IMG/VR virus record: IMGVR_UViG_3300027793_000126
Coordinates: 1-43,609 of that record
Source of the DNA: a virus
Strand: one strand, 5' to 3'
Length of the DNA: 43,609 nucleotides
Every line of letters begins with the position of its first letter. Position 1 is the first letter of the stretch. The notes below the pieces were generated by a model. That model was not told where the DNA came from. It saw nothing but the letters and a program-made list of their open reading frames with translations, and did no database searches. A program made the translations under genes and the position numbers. This document shows positions 1 through 43,609 of the stretch, one piece after another.

Positions 1-3000
1 CTTTAGGAAGTTTAGAAAGAGTTGTCCAACTTTCAATTGCTTTATCAAGAGTTAGATTATTTCCTGGTCCACCAGACTTTTGTTGTAAATCTACTAAAGC
101 CTTAAGGTCAATTTTTCCATTAGGAAAAGCCTTCTTTAAAGAACCAACTTCTTTTCCAAGTCTCTTTAATGTAGGAATATCATCTTTCTGTGTTTCAAGA
201 TCTATTTCAATTCCTATGTAATCTGGAATCTTTATAAGTTCTTCAAGTCCAGAATATATATCGTTGGCAGATGCTTCATCTAAATTCTTAATTGCAAAAA
301 GAATATTTTTTTGATTATTTACATTTGGAATAAATTCCAAAATAGTTGCAAGTCTTCCTAAGCCTTCTGTTCCTTGAACATTTAGTATTGTATTAATTGT
401 TCTATCAATATTCTTTTCGCCTGTAGCAAGAAGTGTTGTTGTTAATGCTTTTGCCTGAGTCACTGTCATTTGATCAGAATTAACTAAAGTCATTATTTCA
501 ATTTGTGCTTTTGCAGTTGTTCCTTCTAGTTGTTTTGTGAGTGATTCTGCTTGAGCCTTTTGGTATGGATCATCCTTAAACTTATTCAATAGTTGCTGCT
601 TAAATGCTCCAGCATATTTATTTTTGCCTTCTTGTGTTCCTATTTGGTCAATATAGTCTGCAGCAGTTTTTGCTTGTGCTGCTTGGCTTGCTCTTAGTGT
701 TGCAAGCGCTGAAGCCTTTTTGCCTTCAATTCTTGTAATTTCTACTTCAACTGCTGCTCTTTCTGCTTCTGTTTTTGCAAGTTTTTTCTTTACTTCAAGA
801 TTTGCAAGGGCAACATCATATTCTTTTGTTACTGCATCAATTCCTTGCTGTCCAGCCAATATATTTTGGGTTACTATTCCAGCAAGAGTTCCTGCATTCT
901 TTGCAATAAACTTCTTTTCTTCTCCCTGTTGCCACTTTCTTAATAGCCACTCTGCTGTGCTTGTTATGGCAAGTGATCCTGCTGCTGCGATCAGTGCAGG
1001 TGATGCTGCTCCTGCTGTTCCTGCGGTTGCTGCTGCTGTTCCAGCAGTTGCTGCAGCAGTTGCTGCTCTTGCAGTTCTAACTGTATTTAAAATCTTTATA
1101 AAACTTGCACTTCCAACAGTTGCTGCCAAACCTTGCATTTGTGCAGTTTCGCTCCAGTTTATTGGATTACCAAGTATTGCACCGCCTGGTTGTTCATTAG
1201 CACGATTTCCTCCAACACCCTTTAACGGATTCAGTTTAATGTCTGGGCCAATTCCCTTATTTACATCTGTAATTGCTTTTTGATAATTTAAGAATATTGC
1301 TTCTTGTAAAGTTTTTCCTTCTGAAATAAGTTTTACCTGAACAGACAATGGATCTGTTACTAGGTTTTCTCCATTAGGTCCTAGAATTTCTGTTAATTTG
1401 CCACGCACATTCATCTCTAGTCTTGCATCTTTTAGATCTCTTGTTAGTTTAATTGCAATTGATTGAGCCTGTTCTGGGGTTATTACACCCTGTTGTACTG
1501 CCGTTGCTAATTGTGAGGCTACTATGCTTGCTGCTTGAGCAGTTCCAGATTCTCCAAGAGTTTTTATTGTGCTATCAAAATTTGCCTTAAATTGTTTTCC
1601 TGCTTCAGAGTTTAAGAAATTAGTTCCATAGTCCATTGAGACTGGGGTAATTTCCTTTGTTCTTCCTTCTCTTTGTGCTGCTGCTACTTGTCCCACAGAA
1701 ACCTTTTGAGTATATCGTCCTAAAGCCTCAAGATTTTCTGTAGTCATTACCATTGCTTTTGCTTGTTTTTCACCATCAACTAACGACTGTTTAATTTGAC
1801 TTGATTGCATTTTAAATACTGCTGAAAGACCAATCAACGATGTTGCTAAAATTTTAATAGGGCTATTAATTAATGGAAGAAGCATAGGAAGCATAGAAAG
1901 CATCATTATCTTATCCATGTTTTGTGCAACACCACTATCTGGATTCTTTGCTGCATATGCTCCTGCTACCATAGGAACCATCATGGCTGCCATACCGACA
2001 CCCATCATTCTTTGACTTCGCTCCATACGCATTGCCTGTCTTGCATTTGTTCTTTGTGCTGCAGTTAATCTGGCTCCAGTTTCATCTACTTGAGGTACCC
2101 TGGAATACCCAGTCATAAATCCTCTAAAACCTCTTGTCTTGTCAGTTCCAAAATCTTTTGTTGTTTGTGTTGCTGTTTGTCCAAGTTGAGCAACTTTTGG
2201 TGTTGTTTTGTTTAACTGTGAAGCAAATCTATCAATTCTATCCCCAAGTTTTTTAACTCTTGGTTTATCAAAGAATTTGTCAATTGCTCTTCCAACTCTA
2301 TCATTTGAAGAAGATGTTGGGCTTATTGGGTCTCCCCAATCGTCAGTATATTTACCGCCTGGCCTTAATGATGCTGGAACACCAAACCCAGGACCATTTT
2401 CAAAACCAGGTATTTGGTTTGACATAATTCCAGATATAAGACCGCTATATTTTTTACTTTGCTTTGCAGGAATTACCGCTTCACCAGGAGCAAGCATTGC
2501 AGGCTGAATGTCTCCCGCTCCCTTTGGACCAGGAACTGACAAAATTCCATTAGAAAGCATAAGCAATTCATCTTGCCTTGTCTTATACTTTTCATAAAAA
2601 CCATCTCTAATTCTTTTTTCTAAAGCAAGCATTCCATACTTATCAAAAGAATTTGGATTCTTTTTTGATCTTAATTCTTGAAGAAATGACTCTGCTTCTC
2701 TTCTAGTAGAGATGTGTGTTCTATTTCCATTATAAAGATACACAAGATTCATTTGGTTTGTATCTTCAAAAAGATTAGATGCTACATCTTGATCTGCACT
2801 TCTTTTATTAGTTTTTGCTGCTTCTCCATGGCTTAGTGCTGGAGAAAGTCTAAACATTCCTCTATCTTGTTTTTCTGCAAGAATATCTTTAAGTCTTCTT
2901 CCTTCAATTTTTGCAGCAGGAGCAGTAAGTTTAACTAAATCATCCATAGTCATTGATGGATTATTTCTAATATACTCTTCTTCTTCCTTAAAGTATTTCT

Positions 3001-5686
3001 GTAATGCTAAGAATTCTTTCTTTTGAATATATCGTGTTCTGCGTGATTTTGCTGCTGAAGAAACAGCACTAGTTCTTTTTCCACCAAGAGTTGAACTAAA
3101 AATTTTACTTGCTGTTAGATCTTGTGCATTTTTTCTTGAAAGTAAGTCTGTTACATTTCTTAGCAAAATTTCATCACTATTATTTGTGTTCTTTGCTTTG
3201 AACTTACCATAGTTTTCATTATATTTTGCTTGGTCTTTTACAGAATTAAACTTTCTGGTAAACAACAAATCTCCATTAAAGAAAACATCAGTTAACTTTG
3301 GATCTTTTGCATTTGGTCTAAAGAAAAACGGTGTCATTGACGAAACATTTGATCTTGGCATAACCTGTGCAATATCTCCACCAGGAAGAGGTTTAAACCT
3401 AGTAACTCCTAATGCCCTAACAGAACCTGGAGAAGTTAAATCTATTTTTGGTTCAAAAACTTTTGCTGCAGGACCAAATATTGCAGAACCAGTTACCTTT
3501 GGTGGTGTCCAGAATCCTGGTCCACTTGCAAATCCTGGAACATTATCACTAATAATTTGAGAAATAAAACCACCATACTTAGCGGTTTGTTTTGCTGGAA
3601 TGACTGATTCTCCAGGTGACAACATCGCTGGAACAATATCTCCTGCTCCTCTTGGTCCTGGAACACTTTCTGTTCCTTTTGCAAATCGTTTTGGAGCAAT
3701 TCCTCTTGGAACAAATAGCCCACTGTTGTTTGCTGCAAATGAACTCATTGATGTATTTGCTTGACGATATACTGACATCAATGCACCAAGTGACTGTGCC
3801 TCTAATCTATATGCTGCAGATAGTGCTTCATGCTTTGTATAAAGTGCATTGGTTATAGATGCATTTTCTAGTTCTTCTTGTGATAAGTATTGTGTTTTTA
3901 GTGCAACATCCTGTGATCCATATGCAAGTTGCTGATAACCCTTACGCATTAAGTTAAACAGTTTTAGCATATTTGCAATACCGTTGGCAACAAGACCTAC
4001 GGTCATCAAGAGAACTGGGCCAATGCCACCTATTGCAGTGATCATTAGCCCTGCAAACTTTTTAACACCTTCTGGCAAAGTAGAAAATCTATCAAGAATT
4101 TTTTGGAAAAACTCTGCAATAGGAATTACCATTTTTGCAAACATTTCTCCTATTGGAGCCATGGCAACCTTAAGTCTTTCAGCAGCCTGTGCAAGTTTAT
4201 TCATTGCAGAATCTGCTTGGGTTTTCTTTTCACGTTCTGTAAGTATTGCAAGTTCTTCTGCGCTGGCTGTTGTTAGTTGCAAAACTCTGGCTGCCTGAGA
4301 TCCTTCTTTTGTAAGGTTATTAAGAAGTGTACTCATTCTTGCAAATTGATACTTACCAAAAACCTTTTCAACTACTTGCGCTCTCTGCAAGTCTGTCAGT
4401 GGCTTTAATGCATTTGCAAAACCAACTACAGTATTTCTTAAGTTACCTTGATTTGCTTCAACTATACCCTTAATACTTATTCCATATTGTCCTGCTGCTT
4501 TAGTCGCTGCTTTTGTTGGGTTAATTAAAGATGCAAGACCTGACTTAAGTGCGTTAGCACCTTGTTCTGCAGAAATTCCACCTTCTTTCATTGCAGTCAT
4601 AAAATATGTTAAGTCTTTAACATCTCCACCAAGTGCTTTTACGATTGGAGCAACTCTTGGGATTGCCTCTGAAACATCTTCCAAACTTAATACAGTTTGG
4701 TTTTCTGTAGCATTCAAGAAGTCAATTGTTTTTTTAAGTTCTGACCCTCTAATATCAAAAGCATTTTGCAAAGATATTGTTGTATTAAGTGCTTGCTCTT
4801 GTGTAATACCACCAAGAACTGCTAGGTCTGTAGTCTGCCTTACAATGTTTTTAAGATTTTCTCCAGTGTTACCCATTGCTGCTGCATCAGCAGCCATTTT
4901 AATTGTATCTGAAACTTTAACTCCATAAGCAGTATATTCATTTGCAAGTGCACGAATGTCTTTTAGTGCTTTTGCAGACTCACCACTTTCTGTGTATATA
5001 TCTCCATATACCTTTTTAAATCTAATAACCTGTGTTTCAAGTTCTTTAAATGTTTTTATTGCTGATCCAGCAAACATGGCTAATGGTATTGTAAAACCAA
5101 CCATCAACTGACGACCAGCCCACTGGGTATTCTTACCAAAGTTTAATAGTTTTGTTGAACCATCATCAATAAGTTTATTTAGTACTTGGTGACGTTGAGT
5201 AGCCAACATTAAACTAGTAGTTAAATCATTATAATTTAATGTTTTTGGCCTAAACCTCATTGAGTTCATTGCGCCCTGAGCGTCACGACCCAACTGAACA
5301 TATTGCTGCTGAAGTGTTTTTACACGATTATCTATTAACTTACTTACAGTGCTAAATTCGCTACCAAAAAACTTACCGAAAGTTTTTGTAGAAGCCATTC
5401 CATATCTGTAATATTCTTTAAGAGATAACTTTCCCTTATCAAGACTATTAGCAAACTGTTCTGTAGCACTGCTCATCTTCATTGTTGATGCAGTCCAGAG
5501 TCCAGTTGCATTAACGTTGTGCATTAATGACTGGGCATATCTGCCTTGCTCACGAGCAGCAGTTGAGGTGCCAGTAATCATGGCACGGTTAAGGGCAGTT
5601 AACTCTTTTTCTAAGGCACGAAGTTGTGCCATGGCTTGAGTTGTATCAATACCTATAAAAATATTGGTATTAGTATCTCCTGCCAT
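1..5686 (-). CDS. tail tape measure protein (C-terminus beyond window)
   Basis: This frame is open from the ATG at 5686 to the window edge, giving 1895 codons without a stop. Such proteins set siphovirus tail length and sit inside the tail tube. Residues about 190-440 look like the TP901 tape-measure core. Hydrophobic stretches follow, and the Ala/Gly-rich and Lys/Glu-rich C-terminal part looks helical. Two copies of a motif reading VPGPxGAGDIxPAMLxPGE, then VIPAKQxxKYxG and PGFxxGPGF, lie at about 3505-3665 and 2380-2535; related motifs occur in other actinophage tape measures. The start has AGGAGG upstream and lies 23 bp after the tail chaperone gene, the usual order. The protein is truncated only by the window edge. 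Confidence 0.93.
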   Translation of the reverse strand, partial: MAGDTNTNIFIGIDTTQAMAQLRALEKELTALNRAMITGTSTAAREQGRYAQSLMHNVNATGLWTASTMKMSSATEQFANSLDKGKLSLKEYYRYGMASTKTFGKFFGSEFSTVSKLIDNRVKTLQQQYVQLGRDAQGAMNSMRFRPKTLNYNDLTTSLMLATQRHQVLNKLIDDGSTKLLNFGKNTQWAGRQLMVGFTIPLAMFAGSAIKTFKELETQVIRFKKVYGDIYTESGESAKALKDIRALANEYTAYGVKVSDTIKMAADAAAMGNTGENLKNIVRQTTDLAVLGGITQEQALNTTISLQNAFDIRGSELKKTIDFLNATENQTVLSLEDVSEAIPRVAPIVKALGGDVKDLTYFMTAMKEGGISAEQGANALKSGLASLINPTKAATKAAGQYGISIKGIVEANQGNLRNTVVGFANALKPLTDLQRAQVVEKVFGKYQFARMSTLLNNLTKEGSQAARVLQLTTASAEELAILTEREKKTQADSAMNKLAQAAERLKVAMAPIGEMFAKMVIPIAEFFQKILDRFSTLPEGVKKFAGLMITAIGGIGPVLLMTVGLVANGIANMLKLFNLMRKGYQQLAYGSQDVALKTQYLSQEELENASITNALYTKHEALSAAYRLEAQSLGALMSVYRQANTSMSSFAANNSGLFVPRGIAPKRFAKGTESVPGPRGAGDIVPAMLSPGESVIPAKQTAKYGGFISQIISDNVPGFASGPGFWTPPKVTGSAIFGPAAKVFEPKIDLTSPGSVRALGVTRFKPLPGGDIAQVMPRSNVSSMTPFFFRPNAKDPKLTDVFFNGDLLFTRKFNSVKDQAKYNENYGKFKAKNTNNSDEILLRNVTDLLSRKNAQDLTASKIFSSTLGGKRTSAVSSAAKSRRTRYIQKKEFLALQKYFKEEEEYIRNNPSMTMDDLVKLTAPAAKIEGRRLKDILAEKQDRGMFRLSPALSHGEAAKTNKRSADQDVASNLFEDTNQMNLVYLYNGNRTHISTRREAESFLQELRSKKNPNSFDKYGMLALEKRIRDGFYEKYKTRQDELLMLSNGILSVPGPKGAGDIQPAMLAPGEAVIPAKQSKKYSGLISGIMSNQIPGFENGPGFGVPASLRPGGKYTDDWGDPISPTSSSNDRVGRAIDKFFDKPRVKKLGDRIDRFASQLNKTTPKVAQLGQTATQTTKDFGTDKTRGFRGFMTGYSRVPQVDETGARLTAAQRTNARQAMRMERSQRMMGVGMAAMMVPMVAGAYAAKNPDSGVAQNMDKIMMLSMLPMLLPLINSPIKILATSLIGLSAVFKMQSSQIKQSLVDGEKQAKAMVMTTENLEALGRYTQKVSVGQVAAAQREGRTKEITPVSMDYGTNFLNSEAGKQFKANFDSTIKTLGESGTAQAASIVASQLATAVQQGVITPEQAQSIAIKLTRDLKDARLEMNVRGKLTEILGPNGENLVTDPLSVQVKLISEGKTLQEAIFLNYQKAITDVNKGIGPDIKLNPLKGVGGNRANEQPGGAILGNPINWSETAQMQGLAATVGSASFIKILNTVRTARAATAAATAGTAAATAGTAGAASPALIAAAGSLAITSTAEWLLRKWQQGEEKKFIAKNAGTLAGIVTQNILAGQQGIDAVTKEYDVALANLEVKKKLAKTEAERAAVEVEITRIEGKKASALATLRASQAAQAKTAADYIDQIGTQEGKNKYAGAFKQQLLNKFKDDPYQKAQAESLTKQLEGTTAKAQIEIMTLVNSDQMTVTQAKALTTTLLATGEKNIDRTINTILNVQGTEGLGRLATILEFIPNVNNQKNILFAIKNLDEASANDIYSGLEELIKIPDYIGIEIDLETQKDDIPTLKRLGKEVGSLKKAFPNGKIDLKALVDLQQKSGGPGNNLTLDKAIESWTTLSKLPK

Positions 5687-5708
5687 TAACCGTAAGCCTC
5701 CTATTTAA

Positions 5709-6041
5709 TTATTCGTTTTGCGCTGATGAAAGTGCAATTAGTGCAGACTCAGTTAGATTAATTCCTGATGCTGCTTCAATGATTTGATATACGGTTGGAA
5801 GATCAATAATGTCCTCAAGTTTTGCAATGTCCCCCGCCACCTCTGGTGCATACTGCTTCATAGCAATTTGTACACACTCAATAAGAAGTGTCATTGACTT
5901 ATCATTGTTATCTTGTACCTTTGCCAGACCTTCAAACTTCTTCATAAATTCACGAAGAAGAGAAATTTTTAGTGGTCTGATATTAACCTTAGTACCGTCA
6001 ATCAAAACGATTGTTTTTTCTTCATTTACGGTAGTGCTCAT
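5709..6041 (-). CDS. short tail assembly chaperone paralog
   Basis: This 110-residue protein is clearly related to the first half of the gene just upstream (6073-6789). Both share a strand-rich start (IxLIxGxxxxxxPLKIxxLR), a middle segment with IECVQIAMxQYxPE and a DLPTVYxIIxxAxGI segment. Position directly before the tape measure is typical of gpG-type tail assembly chaperones, which coat the tape measure during tail assembly. A strong AGGAGG precedes the ATG, and an extended -10 lies about 35 bp upstream. Usually a short and a long chaperone form come from one gene by frameshifting; here they look like two genes. Chaperone function is inferred from position and the paralogy. Confidence 0.7.
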   Translation of the reverse strand: MSTTVNEEKTIVLIDGTKVNIRPLKISLLREFMKKFEGLAKVQDNNDKSMTLLIECVQIAMKQYAPEVAGDIAKLEDIIDLPTVYQIIEAASGINLTESALIALSSAQNE

Positions 6042-6071
6042 CTATTTTACCCCTCCTATAAGGTTAAGTTA

Positions 6072-6080
6072 ATTATAGCA
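6072..6080 (-). promoter_or_regulatory. extended -10 promoter (TGCTATAAT)
   Basis: TGCTATAAT on the minus strand overlaps the stop codon of the 238-residue chaperone gene (CTA TAA) and lies about 30 bp before the ATG of the short chaperone, with AGGAGG between them. No clear -35 is seen, which extended -10 promoters do not strictly need. Confidence 0.5.
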
Positions 6081-6789
6081 TAACAGAAGGGTCTTTTAGG
6101 TCTTCATAATCTAAGCCTAAGCCAATACCAAATCCAGCCTTTTGTGCATTAACTCCCTGCAGTGCCAAAACATCATTGGAATCATCTGTAGCACCTTTAG
6201 AAAATACTCTTGCTTTTAGGTCATCCCATTCTTTTTGTCCCTTTGTTTCTCCAGCCTGGGAATCAATATCTACTCCTTGAATTGCTGCCATAAACTTTTT
6301 TTCTTGATAACTTAATTCTCTAATTGCAGACATTGTTGCTACTAGTTCAGGCATTGATAAATTTCTTTCTAATTGGTCATAATCTTTCCAAATTCCCAAC
6401 GTAAAAATTTCAGACTCAAGTTTAGCAAGATCTAGGTCTTTCCATGATGTTTTTTCATCTGACTTTATTGCCTGATCTTTTACATTTTCTTCTGAATTAC
6501 TACTTACTTCTATTCCACCAGCAATATCTAAAACTTTATATACAGTTGGAAGGTCCATGTTGTCTTCAATAAGTTCTGTTGATGTTGATATTTCTGGGCA
6601 ATACTGCTCCATTGCTATTCTTACGCATTCAACCAAAATAGATATGGCTTCATCTTCTGTACTTGACTCATTAACTTTATGGAAACAATCCATAAAATCT
6701 CTTAGGTATTTTATTTTTAATGGACCAAGTTCAAGTTCTCTGCCATTAATTAACTTTATTTTTTGTACATTATATATTCTAGTAGCCAT
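6073..6789 (-). CDS. long tail assembly chaperone paralog
   Basis: This 238-residue protein starts at the ATG at 6789 (MATRIYNV). An in-frame GTG at 6819 would place the start inside a terminator stem and is rejected. Residues 1-110 are homologous to the 110-residue neighbour. Residues 120-238 add an acidic helical domain (ExxxFTLGIWKDYDQLERN, then YQEKKFMAAIQG) that looks like the T domain of gpG-T fusions. TATAAT ends six bases before the ATG and no Shine-Dalgarno is present, so the mRNA may be leaderless. Role in tail assembly is inferred from position between tail tube and tape measure genes. Confidence 0.7.
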   Translation of the reverse strand: MATRIYNVQKIKLINGRELELGPLKIKYLRDFMDCFHKVNESSTEDEAISILVECVRIAMEQYCPEISTSTELIEDNMDLPTVYKVLDIAGGIEVSSNSEENVKDQAIKSDEKTSWKDLDLAKLESEIFTLGIWKDYDQLERNLSMPELVATMSAIRELSYQEKKFMAAIQGVDIDSQAGETKGQKEWDDLKARVFSKGATDDSNDVLALQGVNAQKAGFGIGLGLDYEDLKDPSVML

Positions 6790-6795
6790 TATTTC

Positions 6796-6804
6796 ATTAT
6801 ACCA
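6796..6804 (-). promoter_or_regulatory. extended -10 promoter, leaderless layout
   Basis: TGGTATAAT on the minus strand is followed by six bases (GAAATA) and then the ATG at 6789, which puts the expected transcription start on the A of the start codon. It begins within the T-rich tail of the terminator at 6803-6836, so termination and re-initiation are back to back. Confidence 0.6.
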
Positions 6805-6836
6805 AACAACAAAGCCCACCTCCGAAGAGATGGGCC
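6803..6836 (-). terminator. intrinsic terminator after tail tube gene
   Basis: On the minus strand a 9-bp stem (GCCCATCTC / GAGGTGGGC, one G-T pair) closes a stable TTCG tetraloop and is followed by TTTGTTGTTT. It lies 20 bp after the stop of the tail tube gene. It should limit readthrough from the abundant tail tube transcript into the chaperones. Confidence 0.8.
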
Positions 6837-6855
6837 TGTCGTATAATCTATTAAA

Positions 6856-7494
6856 TTATGAAGCAGGTGTCCAGGTACGATCTACGATCTTACCATATGA
6901 ACCTGATGTGTCTTCTGGAAGAAGACGGAATGAAACCTCAAACATAGATGCTTCGTCACGCTTTGCTGATACTGTAACATTTTCAATAGAAAGTGCACGG
7001 TATGCTGTGTAAACACGCTCTACGTAAGAAGAATCTACGCAGTCTCCTGTTCCTGGGCCTACTGCAACGATAGCACGTTCAACTGGACATTCGCCGATAT
7101 CTCCTGCGGAAAGATTCAATGCTCTTCCGTTTGAAGTTGACTTTGTTCCTGAAAGTTCGTCATCGTTATAAGCCAAAGAAAGAAGAAGGTTTTCTAGTGT
7201 TGCTTCAGCAAAAGCAGTAGCAAGGTTTACCTGCATACCCTGCTTGTAAAGTTTAGCAACGTCAAGAATCTGGTCAACTCTAACTTCACCGAAGTCAGGT
7301 TGGAACTGCAGTTCAAGACCATTCATTGTGTAACCAACATTGGTGTAATCAGCATCATTTGTAAGTGTATCTCTGTAAGTCTTTGAAGACTCAAAAGCAG
7401 TTACGTCTGCTGGTGTTAGTGTTGTGTCAGCAATAAATACTGCTGCTGCACCAACGATAATGTTAGTTGATGTACCACGACTATAGTTAGCCAT
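6856..7494 (-). CDS. major tail tube protein
   Basis: This 212-residue protein lies between the head-tail joining genes and the tail chaperones, the usual place of the tail tube gene. It has the small-residue-rich, β-strand-rich composition of tube proteins, with a segment FQPDFGEVRVDQILDVAKLYKQ near residue 70 and a C-terminal strand region (ASMFEVSFRLLPEDTSGSYG). GAGGTG lies a few bases before the ATG. It has its own promoter at 7557-7565 and a strong terminator after it, consistent with high separate expression. Assignment rests on context, length and style, as no unique motif is known to me. Confidence 0.75.
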   Translation of the reverse strand: MANYSRGTSTNIIVGAAAVFIADTTLTPADVTAFESSKTYRDTLTNDADYTNVGYTMNGLELQFQPDFGEVRVDQILDVAKLYKQGMQVNLATAFAEATLENLLLSLAYNDDELSGTKSTSNGRALNLSAGDIGECPVERAIVAVGPGTGDCVDSSYVERVYTAYRALSIENVTVSAKRDEASMFEVSFRLLPEDTSGSYGKIVDRTWTPAS

Positions 7495-7556
7495 ATTTTC
7501 ACCTCTTTTTCCTAAATAGGGTTATTAAGTTGTTTGGCGCTGTTTCCTCAAGTTTA

Positions 7557-7565
7557 ATTATAACA
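7557..7565 (-). promoter_or_regulatory. extended -10 promoter for tail tube gene
   Basis: TGTTATAAT on the minus strand lies just after the stop of the 202-residue gene. The leader to the ATG at 7494 would be about 55 nt and carries GAGGTG. It is the longest leader among the virion promoters here. Confidence 0.5.
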
Positions 7566-7570
7566 GCCTT

Positions 7571-8179
7571 TTAAATTGTTATTTTTTGTGCTGGTGGAGT
7601 TTCTGGCTTCCAGCCAGGGTTAGAAATATCACCTATGCTATGGTAGTCAAATTCAATAATAATTTTATTTCCGCCATAAGTACGAGCAGTTCCAAAATCA
7701 ATAATATCCCTTACTTCTTCAAGTTGGTATACCTTAAAATTATGGAAGTAGAACTGGCAGTCTATAAGATCCTCCACAGTGGCTGTACCAAGGTTTACCT
7801 GGCGATTAGAGCACCAATCATTGACCTCCTGTGCTGATTCATCCATTCTGTCTAAAAGTCGTAAAACGGCTTCCTGTACCTGCACCATTTTTTCGGTTAC
7901 TCCATCTGTTGTTCCATAAAAATAATACATTAATTGCTCACACTTAATATGGGGAAAACCTTTTTTATTCATTCTAAATAATCTATCCCAGGTTGCCATA
8001 ACCCCAGAGTATCCATATCTTTGGTCATCAACAACAATCCACTGCTCTGTAAGATCATCAATTGTACTTGGAGTTGTAGGGAAAAATGGTACGCCAATGC
8101 CTATTAAATTAGTTAATTTAGATTGAAGATATTTATTTACCCATAGTGTTGGTGTATTTAATAAAGAGTTATTAGCCAT
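7571..8179 (-). CDS. head-tail joining / tail terminator protein
   Basis: This 202-residue protein sits just before the tail tube gene, where tail terminator (gpU-like) proteins are usually found. It starts MANNSLLNTPTLWVNKYLQ, has a mid-region rich in aromatic residues (MYYFYGTTDG), a helical segment VQEAVLRLLDRMDE, and a C-terminal strand region IIIEFDYHSIG. The start overlaps the end of the preceding gene by 8 bp. No catalytic motif is seen. The role as the protein capping the tail tube is inferred from gene order; it could instead be another connector. Confidence 0.5.
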   Translation of the reverse strand: MANNSLLNTPTLWVNKYLQSKLTNLIGIGVPFFPTTPSTIDDLTEQWIVVDDQRYGYSGVMATWDRLFRMNKKGFPHIKCEQLMYYFYGTTDGVTEKMVQVQEAVLRLLDRMDESAQEVNDWCSNRQVNLGTATVEDLIDCQFYFHNFKVYQLEEVRDIIDFGTARTYGGNKIIIEFDYHSIGDISNPGWKPETPPAQKITI

Positions 8180-8852
8180 TTAGTGTTCCCGCATTTCCTA
8201 TCCAACTATATCCAACCTGTAATCCAAGTTGTCTTCCACGATTTTTTCCTTTTGAAAAATTTGTTTTGTACAAAACTGGATTTTCTAAATAATCAATTAT
8301 ACCGCTTGTCTTTAAAAATGCTTGGCTAAAATATTTTGTAAAAAATTCAGAATATACTTTTTCAAATGATCCTTTAACTAAATCTCCTCCAGGATTATTA
8401 ACTGTAACTTCATTTCTAGTAAATACTTCTTCTCCGTTATAATCAAACGCAAGAACGTCTGATCTTATGGGAGCAATAGTAACTGGGATTCCTTGTTCCA
8501 TAATTCTTGCCTTGTCATAGAATGGTTGGTTTGATCCATCCTTAATTGTTGATGATTGAGAGAATGTATAATTAAAAGATAGTCCATAGTCATTAACAAA
8601 ATAATTAAGATTAAATAATCTTGCATTTGGGCTTCCAGTTTGCTGCCACTCATAAACATGGTGAAGCATTGAAGGGTTAAGTCTTGCGCTAGAATCAACA
8701 AATTGTTTTGCTGACTCTACAAGCATTTTTCCAAGATTTCCAAAAAATCTTTTTTTACCCTTTTGCACACCTTCTAAAAAACCTTCTGAATAATCAATAA
8801 TATTTTTAATATCTTTAGTTAATTGTTTAGTGTTTATTATTAGTTTTGTCAT
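8172..8852 (-). CDS. head-tail connector / tail completion protein (gp10-like)
   Basis: This 226-residue protein begins with a basic helical segment (KGKKRFFGNLGKMLVESAKQ) as in HK97 gp10-type connector proteins, whose first helix often precedes a statement of pairing with the tail. The C-terminus is rich in Lys, Arg and Gly (SKGKNRGRQLG). It overlaps the gene before by 4 bp (ATGA) and the gene after by 8 bp, so translation is probably coupled. No enzymatic motif is present. Function is inferred from position and the helical N-terminus. Confidence 0.5.
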   Translation of the reverse strand: MTKLIINTKQLTKDIKNIIDYSEGFLEGVQKGKKRFFGNLGKMLVESAKQFVDSSARLNPSMLHHVYEWQQTGSPNARLFNLNYFVNDYGLSFNYTFSQSSTIKDGSNQPFYDKARIMEQGIPVTIAPIRSDVLAFDYNGEEVFTRNEVTVNNPGGDLVKGSFEKVYSEFFTKYFSQAFLKTSGIIDYLENPVLYKTNFSKGKNRGRQLGLQVGYSWIGNAGTLNG

Positions 8853-9304
8853 ATATCTGTTGCCTGATTTTCGGAACGTCTTAAAATTACCTTGTAGTAT
8901 TCTATTTTATTTAAAAATCCTATAATTGGCTCTATGGATGCTATTTCATATATTGTTGAATGTCCTGATCTTGGTCCTGAAGTTTCTAAATATATAGTAG
9001 GCTCATCATGTGTCTTAATGTTTGTTACAACTATATTAGTTAATGAGTTCATTTGTTTTTGACTAGAAACTCTAATGTCCGTTTTTGATCTTCCTATTAG
9101 AATACTTTCTTTTGTTATATTTACATTTGGCTTAACTTCTTCATCAGAAGATGCGGTTCCTTTTATAACAAAATTACATGCAAATTGTCTATCAAGAATC
9201 CATTGCTTTTTTACATTTCCATATGCGCCTTGGTCAACTATTGGGTAATAAACATCCGCAAGCATGGGAAACATGAAGTCGGTATTTTCACATACCTTAC
9301 TCAT
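8849..9304 (-). CDS. head closure / stopper-like connector
   Basis: This 151-residue protein is predicted to be mostly β-strand (CNFVIKGTAS, ESILIGRSKTDIRV, YYKVILRRSE). Its size and position as second gene of the connector series fit head-closure proteins such as SPP1 gp16. Start and stop codons overlap the genes on both sides, so it is in a tightly coupled operon. Function is inferred from order only. Confidence 0.5.
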   Translation of the reverse strand: MSKVCENTDFMFPMLADVYYPIVDQGAYGNVKKQWILDRQFACNFVIKGTASSDEEVKPNVNITKESILIGRSKTDIRVSSQKQMNSLTNIVVTNIKTHDEPTIYLETSGPRSGHSTIYEIASIEPIIGFLNKIEYYKVILRRSENQATDI

Positions 9305-10284
9305 TACAATATCCCTGGCGTACGAAGATCTGTTATATATTTATCTAAAATGGTGTCAACTAAAATATTTCCAGTACCTGAAAACTTTGAAGAATTATAT
9401 TTTAAACTAAACTGATCTGTTTTATAGTCTGAAACGTAAGCCTTATAGTGATCCATTTTGCCACAAGCAATATCATCAATTAACATTAATGTTGCTTCAC
9501 GTATATCATTAGGAATTACTTTATACCCTGCCTCATATACAAAAATATAATCATATCCTTCTGGAAAACTTACTGAAGGATTTTTTGTGTTCGTCCATAG
9601 ATTGTCAAAATTTTCATATGGAGCATATGCATAAAATGAGTCTGAGCCTGCATCTCTATATTTTAATGGTTTTCTTTCTGCACGATTAAAAGAGTCTGAC
9701 GATGAAGAGTCTGTAGCAACTTTTACTATTGCTGTGGTATCTTTTGTTATTAAATAATTATAGCCATCAAGTGCTGGAATATTTTCAGATATATCAAAAA
9801 CTAATTTTCCATTTTCATATACTTGATTAATTTTATATGCAGAGTTCCATAGTGGCATGTAGTCTGTTCCTTGTCCTACAGTTTCAAGTATTTTTTTCTC
9901 AAATGTAAATCTAGTTCCAACCACAGAGTCAATAATTGCTCTGGCAATTCTTTCATTATATGAAGCATTTGCAATTTCTGTAGCAGTTGTGCCTAGTGTA
10001 TTAGGATTGACATATGGCCTAACTACAGTTAATATGTCTTCAACTACAAGATTTCCTGGCTCTTCATCAACTGACTCATATATTGTTACATTGTAATCGT
10101 TGTCATATTTTACAAAATCTCCAGTTAAAGTATAAGTAATTTGAGAGTTTGAATTTGATGTTAGCGTGTTTGATCCAGACACTGTTTCATCATCGTTTTC
10201 AATATATAAAAAATATTCTGTATTTGCCTCTGGCACATCATACTTTACTTCTAGTGGAAATGGTGGGAGTCTTAGAACTATCAT
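9304..10284 (-). CDS. head-tail adaptor with N-terminal β domain
   Basis: This 326-residue protein has two parts. Residues 1-90 read as an immunoglobulin-like β domain (LEVKYDVPEANTEYFLYIE, ITYTLTGDF). The C-terminal 80 residues carry a helical adaptor pattern (IPNDIREATLMLIDDIA, then YVSDYKTDQFSLKYNSSKF, then ILVDTILDKYI) that I recognise from gp6/gp15-type head-tail adaptors in actinophages. Those bind the portal in the finished head. It is longer than the usual 120-200 residues because of the extra N-terminal domain. It abuts the genes on both sides. Confidence 0.6.
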   Translation of the reverse strand: MIVLRLPPFPLEVKYDVPEANTEYFLYIENDDETVSGSNTLTSNSNSQITYTLTGDFVKYDNDYNVTIYESVDEEPGNLVVEDILTVVRPYVNPNTLGTTATEIANASYNERIARAIIDSVVGTRFTFEKKILETVGQGTDYMPLWNSAYKINQVYENGKLVFDISENIPALDGYNYLITKDTTAIVKVATDSSSSDSFNRAERKPLKYRDAGSDSFYAYAPYENFDNLWTNTKNPSVSFPEGYDYIFVYEAGYKVIPNDIREATLMLIDDIACGKMDHYKAYVSDYKTDQFSLKYNSSKFSGTGNILVDTILDKYITDLRTPGIL

Positions 10285-10286
10285 TA

Positions 10287-10628
10287 TTATTTACCGTAGT
10301 GTTTTGCTACTTCTTGTGGGGTCGCAATGCGAACCGACTTATGAGTTAGCCACTTTTCGGAAACCTCCTTGCTTACAATATTATAGCCTTTTACGACTTC
10401 TCCAACACCATTCCAGAATACGTTTCTTTCTGAAAATATTGCTACCTTCTCTGGTGCTGTTTCTTTTATTTTTGTTAGTTTTTCTGTTTCTTCTTTTGGT
10501 GTCCAACTAGCAATAACTTCAAGCATGTGAGCCTTTGTGCTTACCCCGAATAGGTCAATATTGTTCTTCTTTGCATAAGACTTTATTTCCATAACAGTCT
10601 TTTTAGACAAATCTTCAATAATAGACAT
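10287..10628 (-). CDS. small head protein with HeH/SAP-like helical domain
   Basis: This 113-residue protein starts with a helix-extended-loop-helix pattern (TVMEIKSYAKKNNIDLFGV, then TKAHMLEVIASW) like the HeH, LEM or SAP domains often encoded near phage capsid genes. The second half has a small strand-turn motif (FSERNVFWNGVGEVVKGYN). AGGAGG precedes the ATG. Its own extended -10 lies 17 bp upstream. It is probably a head-associated protein; nucleic acid binding is possible but not shown. Confidence 0.5.
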   Translation of the reverse strand: MSIIEDLSKKTVMEIKSYAKKNNIDLFGVSTKAHMLEVIASWTPKEETEKLTKIKETAPEKVAIFSERNVFWNGVGEVVKGYNIVSKEVSEKWLTHKSVRIATPQEVAKHYGK

Positions 10629-10644
10629 TAGTTCCTCCTATGTC

Positions 10645-10653
10645 ATTATACCA
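10645..10653 (-). promoter_or_regulatory. extended -10 promoter (TGGTATAAT)
   Basis: TGGTATAAT on the minus strand is followed by GACATAGGAGGAACTAATG. The expected transcription start would fall about ten bases before the ATG, at or next to the Shine-Dalgarno sequence. No -35 match is seen. Confidence 0.5.
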
Positions 10654-10656
10654 GAA

Positions 10657-10896
10657 TTAGCGCCGTCTTCTTCCTTTACCAAAATTATTTTGTAGTGGTA
10701 AACGAATTCCATTTGGTGTTCCAGATGGATTTACAGCATTTGGTCCAGATGTATCTCCAAGCGTTGCCCCAGATGTTCCCAAAGTATTAACTTGCAAACC
10801 GCTTGGACCCATAATAATAACACCAGGGGTTCCTAAAGATTGAATAACTCCTTCAGCAACGTGTGTGTGATTCTGTGGTGTTCCTGGATATGACAT
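10657..10896 (-). CDS. small protein related to the capsid N-terminal arm
   Basis: This 79-residue protein aligns with residues 7-75 of the major capsid protein just upstream. Both share YPGT, an H-x-H pair, EG, then VNPxGTPxGIxLP. It ends in a basic tail (GKGRRRR). It lacks any capsid-fold region. The gene follows a hairpin after the capsid gene and has AGGAG before the ATG. It could be a decoration or assembly factor that mimics the capsid arm, or a product of partial gene duplication. No function can be assigned from sequence. Confidence 0.65.
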   Translation of the reverse strand: MSYPGTPQNHTHVAEGVIQSLGTPGVIIMGPSGLQVNTLGTSGATLGDTSGPNAVNPSGTPNGIRLPLQNNFGKGRRRR

Positions 10897-10917
10897 ATTG
10901 CTCCTAAAATTGAATAA

Positions 10918-10943
10918 GGAGGGTAGTTTTTACGCTACCCTCC
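10918..10943 (-). terminator. hairpin after major capsid gene
   Basis: A perfect 9-bp inverted repeat (GGAGGGTAG / CTACCCTCC) with an 8-base loop lies 20 bp after the capsid stop. On the minus strand it is followed by TTATTCAATTTT, a weak T-tract. It probably gives partial termination or protects the 3' end of the capsid mRNA. Confidence 0.6.
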
Positions 10944-10962
10944 CTATAAATTGTTTCAGCGA

Positions 10963-12075
10963 TTATGAGTTTGCTGCTGCTGTTGCGAATGCAACTGCAT
11001 CAAGTTCTTCCCACTGAATACCAAAGCGGACGAATACTGTGTACTCAATTGTGTCCTTCTTTGGTTGGTAGAAACGGTTTACAGTGATATCACGTTGGAA
11101 TCCCCATACACGGTTCTGAGGGAATGTAAGATCTACATAACCTGCAGGGTAGTAAGGAACTTCCTGAACTTCAACACCGAGAACACGAGTTGTACGTGCT
11201 CCACCAAATGTCTGAGCATTGCCGTCATAGTATGACTGACGCATTGCTTCTGTTCCACCAAGACGTGGTGTAAATGCTTCTGCAATTGCATCAGCAAGTG
11301 TACCGTTGTTCTTGACGATTCCCTGGAATGCATCTGTACCAGCATAGAACTTAAGATTGTTCTTGATTGCACGATACTTACGTGGCATTGCAAGGATGAT
11401 ATCCTGAAGTACTGGTGTTGTCCAGTTATTATCAGTAACTGTTACGATAGACTCGTGTGAGTCTCCATCCTGTACCTTTGAAACAAAACCTTCCATAATG
11501 TTAAGGAAAGCGTCTCCGCCTGCTCCAGTACCATTAATTGCAAGATCTTCAATGTCGTTTGCAAAAGCGTTAGTCATCAAACGAACAAGATGGTCTTCAA
11601 GAGCGCCACCTTCTACGTTATCTTCTAGTGCTTCTGTTGATACTTCCCAGTCAAGACGAATCTTCTTAGTAGTCAATTCAACCTTTGAGAAAGTTGCGCC
11701 TGCATTTGTGAATGTAGGGTCTGCTTGTGCTGCTGCACGAATTACACGCTCACCAACGTTAACTTTTTCAAGTTCCATTGTGTTGGCTCTCATAGTAACT
11801 CTACGTCCATCCTTAGCGAGAACTGTAGCATCCCACACATAATCAATGAAGCGACGTGCTTGTTCAGGCAATAGGATACCACCTGGTGTTCCAACTGGGT
11901 TTACACCAAGTTGAGCATCACCGTAGTTTGCACCAGCAATGTTACCCATAACGCCGACACGACCATTAACAATGGCTGCTGCGTCTGCGGTAGAACCAGA
12001 TGCTACTGCGCCTTCACCTGTGTGGCCATGGCCTTCAGTTGTACCTGGATAGTTTTTTACGATATCTTCTGACAT
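10963..12075 (-). CDS. major capsid protein, HK97 fold
   Basis: This 370-residue protein follows protease/scaffold and portal in the standard head gene order. It has the pattern of HK97-fold coat proteins: a flexible Gly-rich N-terminal arm (residues 1-75), a segment LTTKKIRLDWEVSTEALEDN, a long helix region AFANDIEDLAINGTG, and a late β segment (RDITVNRFYQPKKDTIEYTV). The ATG at 12075 has AGGAGG eight bases upstream. The in-frame GTG at 12084 overlaps that Shine-Dalgarno and is rejected. No promoter lies between it and the scaffold, so it is co-transcribed with it. Confidence 0.92.
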   Translation of the reverse strand: MSEDIVKNYPGTTEGHGHTGEGAVASGSTADAAAIVNGRVGVMGNIAGANYGDAQLGVNPVGTPGGILLPEQARRFIDYVWDATVLAKDGRRVTMRANTMELEKVNVGERVIRAAAQADPTFTNAGATFSKVELTTKKIRLDWEVSTEALEDNVEGGALEDHLVRLMTNAFANDIEDLAINGTGAGGDAFLNIMEGFVSKVQDGDSHESIVTVTDNNWTTPVLQDIILAMPRKYRAIKNNLKFYAGTDAFQGIVKNNGTLADAIAEAFTPRLGGTEAMRQSYYDGNAQTFGGARTTRVLGVEVQEVPYYPAGYVDLTFPQNRVWGFQRDITVNRFYQPKKDTIEYTVFVRFGIQWEELDAVAFATAAANS

Positions 12076-12102
12076 ATTGTTCACCTCCTAGTGATTTTTA
12101 TG

Positions 12103-12657
12103 TTAGTTATATAGGTCGGAGAATTTGAGGAAACGTCCGCCCCATAGGGATTTTTGAACTGGAGTTGAGTCCAGTTCCTGCACGATCTCGCCTAGATCGC
12201 CAGACTTGCGGAAAGCGGTGTCCTTTTCTACGGAATCAACTCTCTTTCCAATTTCATTAAAAGTACCCTTGATCTGATTTACATCAGTTGTTGTGGCATC
12301 AAGAGACTTCTTCATATTAGCAACTTCATCACCAAGTGACTTAATTGTTGCTGCTAGATCGCCAAAGGCATTAGTAACAGATTCCTTGATTTCTGCAATT
12401 GCATTTGCAATTACTTCATCAGCCTTTGCAGCATCTTCTGCTGCTGGTGCTTCAGGAGTCTGAATTGCATCTTCTACTGAAGATGTAGCACTATCTTCTA
12501 CAACAGAATCAGACTTTTCTGCTTCAGCAACTGGTGCTTCTGCTTCTACGACTGCTTCTGGTGCTTCTGTTGGTTGTGCCTCTGGAGTGACCTCTGCGGA
12601 TACTGCTTCTGCTTCTGCAACTGGTGCATCAACTACTGCTGTTGTATCTTCTGACAT
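12103..12657 (-). CDS. nested scaffold protein (internal start in protease gene)
   Basis: Within the protease frame, AAGGAGGTAAACCCTATG gives a full-strength Shine-Dalgarno seven bases before the ATG at 12657. Translation from here gives a 184-residue acidic protein that starts MSEDTTAVVD, has a Glu/Ala/Pro-rich half, then a coiled coil (FGDLAATIKSLGDEVANMKK) and a C-terminal segment likely to bind capsid. This layout matches lambda C/Nu3, where free scaffold comes from an internal start. That this start is used is inferred. Confidence 0.7.
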   Translation of the reverse strand: MSEDTTAVVDAPVAEAEAVSAEVTPEAQPTEAPEAVVEAEAPVAEAEKSDSVVEDSATSSVEDAIQTPEAPAAEDAAKADEVIANAIAEIKESVTNAFGDLAATIKSLGDEVANMKKSLDATTTDVNQIKGTFNEIGKRVDSVEKDTAFRKSGDLGEIVQELDSTPVQKSLWGGRFLKFSDLYN

Positions 12658-13428
12658 AGGGTTTACCTCCTTGTTAATCTTAGAAGTATTAATGCCTTTA
12701 GCACTATCAACTAAGAACTTTATCATGTTTGCTTTTTCTGAGTCATTTTTTTCTACAAAACCAATGTTTTTCATTTCGTTTCCACTTACTGGGCTAACGT
12801 ATGTTTCTTCATCAGATGTTAGAACAATTCCTGTTTCTTCATCGTAGAAAACATTTTCTACAACTACATCTGCTAGGTCACCCTTAATAACATCTACACC
12901 GTCAACTTTTTCAACAGACATAATGCTTGCAAACTGATTTGCTGGTGAGTCTACAAGACTTAACTCTACAAGATCGTAGTCTTTAATAATTCTAATTGAT
13001 TTTTCTAATTCTTCATTATATGCATCGTCCCACTTATTCATTCTTCCCCCGATTGAAAAACCAGTATAGGTTCCATCAAGAACCTTTTCCCATGCATCTG
13101 CTGCACCCTTTGAAATATAAGTTGATACATAAACACCTTTATAAAACTTTTTTGTTTCTGGATCAAAATACTTTTCTTCTTTAAAAGAAATCATTTTTCC
13201 TACGGCTGATGGCTGATGCATTTCACGAATATTTCCACGGAATTTTGCAAATGCCTTCATTGAAGCCTCTGTTGTTACAATATCATATTGCTTGTCAAGA
13301 TTATCAAGAGAAGCAAATCCAGAGACTATACGCTTTTCTACGTCTACTTTTCCAAAGGGCATTGATAGACGAACATTGTCGCCATCAGTGGTCCAAAAAG
13401 CCTTATTTATGTTCATATCGTATTCCAT
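12103..13428 (-). CDS. prohead protease fused to scaffold domain
   Basis: Residues 10-170 form an S78-type prohead protease. The catalytic His is H71 (REMHQPSA) and Ser is S125 (TGFSIGG), followed by the conserved ELSLVDSPAN. Residues 258-441 form an acidic Ala/Glu/Pro-rich and then coiled-coil scaffold region. The protease trims scaffold and capsid arm during head maturation. The ATG at 13428 overlaps a TATAAT box; the ATG at 13416 lies ten bases after that box and may be the true start of a nearly leaderless message, as neither has a Shine-Dalgarno. An internal start at 12657 probably makes free scaffold. Confidence 0.88.
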   Translation of the reverse strand: MEYDMNINKAFWTTDGDNVRLSMPFGKVDVEKRIVSGFASLDNLDKQYDIVTTEASMKAFAKFRGNIREMHQPSAVGKMISFKEEKYFDPETKKFYKGVYVSTYISKGAADAWEKVLDGTYTGFSIGGRMNKWDDAYNEELEKSIRIIKDYDLVELSLVDSPANQFASIMSVEKVDGVDVIKGDLADVVVENVFYDEETGIVLTSDEETYVSPVSGNEMKNIGFVEKNDSEKANMIKFLVDSAKGINTSKINKEVNPMSEDTTAVVDAPVAEAEAVSAEVTPEAQPTEAPEAVVEAEAPVAEAEKSDSVVEDSATSSVEDAIQTPEAPAAEDAAKADEVIANAIAEIKESVTNAFGDLAATIKSLGDEVANMKKSLDATTTDVNQIKGTFNEIGKRVDSVEKDTAFRKSGDLGEIVQELDSTPVQKSLWGGRFLKFSDLYN

Positions 13429-13435
13429 TATACCA
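13427..13435 (-). promoter_or_regulatory. extended -10 promoter for the head operon
   Basis: TGGTATAAT on the minus strand lies in the 30-bp gap after the portal-gene start side and overlaps the first ATG of the protease frame. Transcription would begin near 13420, four bases before the second ATG. Confidence 0.5.
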
Positions 13436-13457
13436 AATGTTTATGCAGATTTCTCAA

Positions 13458-15089
13458 CTATTGAGACGCTCTGCCTTCACCCTTCGGATTACGTCCAGAC
13501 ACTGTTGCTGGTCCATCTGACTGGCTATTTGTTCTTTCTGCATCTCTAGAACGATTTCCATTTGCTCTTGAGTCTGCTGCCTGTCTTGGAGTTAACTGTA
13601 GAGGAATGTCTCCATGCTCAGCCTGTGGTAAATCTAAAATCTCACGTGCCTCATTAGGAAGCATAATCTGATTCTTAACATATCGCTCAAGAATTTGAGA
13701 CTGTGCGATCTCATCTGTAAGAGTAAGTTCGTTAAATTTAAACTGAAGAATATCCGTTCTTTCTTTAATTATTTTTCCAATAATTTTTTCAAGATGCTGT
13801 TGTTCTGGGCGAGACACTTGCTCTTTAAAGGTTCTATCTTGTGAGAGTGCTGCTGCAAGTCCTGATTCTGATCCACCAAGTTTAGAGATAGGTACCTGAT
13901 GTGCAATTAAAATATCATCACGATTTTGCTTGCGATATTCTTTAAATGAACCGTCTTGAATACCATTTTCAATAGGATCCATTTTAAACTCAACCTTTGA
14001 CTGATCATTATCTCCAGGAAGTGGTATGTACAAAGTTCTATGTGATTGTGACTTTAATCCTGTCTGCAAGAATCTAAACATTTTATCTTCAGCATCAGCA
14101 GACAACTTAGCGCCTTTAAGAGTAATTACATATCTTGGTACCGCTTTATTTTCAAAATAATCAATATTATATTGTGAAGCAAGTTGGTCACCAATAAGTG
14201 AAGGAAGCGCTGCAACAATATCTGGAACTCCATAGTATGTGTTTAATGGAGAATAATCTTTAAAGTGAATAATTTCATTTGGACGATTATCTGCTGTTAA
14301 TGGGTTTCTGTTTGTAGCACCAAAGTTTCGGAAATAAACAACCTTTGGTCCAATGATTTGAACATATCCATCACGGATACGACGAACACGCATTGTAGTT
14401 GATGGAATATGACCTAAGTATCCAATTTCCCCACTTACCGTTCTTCCAATTTCCATATATCCGTTTCCAGTTGCCTGAAGATCTGTATAGATTTTTTCCA
14501 TTGTACGTGTAAAACTATCATCATCGTTTAAAGACTCAAGCCAATCACGAAGTTCTAACTTTGCTCGTTCAATACGATTACGAGCACGACTGGTTGCTGC
14601 TTGATCTGAATTATTTTCAAGACTCATCATTGTGCGATCTGTTACATCAAATCGGTAACCAAGACCAACAACATTTTCTACCTTTGCGTCAATCGCAGCA
14701 TGATTAGCAAAAGAAGTATCATAAAAGTTAGCAAGTTCGTACATATTGTACGGTGGTGTAATTACATCAAATAGTCCGTAACCATTTCGGTACACTAAGC
14801 CAGGGTTTATTGCCTTTGATCCAGAATCTTTAAGTCCTTTAGGATCAGCATTTGCTGAATCAAGATAAGGGGTACTAAGAAGATCAATGTTTCCATTTGT
14901 AGCAAGATAACCTTCTTGCGTCATTGCCTTGTTTACTTGTCTGGTTATACGACGTTTAAAGTTATCTTCAAGTCCCCCAAGATTTTTTAATTCGTCCCAA
15001 GACTTATTAAAAGGATCACTATTCTTAAACTGGCTCTCTTGTTTTTCGTTTGTTCCAAGCCTTGCTTCAATATAATCGCTATTACTCAT
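13458..15089 (-). CDS. portal protein
   Basis: This 543-residue protein has the motifs of the Phage_portal family: a segment NEIIHFKDYSPLNTYYGVPDIVAA at residues 270-295, a wing/stem region with ISKLGGSESGLAAALSQDRTF near 420, and helical C-terminal parts (LPNEAREILDLPQ). The dodecameric portal forms the DNA channel at one head vertex. The ATG at 15089 (MSNSDYIEARLG) is preceded by AAGGA and overlaps the end of the previous gene by 8 bp; a longer frame upstream is rejected as it lies inside that gene. The C-terminal 40 residues are polar and probably disordered. Confidence 0.9.
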   Translation of the reverse strand: MSNSDYIEARLGTNEKQESQFKNSDPFNKSWDELKNLGGLEDNFKRRITRQVNKAMTQEGYLATNGNIDLLSTPYLDSANADPKGLKDSGSKAINPGLVYRNGYGLFDVITPPYNMYELANFYDTSFANHAAIDAKVENVVGLGYRFDVTDRTMMSLENNSDQAATSRARNRIERAKLELRDWLESLNDDDSFTRTMEKIYTDLQATGNGYMEIGRTVSGEIGYLGHIPSTTMRVRRIRDGYVQIIGPKVVYFRNFGATNRNPLTADNRPNEIIHFKDYSPLNTYYGVPDIVAALPSLIGDQLASQYNIDYFENKAVPRYVITLKGAKLSADAEDKMFRFLQTGLKSQSHRTLYIPLPGDNDQSKVEFKMDPIENGIQDGSFKEYRKQNRDDILIAHQVPISKLGGSESGLAAALSQDRTFKEQVSRPEQQHLEKIIGKIIKERTDILQFKFNELTLTDEIAQSQILERYVKNQIMLPNEAREILDLPQAEHGDIPLQLTPRQAADSRANGNRSRDAERTNSQSDGPATVSGRNPKGEGRASQ

Positions 15090-15483
15090 CAAACTGATCC
15101 TTGCCTGCCTTGTTAAGAGTTTGTTGTGCTGCATGCCAAGCACCAAGATCATTCATTGATGGAATTAATCCAGACTTCATTCTGTCCATTTGCTCTGAAT
15201 ATTCTTCGTCTGTAATTCTTGTAAGACCAGGTACAAATACGGCTTCACCGTCTCCCTCATCCCCATAGTGCTTTGCTGCTGCCTTTAATTCTGCAATTTT
15301 TGTAAGGTCGTTACGCATAGATTCAATATTAAGTACGTTTCCGCTACCATCAGTAAACCACTTACCATTTGATTTCTTATATACGTATAGACCCCAGTTA
15401 TACTTCTTTTCAATTACTTGTCTGCGAACATTTTTTACTAGTGGTTCGCCAGTTTCAGGGTTAATTAATGAATCCATAACCAT
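15082..15483 (-). CDS. small protein upstream of portal, function unknown
   Basis: This 133-residue protein starts MVMDSLINPETGEPLVK and has a compact strand motif (YNWGLYVYKKSNGKWFTDGSG) and a helical C-terminus. It precedes and overlaps the portal gene. No terminase motif (Walker A or nuclease) is present, so it is not the missing terminase. The start could be the ATG at 15483, one base after TATACT, or the ATG at 15477, which would make a leaderless message. No family is recognised. Confidence 0.65.
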   Translation of the reverse strand: MVMDSLINPETGEPLVKNVRRQVIEKKYNWGLYVYKKSNGKWFTDGSGNVLNIESMRNDLTKIAELKAAAKHYGDEGDGEAVFVPGLTRITDEEYSEQMDRMKSGLIPSMNDLGAWHAAQQTLNKAGKDQFDE

Positions 15484-15484
15484 C

Positions 15485-15493
15485 AGTATACCA
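15485..15493 (-). promoter_or_regulatory. extended -10 promoter, leaderless layout
   Basis: TGGTATACT on the minus strand is followed by seven bases and then the ATG at 15477. It is the probable promoter for the 133-residue gene and portal. No Shine-Dalgarno is present. Confidence 0.45.
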
Positions 15494-15495
15494 CA

Positions 15496-18400
15496 TTACA
15501 CTGGGGTTTTGACTATGGACTGCCAGTTTTTCTCGGTATATATCTTTAATTTGTCATCATCAAACAAAATTCCCTCTTGATCATCAACAATAATCTTATT
15601 GGTTCCTACATAAGATTTATAAATATCGTCTGGATTTGTTGAATATAGATTTGAGGAAGAAATAACAAGAACCTCTTGCCATACATAGTCGTTGACCCAG
15701 TACTGCCAGTCTAGATCAATGATTCCATCATTTTTAACGCTAATCCACGGTCTTGATATATACCTTTGAAGTTGCTGAAGGCTGTTTGCCTGATAGTATG
15801 AAATATTGTTAAAAAGCATGGGGCCACTAAGACTAATTGCTCCAGTATAGGAGTCAAAATTTAAAGAATTTGAAAAAGAAATACCAAGGGATAGCCACTC
15901 TCCAATACCAATTTTTGGCTCTCTAACTAAAACACCATTTACATAATATGCAATTCCACTAACATCTTCTCCAGTTAGTAAACTTTTTGCATATATTGTT
16001 GCCCGATTTTTTTTATTGGTGTCTGCAACAAAATAAAACTTAATTGTATCGTTTTTATGTCTTATGTCAAATAACTCTAACGAGTTATCGTCAAATGATA
16101 CTCCGTCATACCTCATCCAAAGTTGAGCAGCATTAATCTGATAAGAAGAAGACTTTGAATCATTTATTGATATTGCAACTCCACGACTTACATCAGCATC
16201 AAAAGTTCCACGAATTTTTATTCCTGAATCTTTTGTTAAATAAAGGTACGGACTGCTTCCTTTATAAATACTAAATGGGTTTTTTGTTTTATAGTCATAA
16301 TACAATCCAGTTTTTTTATAAGGAAACATTTTAACACCAAACTTTGTGCCAATTTCATTAAATGAGTTATCGTTTAAAGACTGAGAAGCAATTTCTAGTT
16401 TTTTAATTTGCAAAGATTTCTTAATAGTTCCACGGACAAAAAATTCAATATGATAAACAATTGCAAGTTCGTTAAAATCAATAGTTTTACTTGGATACAA
16501 AAGTGTTCCATTGATAACTTCAAACTTAGTTCTTAGCCAATTTGGATATAGGTCAATGTCAATAACTCCATCAATATTTGGCTTTTCTTCATAAATAAAA
16601 TAGTCCTGTTGTTCGTTTGCCCCATTTTCTATGTATTGAAAAGTTATATATGTTTTTACAAAAGCGTTTTCTGTATCATAAAACTGATACGGCTCTACAA
16701 GTTGTTCTCCAATTATTGATGTTGATGGATAGTCAATGTTAAACTGTAAAAAATCTAAATCATAATATTCTGTACCATTTTTATTTTTAATATTTTTTCC
16801 AAAATATGATAATGGTTGATAGTCTTCCCAATACCCGTATGAAGAAATATCAAAATAAAAAGAACCATACTCTTCAATTGGAACAAGGGTATAACTTGCT
16901 GTATGATCAAGTAAATCCTGAGAAGAAGATAGCAAAGCAATTCCATTATCATCAAAATGATCTTTAATTATTCTTGAGTTAAACTTTGTAGAAAAACCAA
17001 AAGAATACATTTTTCCAGTAAAAGAATACTGTGGATTATCTTCTCCTGCGACATAAAGTTTTAAACCATTTCTATTTCCAAAAAATGTTGAAACATTTCC
17101 ACCAAAAACATTAACCAAATCTTCTATGATAAAACCAACTGAAAATTTTTCATCCGAAATGATTTCATCTGATGTATATATTTCTTCTTCAATTCCATTA
17201 TATACAAGATAATAATATATCTGGTCATTATTTTTTCTTACACCAAAAAAGTTTCCAGTTACAGAATTATAAATCTTAAACAGTGTTTCTTCTGAAGATA
17301 AACTATCAGAACTAAATATTCCAAAAACAGCATGGACCTCATCATTTAAAACATTAAAAGAATTAAAATTAATATATGAGTGATTATTGTCCCATTCAGA
17401 GTTTGGATGAAAAGTTGTAAACTTATAATCTTCAGATTGTATGTCTTGATTATCTAGATAAAAATCATTTAGTGACTTTGTTCCAGTAACTATTTCAGGC
17501 AAACTATAATTTGGAAGAGTCAAGTATGATGACGTTGTTGCAATATTGTCAAAGTTTCCTTGTGACCATTGTGCAAAATTAGGATAAGAGTAATTTGCTG
17601 TGTAACCAGCAAATGGGTAATCAATAAAAACTGATGTTCCATTATAAGAAGAGTTAATTGCTTGTGTTGGCAAAACTGCTTGACCATATACCAGTCTACG
17701 CTTTGCAACATTGATTGGCACCTGATAAGGGTATATGGCTACACAGTCAATTTCAAACGGATCAACATCATTATACGCATAAAACCCTAACCAGTCTTGA
17801 TTTTTATTTTGACTATCAAGTTCGTTTGGCAAAGAAAGATTGTCTGTGTCTATAATAAAAGAAATAACTTGTTCTCCATTAATTAATACTGATGCTGAGT
17901 CACGAATTAATCTAATCTGAATAAGCATTGGCCTAAACCATTCTCCAACAAAATGAGAACCAAAAACGTTTCCAATTGCAAAAGTAAGAAAACCATTATT
18001 TACATACAAACCATCTGATGAGCCTATTGGACCAAAAATTCTTTTATCCGTAGTTGCACTTGAATTTATTCTTGCCCAAAATTCAACTGTATAGTCAAGG
18101 TATTGACCTTTTTTATTTAAAAATCCTTTGCCAGGCACAATTATAGAAGCGTTATCTGATGGTAAAACCTTTGTTACATTTGTTGAACCATAAACCATTG
18201 GAATACTTGTATTTCTTGCAAGCAAGCCATTAGAATTTATGTAATATCCATTTTCATCAGAGATTCCATATGGTTCCACTACTATTCCTTGTTGTCCACC
18301 ATATATAGCAATTTCTGACGGAATGCTTGTTGAGTGTACACCTAAAGATGTTACATTAAACTCTTCTGACCACTGACCAGCAGTTATTCCATTTACATAA

Positions 18401-18948
18401 AACCTATATGCTTCTGTTGTTACCGCACCAGAGTTTGTTGTTATTTTTAAAACAACTCTAAACTCAGCATCAATATCTGGCGTTTCAAATGTTTCAGAAA
18501 CAAAAAGCCAAGCCTGTGTTGAATTTGTTTCAAAAGTTTTCATATTAGAAATATTTGCTAATGTATCTGGGTCTGTATATTCATATCCAATAGAAATTGA
18601 TTGCATGTATGCACTATCCGAAAATACATAAGATCCAACACAAAAACTTCCAAAATCTTGATTTAGTGAATTAAAATTAACTAGGTTTGGACTAACAACA
18701 ATAATATCGTTTGTGTCTCCAGACGGGACATCACCCTCAAGAACTGTTGTTGGGCTATCTATAAAAGGTTCACCAGTTATTGCTGTTCCTGAGTACGATA
18801 TGCCACCAGAAATATCCCATTCTACATCAATCTCTCTTTGTGACTCATTAATTAAACTTAAGTAGTCTAACTTATCATCTAATGACCAAAGACCTATGGG
18901 GTGTTCCGCAAATACTTTTTCTGCATATAAATTTGATGGAATAGACAT
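15496..18948 (-). CDS. large lectin-like minor structural protein
   Basis: This 1150-residue protein starts MSIPSNLYAEKVFAEHPIGLWSLDD, a beginning I know from large actinophage structural proteins. It has at least one concanavalin A / LamG-type jelly roll at about residues 270-420 (DYTVEFWARIN, then IQIRLIRDSASVLINGEQV) and similar strand patterns later, including one near 940-1070. It contains no transmembrane segment. Proteins of this type decorate the tail or capsid and bind glycans on the host. AGGAG lies before the ATG and it has its own extended -10. Exact position in the virion cannot be told from sequence. Confidence 0.7.
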   Translation of the reverse strand: MSIPSNLYAEKVFAEHPIGLWSLDDKLDYLSLINESQREIDVEWDISGGISYSGTAITGEPFIDSPTTVLEGDVPSGDTNDIIVVSPNLVNFNSLNQDFGSFCVGSYVFSDSAYMQSISIGYEYTDPDTLANISNMKTFETNSTQAWLFVSETFETPDIDAEFRVVLKITTNSGAVTTEAYRFYVNGITAGQWSEEFNVTSLGVHSTSIPSEIAIYGGQQGIVVEPYGISDENGYYINSNGLLARNTSIPMVYGSTNVTKVLPSDNASIIVPGKGFLNKKGQYLDYTVEFWARINSSATTDKRIFGPIGSSDGLYVNNGFLTFAIGNVFGSHFVGEWFRPMLIQIRLIRDSASVLINGEQVISFIIDTDNLSLPNELDSQNKNQDWLGFYAYNDVDPFEIDCVAIYPYQVPINVAKRRLVYGQAVLPTQAINSSYNGTSVFIDYPFAGYTANYSYPNFAQWSQGNFDNIATTSSYLTLPNYSLPEIVTGTKSLNDFYLDNQDIQSEDYKFTTFHPNSEWDNNHSYINFNSFNVLNDEVHAVFGIFSSDSLSSEETLFKIYNSVTGNFFGVRKNNDQIYYYLVYNGIEEEIYTSDEIISDEKFSVGFIIEDLVNVFGGNVSTFFGNRNGLKLYVAGEDNPQYSFTGKMYSFGFSTKFNSRIIKDHFDDNGIALLSSSQDLLDHTASYTLVPIEEYGSFYFDISSYGYWEDYQPLSYFGKNIKNKNGTEYYDLDFLQFNIDYPSTSIIGEQLVEPYQFYDTENAFVKTYITFQYIENGANEQQDYFIYEEKPNIDGVIDIDLYPNWLRTKFEVINGTLLYPSKTIDFNELAIVYHIEFFVRGTIKKSLQIKKLEIASQSLNDNSFNEIGTKFGVKMFPYKKTGLYYDYKTKNPFSIYKGSSPYLYLTKDSGIKIRGTFDADVSRGVAISINDSKSSSYQINAAQLWMRYDGVSFDDNSLELFDIRHKNDTIKFYFVADTNKKNRATIYAKSLLTGEDVSGIAYYVNGVLVREPKIGIGEWLSLGISFSNSLNFDSYTGAISLSGPMLFNNISYYQANSLQQLQRYISRPWISVKNDGIIDLDWQYWVNDYVWQEVLVISSSNLYSTNPDDIYKSYVGTNKIIVDDQEGILFDDDKLKIYTEKNWQSIVKTPV

Positions 18949-18965
18949 TGTTCTCCTATCCTCTT

Positions 18966-18974
18966 ATTATAGCA
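18966..18974 (-). promoter_or_regulatory. extended -10 promoter (TGCTATAAT)
   Basis: TGCTATAAT on the minus strand lies between the ribonucleotide reductase stop and the large structural gene. The expected leader is about 11 nt and holds AGGAG. Confidence 0.5.
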
Positions 18975-18983
18975 GGCTAAAGA

Positions 18984-21017
18984 CTAGTAAAACTTAATCT
19001 CACATGCATCAGTTGAGCAATATGCTTCTCCTGCTGCCTCAAGATTTTCAATACCATCATAAATAGCAGACCAGTCAATCTTTCCAATCTTACCTACGTA
19101 TGCATTGTATTCTTCTCTTGTAATTTCTGTATAAGGTTGCTGTGGATAAGTCTTGTTGCCCATTGGAAGGAATGATACTGCCTTGAGTTGTCCCTCGTAC
19201 ATATTGAGTGCTGGAGCAACAAACTTCTTCTCTTCTTCCTTATCAAATGATAGAGTTACAGAAACACCATTATCAGACCAGTACTTCTGAGCAGTTGCTG
19301 CCAAACCAATTTTTTCAAATAGGCTAACTTGTTTTTCAGAACGCTTGTGTCCTGATGCAACTGGGAAATATACTACTGAAGTATTTGCTGATACTAAATC
19401 GTCTTCAATTTTATACCCCGCTGCTTTGAATAAATGAAGCATTGGATCTTGATTACCAAAACGAATAGCACGAAGATAGAATTCTCCTCCAGGTCCCCAG
19501 TGAACTCCAGGGGTAGCACCAGAAAGAAGTGATACAGATCCTGATGGCTTAACTGTTGTTACACGAACTGATTCACGAACACAAAGCCACTCTGAATATG
19601 AATGATCATATTTACGAATTGTATTATATCCTTCGTCCATCCACTCACGAATAACTGGAAGTCCGTGCTCATCAGCAAAGGCAGCAATACCTGTAAGAGA
19701 TGTACCAATACGACGATTACGCTGCATAATACCGTTTGTCTGTTGCCAGTGTGTTGGCATAAGAGTTACAGTCTTGCCGTAGAGGTATGCAAACTTCAAT
19801 GTCTTGAGGAAGTCTTCCTTAGATTCATGACGATTTAGGTGCACTTCTACAAGTGTGCAAAGTTCGTATGATTCCAATGGCTGCTCCGCACACGGATTAA
19901 ATCCCATAATGCGAGTGTCCTTGTAGTCAGGAGCATCTGCAAGACGGCCATAATTACGAGCAACATCAAGCCAGATAAAACCTGGCTCTCCATTGTCTGC
20001 AATTAAATCTACATAATCTTCATACTTAGTTCCAACTTCAGCAGCGATTGAATTATTACTCATCCATGCCCAACCTGGCTTTTCTGGATCATATGAATTT
20101 CTTTCTGGAAATACTTCTGGATTCTTAAGATTAATAAAACCTTCATCTTCTGGTACACCAAGTGCAAGAGTTGCAGAACGACGAACATTTCCAGAAACAA
20201 CACAGGTACCAATAAGGTTTACAATATCTACAATAGCACGACTGTCTAGGGCTTCTCCTGCTCTAGAACCTATTACATTACGAATACGTGTATGGAGATC
20301 AATAAGTGGTTGTGGACCGCTTGCAACGCCTCCAAAGCCCTTAATAGGGGCTCCTAGAGGACGGATAAGGTCATAGTTGAATTCCTGAATTGGCTGATTC
20401 TGGCGTAAAAATGAGTTGATTAAAAGACGAACTGATTCTACCCATCCTTCACGAGTATCTGGGATTTCATAGATTGATGCTGGCTCTGTAGGAGCATAAA
20501 TAGACATTTGCTTGTCTTGTCCAAGGGTATCAAATCCTACACCAATACCCAACATTAATGCATCCATTACCCAAGCAAATAATGCACCAGGATCATTACG
20601 ATCAATGTCACGAGTAGAAACCATAGCACAGTTTTGCAGGGAAGCAGAGTTACGCTTCTCCATAGTCATAGGTGTACCAAATGCCCAAAGACCACGACCT
20701 GGTGGTGTCCACTTCAATTCAAACATTCTTTGAAATGCTTCTTGGGCAGACTTCTGAGCCTTATTATCGTTCCATGGAAGACGGTTATCCTTAGCATGGT
20801 TCTTCTGTACTGAGTACATACCCTCAATTACACGACGGCAAACTTCATGCCAGCGTTCTTTAGTTCCATCTTCCTTAACACGAGAATATGTACGAATAAA
20901 TGTAATCTCTCCTAACGAGTTGGACCCTGCATCTGAGAATCCAAATGGTGCTGGAGTGTTATTATATTTATTTACAAATTCATCTGAAAGACGAAAAGAG
21001 AATACGGTTTCTGACAT
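18984..21017 (-). CDS. adenosylcobalamin-dependent ribonucleotide reductase (class II, monomeric)
   Basis: This 677-residue enzyme reduces ribonucleoside triphosphates to deoxy forms using coenzyme B12, supplying dNTPs for phage replication. The key residues of the Lactobacillus enzyme are all present with the same spacing: the disulfide pair C130 (SLQNC) and C387 (ELC), the radical cysteine and glutamate C376 and E378 (FNPCAEQ), and the C-terminal shuttle pair C667 and C672 (CSTDAC). A leader of about 55 nt precedes it, too short for a cobalamin riboswitch. It sits inside the virion gene block rather than with replication genes. It depends on B12 from the host or environment. Confidence 0.95.
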   Translation of the reverse strand: MSETVFSFRLSDEFVNKYNNTPAPFGFSDAGSNSLGEITFIRTYSRVKEDGTKERWHEVCRRVIEGMYSVQKNHAKDNRLPWNDNKAQKSAQEAFQRMFELKWTPPGRGLWAFGTPMTMEKRNSASLQNCAMVSTRDIDRNDPGALFAWVMDALMLGIGVGFDTLGQDKQMSIYAPTEPASIYEIPDTREGWVESVRLLINSFLRQNQPIQEFNYDLIRPLGAPIKGFGGVASGPQPLIDLHTRIRNVIGSRAGEALDSRAIVDIVNLIGTCVVSGNVRRSATLALGVPEDEGFINLKNPEVFPERNSYDPEKPGWAWMSNNSIAAEVGTKYEDYVDLIADNGEPGFIWLDVARNYGRLADAPDYKDTRIMGFNPCAEQPLESYELCTLVEVHLNRHESKEDFLKTLKFAYLYGKTVTLMPTHWQQTNGIMQRNRRIGTSLTGIAAFADEHGLPVIREWMDEGYNTIRKYDHSYSEWLCVRESVRVTTVKPSGSVSLLSGATPGVHWGPGGEFYLRAIRFGNQDPMLHLFKAAGYKIEDDLVSANTSVVYFPVASGHKRSEKQVSLFEKIGLAATAQKYWSDNGVSVTLSFDKEEEKKFVAPALNMYEGQLKAVSFLPMGNKTYPQQPYTEITREEYNAYVGKIGKIDWSAIYDGIENLEAAGEAYCSTDACEIKFY

Positions 21018-21076
21018 TTATTTACCTTTCATAGCAAAAATAAGTTGAGTACTTTGTAAATTCCAAAGTAGTGTTA

Positions 21077-21085
21077 AGTATATCA
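21077..21085 (-). promoter_or_regulatory. extended -10 promoter for ribonucleotide reductase
   Basis: TGATATACT on the minus strand lies after the terminator at 21093-21123 and about 60 bp before the ATG. The leader can form a 7-bp hairpin (TACTTTG / CAAAGTA). The same nonamer recurs at 38777-38785. Confidence 0.55.
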
Positions 21086-21092
21086 TACAATT

Positions 21093-21123
21093 AAAAAGAA
21101 AAACACGCTCAATAAGAGCGTGT
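21093..21123 (-). terminator. intrinsic terminator after tropism-type fibre gene
   Basis: On the minus strand an 8-bp perfect stem (ACACGCTC / GAGCGTGT) with a 5-base loop is followed by TTTTTCTTTTT. It separates the fibre operon from the ribonucleotide reductase promoter. Confidence 0.85.
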
Positions 21124-21165
21124 AAATCTTTAGTTTAGAGTTAGTGCTTTACTTTTTTAAAGGTA

Positions 21166-22671
21166 CTATGCACCAATCAACATTAATTCGCTAAATGCTG
21201 CACCTGCTGCTGCTGTTCTCCACTCTGGAGCAGTTCCTGCATCATTCATGTACATTACCTGATTTGCAGAACCCTTTGGAAGTTTAGCAAGAGTATCTGT
21301 TGCTGAAGCATAAATCATATCTCCTGCAGTAAACCCTGTTAGGCCAGTACCACCAAGTGTTGTTGCTACTGTATCAAGGTCAAACTGACTTGTTCCAACA
21401 TTCCATGAAATTCCAACGCCAGCAAGAGTAGACTGGTCAACCTCTGCGTTGCTAACTGCACTATCTACATATGATTCTGTAGCAACATCAAGACCACCTA
21501 ATGTGATTGATGAGGCTGCAAGACCTGCTACTGCAAGATCATCAAGAGATCCTTGGGTAAAGTCAACTGTTGTTGCTGGTTCTGTAGTTACACCCTTAAA
21601 TAGTTTCCATGTGCTTGCAGATGTGTCTTTTACAAGACCAGCATGTTTTGCAGTACCGTCATTATATCCAACAACAAGACCTAGGTCAACTGTATTTGCT
21701 GGATTATTGTGTGCAATCTGAACAAGGTTATCTTCAATTGTAATAGATGTTGCGCTTGCTGCAAAGTTAGTACCATTTACAGTAAAGTCACCATCTACAA
21801 TAAGATCATCAGTTGTTACTGTACCAGTAAATGTTGGTGAGGCAAGTGGTGCATATGTTGATGATGCTGTTGCTGAAGCCAACTTGTCATCTAACTGAGA
21901 CTGAATTCCTGATGTAACACCATTAAGATATCCAATTTCAGTGTCTGAAACGTCTGCTACACGAGCCTGAATTGTTGTTGTATCAACATCAAACTGAGAA
22001 GTTGCAACGTTCCATGAAATTCCTGATCCAGCAAGAGTAGACTGATCTACTTCTGCGTTTGAAACTGCACCATCTACGTATTCTTGTGTTGCAATTGTAA
22101 CTATATCTACAGAAATTGCTCCAGTTGCATCATCATATGATAGACCAGTTCCTACAGCATTTCCTACAGCATCTTGTGCTCTTTCATCTGTAAAATACTT
22201 ATTAGAAGTTCCTTCTGTAAGAGCATCTGTTGTAGAATCCGCAACTCCATTTTCTGCAGTAATAGTAAGACCATTCTTATCACCTGTAATAGTGATGTTA
22301 GACTTTGATGCACCAGTTAGGAGTGATGCTGCAAAAGCCTTTGTTGCTAGTTCTGCTGTGTCTGCAATACCGTGAACATTTGTGGTATCGTTTTGATGGT
22401 TTGTTAGATTTGTAGCAACTGTTGTGAAGAATGATGGGTCATCTCCAATGGCTGCTGCTAGTTCATTTAATGTGTCTAGTAGACCTGGAGCACCGTCAAT
22501 AAGGGTGTCTGCGTCTACGAAGTAGTTAAGGTCAGCCCAGTGATTAGTACCATCACCAATTTTAAATTTATTATTATCTGATTCCCAACCAATTTCACCT
22601 GGATTAAGGATTGGGTTTGCAGTTGTCCACTGCTGTGCAGTTCCTCTGCGCTGTTGCATTCTTATTGCCAT
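21166..22671 (-). CDS. tail fibre with Mtd-like N-terminal domain
   Basis: Residues 1-50 (RRGTAQQWTTANPILNPGEI, then KFKIGDGTNHWADL) match the N-terminal domain of major tropism determinant-like fibres. The rest of the 501 residues is low-complexity fibre sequence, with two copies of EVDQSTLAGxGISWNVxTSQF (residues about 205 and 400) and an EGTSNKYFTDERA repeat shared with the 708-residue fibre. A C-terminal segment (AGDMIYASATDTLAKLPKGS) is common in marine phage fibres. AGGAG precedes the ATG. No reverse transcriptase or variable repeat is seen nearby, so it is not part of a visible diversity-generating element. Confidence 0.75.
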   Translation of the reverse strand: MAIRMQQRRGTAQQWTTANPILNPGEIGWESDNNKFKIGDGTNHWADLNYFVDADTLIDGAPGLLDTLNELAAAIGDDPSFFTTVATNLTNHQNDTTNVHGIADTAELATKAFAASLLTGASKSNITITGDKNGLTITAENGVADSTTDALTEGTSNKYFTDERAQDAVGNAVGTGLSYDDATGAISVDIVTIATQEYVDGAVSNAEVDQSTLAGSGISWNVATSQFDVDTTTIQARVADVSDTEIGYLNGVTSGIQSQLDDKLASATASSTYAPLASPTFTGTVTTDDLIVDGDFTVNGTNFAASATSITIEDNLVQIAHNNPANTVDLGLVVGYNDGTAKHAGLVKDTSASTWKLFKGVTTEPATTVDFTQGSLDDLAVAGLAASSITLGGLDVATESYVDSAVSNAEVDQSTLAGVGISWNVGTSQFDLDTVATTLGGTGLTGFTAGDMIYASATDTLAKLPKGSANQVMYMNDAGTAPEWRTAAAGAAFSELMLIGA

Positions 22672-22700
22672 TTTATATACTCCTAACGTATATTATTGTT

Positions 22701-22709
22701 ATTATACCA
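22701..22709 (-). promoter_or_regulatory. extended -10 promoter for fibre gene
   Basis: TGGTATAAT on the minus strand lies next to the end of the 152-residue gene, about 30 bp before the ATG at 22671; AGGAG lies between them. Confidence 0.5.
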
Positions 22710-22714
22710 GATAA

Positions 22715-23173
22715 TTAATTAAAATTATCAACTGCAATTCCACCATCCCAGGTTGACTCAAAAGCATTTTGATTATAGTAGCCAGCATCTACATAATCAC
22801 CTGGTTCATTGTAATACCCAGCATCTTTAAAAATACTTACAACAAGACCAGTTCCGTCAATTGCAGTATCGTGAATATGCTGTGGTAGATCTAATGTATC
22901 ATCAAGTAATGCCAATGAGTTCCATGCAGAATTAATGTATAGATATAAATGCTCACTTATCTCATCAAAAAATAACTGACCTTCTTCTGCTGGGGATGGA
23001 AAAGAACTTCCTGCAGGAACTCTAAAGTCAGCAATTGCATCATCTACATATTGTTTAGTTGCTGCATGATTATTAAGGGTAGGAGTGGCAACAGTGACTG
23101 TTCCTCCGAATGTACCGCCGTTTGCAACGACAAGTCCATTCTTTACTTTAAAGTCTTTGTCTACTGTTGCCAT
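22715..23173 (-). CDS. tail fibre-associated protein
   Basis: This 152-residue protein starts MATVDKDFKVKNGLVV, nearly the same as the start of the 708-residue gene just upstream. A helix-forming AATKQYVDDAI segment near residue 37 also recurs in that protein. The C-terminus has Tyr-rich repeats (DAGYYNEPGDY, then VDAGYYNQNAF). It is probably a short fibre or adaptor built on the same attachment module as its neighbour. No enzyme motif is seen. Confidence 0.65.
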   Translation of the reverse strand: MATVDKDFKVKNGLVVANGGTFGGTVTVATPTLNNHAATKQYVDDAIADFRVPAGSSFPSPAEEGQLFFDEISEHLYLYINSAWNSLALLDDTLDLPQHIHDTAIDGTGLVVSIFKDAGYYNEPGDYVDAGYYNQNAFESTWDGGIAVDNFN

Positions 23174-23190
23174 CTCTTACTCCTCGTTAA

Positions 23191-25317
23191 TTATGCTAGT
23201 AGTGTACCAACAACAGTTACTGTTGAAGTATTGTTAGTTGGTGTTACACGAAGTCTTACATTTGAGCCATCAACATCTGCAGTTACAGACATTGATGAAC
23301 CATTTGTTCCAACAGTTGCGTATTCTACAATTGCAACGTTGTCAGATGAGTCAAGTGTAATAAGAACTTCTGTAAGTTCTGTGTGTGAGCCGTATGCGGT
23401 CTTAACAAGGAACTTTGCTGAACGATAATCTGCCTTAGCAAATGAGTAAGCAGTAACTGCTGAACCACCTGTTGGGGCAGAAACTGTTGCTGCAATCTGC
23501 TTAGCAACTGAGTTAACCTCAACTGCTGTGAAGTTTGGAACAACTGCTTCAAGCGCATCTACTGCACGAGTATTTGTGAAGTAAAGATTTGTTGTACCTT
23601 CTACAAGATCATCAGTATCAGAATCTGCTACGCCATTTTCTGCTGTGATGGTAAGATTGTTGCTTCCATCTGCAGTAATCTGAATGTTTGTCTTTGTAGC
23701 ATTTGTTAGAAGTGCTGCAGCCTCTGCCTTTGCACGAGCATCAGTGTAGTAAAGGTTTGTTGCACCTTCTGATACATCGTCTGTATCAACAGATGCATTG
23801 ATATAACTATCAACTCTTGCATCTGTGTAGTAAAGGTTTGTTCCTTCAGCAATATCTGATGTTGTAAGGTTATCAACTGTTGTGCTTAGTGATGAGATTT
23901 CTCCATCAACATATGCCTTGGTTGCTGCATCCTGATTGTTTGTTGGCTCTTCAAGATTGATGATTGTGTATGTATTTGCAGCATCAATGCTTGCGCTAAG
24001 AACTGTTCCAGAACCAAGAGTCTTATTTGTAAGAGTCTGTGAGTCAGATGTTCCAACAACATCACCAGTAACGCCGTGAACACCGTCTGTTAGATCAATG
24101 TGTGCATCTAGTTCTGTATCAACATAAGATCTTGTTGCTGTGATTGTTTCATCAATTGAGAACTCTGTACCATCAAGTGTAAGTCCGTTACCAGCAGTAA
24201 ATGTGCCTGCACCAGAGAACTGAGTAAATGATAGTGCATCTGTACCAATTGTTGCTGGCTTAAGGGTCTGTACCCAACCTGTGTTTGCGTATGTACCAGA
24301 AGTTACGAAGATAAAGTCTCCGCTGTCTACTTCTGTTGCTGTATCAAAGTCTGTTGCACGAAGTGCTTGACCTGAAGCCTGAACTACGTAAATACCGTTT
24401 TCTGCAGCATTTGTCTGATCCTTTACAAGAACACGGTCTCCAGTAGCAAGTGTTACGCCACCAGCAGTGTCTCCATTTTCAAGACCATTTGCAATTGAGA
24501 TGTTTCCCTGTATTGCAACTCTTGCTGATGCGTGAATATGAAGTCCTTCAGAAACTGCATCAACATATGCCTTAGTTGCAGCATCTGTGCTATTTTCTGG
24601 AGCACCAAGATTTGTAATCTTAAATCCACCTGCAGCAAGTTCTGAACCAAGTGTCTTGTTAGAAAGTGTTTGTGTATCTGTTGTTCCTACAACATTGCCT
24701 GTAACTCCGTGAACTCCAGAAGTAACGTCGTGTGCATTTAGTGCACTTGTTAGGTCTGACTCTGTTACAACAATTGAATCATCAATTCTAATTGCTCCAC
24801 CAGAAATTTCAAGACCATTTCCTAGGTGTGCTGTGAATTCACCAGTATTAACATCGTAATTTAATCCATCTCCAGCAGATACTGCACCACGAGCACGAGA
24901 ATCTAAGTAGTACTGATTTGTAGCACCTTCTTCAATATCGTCTGTGTCAAGTGCATCTACAATACCCTGTGCTGTGCCAGTTGTATCATATGCTGATGCT
25001 GTTGCATCAAGTGCACGTTGGTTTGTAAAGTACTGGTTTGTTCCTTCTTCAATATCTGAAGTTGTAAGAGCATTAATTGCTGATGTAATGTCACCATCTC
25101 TTGCAATATCTGAACCTGCTGCAATTGTAAGTTCTCCACCAGTTACTGTAAAGTCATCGGCATCAACAGATGTGATAAGTGTTTCTCCACCAATGAGGTC
25201 AAGTATGTAAGCATCACCATCTACTTCTGTAAGAATGGTGTTGCCATTAATTGTACCTGAATTGCCTTCAACGACAAGTCCGTTTTTGATTTTAAAGTCT
25301 TTGTTGACTGTTGCCAT
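23191..25317 (-). CDS. long tail fibre protein
   Basis: This 708-residue protein has an N-terminal module shared with the 152-residue neighbour, four or more repeats of the type DDIxEGxxNLYYTDAR, and two AATKAYVD helices. A central phage-fibre domain reads LATGDRVLVKDQT, then NGIYVVQASG, then SGDFIFVTSGTYANTGWV. The C-terminal 80 residues (FLVKTAYGSHTELTEVLI) form a β domain shared with the 148-residue gene upstream. These features are typical of trimeric marine and freshwater phage fibres that bind the host. It lies in a run of co-oriented fibre genes. Confidence 0.8.
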   Translation of the reverse strand: MATVNKDFKIKNGLVVEGNSGTINGNTILTEVDGDAYILDLIGGETLITSVDADDFTVTGGELTIAAGSDIARDGDITSAINALTTSDIEEGTNQYFTNQRALDATASAYDTTGTAQGIVDALDTDDIEEGATNQYYLDSRARGAVSAGDGLNYDVNTGEFTAHLGNGLEISGGAIRIDDSIVVTESDLTSALNAHDVTSGVHGVTGNVVGTTDTQTLSNKTLGSELAAGGFKITNLGAPENSTDAATKAYVDAVSEGLHIHASARVAIQGNISIANGLENGDTAGGVTLATGDRVLVKDQTNAAENGIYVVQASGQALRATDFDTATEVDSGDFIFVTSGTYANTGWVQTLKPATIGTDALSFTQFSGAGTFTAGNGLTLDGTEFSIDETITATRSYVDTELDAHIDLTDGVHGVTGDVVGTSDSQTLTNKTLGSGTVLSASIDAANTYTIINLEEPTNNQDAATKAYVDGEISSLSTTVDNLTTSDIAEGTNLYYTDARVDSYINASVDTDDVSEGATNLYYTDARAKAEAAALLTNATKTNIQITADGSNNLTITAENGVADSDTDDLVEGTTNLYFTNTRAVDALEAVVPNFTAVEVNSVAKQIAATVSAPTGGSAVTAYSFAKADYRSAKFLVKTAYGSHTELTEVLITLDSSDNVAIVEYATVGTNGSSMSVTADVDGSNVRLRVTPTNNTSTVTVVGTLLA

Positions 25318-25333
25318 TTTTTATCTCCTTAAG

Positions 25334-25780
25334 TTAAGCCTTCAACCCAATACGTGCATAACGTAGGGTGATAGGGGTTATTCCTGGGGTTGGTGTAACA
25401 GTGAGGGCAACCGTGTTACTAACCCTGGAGACGCTAATGGTGCCAATATTCCCATCATTGTCTATCGTTCCATATTCGCTGACAGAAACATCTTCTCCAT
25501 CAACTAGAATGGTCATCTCTGTGGCATAAAACTTGTTATCGCCAGCAGAAGTCTTTGCTATGGAGACAATGTACTTTACCATTCTCCATACCGTTGCATC
25601 AAAATTATCAAAAACAGTCACATTAGTAATATCACTAATGGTGTTTTCATTGTTACCAAAAGAACCAAGATTGGTTGCTTGTCCCGCAGTTGTGTCAATT
25701 AAATCTACATAGTCTTGCTGGGAGGGACGATCACCAGTCTCAAACTTGGTCTTTACGTTTGCAATTGATACTTGGGCCAT
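25334..25780 (-). CDS. tail fibre-associated β-domain protein
   Basis: Residues 60-148 match the C-terminal domain of the 708-residue fibre: a hydrophobic KYIVSI strand, TEMTILVDGEDVSVSEYGT, then SNTVALTVTPTP. Residues 1-50 are helical (FETGDRPSQQDYVDLIDTTA). I know this domain from fibre-related genes of marine phages. TATAAT ends six bases before the ATG with no Shine-Dalgarno, so it may be read from a leaderless mRNA. Confidence 0.65.
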   Translation of the reverse strand: MAQVSIANVKTKFETGDRPSQQDYVDLIDTTAGQATNLGSFGNNENTISDITNVTVFDNFDATVWRMVKYIVSIAKTSAGDNKFYATEMTILVDGEDVSVSEYGTIDNDGNIGTISVSRVSNTVALTVTPTPGITPITLRYARIGLKA

Positions 25781-25786
25781 GTATGT

Positions 25787-25795
25787 ATTATAACA
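25787..25795 (-). promoter_or_regulatory. extended -10 promoter, leaderless layout
   Basis: TGTTATAAT on the minus strand, then ACATAC, then the ATG at 25780. The expected transcript starts at or next to the start codon. Confidence 0.6.
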
Positions 25796-25812
25796 TAATT
25801 AATTATAGATTT

Positions 25813-26037
25813 TTAAATAATCCAGTTACTGAAGCCAATAACCTGAATTCCAATTCCTGGGGGATTTGAAGAAGAGTAACCCTCAATACCAATAGTTGTA
25901 AATCTTACCCTAAAAGGAAGAACTGACTCAATCTGAGTCAATGGAGCAGAATACTTTATTCTTGTTATTGGATAATTTACAGGTTCTGGAATTGCTACTC
26001 TTTTTCTGTAATCATCAATAATTACAGCAGTAGCCAT
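25813..26037 (-). CDS. small structural-region protein, unknown
   Basis: This 74-residue protein has no recognised domain. It is strand-rich with a Gly/Pro-containing end (SSSNPPGIGIQVIGFSNWII). Its ATG overlaps the stop of the 134-residue gene upstream (TAATG), so the two are probably made together. Location suggests a tail or baseplate part. Confidence 0.55.
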   Translation of the reverse strand: MATAVIIDDYRKRVAIPEPVNYPITRIKYSAPLTQIESVLPFRVRFTTIGIEGYSSSNPPGIGIQVIGFSNWII

Positions 26038-26441
26038 TAGTCAGTTACATCCTCAATGATTATCATCTTACCCTGGCAAACTGTCCAGACTCTATCTGCA
26101 TCGCTTAACTCAACATCAAATACATCTCCAGTTTGAAGTTGAATTGTTTGTGCAGCAGTAAGAGAAACTGTAAACTCTCCTACTCCATCTAGTGGAGATG
26201 GTGCTGGAATAATTGTAAAAATTGTACCCGCTGAATCTTGAGAAATATCTCCTGCCACGTCTGGTCTTCTAAATTCACAAAGAATATTCCAATCTTCAAT
26301 TGTTAATGGATCTTGGTTATCATCTGTTGTGTAAACTCTAAATGCAGCAGTATCGCCTCTAACAACAGTCCAATTAACAATTGGTGGTCTTAAACCAACG
26401 TCGTAAGAATTTTTTATTTCTTGCCCTCTATAAGTAGCCAT
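26037..26441 (-). CDS. BppU-like baseplate protein (paralog 1)
   Basis: This 134-residue β protein has the pattern W-x-VVRGD-x-x-x-FRV near residue 25 and a later strand pair ending in VWTVCQGKMIIIEDV. The same pattern occurs in the 131-residue (32008) and 119-residue (30818) genes. It resembles the N-terminal domain of upper baseplate proteins (BppU), which anchor receptor-binding proteins. It is the first gene of the leftward virion block, preceded by an extended -10. Confidence 0.55.
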   Translation of the reverse strand: MATYRGQEIKNSYDVGLRPPIVNWTVVRGDTAAFRVYTTDDNQDPLTIEDWNILCEFRRPDVAGDISQDSAGTIFTIIPAPSPLDGVGEFTVSLTAAQTIQLQTGDVFDVELSDADRVWTVCQGKMIIIEDVTD

Positions 26442-26450
26442 AGTTCTTTT

Positions 26451-26459
26451 ATTATATCA
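26451..26459 (-). promoter_or_regulatory. extended -10 promoter for leftward virion block
   Basis: TGATATAAT on the minus strand lies 10 bp before the ATG at 26441. It is the first promoter of the large leftward block. The divergent lysozyme promoter is at 26527-26555. Confidence 0.5.
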
Positions 26460-26479
26460 TATATAACTAATAATATATT

Positions 26480-26500
26480 TTGTTATCAAATTGTTATAAT
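26480..26500 (+). repeat. 21-bp TTGTTATCAAA-type element, copy 1
   Basis: TTGTTATCAAA followed by TTGTTATAAT. It matches 32558-32578 at 19 of 21 bases and 34823-34843 more loosely. All three lie upstream of plus-strand operons. Internally it is a direct repeat of TTGTTAT with an 11-bp period; it ends in TGTTATAAT and could itself be a promoter. Confidence 0.55.
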
Positions 26501-26506
26501 CATATG

Positions 26507-26521
26507 GGACAAAACGGACAT
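26507..26521 (-). promoter_or_regulatory. TGTCC direct-repeat operator, reversed copy
   Basis: The minus strand reads ATGTCCGTTTTGTCC, two TGTCC units with a 9-bp period. The same motif precedes the right-arm promoters. Here it lies between the divergent leftward virion promoter and the lysozyme promoter and points left. Confidence 0.55.
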
Positions 26522-26526
26522 TGATG

Positions 26527-26555
26527 TTGTACTTGTCAGTAGATTGTGTTATACT
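26527..26555 (+). promoter_or_regulatory. lysozyme promoter
   Basis: TTGTAC, a 17-bp spacer, and TATACT preceded by TGT. Transcription should start near 26562, at the base of the hairpin at 26561-26581. The spacer starts TTGTCAG, like the ATGTCAGAC of the right-arm promoters. Confidence 0.65.
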
Positions 26556-26560
26556 AGATT

Positions 26561-26581
26561 ATGAGACCAAAAAGGTCTCAT
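26561..26581 (+). other. 5' hairpin of lysozyme mRNA
   Basis: A perfect 8-bp inverted repeat (ATGAGACC / GGTCTCAT) with an AAAAA loop sits at the expected 5' end of the lysozyme message, before AGGAGG. It may stabilise the mRNA. No U-run follows, so termination is unlikely. Confidence 0.55.
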
Positions 26582-26604
26582 TCGTTTCTTAGGAGGTAAA
26601 AACT

Positions 26605-27144
26605 ATGAAAGAAACAAAAGTGTGGTTGGGGATTATGATTTTGGTGGTTTCATCTGCTATTTTTGCAAATAATGCAAATGCTACCTCTAAAAATAATTTA
26701 CTAACTAAGCCCGTTGAAGTTACTGCTGCCGCCCAAAAAGCGGCATTAGTTGTTTCTAAGGCCAAAAAACTAGAAAGTTATGAAAACATGACACATCTAA
26801 CAGATGTTCAGTTAAAAGAACTTTTGTCGCTTGTAGGCTTTAAGGGAAGAGACTTGGTTGTGGCTTGGGCTATAGCCAAGAAAGAGTCTAATGGTCGTCC
26901 TTTAGCATTTAATGGAAACCATAAGACTGGTGATTCATCCTATGGGATGTTTCAGATAAATATGATTGATGGTCTTGGCCCAGATAGAAGAGAAAAATTT
27001 GATTTGGACCATAACGCTGACCTATTCAATCCAGTCAAGAATGCAGAGATTGCATACTATATGTCCAGAGGTGGAGACGACTGGTCTTCTTGGAAGGGTA
27101 TAACCCCAAAGACCAGAATGTGGATGGAAAAGTTTCCTAGTTAA
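26605..27144 (+). CDS. secreted lysozyme / lytic transglycosylase-like endolysin
   Basis: This 179-residue protein has a Sec-type signal peptide (basic MKETK, hydrophobic core LGIMILVVSSAIF, cleavage after NANA near residue 26). Residues 85-165 match the transglycosylase/lysozyme-like domain of actinophage cell-wall hydrolases: AIAKKESNG with catalytic E94, GDSSYGMFQINM at 109-120, LFNPVKNAEIAYYMS at 140-154 and GGDDWSSW. It should cut the glycan strands of peptidoglycan. It may serve as the endolysin, exported without help from a holin, or as a virion hydrolase. AGGAGG precedes the ATG, and it is a single-gene plus-strand unit with its own promoter and terminator. Confidence 0.85.
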   Translation: MKETKVWLGIMILVVSSAIFANNANATSKNNLLTKPVEVTAAAQKAALVVSKAKKLESYENMTHLTDVQLKELLSLVGFKGRDLVVAWAIAKKESNGRPLAFNGNHKTGDSSYGMFQINMIDGLGPDRREKFDLDHNADLFNPVKNAEIAYYMSRGGDDWSSWKGITPKTRMWMEKFPS

Positions 27145-27160
27145 AATTTAATGGGAATAA

Positions 27161-27202
27161 AAAAATCCCCCTAGGCTTTTGTGCTTAGGGGGTATTTTTT
27201 TT
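27161..27202. terminator. bidirectional intrinsic terminator
   Basis: CCCCCTAGGC and GCTTAGGGGG pair with a short loop (arms 27167-27176 and 27183-27192). AAAAAA precedes and TTTTTTTT follows, so it works on both strands. It separates the convergent lysozyme (plus) and the 103-residue gene (minus). Confidence 0.9.
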
Positions 27203-27211
27203 ATTAATTTA

Positions 27212-27523
27212 TTAGTTTAGTGGCAAAGAAACTACATTGTCTTCTGAATCTCTTCCAATAAATGAGTTTGTATCAGAATCATATCCCCAACCTGTTGCTG
27301 GATGTAGCAATGGATCAGACATTAGGCTTGTAATCTCAACTATTGTAGGATCGCTTAAAAACACTGCAGCCAGTCTATCATCGGTAAAAATGATCTCTGC
27401 AATTTCATCATCAACAACAAAGGCAATTGCTCTTGCTTGTTCATGAATAGGGGCTGTATTAACTTCTGTTGGAGGGTTTATGTCTCCTACTACACCCTCT
27501 TTTGGTCCAGTATCTTCTGTCAT
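27212..27523 (-). CDS. tail-region protein, unknown
   Basis: This 103-residue protein has a disordered start and a conserved-looking core (IAFVVDDEIAEIIFTDDRLAAVFLSDPTIVEI), a pattern I have seen in small proteins of marine phages near fibre genes. It ends GWGYDSDTNSFIG. No enzymatic motif. It follows the zinc-ribbon gene with a one-base gap (TAATATG) and is ended by the bidirectional terminator. Confidence 0.6.
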   Translation of the reverse strand: MTEDTGPKEGVVGDINPPTEVNTAPIHEQARAIAFVVDDEIAEIIFTDDRLAAVFLSDPTIVEITSLMSDPLLHPATGWGYDSDTNSFIGRDSEDNVVSLPLN

Positions 27524-27524
27524 A

Positions 27525-27758
27525 TTATTTCACTTCCTCTGTTTCTATGGCTTCCCATTTTCCTATCGGACAAAATGCTGATGCTAGTTTTGTCTTAAGG
27601 ACCATTATACACCCACATTCTTTGCATTGCTTTGTTGCTTGAATAAGTCTTGGACAACCCTTACAGATTTCCATTCTTTCTTCCGCAATCTCTTTACTTA
27701 CTTTCTTTTTTGTTGGATCAAGAAGATCCCACGGCTTTACTGCCCGTCTCTCTGTCAT
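27525..27758 (-). CDS. zinc-ribbon protein (paralog of 35473-35673)
   Basis: This 77-residue protein carries CKGCPRL, then CKECGC, then FCPIGKW, which could bind one or two zinc ions. The same pattern with C-x2-C, CKKCKC and RCPIGNW occurs in the 66-residue gene at 35473. Such small proteins occur in many marine phages, often near fibre genes; their function is unknown. GAGGGG lies before the ATG. Confidence 0.7.
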   Translation of the reverse strand: MTERRAVKPWDLLDPTKKKVSKEIAEERMEICKGCPRLIQATKQCKECGCIMVLKTKLASAFCPIGKWEAIETEEVK

Positions 27759-27773
27759 TTATACCCCTCTACT

Positions 27774-29294
27774 TTAGAAACCTGTTGTTTCAAAATCATC
27801 AACTGTATTGCCCTGATTTAGCGCTCCAGAAGAAGTTTTAATTATACCAAACTTATTTGATTTTGTATTAAAGGTTGGAGTAAGGTTTCTAGTTGTGTAT
27901 GCTGTACCAGTATAGTTATCATTTGGATAACCGACAATCTGTACAGAACCATTAGATGCGGTAGCAACGGTCATTGATGATAGTTTTGGCGCATTGTTTG
28001 ATGCGTCTGACTGAGCAATTTGAGTTCCAGATCCTATGCTGAAGTCTTCAATTGTGCTTGCTGAACCACCCTCAACCTTAATTGTTCTCATGTAGTTTGT
28101 AACAGTTGAAACTGTTGCATTTGTTCCACATGAACCGTTATAGTATTGAGTAAATCCTCCGATACTGCAGCAGAATGACCATCTTGAAATCTCTTCATTT
28201 TGGCAGTTAGCGCATCCACAACCAACGTTTCTTGGTGCAGATCCACCAGTTGGTGAATACTGTACATAAGTTGCTGAACAACTATAACTTACGCCAGTAC
28301 AGCAACCACCTGGGTTACATCCGTTTCCAGAGCAACCTCTTGATGAATATCCTCCGCAGTTCACTGATGTTCCAACAGTTCCAAAACTATATGTTGCCAT
28401 ATAATTATTTGCATCTGTTGCCCAGTATACAAGTCCTGTTCCTGGTGTTAATGATCCAGCCTTTGTTGTTCCCCAGTTGCTGTTCATTGTGATTACTGCA
28501 ACTGCAGTTGAAGAAACTGTCTCTGCTCTAGATCCATTAGCATACCAAGTACCTGTAAGTGCTTGCCATTCTGAATCAGCAGTTGTTGTATTTCCTAGTG
28601 AAATTGTTGTTGTTCTGTTAAATGTATCTCCATCTGCAAGTGGAACTGTATTTGGTGTAAGAGCACTTGATGTTCCTCCAGTAGAGTTTCCGTTTGCGTT
28701 AACTGCTAAAACGCTAAATGTGTAAGATACGTTTTGAGCAAAATTACCAGTAACTGTTAGAGGGCTTGAACTTCCTGAAACTGTTAATGGAATTGATGGA
28801 TTACTTTGAACTAAATAACTAGTAACGGTTTCTCCACCACCATCTGCTGGTGTAAATGGAACAACTACTGTTGTTTTATTTGTTCTTGTAGGTGTGCCAG
28901 TAGTAGGTTGTGCAGCAACAGAAGTTGCAGTAACTGAAGAAGATGCAGCGGTATTTGCTGTTTGGGTTGAACCGCTTCCTCCAACTGCTTTTACAACGAA
29001 TGTGTAAGATGTTCCTGACTGAAGTCCTGTTACTGTTATAGGGCTTGATGCTCCTGTTGCTGTAAATCCTCCTGGAACAGATGTAACCACGTATGATGCT
29101 GGTATTCCACCTTTTGAATTTCTTGCAAAACTGACTTGTGCTGCTGCATTGTTATAGCCACGTCCTGATCCAACATTTGATACAGCAGTAATAGATGGAA
29201 TTTCTGGAACGTCTGCAATTTTTGCTGAGCCAGCAGAACCATCATTATACTTTTTACCTGTTAGGTTAGAATCACTTGCTTTTCTTACTGCCAT
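27774..29294 (-). CDS. Fn3-domain adhesion protein with Cys-rich insert
   Basis: This 506-residue protein has two fibronectin type III domains at about residues 30-115 and 130-215 (ASYVVTSVPGG, then LQSGTSYTFVVKAVGG). From 220 on there is a LamG/concanavalin-like domain (WQALTGTWYANGSRAE, GLVYWATDANNYMATY). About 80 residues with 12 cysteines (CSGNGC, CCTG, CGCANC, FCCS) are inserted in this domain at about 310-390. Phage Fn3 proteins help bind carbohydrate on the host surface. The cysteines could form disulfides after release or bind metal. GAGGT lies upstream of the ATG. Confidence 0.75.
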   Translation of the reverse strand: MAVRKASDSNLTGKKYNDGSAGSAKIADVPEIPSITAVSNVGSGRGYNNAAAQVSFARNSKGGIPASYVVTSVPGGFTATGASSPITVTGLQSGTSYTFVVKAVGGSGSTQTANTAASSSVTATSVAAQPTTGTPTRTNKTTVVVPFTPADGGGETVTSYLVQSNPSIPLTVSGSSSPLTVTGNFAQNVSYTFSVLAVNANGNSTGGTSSALTPNTVPLADGDTFNRTTTISLGNTTTADSEWQALTGTWYANGSRAETVSSTAVAVITMNSNWGTTKAGSLTPGTGLVYWATDANNYMATYSFGTVGTSVNCGGYSSRGCSGNGCNPGGCCTGVSYSCSATYVQYSPTGGSAPRNVGCGCANCQNEEISRWSFCCSIGGFTQYYNGSCGTNATVSTVTNYMRTIKVEGGSASTIEDFSIGSGTQIAQSDASNNAPKLSSMTVATASNGSVQIVGYPNDNYTGTAYTTRNLTPTFNTKSNKFGIIKTSSGALNQGNTVDDFETTGF

Positions 29295-29316
29295 AATAGA
29301 TTACCTCAATCTTTAA

Positions 29317-29643
29317 TTAGGAAATTTCTGAACCAAATGCTGCAAATGACATGTCTCCTGAAGAAGCATAGACACGAATTAAATCTGAAGCAGCAAGGGT
29401 TATTCCAACTGTAAGCATGATTGAATCATTTGCTGGAACTGTTGCTCCGTAAACAATCCAGTGCTTCTGAGTAGTTGAGGCATCTGCTGCTGGACGAACT
29501 GCAATACGATAAGTACCTGCTGTTCCAGCCTGATTACATATTGAAATTGTAGAAACCACTGCTGCTGCACCTGCTGTGTAGAGAGTTGTTTCTGTTGTTG
29601 CGCTAGGTGCTGCCTGCGCTAGAACTTTATAAGTTGTTGCCAT
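29317..29643 (-). CDS. small tail structural protein
   Basis: This 108-residue protein is a β-sandwich-like type with TTETTLYTAGAAAVVSTISICN, then YRIAVRPA, then IMLTVGITLAASD and a GSEIS end. I recognise this pattern from many marine phages, where it is annotated as a tail or hypothetical structural protein. An extended -10 and AAGGA lie upstream. Confidence 0.65.
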   Translation of the reverse strand: MATTYKVLAQAAPSATTETTLYTAGAAAVVSTISICNQAGTAGTYRIAVRPAADASTTQKHWIVYGATVPANDSIMLTVGITLAASDLIRVYASSGDMSFAAFGSEIS

Positions 29644-29667
29644 GGTGGATCCTTCCGTTATTTACAT

Positions 29668-29676
29668 ATTGTATCA
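29668..29676 (-). promoter_or_regulatory. extended -10 promoter (TGATACAAT)
   Basis: TGATACAAT on the minus strand lies about 25 bp before the ATG at 29643. It has one change from the TATAAT seen in neighbouring promoters. Confidence 0.4.
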
Positions 29677-29684
29677 TAGATTTT

Positions 29685-30215
29685 TTAACATCCCATTAGC
29701 ATAATTACGTTTGGAAGCAAATCTATGTTTTCTCCAAGTGCAACCTCAAACCCATCAACTGTAATAGATGAGTTTACTAATGAACTATTGCCAATATTTG
29801 TTATTGTATTATTTAGTCCACTTATTGTTTTATTGGAGAAAGTTATTGAGTTACTTAGTGTTACCTCTGGTGCTGCCCATTCAAGCCCACTAGCGGTTCC
29901 AGAGTTAGCAGTTAAAACTTTTCCATTAGTTCCAACTGACAAAATTGATACAGTCCCAGGACTAGATGCGCTTATTAAAGCGCCCTTTGAGGTTAAGGCA
30001 GCAGTGCCAATTGTATCTATATTATTTATTTGAGTTTGCAAGTCGTTAATTGTGTATGCCATAGAAGGGCTTACTAAATTTGATGCATTTGTTTCATTAA
30101 CATCATAGTCATATGACCCATAATGATATGCTCTTAATGCTGCCTGAATGTCAGCAGAATCAGCATACCCTGGTATTTTTGTGGGGATTAACTCGCCAAT
30201 TGTTTCAACTGCCAT
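29685..30215 (-). CDS. short tail fibre-like protein
   Basis: This 176-residue protein has fibre-like low complexity (ISASSPGTVSILSVGTNGKV, then SNKTISGLNNTITNIGN) after an N-terminal helical part (ADIQAALRAYHYGSYDYD). The N-terminal segment about GYADSADIQAALRAYHYG is common in phage fibre-attachment genes. GAGGTG precedes the ATG. Confidence 0.6.
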   Translation of the reverse strand: MAVETIGELIPTKIPGYADSADIQAALRAYHYGSYDYDVNETNASNLVSPSMAYTINDLQTQINNIDTIGTAALTSKGALISASSPGTVSILSVGTNGKVLTANSGTASGLEWAAPEVTLSNSITFSNKTISGLNNTITNIGNSSLVNSSITVDGFEVALGENIDLLPNVIMLMGC

Positions 30216-30232
30216 ATTTTCACCTCATAGAG

Positions 30233-30241
30233 ATTATACCA
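30233..30241 (-). promoter_or_regulatory. extended -10 promoter overlapping a stop codon
   Basis: GTGGTATAATC on the minus strand holds both the last codon and TAA stop of the 194-residue gene and a TGGTATAAT box for the next gene. The leader would be about 11 nt and hold GAGGTG. Confidence 0.5.
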
Positions 30242-30818
30242 CAGTTGTGTTTACTGAAATAAACAGATAAACAGAAACATCTGTAGCAGTCAGTGTTTGC
30301 CAAGAACCGCTATACTCCATTGCCTTTATAGTTATTTGAAGATTTGAGCCAGAAACCTGGACATTTGATATAGAAGATGAAACTACGTTTGAATGCTTTA
30401 TATTGTGCTGAATATTAAAACTTGAGGCAGTAAACGGAGATCCGCTAACTGTTGCTATTGAAGATATTGGAACTGTAATAGTTGCAGTACCAGAAGAAAA
30501 ATCAACTGTTGTATCAAGTCTTGAATGCAGTGCTGGATTAACCCTTAGTATTTCTTCCCATTGATTTGATCCTGGCACTGATACATACTGATACATATAA
30601 GAATAATTTGTACCTGGAGAAACATTTATGTACAAATCATTTAGTAAAATATCTTGTCCAAATATAGTTCCGTTTACAGTAATTCCGTTTGGTTCTCCAG
30701 AGCCAACAAACACTTTGCTTCCTCTTTGTCCAGTTGGTCCTATATCAACTGCAACCTCAATTATATCTGGTGGAGCAATTATTGCAAGATCATCAGTATT
30801 TACGGGAATGGAAAGCAT
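30234..30818 (-). CDS. tail/fibre protein, unknown
   Basis: This 194-residue protein is strand-rich (QWEEILRVNPALHSRLD, then GTATITVPIS, then VSVYLFISVNTTVV). It begins with a short collagen-like trace (GPTGQRGSK) near residue 27. Its ATG overlaps the stop of the 119-residue gene (TAATG). Likely part of the adhesion apparatus; no specific family is recognised. Confidence 0.55.
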   Translation of the reverse strand: MLSIPVNTDDLAIIAPPDIIEVAVDIGPTGQRGSKVFVGSGEPNGITVNGTIFGQDILLNDLYINVSPGTNYSYMYQYVSVPGSNQWEEILRVNPALHSRLDTTVDFSSGTATITVPISSIATVSGSPFTASSFNIQHNIKHSNVVSSSISNVQVSGSNLQITIKAMEYSGSWQTLTATDVSVYLFISVNTTVV

Positions 30819-31177
30819 TAAACTGCTCCAGAGATATCGTCTGTTACTGTTATTGTTCCAGTAACAAGTGTATGAATGGTACCAGTGGTACTAACTATTT
30901 CAACGTCATAAACATATGAACCAGCAGTTAAGGATCTTCCAACTGTTGGAGTTATAGTGCAAGTTACTGTATCCAAAACATCATCAACAACTGCTTGAGC
31001 AATTGTTTGATCTCCCGCAGAACCTCGTACATCCGATATGACAAAGTTTGCTTCAGCACCTGAACCAGTAAAAGAGTCCAAAGAAAATGTAGTGCCGTTT
31101 GCTGATTTTGGACTAATCACAAACTCAAATGTGTCACCACGATAATAACTAAAATTATATGTACCTGGAAATGCCAT
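30818..31177 (-). CDS. BppU-like baseplate protein (paralog 2)
   Basis: This 119-residue protein has YYRGDTFEFVI near residue 10 and ends in a strand pair (VYDVEIVSTTGTIHTLVTG, TITVTDD). This is the pattern of the N-terminal domain of upper baseplate proteins, and it matches the genes at 26037 and 32008. GGAGG precedes the ATG. Confidence 0.6.
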   Translation of the reverse strand: MAFPGTYNFSYYRGDTFEFVISPKSANGTTFSLDSFTGSGAEANFVISDVRGSAGDQTIAQAVVDDVLDTVTCTITPTVGRSLTAGSYVYDVEIVSTTGTIHTLVTGTITVTDDISGAV

Positions 31178-31192
31178 TATTCCTCCTGCTTC

Positions 31193-31201
31193 ATTATATC
31201 A
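31193..31201 (-). promoter_or_regulatory. extended -10 promoter overlapping a stop codon
   Basis: TGATATAAT on the minus strand begins with the TGA stop of the collagen-like gene. AGCAGGAGGAATA then leads to the ATG at 31177. Confidence 0.5.
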
Positions 31202-31918
31202 TGAAACCGATATGTATACAGAGCCAAGGATTACTTCGCAAGGATTATCAGTTCTTATTTGGGGTATACCACCAAAATTTTGAACCTTTTGATCATGTAT
31301 AAATATATTTTGGTCAACAGAGAACTCATAGTCATACTGATACTTTAGGTTTCCAACATAAGAAATTGGGGAGTTATAGTCTTCTGCTAAAAGTGTTTTT
31401 AGCCATACCTCTGTATTGTTTGAATATGTCGTTAATATAAGATTATAACGAATTGTTATAATTGATCCAATATTTAAAGTTTTAAAGTTAAACTTTCTTG
31501 TGGTTGAATTCCATAGGGAAACATTGCCCTTTGGCAAAAATTTTTCGTTGGTATTTCCTCCAACATTATTTATATAAAGTGTAACCCAACCATCTTGACC
31601 TTGATCTATACCTGTTCTTTTTTGAATTGGTGATATATTTTCATAATATCCCCATCCTATTTGTTGTTCCGATGGCGACAGAACACTTTTTCCATCAATT
31701 CCATTTTTTCCATCTTTACCTGGTTTTCCTTGTTCTCCCTTTTCACCACGTTCACCTTGTATTCCTTGTGGACCCTGATCACCTTTTGGTCCAACTGGTC
31801 CTTGGGGTCCAGGAACTGGTAAAAAAGATAATGTATTTTCTGAATACTGAGAATCTTCTACCTTTGAAGCATAGGTAGATTTTTTAATTGGAGAATCCAT
31901 GCTTTTAGAAATTGCCAT
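31199..31918 (-). CDS. collagen-like tail fibre
   Basis: This 239-residue protein holds about 13 uninterrupted Gly-X-Y triplets at residues 36-76 (GPQGPVGPKGDQGPQG and on). The C-terminal 160 residues form a β-rich head (YLKTLLAEDYN-type strands; EVWLKTLL, CEVILGSVYISV). Collagen triplets in phage fibres drive trimer formation. The C-terminal domain may be the receptor-binding tip. AGGAG precedes the ATG. Confidence 0.75.
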   Translation of the reverse strand: MAISKSMDSPIKKSTYASKVEDSQYSENTLSFLPVPGPQGPVGPKGDQGPQGIQGERGEKGEQGKPGKDGKNGIDGKSVLSPSEQQIGWGYYENISPIQKRTGIDQGQDGWVTLYINNVGGNTNEKFLPKGNVSLWNSTTRKFNFKTLNIGSIITIRYNLILTTYSNNTEVWLKTLLAEDYNSPISYVGNLKYQYDYEFSVDQNIFIHDQKVQNFGGIPQIRTDNPCEVILGSVYISVS

Positions 31919-31927
31919 GCTGATCTC

Positions 31928-32011
31928 CTATTTTTTTGTTTTAAAGATTGTTCCATTAATTTTTATAACTGGAGGAATTTTATTATTTTTATCATTTATT
32001 TTAATTATCAT
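31928..32011 (-). CDS. 27-residue ORF coupled to BppU-like gene
   Basis: The ATG at 32011 overlaps the TGA stop of the 131-residue gene (ATGA). The product is basic (MIIKINDKNNK, then PPVIKINGTIFKTKK). The frame fills the only gap between two genes, and its stop leads into the Shine-Dalgarno of the collagen-like gene. It is probably translated by coupling, but this length cannot prove coding. Confidence 0.5.
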   Translation of the reverse strand: MIIKINDKNNKIPPVIKINGTIFKTKK

Positions 32012-32403
32012 AAACTACCTACAGGGGTAACATCTCCAAGAACACAAATGGTTCCTATCACTGGGGTCCATGTAATGGTTAAATTTCCATCTGGAACCTT
32101 GGCTTGTAAATCAAAAGATAATTCTGACACAACAGTTTTATACTGAGTACCCCAGTTTGCCGTTGTTTCTGCTGGTGCTGTTACGGTAATAACGCTTCCA
32201 TCTACTGTTACTGGAAGATCGTCTAAAACATCTGATGTTGGGTCATAGGCAGTTGCAGAATATGTCCAACCTTCTGTATCAAACTCTGTTACTTCATCAT
32301 TTTCAAGAAGCGAAACGGTAAAAGAAGAAGAGTCACCACGAACAACTGTCCACTGTATATTTGCTGGGGTTGCCCCAAATTTTTCTATTGTTGGTGAGCA
32401 CAT
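32008..32403 (-). CDS. BppU-like baseplate protein (paralog 3)
   Basis: This 131-residue protein has IQWTVVRGDSSSFTVSL at residue 16, nearly the same as NWTVVRGDTAAFRV in the gene at 26037, and a C-terminal strand LTITWTPVIGTICVLGD. TATAAT ends seven bases before the ATG and there is no Shine-Dalgarno, so a leaderless message is likely. It is the first gene of the 27-32 kb leftward block. Confidence 0.6.
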   Translation of the reverse strand: MCSPTIEKFGATPANIQWTVVRGDSSSFTVSLLENDEVTEFDTEGWTYSATAYDPTSDVLDDLPVTVDGSVITVTAPAETTANWGTQYKTVVSELSFDLQAKVPDGNLTITWTPVIGTICVLGDVTPVGSL

Positions 32404-32410
32404 ATCATTG

Positions 32411-32419
32411 ATTATACCA
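32411..32419 (-). promoter_or_regulatory. extended -10 promoter, leaderless layout
   Basis: TGGTATAAT on the minus strand, then CAATGAT, then the ATG at 32403. The expected start is at the A of the start codon. Confidence 0.6.
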
Positions 32420-32431
32420 TAATAAATAGGA

Positions 32432-32480
32432 TTAACCCCTAGGGGCAGTGGGGGTGGGTAGAGAGCAACCTAGGGGTCAA
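32432..32480. repeat. GC-rich inverted repeat in AT-rich gap
   Basis: TTAACCCCTAGG and CCTAGGGGTCAA are 12-bp arms with one mismatch, 25 bases apart. The loop holds G runs (GGGG, GGGGG, GGG). It is the only GC-rich stretch in the 314-bp gap at 32404-32717. The rest of that gap holds the promoter elements listed and a run of TATATA sequence at 32670-32705. Confidence 0.6.
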
Positions 32481-32557
32481 TCAGTATGATTATAACATTA
32501 TATTATCAAAAATAGCCAGAGAATGTTAAAGTTTATAAAGTTTTGTTATATATTAAA

Positions 32558-32578
32558 TTGTTATCAAACTGTTACAAT
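32558..32578 (+). repeat. 21-bp TTGTTATCAAA-type element, copy 2
   Basis: TTGTTATCAAAC followed by TGTTACAAT. It matches 26480-26500 at 19 of 21 positions and ends in an extended -10-like TGTTACAAT. Confidence 0.55.
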
Positions 32579-32583
32579 TACAA

Positions 32584-32637
32584 TATTCCTAATTGTCCGT
32601 TTTATCCTAATAGGCCAGGGTATTGATGGTGTATACT
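32584..32637 (+). promoter_or_regulatory. rightward promoter with TGTCC-type repeats
   Basis: TATTCC, TTGTCC and TTATCC lie in 9-bp steps at 32584, 32593 and 32602. The TTGTCC unit starts 39 bp before TATACT at 32632, the same spacing as in the right-arm promoters. The -10 is preceded by TGG/TG. No TGTGA-N6-TCACA box is present. Confidence 0.6.
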
Positions 32638-32717
32638 TAAAATATATAAAGAAAAGAAATAACTAACTAGTAGGATATATTATATATATTATATATATAT
32701 TATAGGGGGTATATAAA

Positions 32718-33446
32718 ATTAAAATATTCAAAAACGATATACTTTTTTATCCAGTTGATGAGTATGCTGCAACATATTCAGACCCACCAAAACCAGCACT
32801 TAATTTTATCCCAGAATGGCACAGAGTTTTGCCTAAGTATAGTGAGGGTAAAAATTTTTTAAACTATGGTGGATCTGGAAACAACCTAACTGTAAAATCT
32901 TGTTTGCCAGTTACAGATGCCTTTACAACTGGATACATCATATCTTCTTTTTACGATATGCAGGTAACCCGAAACAATGTTGGAAAGCCACAAATTACGT
33001 GGGCACTTAATAATAAAAACGTATCTCCTCAATTAGTTCAAAGCAATCAACCAAGAAAACATAACTTTGTAAACATTGAAGGTTATGACGACTCAGAGTT
33101 TAGTTGGCTACCAACATGGTGCATAAAGACACCAAAAGGGTATAGTTCAATGTTTATACACCCAATCAACAGAATGGATCTTCCATTCTATACAATAGGT
33201 GGAGTTATTGATACTGATGGCTGGGGAGATGCTGGAAAACATCCTTTTATGTTTAAAAAGGGTTGGCAAGGAATAATCCCATCTGGAACACCATTGATAC
33301 AAGTTATACCTTTTAAAAGAGAAAACTGGGATTCAAGAACAGATGAGTCAATGACTAAAGAGTATTCATCAAAAATAATTAAAAGAGATAAAAAATTAAA
33401 AGATTATTATAGACTTAATCATTGGAAATCAAAAAAGTATCGCTAA
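32718..33446 (+). CDS. uncharacterised five-paralog family, member A (AUU start?)
   Basis: The frame is open from just after a TAG at 32706. Homology to paralogs C (35675) and E (38055) starts near residue 4 (IFKNDILFYPVDEYAAT, then LNFIPEWHRVLP), well before the first TTG at 32829. No ATG, GTG or TTG exists upstream in frame. AGGGGG lies eight bases before an ATT at 32718, so AUU is the probable start, giving 242 residues. The family core reads GYSSMFIHPIN, then GGVIDTDGWG, then GIIPSGTPLIQVIPFKRENW. Function is unknown; similar proteins occur near fibre genes in marine phages (possibly DUF6065, not verified). Confidence 0.75.
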   Translation: MKIFKNDILFYPVDEYAATYSDPPKPALNFIPEWHRVLPKYSEGKNFLNYGGSGNNLTVKSCLPVTDAFTTGYIISSFYDMQVTRNNVGKPQITWALNNKNVSPQLVQSNQPRKHNFVNIEGYDDSEFSWLPTWCIKTPKGYSSMFIHPINRMDLPFYTIGGVIDTDGWGDAGKHPFMFKKGWQGIIPSGTPLIQVIPFKRENWDSRTDESMTKEYSSKIIKRDKKLKDYYRLNHWKSKKYR

Positions 33447-33659
33447 TTATTTAGAGTGATTTTGCAAATGCTCAAACATCATATCGTGAAGTTTGTCAGT
33501 TTTCTTTTCTAACCTATCAACGGAGTCTTTTAAACTTGATCCAGAATTCGGCTTCAATTCACTTAAATAGTGTTTTACTAAAAATTTAACTCCGCCCACC
33601 ATAATACCAAAAATTGTTAAACAAGTTAAAGTAAGTCCTGCCCAGTCTTGTGGAGTCAT
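33447..33659 (-). CDS. putative holin (one TM segment, coiled coil)
   Basis: This 70-residue protein has an N-terminal MTPQDWAG, one membrane segment (LTLTCLTIFGIMVGGVKFLV, residues about 9-28), then HYLSELKPNSGSSLKDSV and a coiled coil (RLEKKTDKLHDMMFEHL). This layout matches small actinophage holins. TATAAT ends seven bases before the ATG and no Shine-Dalgarno exists, so it may be leaderless. It faces the plus-strand paralog A with stops touching. It lies 6 kb from the lysozyme, on the other strand. Confidence 0.65.
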   Translation of the reverse strand: MTPQDWAGLTLTCLTIFGIMVGGVKFLVKHYLSELKPNSGSSLKDSVDRLEKKTDKLHDMMFEHLQNHSK

Positions 33660-33666
33660 AAGGTTT

Positions 33667-33675
33667 ATTATATCA
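33667..33675 (-). promoter_or_regulatory. extended -10 promoter for holin, leaderless layout
   Basis: TGATATAAT on the minus strand, then AAACCTT, then the ATG at 33659. Confidence 0.6.
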
Positions 33676-33689
33676 TTATATAAGATTAA

Positions 33690-34133
33690 TTACTCACAAA
33701 TATATGAGAATGACATGTGGAATTTATCTGCCGTTGTAAGATTAAATGGAATTCCATGATCCATTGCTACATCTTCTGCAGATCCTGCATGCTGCCATAA
33801 AGTCATAGCAGTACTTGATGGAATTAAATGACCCTTAAGGCTGTAGTGTTTTAAGTTTGGCAATGTGTCGTGTGCTGAACCACCATAAACATCTGTGTGA
33901 TATTTTGAAGCAAATGGTATTGTTAAAGAATATTGACCAGTTCCAAAGTTAGTAACACCAGTAAATAAAACATCAATTTGAACTATAACTAAATTTCCAA
34001 TTTTTACATAAGATCCAGTTGCTGGCGTATTTGTATAAGTTAATCCAGTTCCAGACCATAATGGAGAATAAGATTTAATCTCTGTAGTAAGTCCTCCAGC
34101 ATCACCAAATGCTGGATGTGTAAACCGTGCCAT
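33690..34133 (-). CDS. putative fibre tip / receptor-binding protein
   Basis: This 147-residue protein starts MARFTHPAFGDAGG and has a β-rich body (VKIGNLVIVQIDVLFTG, then TGQYSLTIPFASKYHTD) ending FHMSFSYIC. The pattern KIGNLVIVQ...SLTIPF is common in phage fibre C-terminal domains. Its ATG overlaps the stop of the 94-residue gene (TAATG). Confidence 0.55.
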   Translation of the reverse strand: MARFTHPAFGDAGGLTTEIKSYSPLWSGTGLTYTNTPATGSYVKIGNLVIVQIDVLFTGVTNFGTGQYSLTIPFASKYHTDVYGGSAHDTLPNLKHYSLKGHLIPSSTAMTLWQHAGSAEDVAMDHGIPFNLTTADKFHMSFSYICE

Positions 34134-34417
34134 TACGCACCAGATTCAAGACTGGTTTTTATTATTGCAATCTTCATTCCTGAGTTAGAAGAAATTGCAT
34201 ATAGTGCATCTTTAGATGGAAGTTCAAAAGAAATTGAATGGTTTGGCATAATTCTAAAACCATAGTCAGTACTTGATGTATTGCTTGTTCCGCCGATATA
34301 AATGTATCCAGTATCGTTTACATTTTGAAGAGTAATGTCAAGTCCGCTATGCAGTCCGTTTGGAGTCAAGCGGGTAACAGATGTGTTGCTCAAGGTAGTA
34401 AGCGAATGTTGTGCCAT
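34133..34417 (-). CDS. small structural protein
   Basis: This 94-residue protein starts at the ATG at 34417 (MAQHSLTTLS); a longer frame starting upstream of the promoter is rejected. It has LHSGLDITLQNVNDTGYIYI, then YGFRIMPNHSISFELP and LYAISSNSG, a β-strand pattern I know from small marine-phage virion proteins. TATAAT ends six bases before the ATG, so a leaderless message is likely. Confidence 0.6.
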   Translation of the reverse strand: MAQHSLTTLSNTSVTRLTPNGLHSGLDITLQNVNDTGYIYIGGTSNTSSTDYGFRIMPNHSISFELPSKDALYAISSNSGMKIAIIKTSLESGA

Positions 34418-34423
34418 TTTGTA

Positions 34424-34448
34424 ATTATAGCATTTAATATGATACAAT
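34424..34448. promoter_or_regulatory. divergent extended -10 pair
   Basis: Minus strand: TGCTATAAT (34432-34424), then TACAAA and the ATG at 34417. Plus strand: TGATACAAT (34440-34448), then AAGGGGG and the ATG at 34467. The two boxes are seven bases apart, so both cannot be bound at once. Confidence 0.55.
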
Positions 34449-34466
34449 GATTTTTAAGGGGGAAAA

Positions 34467-34751
34467 ATGATAAAGCCTAAAGAGATAGTAGAAGTCACCA
34501 AACAACTTGGTAAAAAGTCCTATTGGAATAAAACAAACTCCATTGAGTTCTGGGCATTTAGTACAAAACTAAGTATTATTATTCCTGGATTGCTTTTTGG
34601 GGTTCAATTTTGGTGGCTATATGTTTTTGCTCTTGTTTCAAGCCTGGCTCTCATATTAACTTCAACCGTAAAAACTCTTCCAACGATTATATACTTTAAT
34701 GTTGGTTGGACAATTTTAGCGTCCGCAGCACTTGTAAAGCATTTCTTTTAG
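34467..34751 (+). CDS. small membrane protein
   Basis: This 94-residue protein has a charged N-terminus (MIKPKEIVEVTKQLGKKSYW) and two to three membrane segments: LSIIIPGLLFGVQFWWLYVF, ALVSSLALILTS, and TIIYFNVGWTILASAALV. AAGGGGG precedes the ATG. Membrane location next to the holin region allows a lysis or superinfection role, but no family is recognised. Confidence 0.6.
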   Translation: MIKPKEIVEVTKQLGKKSYWNKTNSIEFWAFSTKLSIIIPGLLFGVQFWWLYVFALVSSLALILTSTVKTLPTIIYFNVGWTILASAALVKHFF

Positions 34752-34779
34752 AGCCCGCCGAAATAGAGATATCAAACCA

Positions 34780-34818
34780 CCTATGTACAAACCTTGCATT
34801 TAAAATGCCCTATGTACA
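34780..34818 (+). repeat. direct repeat CCTATGTACA upstream of nuclease-like gene
   Basis: CCTATGTACA occurs at 34780-34789 and 34809-34818, period 29. TGTACA itself is a palindrome. The pair lies 24-62 bp before the -35 box at 34842 and may bind a regulator. Confidence 0.45.
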
Positions 34819-34822
34819 CATA

Positions 34823-34870
34823 TTGGTAACATTTTGTTATATTGACAGATCAAGTCTTTTACGATACAAT
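34823..34870 (+). promoter_or_regulatory. near-consensus promoter of nuclease-like gene
   Basis: TTGACA (34842-34847), a 17-bp spacer and TACAAT (34865-34870), then GGTTAG and the ATG at 34877: a strong sigma-70-type promoter for a leaderless message. A looser third copy of the 21-bp TTGTTATCAAA-type element lies at 34823-34843, overlapping the -35. Confidence 0.75.
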
Positions 34871-34876
34871 GGTTAG

Positions 34877-35473
34877 ATGGTAGAGAGTGTAAAAAATATT
34901 TTAAAAGTCCACCTTCTGGAAAAACTAAGGCTTCATCATACAATATATAGACTGCCTGCAATTGGGGAATATCTAGAAGAACTTATCTCTGATACCCTAA
35001 AAGAAAACGGGATGCCAAATGACTGGAAGCCTCAAAGAACAAACTCTCCCTCTAAAGACTTTACCCTAGATACTGGAGAAACCTTTTCAATTAAGTCTGG
35101 TTTGTATAATATTAAAAATGCTACCCTTAAATTTTCGGGGAGCAGATTAGGCAAACACAGTGGCATAGACGAAATGGTGAAATCTATCAAAGATAACCAT
35201 GCAGACTACTACATCTGTGTGGCTAAAAACGACCACGACTGGTCTCCAACGCCCGAACTGGGTGAAGACAAGACTTACTACCTATTTGTCTTTGATAGCG
35301 CTCTATTGGACTATTCTGGCGGTATTTGGAATAAGGTGGATAACGACCTAGGGTATAAATACGTAATGGATATACCAGGCATGCATGCTAGAATAGTATC
35401 TAGTATGAGTCATCAGTTATGGACTACCGTTGATTTAAGTGTTATAGGCGATCCAGAGAAGTTGGTTGTATAG
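34877..35473 (+). CDS. putative PD-(D/E)XK nuclease-like protein
   Basis: This 198-residue protein has AIGEYLEELISDTL at 29-42, a core DFTLDTGETFSIKSGLYN at about 61-78 and a later strand TYYLFVFDSALLDY. The D...E-x-x-x-I-K pattern fits a PD-(D/E)XK nuclease core, as in type II restriction enzymes, and ADYYICVAKND could be the next strand. The resemblance is by eye. It has its own strong promoter and no Shine-Dalgarno, and it starts an operon that runs to 37315. It could act on host or rival phage DNA, or in phage DNA processing. Confidence 0.5.
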   Translation: MVESVKNILKVHLLEKLRLHHTIYRLPAIGEYLEELISDTLKENGMPNDWKPQRTNSPSKDFTLDTGETFSIKSGLYNIKNATLKFSGSRLGKHSGIDEMVKSIKDNHADYYICVAKNDHDWSPTPELGEDKTYYLFVFDSALLDYSGGIWNKVDNDLGYKYVMDIPGMHARIVSSMSHQLWTTVDLSVIGDPEKLVV

Positions 35474-35673
35474 TGTCAGATGATGTTTCCTTTAGTGATT
35501 GGTTGAAGCCTTCTTCGCCCAGAGCCAGCGATGCTGTCATTGATTCCCGCCTAAAAATCTGCTCTGGATGTGAGTTCTTTAGTGCAAAAATGTCTAGATG
35601 CAAGAAATGTAAATGTTTTATGAAGTTAAAGACTGAACTGCTGCATGCTCGTTGTCCGATTGGGAATTGGTGA
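35473..35673 (+). CDS. zinc-ribbon protein (paralog of 27525-27758)
   Basis: This 66-residue protein starts at a GTG overlapping the stop of the nuclease-like gene (TAGTG). It has CSGCEFF, CKKCKCFMKLKTELL and RCPIGNW, the same pattern as the 77-residue gene at 27525. It probably binds zinc. Function unknown; it lies just before paralog C. Confidence 0.7.
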   Translation: MSDDVSFSDWLKPSSPRASDAVIDSRLKICSGCEFFSAKMSRCKKCKCFMKLKTELLHARCPIGNW

Positions 35674-35674
35674 A

Positions 35675-36370
35675 ATGAATAGGCTTGGATTAGTTAAACT
35701 TTATGATATTGATGAGAGATATTATCCAGTTCCTAGCAATGCAGTTTTACCAGAATGGTATAAAAAAACTCACCCATACCTTAACGATAAAAAACATCCT
35801 CATGGTATGACCATTAAAAGATGCATCCCAGTTTTTGATGCTATAACAAGTGGATACACAATACTGCTGCATGCCGACATATTTGTTTCATTTGAGTATC
35901 AAGATAATCAAAAAACACAGGTTACCCAATGGAGTAATCTTATTAATTTTCCATTTATTCAGTCTCATGTTTTTGAACAATTTTCTAATTATCCTGAAGC
36001 AGAAAAAGGTGTTGCAGCAAAAAAGTTTATAAATCCTTTTGCAGTATTTACTCCTGCAGGATATTCTTGTTTATTTACACAGCCAATGCATCAAGATAAA
36101 AGTCCAATAAAGATGTTTGAAGGAGTAGTAGATACAGATAAAGAGCATATTGTTAACTTTCCTTTTGTTTATGTGGATCCAGATTTTGAAGGAGTTATCC
36201 CTGCTGGCACACCCATAGCACAGATTATTCCATTTAAGAGAGAGTCGTGGAAACTTGAGATTGACAACAAGAAAGATCTAGAGTCTTACGAGAAGCACAA
36301 AAGAAAACTAGGTGCAAATATTTTTGCTCAATACAGAGATTTCTTTTGGACAAGAAAAGAGTATAAGTGA
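35675..36370 (+). CDS. uncharacterised five-paralog family, member C
   Basis: This 231-residue protein starts at the ATG at 35675, one base after the TGA of the gene before. It has LPEWYKKTHPYL near residue 25, IKRCIPVFDAITSGY near 47, GYSCLFTQPM near 125, and GVVDTD, then GVIPAGTPIAQIIPFKRESW near 170-190. These positions line up with members A and E. No catalytic motif is known to me. Member C is in one operon with the nuclease-like and zinc-ribbon genes. Confidence 0.7.
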   Translation: MNRLGLVKLYDIDERYYPVPSNAVLPEWYKKTHPYLNDKKHPHGMTIKRCIPVFDAITSGYTILLHADIFVSFEYQDNQKTQVTQWSNLINFPFIQSHVFEQFSNYPEAEKGVAAKKFINPFAVFTPAGYSCLFTQPMHQDKSPIKMFEGVVDTDKEHIVNFPFVYVDPDFEGVIPAGTPIAQIIPFKRESWKLEIDNKKDLESYEKHKRKLGANIFAQYRDFFWTRKEYK

Positions 36371-36561
36371 GAGATTGGCAAAACAAAGACTGGCTGACAA
36401 ATCAGTACGTTACAATGGGTCGTAGCGTTGCCTGGATAGCAGACATGGTAAAAGTCCATCCTGATCTAATTAGATTTTATTTAAATCAGTTTGATATTTA
36501 TCGTCCACTACCAAAATGCAAGCATGGTATGATTATTTGTGAAAGATGCAACAAGGAGTAA
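36367..36561 (+). CDS. small HTH protein with C-terminal Cys motif
   Basis: This 64-residue protein starts at GTG overlapping the stop of member C (GTGA). Residues 8-42 (LTNQYVTMGRSVAWIADMV, then VHPDLIRFYLNQF) look like a homeodomain-type helix-turn-helix, and the end has CKHG and CERC that may bind zinc. It may bind DNA as a regulator of this operon or act with the nuclease-like protein. Both ideas are inferred. Confidence 0.6.
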   Translation: MRDWQNKDWLTNQYVTMGRSVAWIADMVKVHPDLIRFYLNQFDIYRPLPKCKHGMIICERCNKE

Positions 36562-36562
36562 G

Positions 36563-37315
36563 ATGAAGAAAAAACCATTAAAAGTATATTGGGCACCTGT
36601 ATTTGATAGAGATACAGAAGACTACACATTTTTGTTTAATAAGCCTGAGACGGTTTTTAATAATCTTTTAAAATTAAAGAATAAAGATAATGTGGATGAA
36701 ACTATATTTGCATGTCCTGCTTTTGCCAATATGTACAAGAGGATGCTAACTTTTTCTAATACAGTTGACTCTGAGTATGAGTATGATTTTTCTAATGGTA
36801 AAAAACATATTAGTAAAAACGGTGACGTTGCAATTCCAATAGTTTCAACAAGACCTTTTGTCTATAATTATGGTCCAAACTTTATTATGCCACTAACAAC
36901 AATATTTTTTGCAGAAGAGCCTCTAAAAGCAAGATTAACCCCACCATATCTTCATAACTCAGAATTTTTAAAGTACGGAACTATTATGTCTGGAGAATAT
37001 GATATTGGTCAGTGGTTCAGGCCTTTTAGTTTTGAACTACAAGTCTGGAAAGATAAGGGCATTATTAGATTTAACGAAAATGATGCATTGATGTATATTG
37101 AGTTTTTTACAGATAGACCAATTGAGTTAATAAGATTTAACATGTCCAAAGAATTAGTTGAGTTAATGAAAAGCGTAACAACATCTCGTATGGTTTTTGG
37201 AAGATCAACACTTGCCAAAAAATATGAAAGATTTAAAAACATTGGAATGCGAGAAAAAGTATTAACAGAAATAAGTAAAAATCTTATTGATGAAAACCCT
37301 ATGGTTATACGTTAA
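36563..37315 (+). CDS. uncharacterised five-paralog family, member D (divergent)
   Basis: This 250-residue protein starts at the ATG at 36563 with AAGGAG four bases upstream; a longer frame is rejected as it lies within the HTH gene. It keeps the family layout: an N-terminal VYWAPVFDRD, TIFACPAFANMY where others have the I-K-x-C-x-P motif, and a core GEYDIGQWFRPFSFELQVW followed by MYIEFFTDRPIELIRF. The GTP-x-x-Q motif is not kept. It shares a TTAA with the converging member B, which serves as stop for both. Confidence 0.65.
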   Translation: MKKKPLKVYWAPVFDRDTEDYTFLFNKPETVFNNLLKLKNKDNVDETIFACPAFANMYKRMLTFSNTVDSEYEYDFSNGKKHISKNGDVAIPIVSTRPFVYNYGPNFIMPLTTIFFAEEPLKARLTPPYLHNSEFLKYGTIMSGEYDIGQWFRPFSFELQVWKDKGIIRFNENDALMYIEFFTDRPIELIRFNMSKELVELMKSVTTSRMVFGRSTLAKKYERFKNIGMREKVLTEISKNLIDENPMVIR

Positions 37316-38058
37316 GGCTTTTGGTGATCTGGAAATTCGTTTCCATAAACATCTGTTCCTTTAAAGTAAAATCTTCCAACCTGATTAGGAAGTTCTAATT
37401 CAACCGTTGACCTGTGTATGTTTGCATCATTGGTTGCATTTATTTCTTCGTTTATGGTTTCTTCGTCAAACACATCTTCTGCATTCTTTAGTTCAAACTG
37501 ATCTGCAAAATATCTTGGAATAGGAATAAAAGCAGCAATAGGGGTACCTTTGGTTACTTGAACACGTATTCCAGGAATCTGAACCTTAAGGTTAAATGTA
37601 AAGTCTCTTCGTAGATTATCACACTCAACAACTCCAGTCATCACTGTAATATTTGGAATTACGTAGTTAGGTGGATTAATGGTCATGAGGTTAACCCCTG
37701 GCGGTGTTCTCAAAGAAAATGGAAGATTGACCGTAATTATTCCTTGTCCAAAATGTGAGTAAACAGAAGGATGTAGTTGTTCTTTTTGAAACTCTTCTCC
37801 CATAAAAATACTCAAGGATTCTTTGTTGTGTCCGCCATCCCATACAAACTCAAAGTCATACTCAGAAACCACTGAGAATCCGTATTGGTTTCCTATGGTT
37901 AATGGCAAACACCGATAGAAGTGTGGAGTAAACCATTCTCTCTTCTTTGTATTTTTTTGAAGAATTGAGTTTACTCTTTCGTCGCTAATCGGTTTTGGCT
38001 CAATGTGAGGAAAATATACAATTGTTTTTTCTGGTACGTCTTTTCCTTGGTTAATCAC
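37312..38058 (-). CDS. uncharacterised five-paralog family, member B
   Basis: This 248-residue protein starts at a GTG overlapping the stop of member E (GTGA). It keeps FYRCLPLTIGNQYGFSVV near 45, TPPGVNLMTINPPNYVIP near 120, GVVECDN near 145 and KGTPIAAFIPIPR near 170. The PPG-x-NL-x-x-x-NPPN and GTPI motifs are the family hallmarks seen in marine phage proteins. It has an acidic extension near 200. No known enzyme motif is seen. Confidence 0.7.
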   Translation of the reverse strand: MINQGKDVPEKTIVYFPHIEPKPISDERVNSILQKNTKKREWFTPHFYRCLPLTIGNQYGFSVVSEYDFEFVWDGGHNKESLSIFMGEEFQKEQLHPSVYSHFGQGIITVNLPFSLRTPPGVNLMTINPPNYVIPNITVMTGVVECDNLRRDFTFNLKVQIPGIRVQVTKGTPIAAFIPIPRYFADQFELKNAEDVFDEETINEEINATNDANIHRSTVELELPNQVGRFYFKGTDVYGNEFPDHQKP

Positions 38059-38759
38059 TTAAAACTCTTTTTTTGCCAAAAATTCTTTATATAGTTATTT
38101 ACCAATGTGTTCTTAAGGTCACGATTCCAAGCAACAACAAGTTCGTCAGGTTCCATATAACTATATTCGGATTCCCAATTATCTCTTTTGAATGGAATTA
38201 ATTGCATCATTGGAGTTCCACGTTCAACAACTCCGTTAAAACCTTCTTTTACAAAGCAGGGGGGAGTTAAAGAGATCGGATAAGTGTCATAATCAACAAT
38301 GGCTGGCATAACCCTAAATGGATTATTAGGATAGCCTATGGGTGGTATTACGAGCATAGAGTATCCCTTTGGCAACTTAGTAAGCCAATAGTTCATATAC
38401 TTAGCCTGATGCTTGTATCCGTCTGGAATCGCTATATCGGATGGATTATGTGTATCAAATACGTTCTTTTGAACTCTCCAACTTATATTTAGATTATTTT
38501 CGTCCTGCTCCACCAATACATCCGACCATAGCGGAACAATATAGCCAGCGGTCAGAAGATCTAGCATTGGAGTACATTTCTTCATCATGGCAGTAGTCTC
38601 ACGACCCCTAATCTTCATCTTCTTTCCTTCAGGATCATTCTTAGATGGTTCATAGGGTGTGGCTTTTCTCCACCATTCAGGGAGATATTGTGATGTAGGT
38701 ACAGGTCTAGGACAAACCTCAAAGTCTATCTTGGATTCTGCTCTAAACATTATTTTCAT
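38055..38759 (-). CDS. uncharacterised five-paralog family, member E
   Basis: This 234-residue protein starts at the ATG at 38759 with GGGGG five bases upstream; a longer frame would cover the promoter and is rejected. It has YLPEWWRKATPYEP near 27, MKKCTPMLDLLTAGYIVPLW near 58, KGYSMLVIPPIG near 133, AIVDYDTYP, then GVVERGTPMMQLIPFKRDNW near 175-195. It is the clearest match to members A and C. TGATATACT lies 18 bp upstream of the ATG. Confidence 0.7.
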   Translation of the reverse strand: MKIMFRAESKIDFEVCPRPVPTSQYLPEWWRKATPYEPSKNDPEGKKMKIRGRETTAMMKKCTPMLDLLTAGYIVPLWSDVLVEQDENNLNISWRVQKNVFDTHNPSDIAIPDGYKHQAKYMNYWLTKLPKGYSMLVIPPIGYPNNPFRVMPAIVDYDTYPISLTPPCFVKEGFNGVVERGTPMMQLIPFKRDNWESEYSYMEPDELVVAWNRDLKNTLVNNYIKNFWQKKSFK

Positions 38760-38776
38760 GTTTCCCCCTAATTTTA

Positions 38777-38785
38777 AGTATATCA
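38777..38785 (-). promoter_or_regulatory. extended -10 promoter for paralogs E and B
   Basis: TGATATACT on the minus strand, the same nonamer as before the ribonucleotide reductase gene, followed by TAAAATTAGGGGGAAACATG. Confidence 0.5.
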
Positions 38786-38792
38786 AATGCTG

Positions 38793-38966
38793 TTAGTTTT
38801 TACAAGAACAACTTTCGCAGCATGCATCTTCAAACATTTTTAGTGCCAAACCATCATTTTCTACCAAAGATGCATCTCTACCCATAGAGTCTGTCTTAGG
38901 AATAGGGTTTGACTCAAATTGTAATTCTGGATCCCAGGCATTTTCAAAGTTATCTAATATTCCCAT
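38793..38966 (-). CDS. Cys-rich C-terminal small protein
   Basis: This 57-residue protein starts at the ATG at 38966 (MGILDNFENAWDPELQFE). A longer in-frame start at 39011 lies upstream of the TATAAT box and is rejected. It ends DACCESCSCKN, four cysteines in nine residues, which may bind a metal or a thiol partner. I have seen similar small proteins in phage genomes, without known function. TATAAT ends six bases before the ATG and no Shine-Dalgarno exists, so it is probably leaderless. Confidence 0.6.
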   Translation of the reverse strand: MGILDNFENAWDPELQFESNPIPKTDSMGRDASLVENDGLALKMFEDACCESCSCKN

Positions 38967-38972
38967 AGATAC

Positions 38973-38978
38973 ATTATA
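38973..38978 (-). promoter_or_regulatory. -10 box, leaderless layout
   Basis: TATAAT on the minus strand, then GTATCT, then the ATG at 38966. The TG of an extended -10 is replaced by GGG. Confidence 0.55.
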
Positions 38979-39071
38979 CCCTATTCCCCGAAAATCTGAA
39001 AAAATTTTCATTTTACCAAAATCTGAATATTTTTATCAGATGTACGATACGTGTTTGAGAAAAATAAATTG

Positions 39072-39103
39072 AAAAAAAATAGTGAGCACACAAGGGATCA
39101 CTA
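39072..39103 (-). terminator. intrinsic terminator of leftward small-gene operon
   Basis: On the minus strand TAGTGA pairs with TCACTA around a 12-base loop and is followed by TTTTTTTT. It lies about 70 bp after the last gene of the 39173-39715 operon. A second hairpin (TGCCTA / TAGGCA) lies just before it at 39105-39124. Confidence 0.65.
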
Positions 39104-39123
39104 GTGCCTACATTTTGTTAGGC

Positions 39124-39161
39124 AGTACTACCAGCAATATTCTAGATAGTACTACCAGCAA
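39124..39161. repeat. direct repeat AGTACTACCAGCAA
   Basis: The 14-bp sequence AGTACTACCAGCAA occurs at 39124-39137 and 39148-39161, period 24. AGTACT is palindromic. The repeats lie between the 57-residue gene and the terminator. No function can be assigned. Confidence 0.6.
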
Positions 39162-39172
39162 AATAACACACG

Positions 39173-39346
39173 CTAGTGTGTGCCTTGTAAATATCCATCC
39201 ACGCCAATTAGATCGCAAGTAATCTTTACTCGCTGATTTTTATTTAGCGTAGTCTTGAATAGGTGCATGAAGTCATAGACCTCTTGCTTAGTCATGAGAT
39301 TTATATCTCTAGTATTTCCAGACATTGTTGTTATTGTTACTTTCAT
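39173..39346 (-). CDS. 57-residue protein, unknown
   Basis: The ATG at 39346 directly follows the TAA of the 46-residue gene (TAAATG). The product is MKVTITTMSGNTRDINLM, a helical middle (TKQEVYDFMHLFKTTL) and an end RVKITCDLIGVDGYLQG. The end resembles that of the 60-residue gene at 42186 (VKVACDTLGITGTLRG), and both keep a strand-helix-strand layout, so they are probably distant paralogs. It is the last gene of the leftward operon. Confidence 0.6.
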   Translation of the reverse strand: MKVTITTMSGNTRDINLMTKQEVYDFMHLFKTTLNKNQRVKITCDLIGVDGYLQGTH

Positions 39347-39487
39347 TTATTCATTCCAATCTAAAGTTAATTCGTCTTTATCTACACAATCGCAAGACTC
39401 TACATCGTAGGTATCACCATCGCCGAAGTAGATAAATCCTGCACCCTTGCACTCATCGCAAGGGATAACCATGATATCTTTTATCAT
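39347..39487 (-). CDS. 46-residue Cys4 zinc-binding-type protein
   Basis: The ATG at 39487 directly follows the TAA of the 75-residue gene. The product has PCDECKGAGFIYFGDGD and SCDCVDKDEL, so C-x2-C and C-x-C pairs separated by about 20 residues, like a DnaJ-type or rubredoxin-type metal knuckle. Function unknown. Confidence 0.65.
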   Translation of the reverse strand: MIKDIMVIPCDECKGAGFIYFGDGDTYDVESCDCVDKDELTLDWNE

Positions 39488-39715
39488 TTATTTAACCCCC
39501 ATAACTATGGACATGTATCGCTTAGCAATACGCTTAGCCATAGGGTTGAGGATAACCTTTCTACCCTCGTAGGTAGGTGGATACTTATCGTTAATGCGTT
39601 GAGCAACACGAATAGGTATCATAGTAGGGCGAGGGGCGAAGCCACCTGCCTCTAATCCATATTCTTTAGCGATATCGCTACGGATTTCATTGTAGTAGTT
39701 ATTTAATGTAGTCAT
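39488..39715 (-). CDS. 75-residue protein, unknown
   Basis: The product is basic with an N-terminal helix (LNNYYNEIRSDIAKEYGL) and a C-terminal helix (MAKRIAKRYMSIVMG) around a Pro-rich middle (GGFAPRPTMIPIRV). AAAGGTGG precedes the ATG. It is the first gene of the leftward three-gene operon driven by the tandem promoters at 39804-39832 and 39966-39994. Confidence 0.6.
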   Translation of the reverse strand: MTTLNNYYNEIRSDIAKEYGLEAGGFAPRPTMIPIRVAQRINDKYPPTYEGRKVILNPMAKRIAKRYMSIVMGVK

Positions 39716-39803
39716 TTGAGACCACCTTTCTTTTTTTCTAATTCTACTGGCTGGGATTTTTGCCTATATACTTTTTCTACCCATATTTAATTTTATAGTA
39801 ATA

Positions 39804-39832
39804 ATACTAGCATAGATACCCTGAAAAGTCAA
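39804..39832 (-). promoter_or_regulatory. leftward promoter PL1
   Basis: On the minus strand TTGACT, 17 bp, TAGTAT preceded by TGC. A TGTGA-N6-TCACT box lies 60 bp upstream of the -10. The region matches PL2 over about 30 bp, apart from a 3-bp insertion. The gap 39716-40250 (535 bp) is filled by the sites listed here and holds no gene. Confidence 0.75.
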
Positions 39833-39853
39833 GGTGACACGCCGTATAGTGTG

Positions 39854-39869
39854 TGTGATTTAGGTCACT
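39854..39869. promoter_or_regulatory. Crp/GlxR-type box 1
   Basis: TGTGATTTAGGTCACT: TGTGA, 6 bp, TCACT, one mismatch from the TGTGA-N6-TCACA consensus of Crp-family regulators. It lies 60 bp before the PL1 -10. Confidence 0.6.
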
Positions 39870-39918
39870 TATTTGCTAGGCTCACCCGAACATTTGTTCG
39901 GTTTATTTGCTAGGCTCA
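39869..39918. repeat. 16-bp perfect direct repeats flanking LexA-type box
   Basis: TTATTTGCTAGGCTCA occurs at 39869-39884 and 39903-39918, period 34. The LexA-type palindrome lies exactly between them. Confidence 0.7.
39886..39901. promoter_or_regulatory. LexA-type SOS box
   Basis: CCGAACATTTGTTCGG contains CGAAC-N4-GTTCG, the Gram-positive/actinobacterial LexA site, as a perfect palindrome apart from the central TT. It lies between PL2 and PL1, so a bound repressor could block leftward transcription from PL2. Confidence 0.65.
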
Positions 39919-39965
39919 TTGACCTGCTTCTTTTCTTTTTCTCTATTTAATTTTTGTATATAGTA

Positions 39966-39994
39966 ATACTAGCATACATTTCCCAAAAAGTCAA
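39966..39994 (-). promoter_or_regulatory. leftward promoter PL2
   Basis: On the minus strand TTGACT, 17 bp, TAGTAT preceded by TGC. TGTCC units start 48 and 39 bp before the -10, and the TGTGG-N6-TCACA box starts 70 bp before it. This is the leftward copy of the right-arm layout. Confidence 0.75.
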
Positions 39995-40004
39995 GTTTAG
40001 ACAC

Positions 40005-40019
40005 GGACAAATCGGACAT
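40005..40019 (-). promoter_or_regulatory. TGTCC direct-repeat operator of PL2
   Basis: The minus strand reads ATGTCCGATTTGTCC: two TGTCC units with a 9-bp period. Confidence 0.65.
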
Positions 40020-40025
40020 TTTCAG

Positions 40026-40041
40026 TGTGATTTGCACCACA
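40026..40041. promoter_or_regulatory. Crp/GlxR-type box 2
   Basis: TGTGATTTGCACCACA: one mismatch from TGTGA-N6-TCACA. It lies six bases from the TGTCC repeat and 70 bp from the PL2 -10. Confidence 0.6.
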
Positions 40042-40066
40042 TGAGGTCGAAAAAAATGTCGAAAAA

Positions 40067-40134
40067 AAGTTATCCACATGACGTAGATCACACCCCCATT
40101 TCACGCTCAAGTTATCCACATGACCTACATCACA
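40067..40134 (+). repeat. two 26-bp repeats, each with DnaA box and Crp-type half site
   Basis: AAGTTATCCACATGAC followed by STASATCACA occurs at 40067-40092 and 40109-40134, with 2 differences in 26, period 42. Each holds a perfect DnaA box TTATCCACA (40070-40078, 40112-40120) overlapping a TGTGA-N6-TCATG box on the minus strand (40077-40092, 40119-40134). The second Crp-type box lies 72 bp before the -10 at 40191. Confidence 0.75.
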
Positions 40135-40141
40135 TTTCAAA

Positions 40142-40196
40142 ATGTCCGTTTTGGTATGATTACTGGCTAGTAGATGTCAGACCCCCCTGCTATACT
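40142..40196 (+). promoter_or_regulatory. rightward promoter PR1
   Basis: ATGTCC starts at 40142, 49 bp before TATACT (40191-40196), which is preceded by TGC. ATGTCAGAC starts 17 bp before the -10. No -35 match is present, so an activator may be needed. Confidence 0.7.
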
Positions 40197-40250
40197 TCTA
40201 TGTATAGAAGGTTGAAAAAGAAGTAAGCCCCTTAAAGAAAGGAAGTCCAA

Positions 40251-40427
40251 ATGACTTCACTAAATACAATGTGTAAAACACATATTCCATTCGTTCCTGC
40301 TATCTCCGAAGTTGGAGATGACCAATTTACATTCTGCATGGAATGTGAACAAAATATTGAGCGTTGGTATAACGATACCGACCCTGAGCGTCTACCAATG
40401 TGGACTGATTGGAAGGTATCTAAATAA
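40251..40427 (+). CDS. 58-residue Cys-containing protein
   Basis: The ATG at 40251 has AAAGGAAG seven bases upstream. The product has MCKTHIPFV and FCMECEQNIERWYND, so C-x3-H and C-x2-C pairs that may hold zinc. It is the first gene of a rightward operon of five tiny genes. Confidence 0.65.
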   Translation: MTSLNTMCKTHIPFVPAISEVGDDQFTFCMECEQNIERWYNDTDPERLPMWTDWKVSK

Positions 40428-40567
40428 TGAACCTTGATGAATATAAAAAATTCGTAAATGATAAGCGTGTATTCTCACGCATTGACGCTATGGCAATTCT
40501 TGCTAATGCTGAAAAACAAAATGAACTTATCCACTCTCAAAAAGAAAATGGTGAAAACAATGGATAA
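40427..40567 (+). CDS. 46-residue protein, unknown
   Basis: The ATG overlaps the stop of the gene before (TAATG). The product is helical and charged (MNLDEYKKFVNDKRVFSRID, then ILANAEKQNELIHSQ). No family is recognised; coding is supported by tight overlaps on both sides. Confidence 0.55.
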   Translation: MNLDEYKKFVNDKRVFSRIDAMAILANAEKQNELIHSQKENGENNG

Positions 40568-40673
40568 CCAAATGATAACTTTATCTTGTCAAATCTGCGA
40601 AGAGCCAGCCGTTGAGGTTGCTCTTGAAGATTCTCAATATCTAACGGCTACATGCCAAGAATGCTGGGGTTAA
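40560..40673 (+). CDS. 37-residue zinc-ribbon protein
   Basis: The ATG at 40560 overlaps the stop of the 46-residue gene by 8 bp. The product has SCQICEEPA and TCQECWG, a Cys4 ribbon with 18-20 residues between the pairs. A longer frame from 40458 runs through the previous gene and is rejected. Confidence 0.65.
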   Translation: MDNQMITLSCQICEEPAVEVALEDSQYLTATCQECWG

Positions 40674-40676
40674 TAA

Positions 40677-40859
40677 ATGGTAACTGATATGCAATTACTT
40701 CAAGAAGTAAAAAGAATGGCTATCGCAATTCGTAATGGAAATGAAGATAGCGGAAAATCTTATTTGCTTGGTTATTTGTGGGCAACGCTCACGCCTGAAC
40801 AACAAAATGAAACTGCAATTGCATTTTCAGATGAACTGATTGAGATGCTAGAAAAATGA
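40677..40859 (+). CDS. 60-residue helical protein, unknown
   Basis: The ATG follows the zinc-ribbon stop by three bases. The product is helical throughout (LLQEVKRMAIAIRNGNEDSG, then SYLLGYLWATLTPEQQNE). No family is recognised. Confidence 0.6.
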   Translation: MVTDMQLLQEVKRMAIAIRNGNEDSGKSYLLGYLWATLTPEQQNETAIAFSDELIEMLEK

Positions 40860-40945
40860 AAGAATTTTATTTAAACGGAAACGCTGCATTCTTTTTTTTC
40901 TTAGGCTTATTTATTTATTCAATTTGGTTGCACCTAAAAGAGTGA
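40856..40945 (+). CDS. 29-residue single-span membrane protein
   Basis: The ATG overlaps the stop of the 60-residue gene (ATGA). The product is MKEFYLNGNA then AFFFFLGLFIYSIWLHL then KE, one strong membrane helix with a charged end. It ends the operon. Membrane micro-proteins of phages can block superinfection or host functions; nothing specific can be said. Confidence 0.55.
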   Translation: MKEFYLNGNAAFFFFLGLFIYSIWLHLKE

Positions 40946-40988
40946 TCATAAAAAATGATTTAACTTTCAACTAGATTTTTTCGATAAA

Positions 40989-41066
40989 TGTGAGATTTAT
41001 CACAATCCCAAATGTCCAATTTTTCCTTTTTATACCCCTCAAAATGTCAGACCCCTCTGCTAGAAT
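40989..41066 (+). promoter_or_regulatory. rightward promoter PR2 with perfect Crp-type box
   Basis: TGTGAGATTTATCACA (40989-41004) is a perfect TGTGA-N6-TCACA. ATGTCC starts at 41012, 49 bp before TAGAAT (41061-41066), which is preceded by TGC. ATGTCAGAC starts 17 bp before the -10. No -35 is evident. The 170-bp gap around it holds no gene. Confidence 0.75.
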
Positions 41067-41081
41067 ACTAGTATTAGAAAG

Positions 41082-41100
41082 GTTGATAAAGGTTATCAAC
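41082..41100 (+). other. leader hairpin
   Basis: GTTGATA and TATCAAC are 7-bp perfect inverted arms with a 5-base loop, in the leader of the 41116 gene and just before AAAGGAG. It may stabilise the 5' end or bind a regulator. Confidence 0.5.
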
Positions 41101-41115
41101 AAGAAAGGAGTCAAA

Positions 41116-41349
41116 ATGACTCACTATACAATAAACACTCTACCAGTAGAATACGCTAACAAAATCGTATGCGCTTTCTGCTCACAATACGCTAACGAAA
41201 GTTATTGCGTACCATGTAATGAATACAAGGGTTTGATGACTCTTGCAGAATTCATGACAACCTACTCAATAAGTGAGTGGGTTGCTGATGAGGCAGATGA
41301 ATTATCTGCTAAGTTAGATTCACTAATTGCGAAAGGAGTGTATGCCTAA
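41116..41349 (+). CDS. 77-residue Cys4 protein
   Basis: The ATG at 41116 has AAAGGAG upstream; a longer frame from 40990 spans the promoter and is rejected. The product has VCAFCSQYANESYCVPCNEYK, a compact C-x2-C...C-x2-C knuckle, then a helical end (WVADEADELSAKLDSLI). Probably zinc-binding. First gene of a three-gene operon. Confidence 0.65.
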   Translation: MTHYTINTLPVEYANKIVCAFCSQYANESYCVPCNEYKGLMTLAEFMTTYSISEWVADEADELSAKLDSLIAKGVYA

Positions 41350-41558
41350 TGAGTATTGAAATCTTTCGCCTTAATGAACAAGGTGCTGGTTGGGTAGATA
41401 TTGAATCTGCCACTACCGCAGAATTGCTAGACCTTGAATTAGCAATAACATTTAACGCACCAATGCAGATGCTCTGCTTCAAGTGCCATACACCAATTCC
41501 AAAAGGTAATGTGTGTGTAAATCATAAAGATGTGAAAGGAGGAATTTACCTTGACTAA
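41349..41558 (+). CDS. 69-residue Cys-containing protein
   Basis: The ATG overlaps the stop of the gene before (TAATG). The product has an N-terminal helix-rich region (ATTAELLDLELAITFN) and LCFKCHTPIPKGNVCVNHK, a possible C-x2-C...C-x2-H zinc site related in layout to the gene before. Confidence 0.65.
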   Translation: MSIEIFRLNEQGAGWVDIESATTAELLDLELAITFNAPMQMLCFKCHTPIPKGNVCVNHKDVKGGIYLD

Positions 41559-41709
41559 AAAAAATGTACTAATTAGTTTCGTTACTGATGCTGATACAGA
41601 TCTTGATGCAATCTGGTCACTAAATAGAATAATGCAAAAACTTTCTGATAATGAATTAGAAAAATTTAATGCGTTTGAAGTTTTAGATGTAGAAGAAATT
41701 CTACCCTAA
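41551..41709 (+). CDS. 52-residue protein with TTG start
   Basis: A TTG at 41551 follows AAAGGAGG by eight bases and overlaps the end of the gene before by 8 bp. The product starts MTKKNVLISFVTDADTDLD and goes on with IWSLNRIMQKL, strand then helix. The strong Shine-Dalgarno decides the start. No family is recognised. Confidence 0.6.
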   Translation: MTKKNVLISFVTDADTDLDAIWSLNRIMQKLSDNELEKFNAFEVLDVEEILP

Positions 41710-41716
41710 AATTTTT

Positions 41717-41736
41717 CGACACGTTCGGGCGTGTCG
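41717..41736. repeat. CGACACG palindrome after operon
   Basis: CGACACG and CGTGTCG are perfect 7-bp arms with a 6-base loop, eight bases after the operon's stop. A related CGACCCG...CGTGTCG lies at 42947-42968 after the next operon. T runs lie only before it, so it is a poor terminator on the plus strand. Confidence 0.5.
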
Positions 41737-41758
41737 CACCCTCAAGTTTGGGTTTACG

Positions 41759-41825
41759 TGTGATATAAATCACCCCCTAGTTTACGGCGTGTCGTGTTGA
41801 CTTTTTGGCTTTTATGTGTTAAGAT
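41759..41825 (+). promoter_or_regulatory. rightward promoter PR3a
   Basis: TTGACT (41797-41802), 17 bp, TAAGAT (41820-41825) preceded by TGT. A Crp-type box TGTGATATAAATCACC (41759-41774) starts 61 bp before the -10, as with PL1. Confidence 0.7.
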
Positions 41826-41859
41826 TCTATCTATACAATTAAATAAGTAAATAAGTCCG

Positions 41860-41935
41860 TGTGATGAAAATCACAAAGAATATGTCCTAAATGTCCGAAT
41901 TTGGATTTGATAATGTCAGACTAATTTGGTACACT
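41860..41935 (+). promoter_or_regulatory. rightward promoter PR3b with perfect Crp-type box
   Basis: TGTGATGAAAATCACA (41860-41875) is a perfect TGTGA-N6-TCACA, 70 bp before TACACT (41930-41935). ATGTCC occurs at 41882 and 41891, 48 and 39 bp before the -10. TTGATA lies 17 bp before the -10 as a fair -35, and ATGTCAGAC overlaps the spacer. The gap 41710-41968 holds no gene. Confidence 0.75.
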
Positions 41936-41968
41936 TAGAATATAAAGAAAAAGAAAGAAGGTGGCAAT

Positions 41969-42184
41969 ATGCCAGCCAATGTATACTCAGTCCAATCCCT
42001 ACTAGTGGGAAAAGAATATATCTCCAAAACAATGCGTGGAGAAATCATAAGTGCAGAATTGCACCCTCAGCCAATTTGGTATGATGGTTGCGAAACTTAT
42101 CTTGTAGAAATTGCACCATATAGCGGTAGCAATACTTGGGGTCGCAAGACTTTCCGTACAGTTGCAGTAAGAAAGGAAAACTAA
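41969..42184 (+). CDS. 71-residue β protein, unknown
   Basis: The ATG has AAGAAGGTGG upstream. The product is strand-rich (VYSVQSLLVGKEYISKTM, then ETYLVEIAPYSGSN, then KTFRTVAVRK), with an SH3-like look. First gene of a five-gene operon. No family is recognised. Confidence 0.6.
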   Translation: MPANVYSVQSLLVGKEYISKTMRGEIISAELHPQPIWYDGCETYLVEIAPYSGSNTWGRKTFRTVAVRKEN

Positions 42185-42185
42185 T

Positions 42186-42368
42186 ATGTACAATGTAAAA
42201 CTAGAAACCTTTAATGGTTCAGTAAAAACAATCAGCCTGCCTTCTAAGGGTGCGGTTGCACAATTCATCAACACTTACCCAACACAATTACCCGTTGGCG
42301 TATCCGTAAAAGTCGCTTGCGACACTCTTGGAATTACTGGCACACTACGAGGAAAGGCCTCTCTCTAA
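42186..42368 (+). CDS. 60-residue protein, unknown
   Basis: The ATG follows the previous stop by one base. The product is strand-helix-strand (MYNVKLETFNGSVKTISL, then AVAQFINTYPTQL, then SVKVACDTLGITGTLRG). Its end is like that of the 57-residue leftward gene at 39173, so the two may be distant paralogs. Confidence 0.6.
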   Translation: MYNVKLETFNGSVKTISLPSKGAVAQFINTYPTQLPVGVSVKVACDTLGITGTLRGKASL

Positions 42369-42574
42369 TGGTAAAAATTGAACACTCTCTAAAATTCATA
42401 ACCGAAGTAGACGAAACTCACCCAGTCGGAATGCAACTTGTTGCACTTGAAGAAAATATGCGTAAAGAATTACTTGAAGGAATGCTAAAGGAATTACTTG
42501 CGCCAATGATTCAGCCTGCTATTGACGAAATTAACGCAGGCGGTTCATATGCAATTCTAAAGGTGGCAGAATAA
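42368..42574 (+). CDS. 68-residue helical protein, unknown
   Basis: The ATG at 42368 overlaps the stop before it (TAATG); a longer frame from 42317 lies inside the previous gene and is rejected. The product is mostly helical (QLVALEENMRKELLEGMLK, then APMIQPAIDEINAG). No family is recognised. Confidence 0.6.
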   Translation: MVKIEHSLKFITEVDETHPVGMQLVALEENMRKELLEGMLKELLAPMIQPAIDEINAGGSYAILKVAE

Positions 42575-42575
42575 A

Positions 42576-42752
42576 ATGATGACACGAAAAGACTATGTAA
42601 AGGTCGCCGATATTCTTGCAGGTTATCATCAAGCCATGATAGATAACTTTTGGTGGGAAGATTTGGTAAATGATTTCGCAATTATGTTTGAAGAAGACAA
42701 TCCAAACTTCAAACGTGATAAGTTTATTGAAGCATGTGAGAAGGGAGTATAA
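42576..42752 (+). CDS. 58-residue small phage protein
   Basis: Two adjacent ATGs (42576, 42579) follow AAAGGTGG. The product reads RKDYVKVADILAGYHQ, then DLVNDFAIMFEEDN, then FKRDKFIEACEKG. I recognise this pattern from small hypothetical proteins common in actinophages and cyanophages; its function is not known. It lies in the rightward operon. Confidence 0.7.
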   Translation: MMTRKDYVKVADILAGYHQAMIDNFWWEDLVNDFAIMFEEDNPNFKRDKFIEACEKGV

Positions 42753-42753
42753 A

Positions 42754-42906
42754 ATGATTCTAGACACTGGAACACTAATCGGAATAACAATTGCACTTTT
42801 TAGTTCTCTTTTTGTAATGGGTGTGTTTTGGAAACAAAATATTGCACAGCAAAAAGAAATTCGCAGATTGCAAATTGCATTGAGAAGTGAACGACTAAAG
42901 AAATAA
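42754..42906 (+). CDS. 50-residue single-span membrane protein
   Basis: The ATG at 42754 follows the previous stop by one base and has AAGGGAG upstream. One membrane helix (GTLIGITIALFSSLFVMGVF, residues 6-25) is followed by a basic coiled-coil tail (QQKEIRRLQIALRSERLKK). It resembles small phage spanin- or Rz-like membrane-anchored coils, but no lysis role can be claimed. Confidence 0.6.
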   Translation: MILDTGTLIGITIALFSSLFVMGVFWKQNIAQQKEIRRLQIALRSERLKK

Positions 42907-42916
42907 ATAAAAATCC

Positions 42917-42939
42917 TGAGCAAGATCTAAAACTGCTCA
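42917..42939 (+). terminator. possible weak terminator
   Basis: TGAGCA and TGCTCA are 6-bp arms with an 11-base loop, followed by AAATTTT. It lies ten bases after the operon's last stop. The U-run is short. Confidence 0.3.
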
Positions 42940-42946
42940 AAATTTT

Positions 42947-42985
42947 CGACCCGCAGTCGGGCGTGTCGTCCACAGGTTATCCACA
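42947..42985 (+). other. GTGTCG palindrome followed by DnaA boxes
   Basis: CGACCCG...CGTGTCG (42947-42968) is followed by TCGTCCACA (42966-42974, near the TTGTCCACA of actinobacteria) and a perfect DnaA box TTATCCACA (42977-42985). DnaA box and Crp-type box are close together here as at 40.1 kb. Confidence 0.6.
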
Positions 42986-42997
42986 GGTTACGTACGA

Positions 42998-43073
42998 TGT
43001 GATATTAATCACGGGAACCTTGTCCAAATTGCCCGATTACGGAATTGCAAATGTCACCCCAACCTGATAAGAT
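42998..43073 (+). promoter_or_regulatory. rightward promoter PR4
   Basis: TGTGATATTAATCACG (42998-43013) starts 70 bp before TAAGAT (43068-43073), which is preceded by TGA. TTGTCC (43020) and TTGCCC (43029) start 48 and 39 bp before it. TTGCAA lies 17 bp before the -10 as a -35. ATGTCA starts 17 bp before the -10. Confidence 0.75.
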
Positions 43074-43108
43074 ATTTATATCAAGTTAATTAAAGAAAGA
43101 AGGCTCCC

Positions 43109-43255
43109 ATGACCGATGTATGCTTACAATGTAATGAAAATTCAGTAGATGTAACTGAATTATATTGTTTTCGTTGCTATCTTGACCGAGAGGTTGAGGC
43201 GATGATAGAATATGCTTATATTGACCAATTATTCTTAACGAAAGAGGCTAACTAA
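43109..43255 (+). CDS. 48-residue zinc-ribbon protein
   Basis: The ATG at 43109 has AAGAAGG upstream. The product has VCLQCNENSVDVTELYCFRC, a C-x2-C...C-x2-C knuckle, then an acidic helix. First gene of the last rightward operon in the window. Confidence 0.65.
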   Translation: MTDVCLQCNENSVDVTELYCFRCYLDREVEAMIEYAYIDQLFLTKEAN

Positions 43256-43359
43256 TGGACTACTATGACGACTACTATGAAACTGATATGCCTACTGCCA
43301 TAGGTTGCTACTGCAAAATTAACTATCTCTGCTCAGAATGTAAAGGAACCTATAACTAA
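43255..43359 (+). CDS. 34-residue Tyr/Cys-rich protein
   Basis: The ATG overlaps the stop before it (TAATG). The product is MDYYDDYYETDMPTAIGCYC followed by KINYLCSECKGTYN: an acidic Tyr-rich start and a C-x-C...C-x2-C end that could bind zinc. Confidence 0.55.
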   Translation: MDYYDDYYETDMPTAIGCYCKINYLCSECKGTYN

Positions 43360-43577
43360 TGGAATATGAATACCTAGTAACTTGTCAATATGACTATGAG
43401 GAATCACCTCATTGGTCACAACGCTATGAAAATGAATTCGGTGCATGGGAAAGTTTTTTCCGTTTTACCGATTGGGGATTGGCTAATGAATATTCTACAG
43501 TTAATCTTTATACGCCAACTGGCAAATGCTACACAAAAGTTTTTTATCGTGATGGAAAGGTACAGGTAAGAGCATAA
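43359..43577 (+). CDS. 72-residue protein, unknown
   Basis: The ATG overlaps the stop before it (TAATG). The product is rich in Tyr, Trp and Phe (YEYLVTCQYDYEESPHWSQ, then WESFFRFTDWGLANEY), with strand-helix-strand layout. No family is recognised. Confidence 0.6.
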   Translation: MEYEYLVTCQYDYEESPHWSQRYENEFGAWESFFRFTDWGLANEYSTVNLYTPTGKCYTKVFYRDGKVQVRA

Positions 43578-43609
43578 TGGGTTCAGTAACCGCACTAGGA
43601 ATTAAAGAT
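43577..43609 (+). CDS. start of next gene (cut by window end)
   Basis: An ATG overlaps the stop before it (TAATG), and 11 codons (MGSVTALGIKD) are visible before the window ends. The same overlap style supports it as the next gene of the operon. Nothing more can be said. Confidence 0.4.
   Translation, partial: MGSVTALGIKD

Follow-up and report, generated by a model that had tools for sequence, protein, structure and literature searches.

A structured leader RNA in phages of freshwater actinobacteria, with an apical hairpin predicted to double as a host LexA operator

The window analysed here, the whole 43,609-nucleotide stretch of the IMG/VR virus record IMGVR_UViG_3300027793_000126, carries at positions 39862-39925 what is almost certainly a structured RNA. 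It is a member of a strongly supported structured RNA family of freshwater actinobacterial phages that is absent from Rfam. The account of the region that we consider likely is that of a leader RNA whose apical hairpin doubles as a predicted operator for host LexA, which would act as a roadblock to transcription from the upstream promoter P1, the folded RNA acting in cis on its own message. One palindrome is here apparently under two constraints, as an operator in the DNA and as a hairpin in the RNA, a natural case of such a double role. For phages whose hosts are among the most abundant bacteria of fresh water, almost nothing is known about gene control, and the RNA family adds to that knowledge.

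Architecture of the element and its surroundings

The CGAAC-N4-GTTCG site reported in the initial annotation was recovered as CGAACATTTGTTCG at 39887-39900 and is the only exact match to this pattern in the window. It is flanked, as had been described, by two exact 16-bp repeats (TTATTTGCTAGGCTCA at 39869-39884 and 39903-39918), of which no further copies occur in the window at up to 2 mismatches. The palindrome also lies between two leftward sigma70-like TTGACT-17-TAGTAT sites (39994-39966 and 39832-39804), both within a 42-nt repeat of 79% identity, and the proposed leftward operon of three open reading frames is present. What did not stand is the view that the repeats frame an operator: they are the two conserved, covarying strands of an RNA element and not operators. 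Missed earlier was the RNA fold as such, with its outer stem AGGTCA/TGACCT, in which 39925-39920 pair with 39867-39862. A perfect operator match between repeats can belong to an RNA fold, and the region serves as a warning in this respect. The features are listed below in the order of the leftward transcript.

39966-39994, minus strand: promoter P1 (PL1 in the initial annotation), TTGACT-17-TAGTAT with TG before the -10, assigned by consensus match only
39862-39925, minus strand: 64-nt structured leader RNA element with a twin UGAGCC/GCAAAUAA module, from the covariance model, covariation and folding
39920-39925, minus strand: 5' arm of the outer stem, AGGUCA, partner of 39867-39862, with two-sided changes at all six pairs in relatives
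39903-39918, minus strand: module copy 1, UGAGCCUAGCAAAUAA, its core paired to copy 2
39885-39902, minus strand: apical hairpin ACCGAACAAAUGUUCGGG, 18 nt, an A.G mismatch followed by a 6-bp stem
39887-39900, unstranded: candidate LexA operator CGAACANNTGTTCG of host type inside the hairpin, from sequence match
39869-39884, minus strand: module copy 2, UGAGCCUAGCAAAUAA, an exact copy, with covariation
39862-39867, minus strand: 3' arm of the outer stem, UGACCU, from covariation and sequence, overlapping the CRP-type site
39855-39868, unstranded: CRP-type palindrome GTGATTTAGGTCAC, centred at about -65 from P2
39804-39832, minus strand: promoter P2 (formerly PL2), TTGACT-17-TAGTAT with TG before the -10, assigned by consensus match only
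39488-39715, minus strand: operon gene 1, 75 aa, no functional match (none in PHROG), relatives in 30 viral loci
39347-39487, minus strand: operon gene 2, 46 aa, with a CxxCxGxG stretch, from the ORF list; weak match to phrog_26056, a family of unknown function
39173-39346, minus strand: operon gene 3, 57 aa, no PHROG match

The leftward transcript therefore reads outer stem, UGAGCCUAGCAAAUAA, hairpin, UGAGCCUAGCAAAUAA and outer stem. These parts form a rod composed of the outer stem, a loop UGA/AAAUAA, a short core helix with two bulged C, a loop AAAUAA/UGA and the hairpin. Outer stem, CUAG core and hairpin were all present in the minimum-energy folds of the window copy and of most others tested. 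The window copy folds at -17.1 kcal/mol (z -2.99), and the gain of single-sequence folding over shuffled sequences was modest for several relatives. Covariance model R1 found a single match in the window (73.7 bits, E 1.1e-16), which is itself one of the 40 model sequences. As a separate observation, GGGTAGAAAAAGTATATAGGCAAAAATCCCAGCCAGTAG in the P2 leader (39720-39797, minus strand) could fold as an interleaved pseudoknot (GGG/CCC with GGC/GCC), and a close copy is found in the related locus L031.

Covariation, distribution and host of the RNA family

A single perfect palindrome in 43.6 kb is merely suggestive, and relatives were therefore needed. A search with the 75-aa gene 1 product gave 30 related viral loci, whose upstream regions were compared. 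These display TGAGCCTAGCAAATAA, a short inverted repeat and TGAGCCTAGCAAATAA again, the inverted repeat differing in almost every phage. Scanning of viral contigs with exact patterns of the element returned at least 120 stretches, and at least 240 distinct copies were counted in uncultured freshwater actinophage contigs, the IMG/VR contigs being redundant and fragmentary. Sixty relatives were aligned and covariation was scored on a 40-row alignment (A2), in which 90.8% of cells were paired and both sides had changed in 156 cells versus 45 in shuffled alignments. The covariation score reached 0.470, compared to 0.103 +/- 0.013 upon shuffling and at most 0.108 with the partner slid, and two-sided changes were present in all three helices. 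MAFFT misplaced gaps for the shortest hairpins, and pair counts were taken from a subset and from a register-based test in Python. Pairs 2, 3 and 5 of the inner hairpin were Watson-Crick in 98-100% of 47 distinct hairpins (35-52% when shuffled), and the position adjoining hairpin stem and module was G.A or A.G in 38 of 46. The seemingly invariant core proved to be a helix between both repeats, whose complementarity is kept in the combinations CTAG/CTAG, CTAC/GTAG, CTAAG/CTTAG, CTTAG/CTAAG, CTAGG/CCTAG and CTAT/ATAG. The hairpins range in size from CC-GAAA-GG up to 18 nt, and the common occurrence of GNRA tetraloops, of which CC-GAAA-GG is an example, indicates RNA. A single-module form, TGAGCC-hairpin-GCAAATAA, is also present. 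A nested three-module form, CCTAG-TGAGCC-[full twin element]-GCAAATAA-CCTAGG, was noticed in loci L002, L009, L014, L066 and others, from which it appears that modules can stack on one rod. The hairpin was also scored as an intrinsic terminator on the plus strand; this candidate was rejected because the sequence changes freely with complementarity kept and no family-wide U-run is seen.

With the covariance model, every one of 26 related records (25-112 kb in length) yielded between one and three copies, in some cases distributed over both strands; the window yielded one. An ORF follows 115 of the 120 nonredundant copies, the ATG lying at a median distance of 43 nt from the element. A promoter scoring at least 9/12 lies upstream of 63 of them, the element being in nearly all cases 24-51 nt from the -10. 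The proteins encoded downstream of the 120 copies fall into 35 families, and the leader element is thus not tied to one gene. No match was obtained in Rfam at gathering scores for the window and 11 related loci, and relaxed E-values (E up to 10) gave chance-level matches only. The element was not found by pattern search in GTDB genomes, nor in GenBank phages by megablast of the region or blastn of the 80-nt element, nor described in the open papers searched. A scan of 151 genomes of the candidate host family with the covariance model gave one 22.8-bit match, which on inspection was devoid of the module sequences.

WhiB is encoded by 14 of the 20 records searched (the window and relatives), which marks these as actinophages; the window is among the six without it. 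The MCP of the window has relatives in isolates, mostly Streptomyces phages, with identities not exceeding about 44%. Both points weaken the host assignment; we tentatively infer that the phage infects freshwater actinobacteria, with Planktophila and relatives as candidate hosts.

The palindrome as a LexA site

Genomes of candidate acI hosts were located through a 16S signature that we take to be characteristic of freshwater acI bacteria. Those of Nanopelagicales (Planktophila and relatives) contain one to four CGAAC-N4-GTTCG sites each, nearly all of them CGAACANNTGTTCG, and most of the sites examined precede a recA, lexA or dnaE2-like gene, the names being assigned from protein starts. The phage box has the same consensus as the boxes of these plausible actinobacterial hosts, in agreement with the earlier assignment to the Gram-positive LexA type. 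CGAACANNTGTTCG also agrees with the published actinobacterial motif (PMC2248561), the difference being that the box of the element is located in a leader RNA hairpin, away from promoter hexamers.

The palindrome was counted in the window and in 149 related phage loci (150 sequences, 1.45 Mb in total). CGAAC-N4-GTTCG is present there in 22 distinct instances, compared to an average of 1.7 for permuted half-sites, CGAAC being one of the permutations, and the enrichment extends outside the RNA element. The 18-nt apical hairpins were collected by an any-hairpin scan together with a LexA-specific scan. At least 33 are distinct among the matches listed: 15 of LexA type, 17 of CRP type (TGTGN8CACA) and 1 other. 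All 12 operator positions of CGAACANNTGTTCG, including the A and the T located in the RNA loop, are invariant in the 15 distinct LexA-type hairpins, in which the outermost pair varies, as do both central bases; these copies are related by descent, and their counts do not represent independent events. The DNA flanking them is only about 60-66% identical, and the box recurs at the equivalent place in dozens of related phages. Invariant operator positions that are unneeded for pairing, within diverged flanks, are the expected mark of overlapping DNA and RNA constraints. The box is therefore very probably a true LexA site, as predicted from its sequence. Neither a LexA-type repressor or LexA domain nor a tyrosine integrase was found in 22 related records, so that an ordinary prophage-induction switch is not indicated. 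In loci L042, L072, L082 and L093, a LexA-type box is also seen outside the RNA element, about 20 bp from DnaA-type boxes (CGAACACCTGTTCG..TTTATCCACAGG).

Transcription starts were estimated as 7 nt after the -10. On this basis the LexA centre of the window is located at about +66 from the P1 start and at -97 from P2. Most relatives have it between about +53 and +57 relative to P1, and of 33 copies about two thirds have it at exactly -97 relative to P2. Almost all LexA-type elements belong to the leader of P1, the upstream member of two tandem promoters, and the genes that follow them represent at least nine families. The box overlaps neither P1 nor P2, which leaves a roadblock from within the leader as the only mode of action. 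LexA could thus block elongation from P1, with P2, the promoter nearest the genes, uncovered, and the damage response of the operon could consequently be small. A precedent is provided by phage GIL01, in which the LexA of the host binds downstream of the P1 start and represses this promoter (PMC4551915), and host LexA in such a position can therefore control a phage promoter. GIL01 differs in being temperate and in using the phage protein gp7, whereas the present box lies inside an RNA element and the 22 records lack an integrase or LexA homologue.

A CRP-type box is fixed at -65 from P2 in most LexA-type relatives and shares positions with the 3' arm of the outer stem. CRP-type palindromes occur near phage promoters, for example at 39855-39868 and 40026-40041 of the window, and GTGAT-N4-ATCAC is the commonest spaced palindrome (104 distinct in 1.45 Mb). 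CRP-type hairpins precede one other gene family in 58 of 79 cases, a relative of which is located at 42186 in the window. The CRP-type palindrome was also considered as a host site, a candidate set aside as TGTGA-N6-TCACA is rare in the candidate hosts. Many phages carry non-LexA hairpins such as GATAAC..GTTAT and CCTC..GAGG at the equivalent tandem-promoter position, and LexA control is therefore not essential to the element. We lean towards the idea that the leader RNA family has an exchangeable apical slot, often holding a palindrome on which selection acts twice, in the DNA as the operator of LexA or of a CRP-type protein and in the RNA as a hairpin. On this reading, production of the RNA regulator would depend on whether the repressor occupies the DNA. 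It becomes possible to ask by experiment whether lytic actinophages read host stress through LexA and another cellular signal through the CRP-type site.

Proposed working and alternative explanations

The proposed working can be briefly summarized as follows. At the DNA level, host LexA would occupy the palindrome, which follows P1 by approximately 55-66 bp and precedes P2 by 97 bp. RNA polymerase coming from P1 would be halted by the repressor, and P2, with its CRP-type site at -65, would still fire. Cleavage of LexA after DNA damage would let P1 transcripts pass. At the RNA level, the palindrome would become the hairpin that closes the pseudo-symmetric element, and the folded element would act in cis, most likely through an interaction with RNA polymerase or with an RNA-binding factor, resulting either in put-like antitermination or in protection or stabilisation of the transcript. 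This joint explanation relies on computed parts, namely the covarying RNA structure, its position after promoters, the exact match to the candidate-host box and the conserved geometry, from which we infer LexA binding, the roadblock, the damage response and a transcript-level function. We give even chances to P1 being damage-responsive, and antitermination is proposed tentatively as the function of the RNA.

Comparison with known systems places the element closest in position to the put sites of HK022 and, more loosely, to lambda nut. The two putRNAs of HK022, from putL and putR, follow PL and PR and are phage leader RNAs of about 70 nt just downstream of early promoters (PMC9378689), and the present element is 64 nt long and found just after promoters. 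Records contain one to three copies of it, and only some of them have copies on both strands. A put RNA has two stem-loops, whereas the element is a single rod with two symmetric internal loops, and its host type is an actinobacterium; the likeness is one of position, antitermination being only proposed here. Kink-turns have a 3-nt bulge followed by G.A and A.G pairs. Each module could be read from its sequence in a similar manner (kink-turn or UAA-GAN) as a core helix, an AAA bulge, possible U.A and A.G pairs and an A-U pair. The AAA bulge is present, yet an invariant U stands for the first G, giving U.A for the defining G.A. The ESAS of cluster K mycobacteriophages are imperfect 17-bp inverted repeats linked to a start-associated sequence (PMC3203893). 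They resemble the element in that two repeats, separated by a spacer that varies, are located upstream of numerous small genes of the phage. They differ, by their published description, from the direct 16-nt repeats found here, which act as RNA strands.

An RNA element alone would need only complementarity in its hairpin, the LexA likeness being a historical accident with no binding of LexA. Most hairpins of the family are indeed not LexA boxes, and the inverted repeat as such is explained by RNA constraint. We nevertheless hold this to be unlikely: CGAACANNTGTTCG is kept in all 15 distinct LexA-type hairpins down to two loop positions while the outermost pair and central bases vary, the candidate-host consensus is identical, and the pattern is enriched in these phages outside the element as well. 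The converse explanation, that of the initial annotation, is a plain SOS-controlled promoter pair with repeats acting as DNA operators or spacers and LexA repressing the leftward operon. An exact host LexA box between two promoters and the -97 spacing to P2, fixed in most relatives, would agree with it. It becomes very improbable given that the repeats covary as RNA strands (CTAC/GTAG, CTAAG/CTTAG), as do outer stem and hairpin, that the same repeats enclose operator-free GNRA hairpins in many phages, and that the box overlaps neither promoter.

The leader RNA with a hairpin serving also as operator can further be weighed against a riboswitch-like function, that is, translational or metabolite control instead of antitermination or stability. 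The end of the element is often 25-70 nt from the start codon, as such control would have it. The diversity of the 35 downstream families, which are unrelated, the fact that some copies precede a second promoter and not a gene, and the lack of any visible alternative expression platform make this function rather doubtful. An origin or iteron region, in which the repeats would bind a phage replication protein, could be suspected from two perfect DnaA-type boxes TTATCCACA at 40070-40078 and 40112-40120, 150-190 bp away within a 26-bp repeat. It is hardly credible in view of the 120 nonredundant copies, which lie after promoters and before ORFs in one orientation, of the many loci devoid of nearby DnaA boxes, and of the RNA covariation, which has no counterpart in an iteron model.

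Several minor observations were made in the same material. Each copy of the 26-bp direct repeat (40067-40134) contains a perfect DnaA-type box, TTATCCACA, joined to half of a CRP-like site (TTATCCACATGACSTASATCACA). The repeat is found in related phages in ten sequence variants and may represent a phage origin or a site for a regulator. Promoters of the class ATGTC[AG]G-N10-TATAAT are present at 40174, 41044 and 41913 (plus strand) of the window and in related loci. The distance from the motif to the -10 is exactly 10 nt in 414 of 499 distinct sites, shuffled motifs giving 17-117 sites. The motif is too close for a -35 box and may be a phage-specific (middle-type) promoter mark. Finally, a 677-aa ribonucleotide reductase (phrog_367) is encoded at 18984-21017 on the minus strand, amid structural genes.
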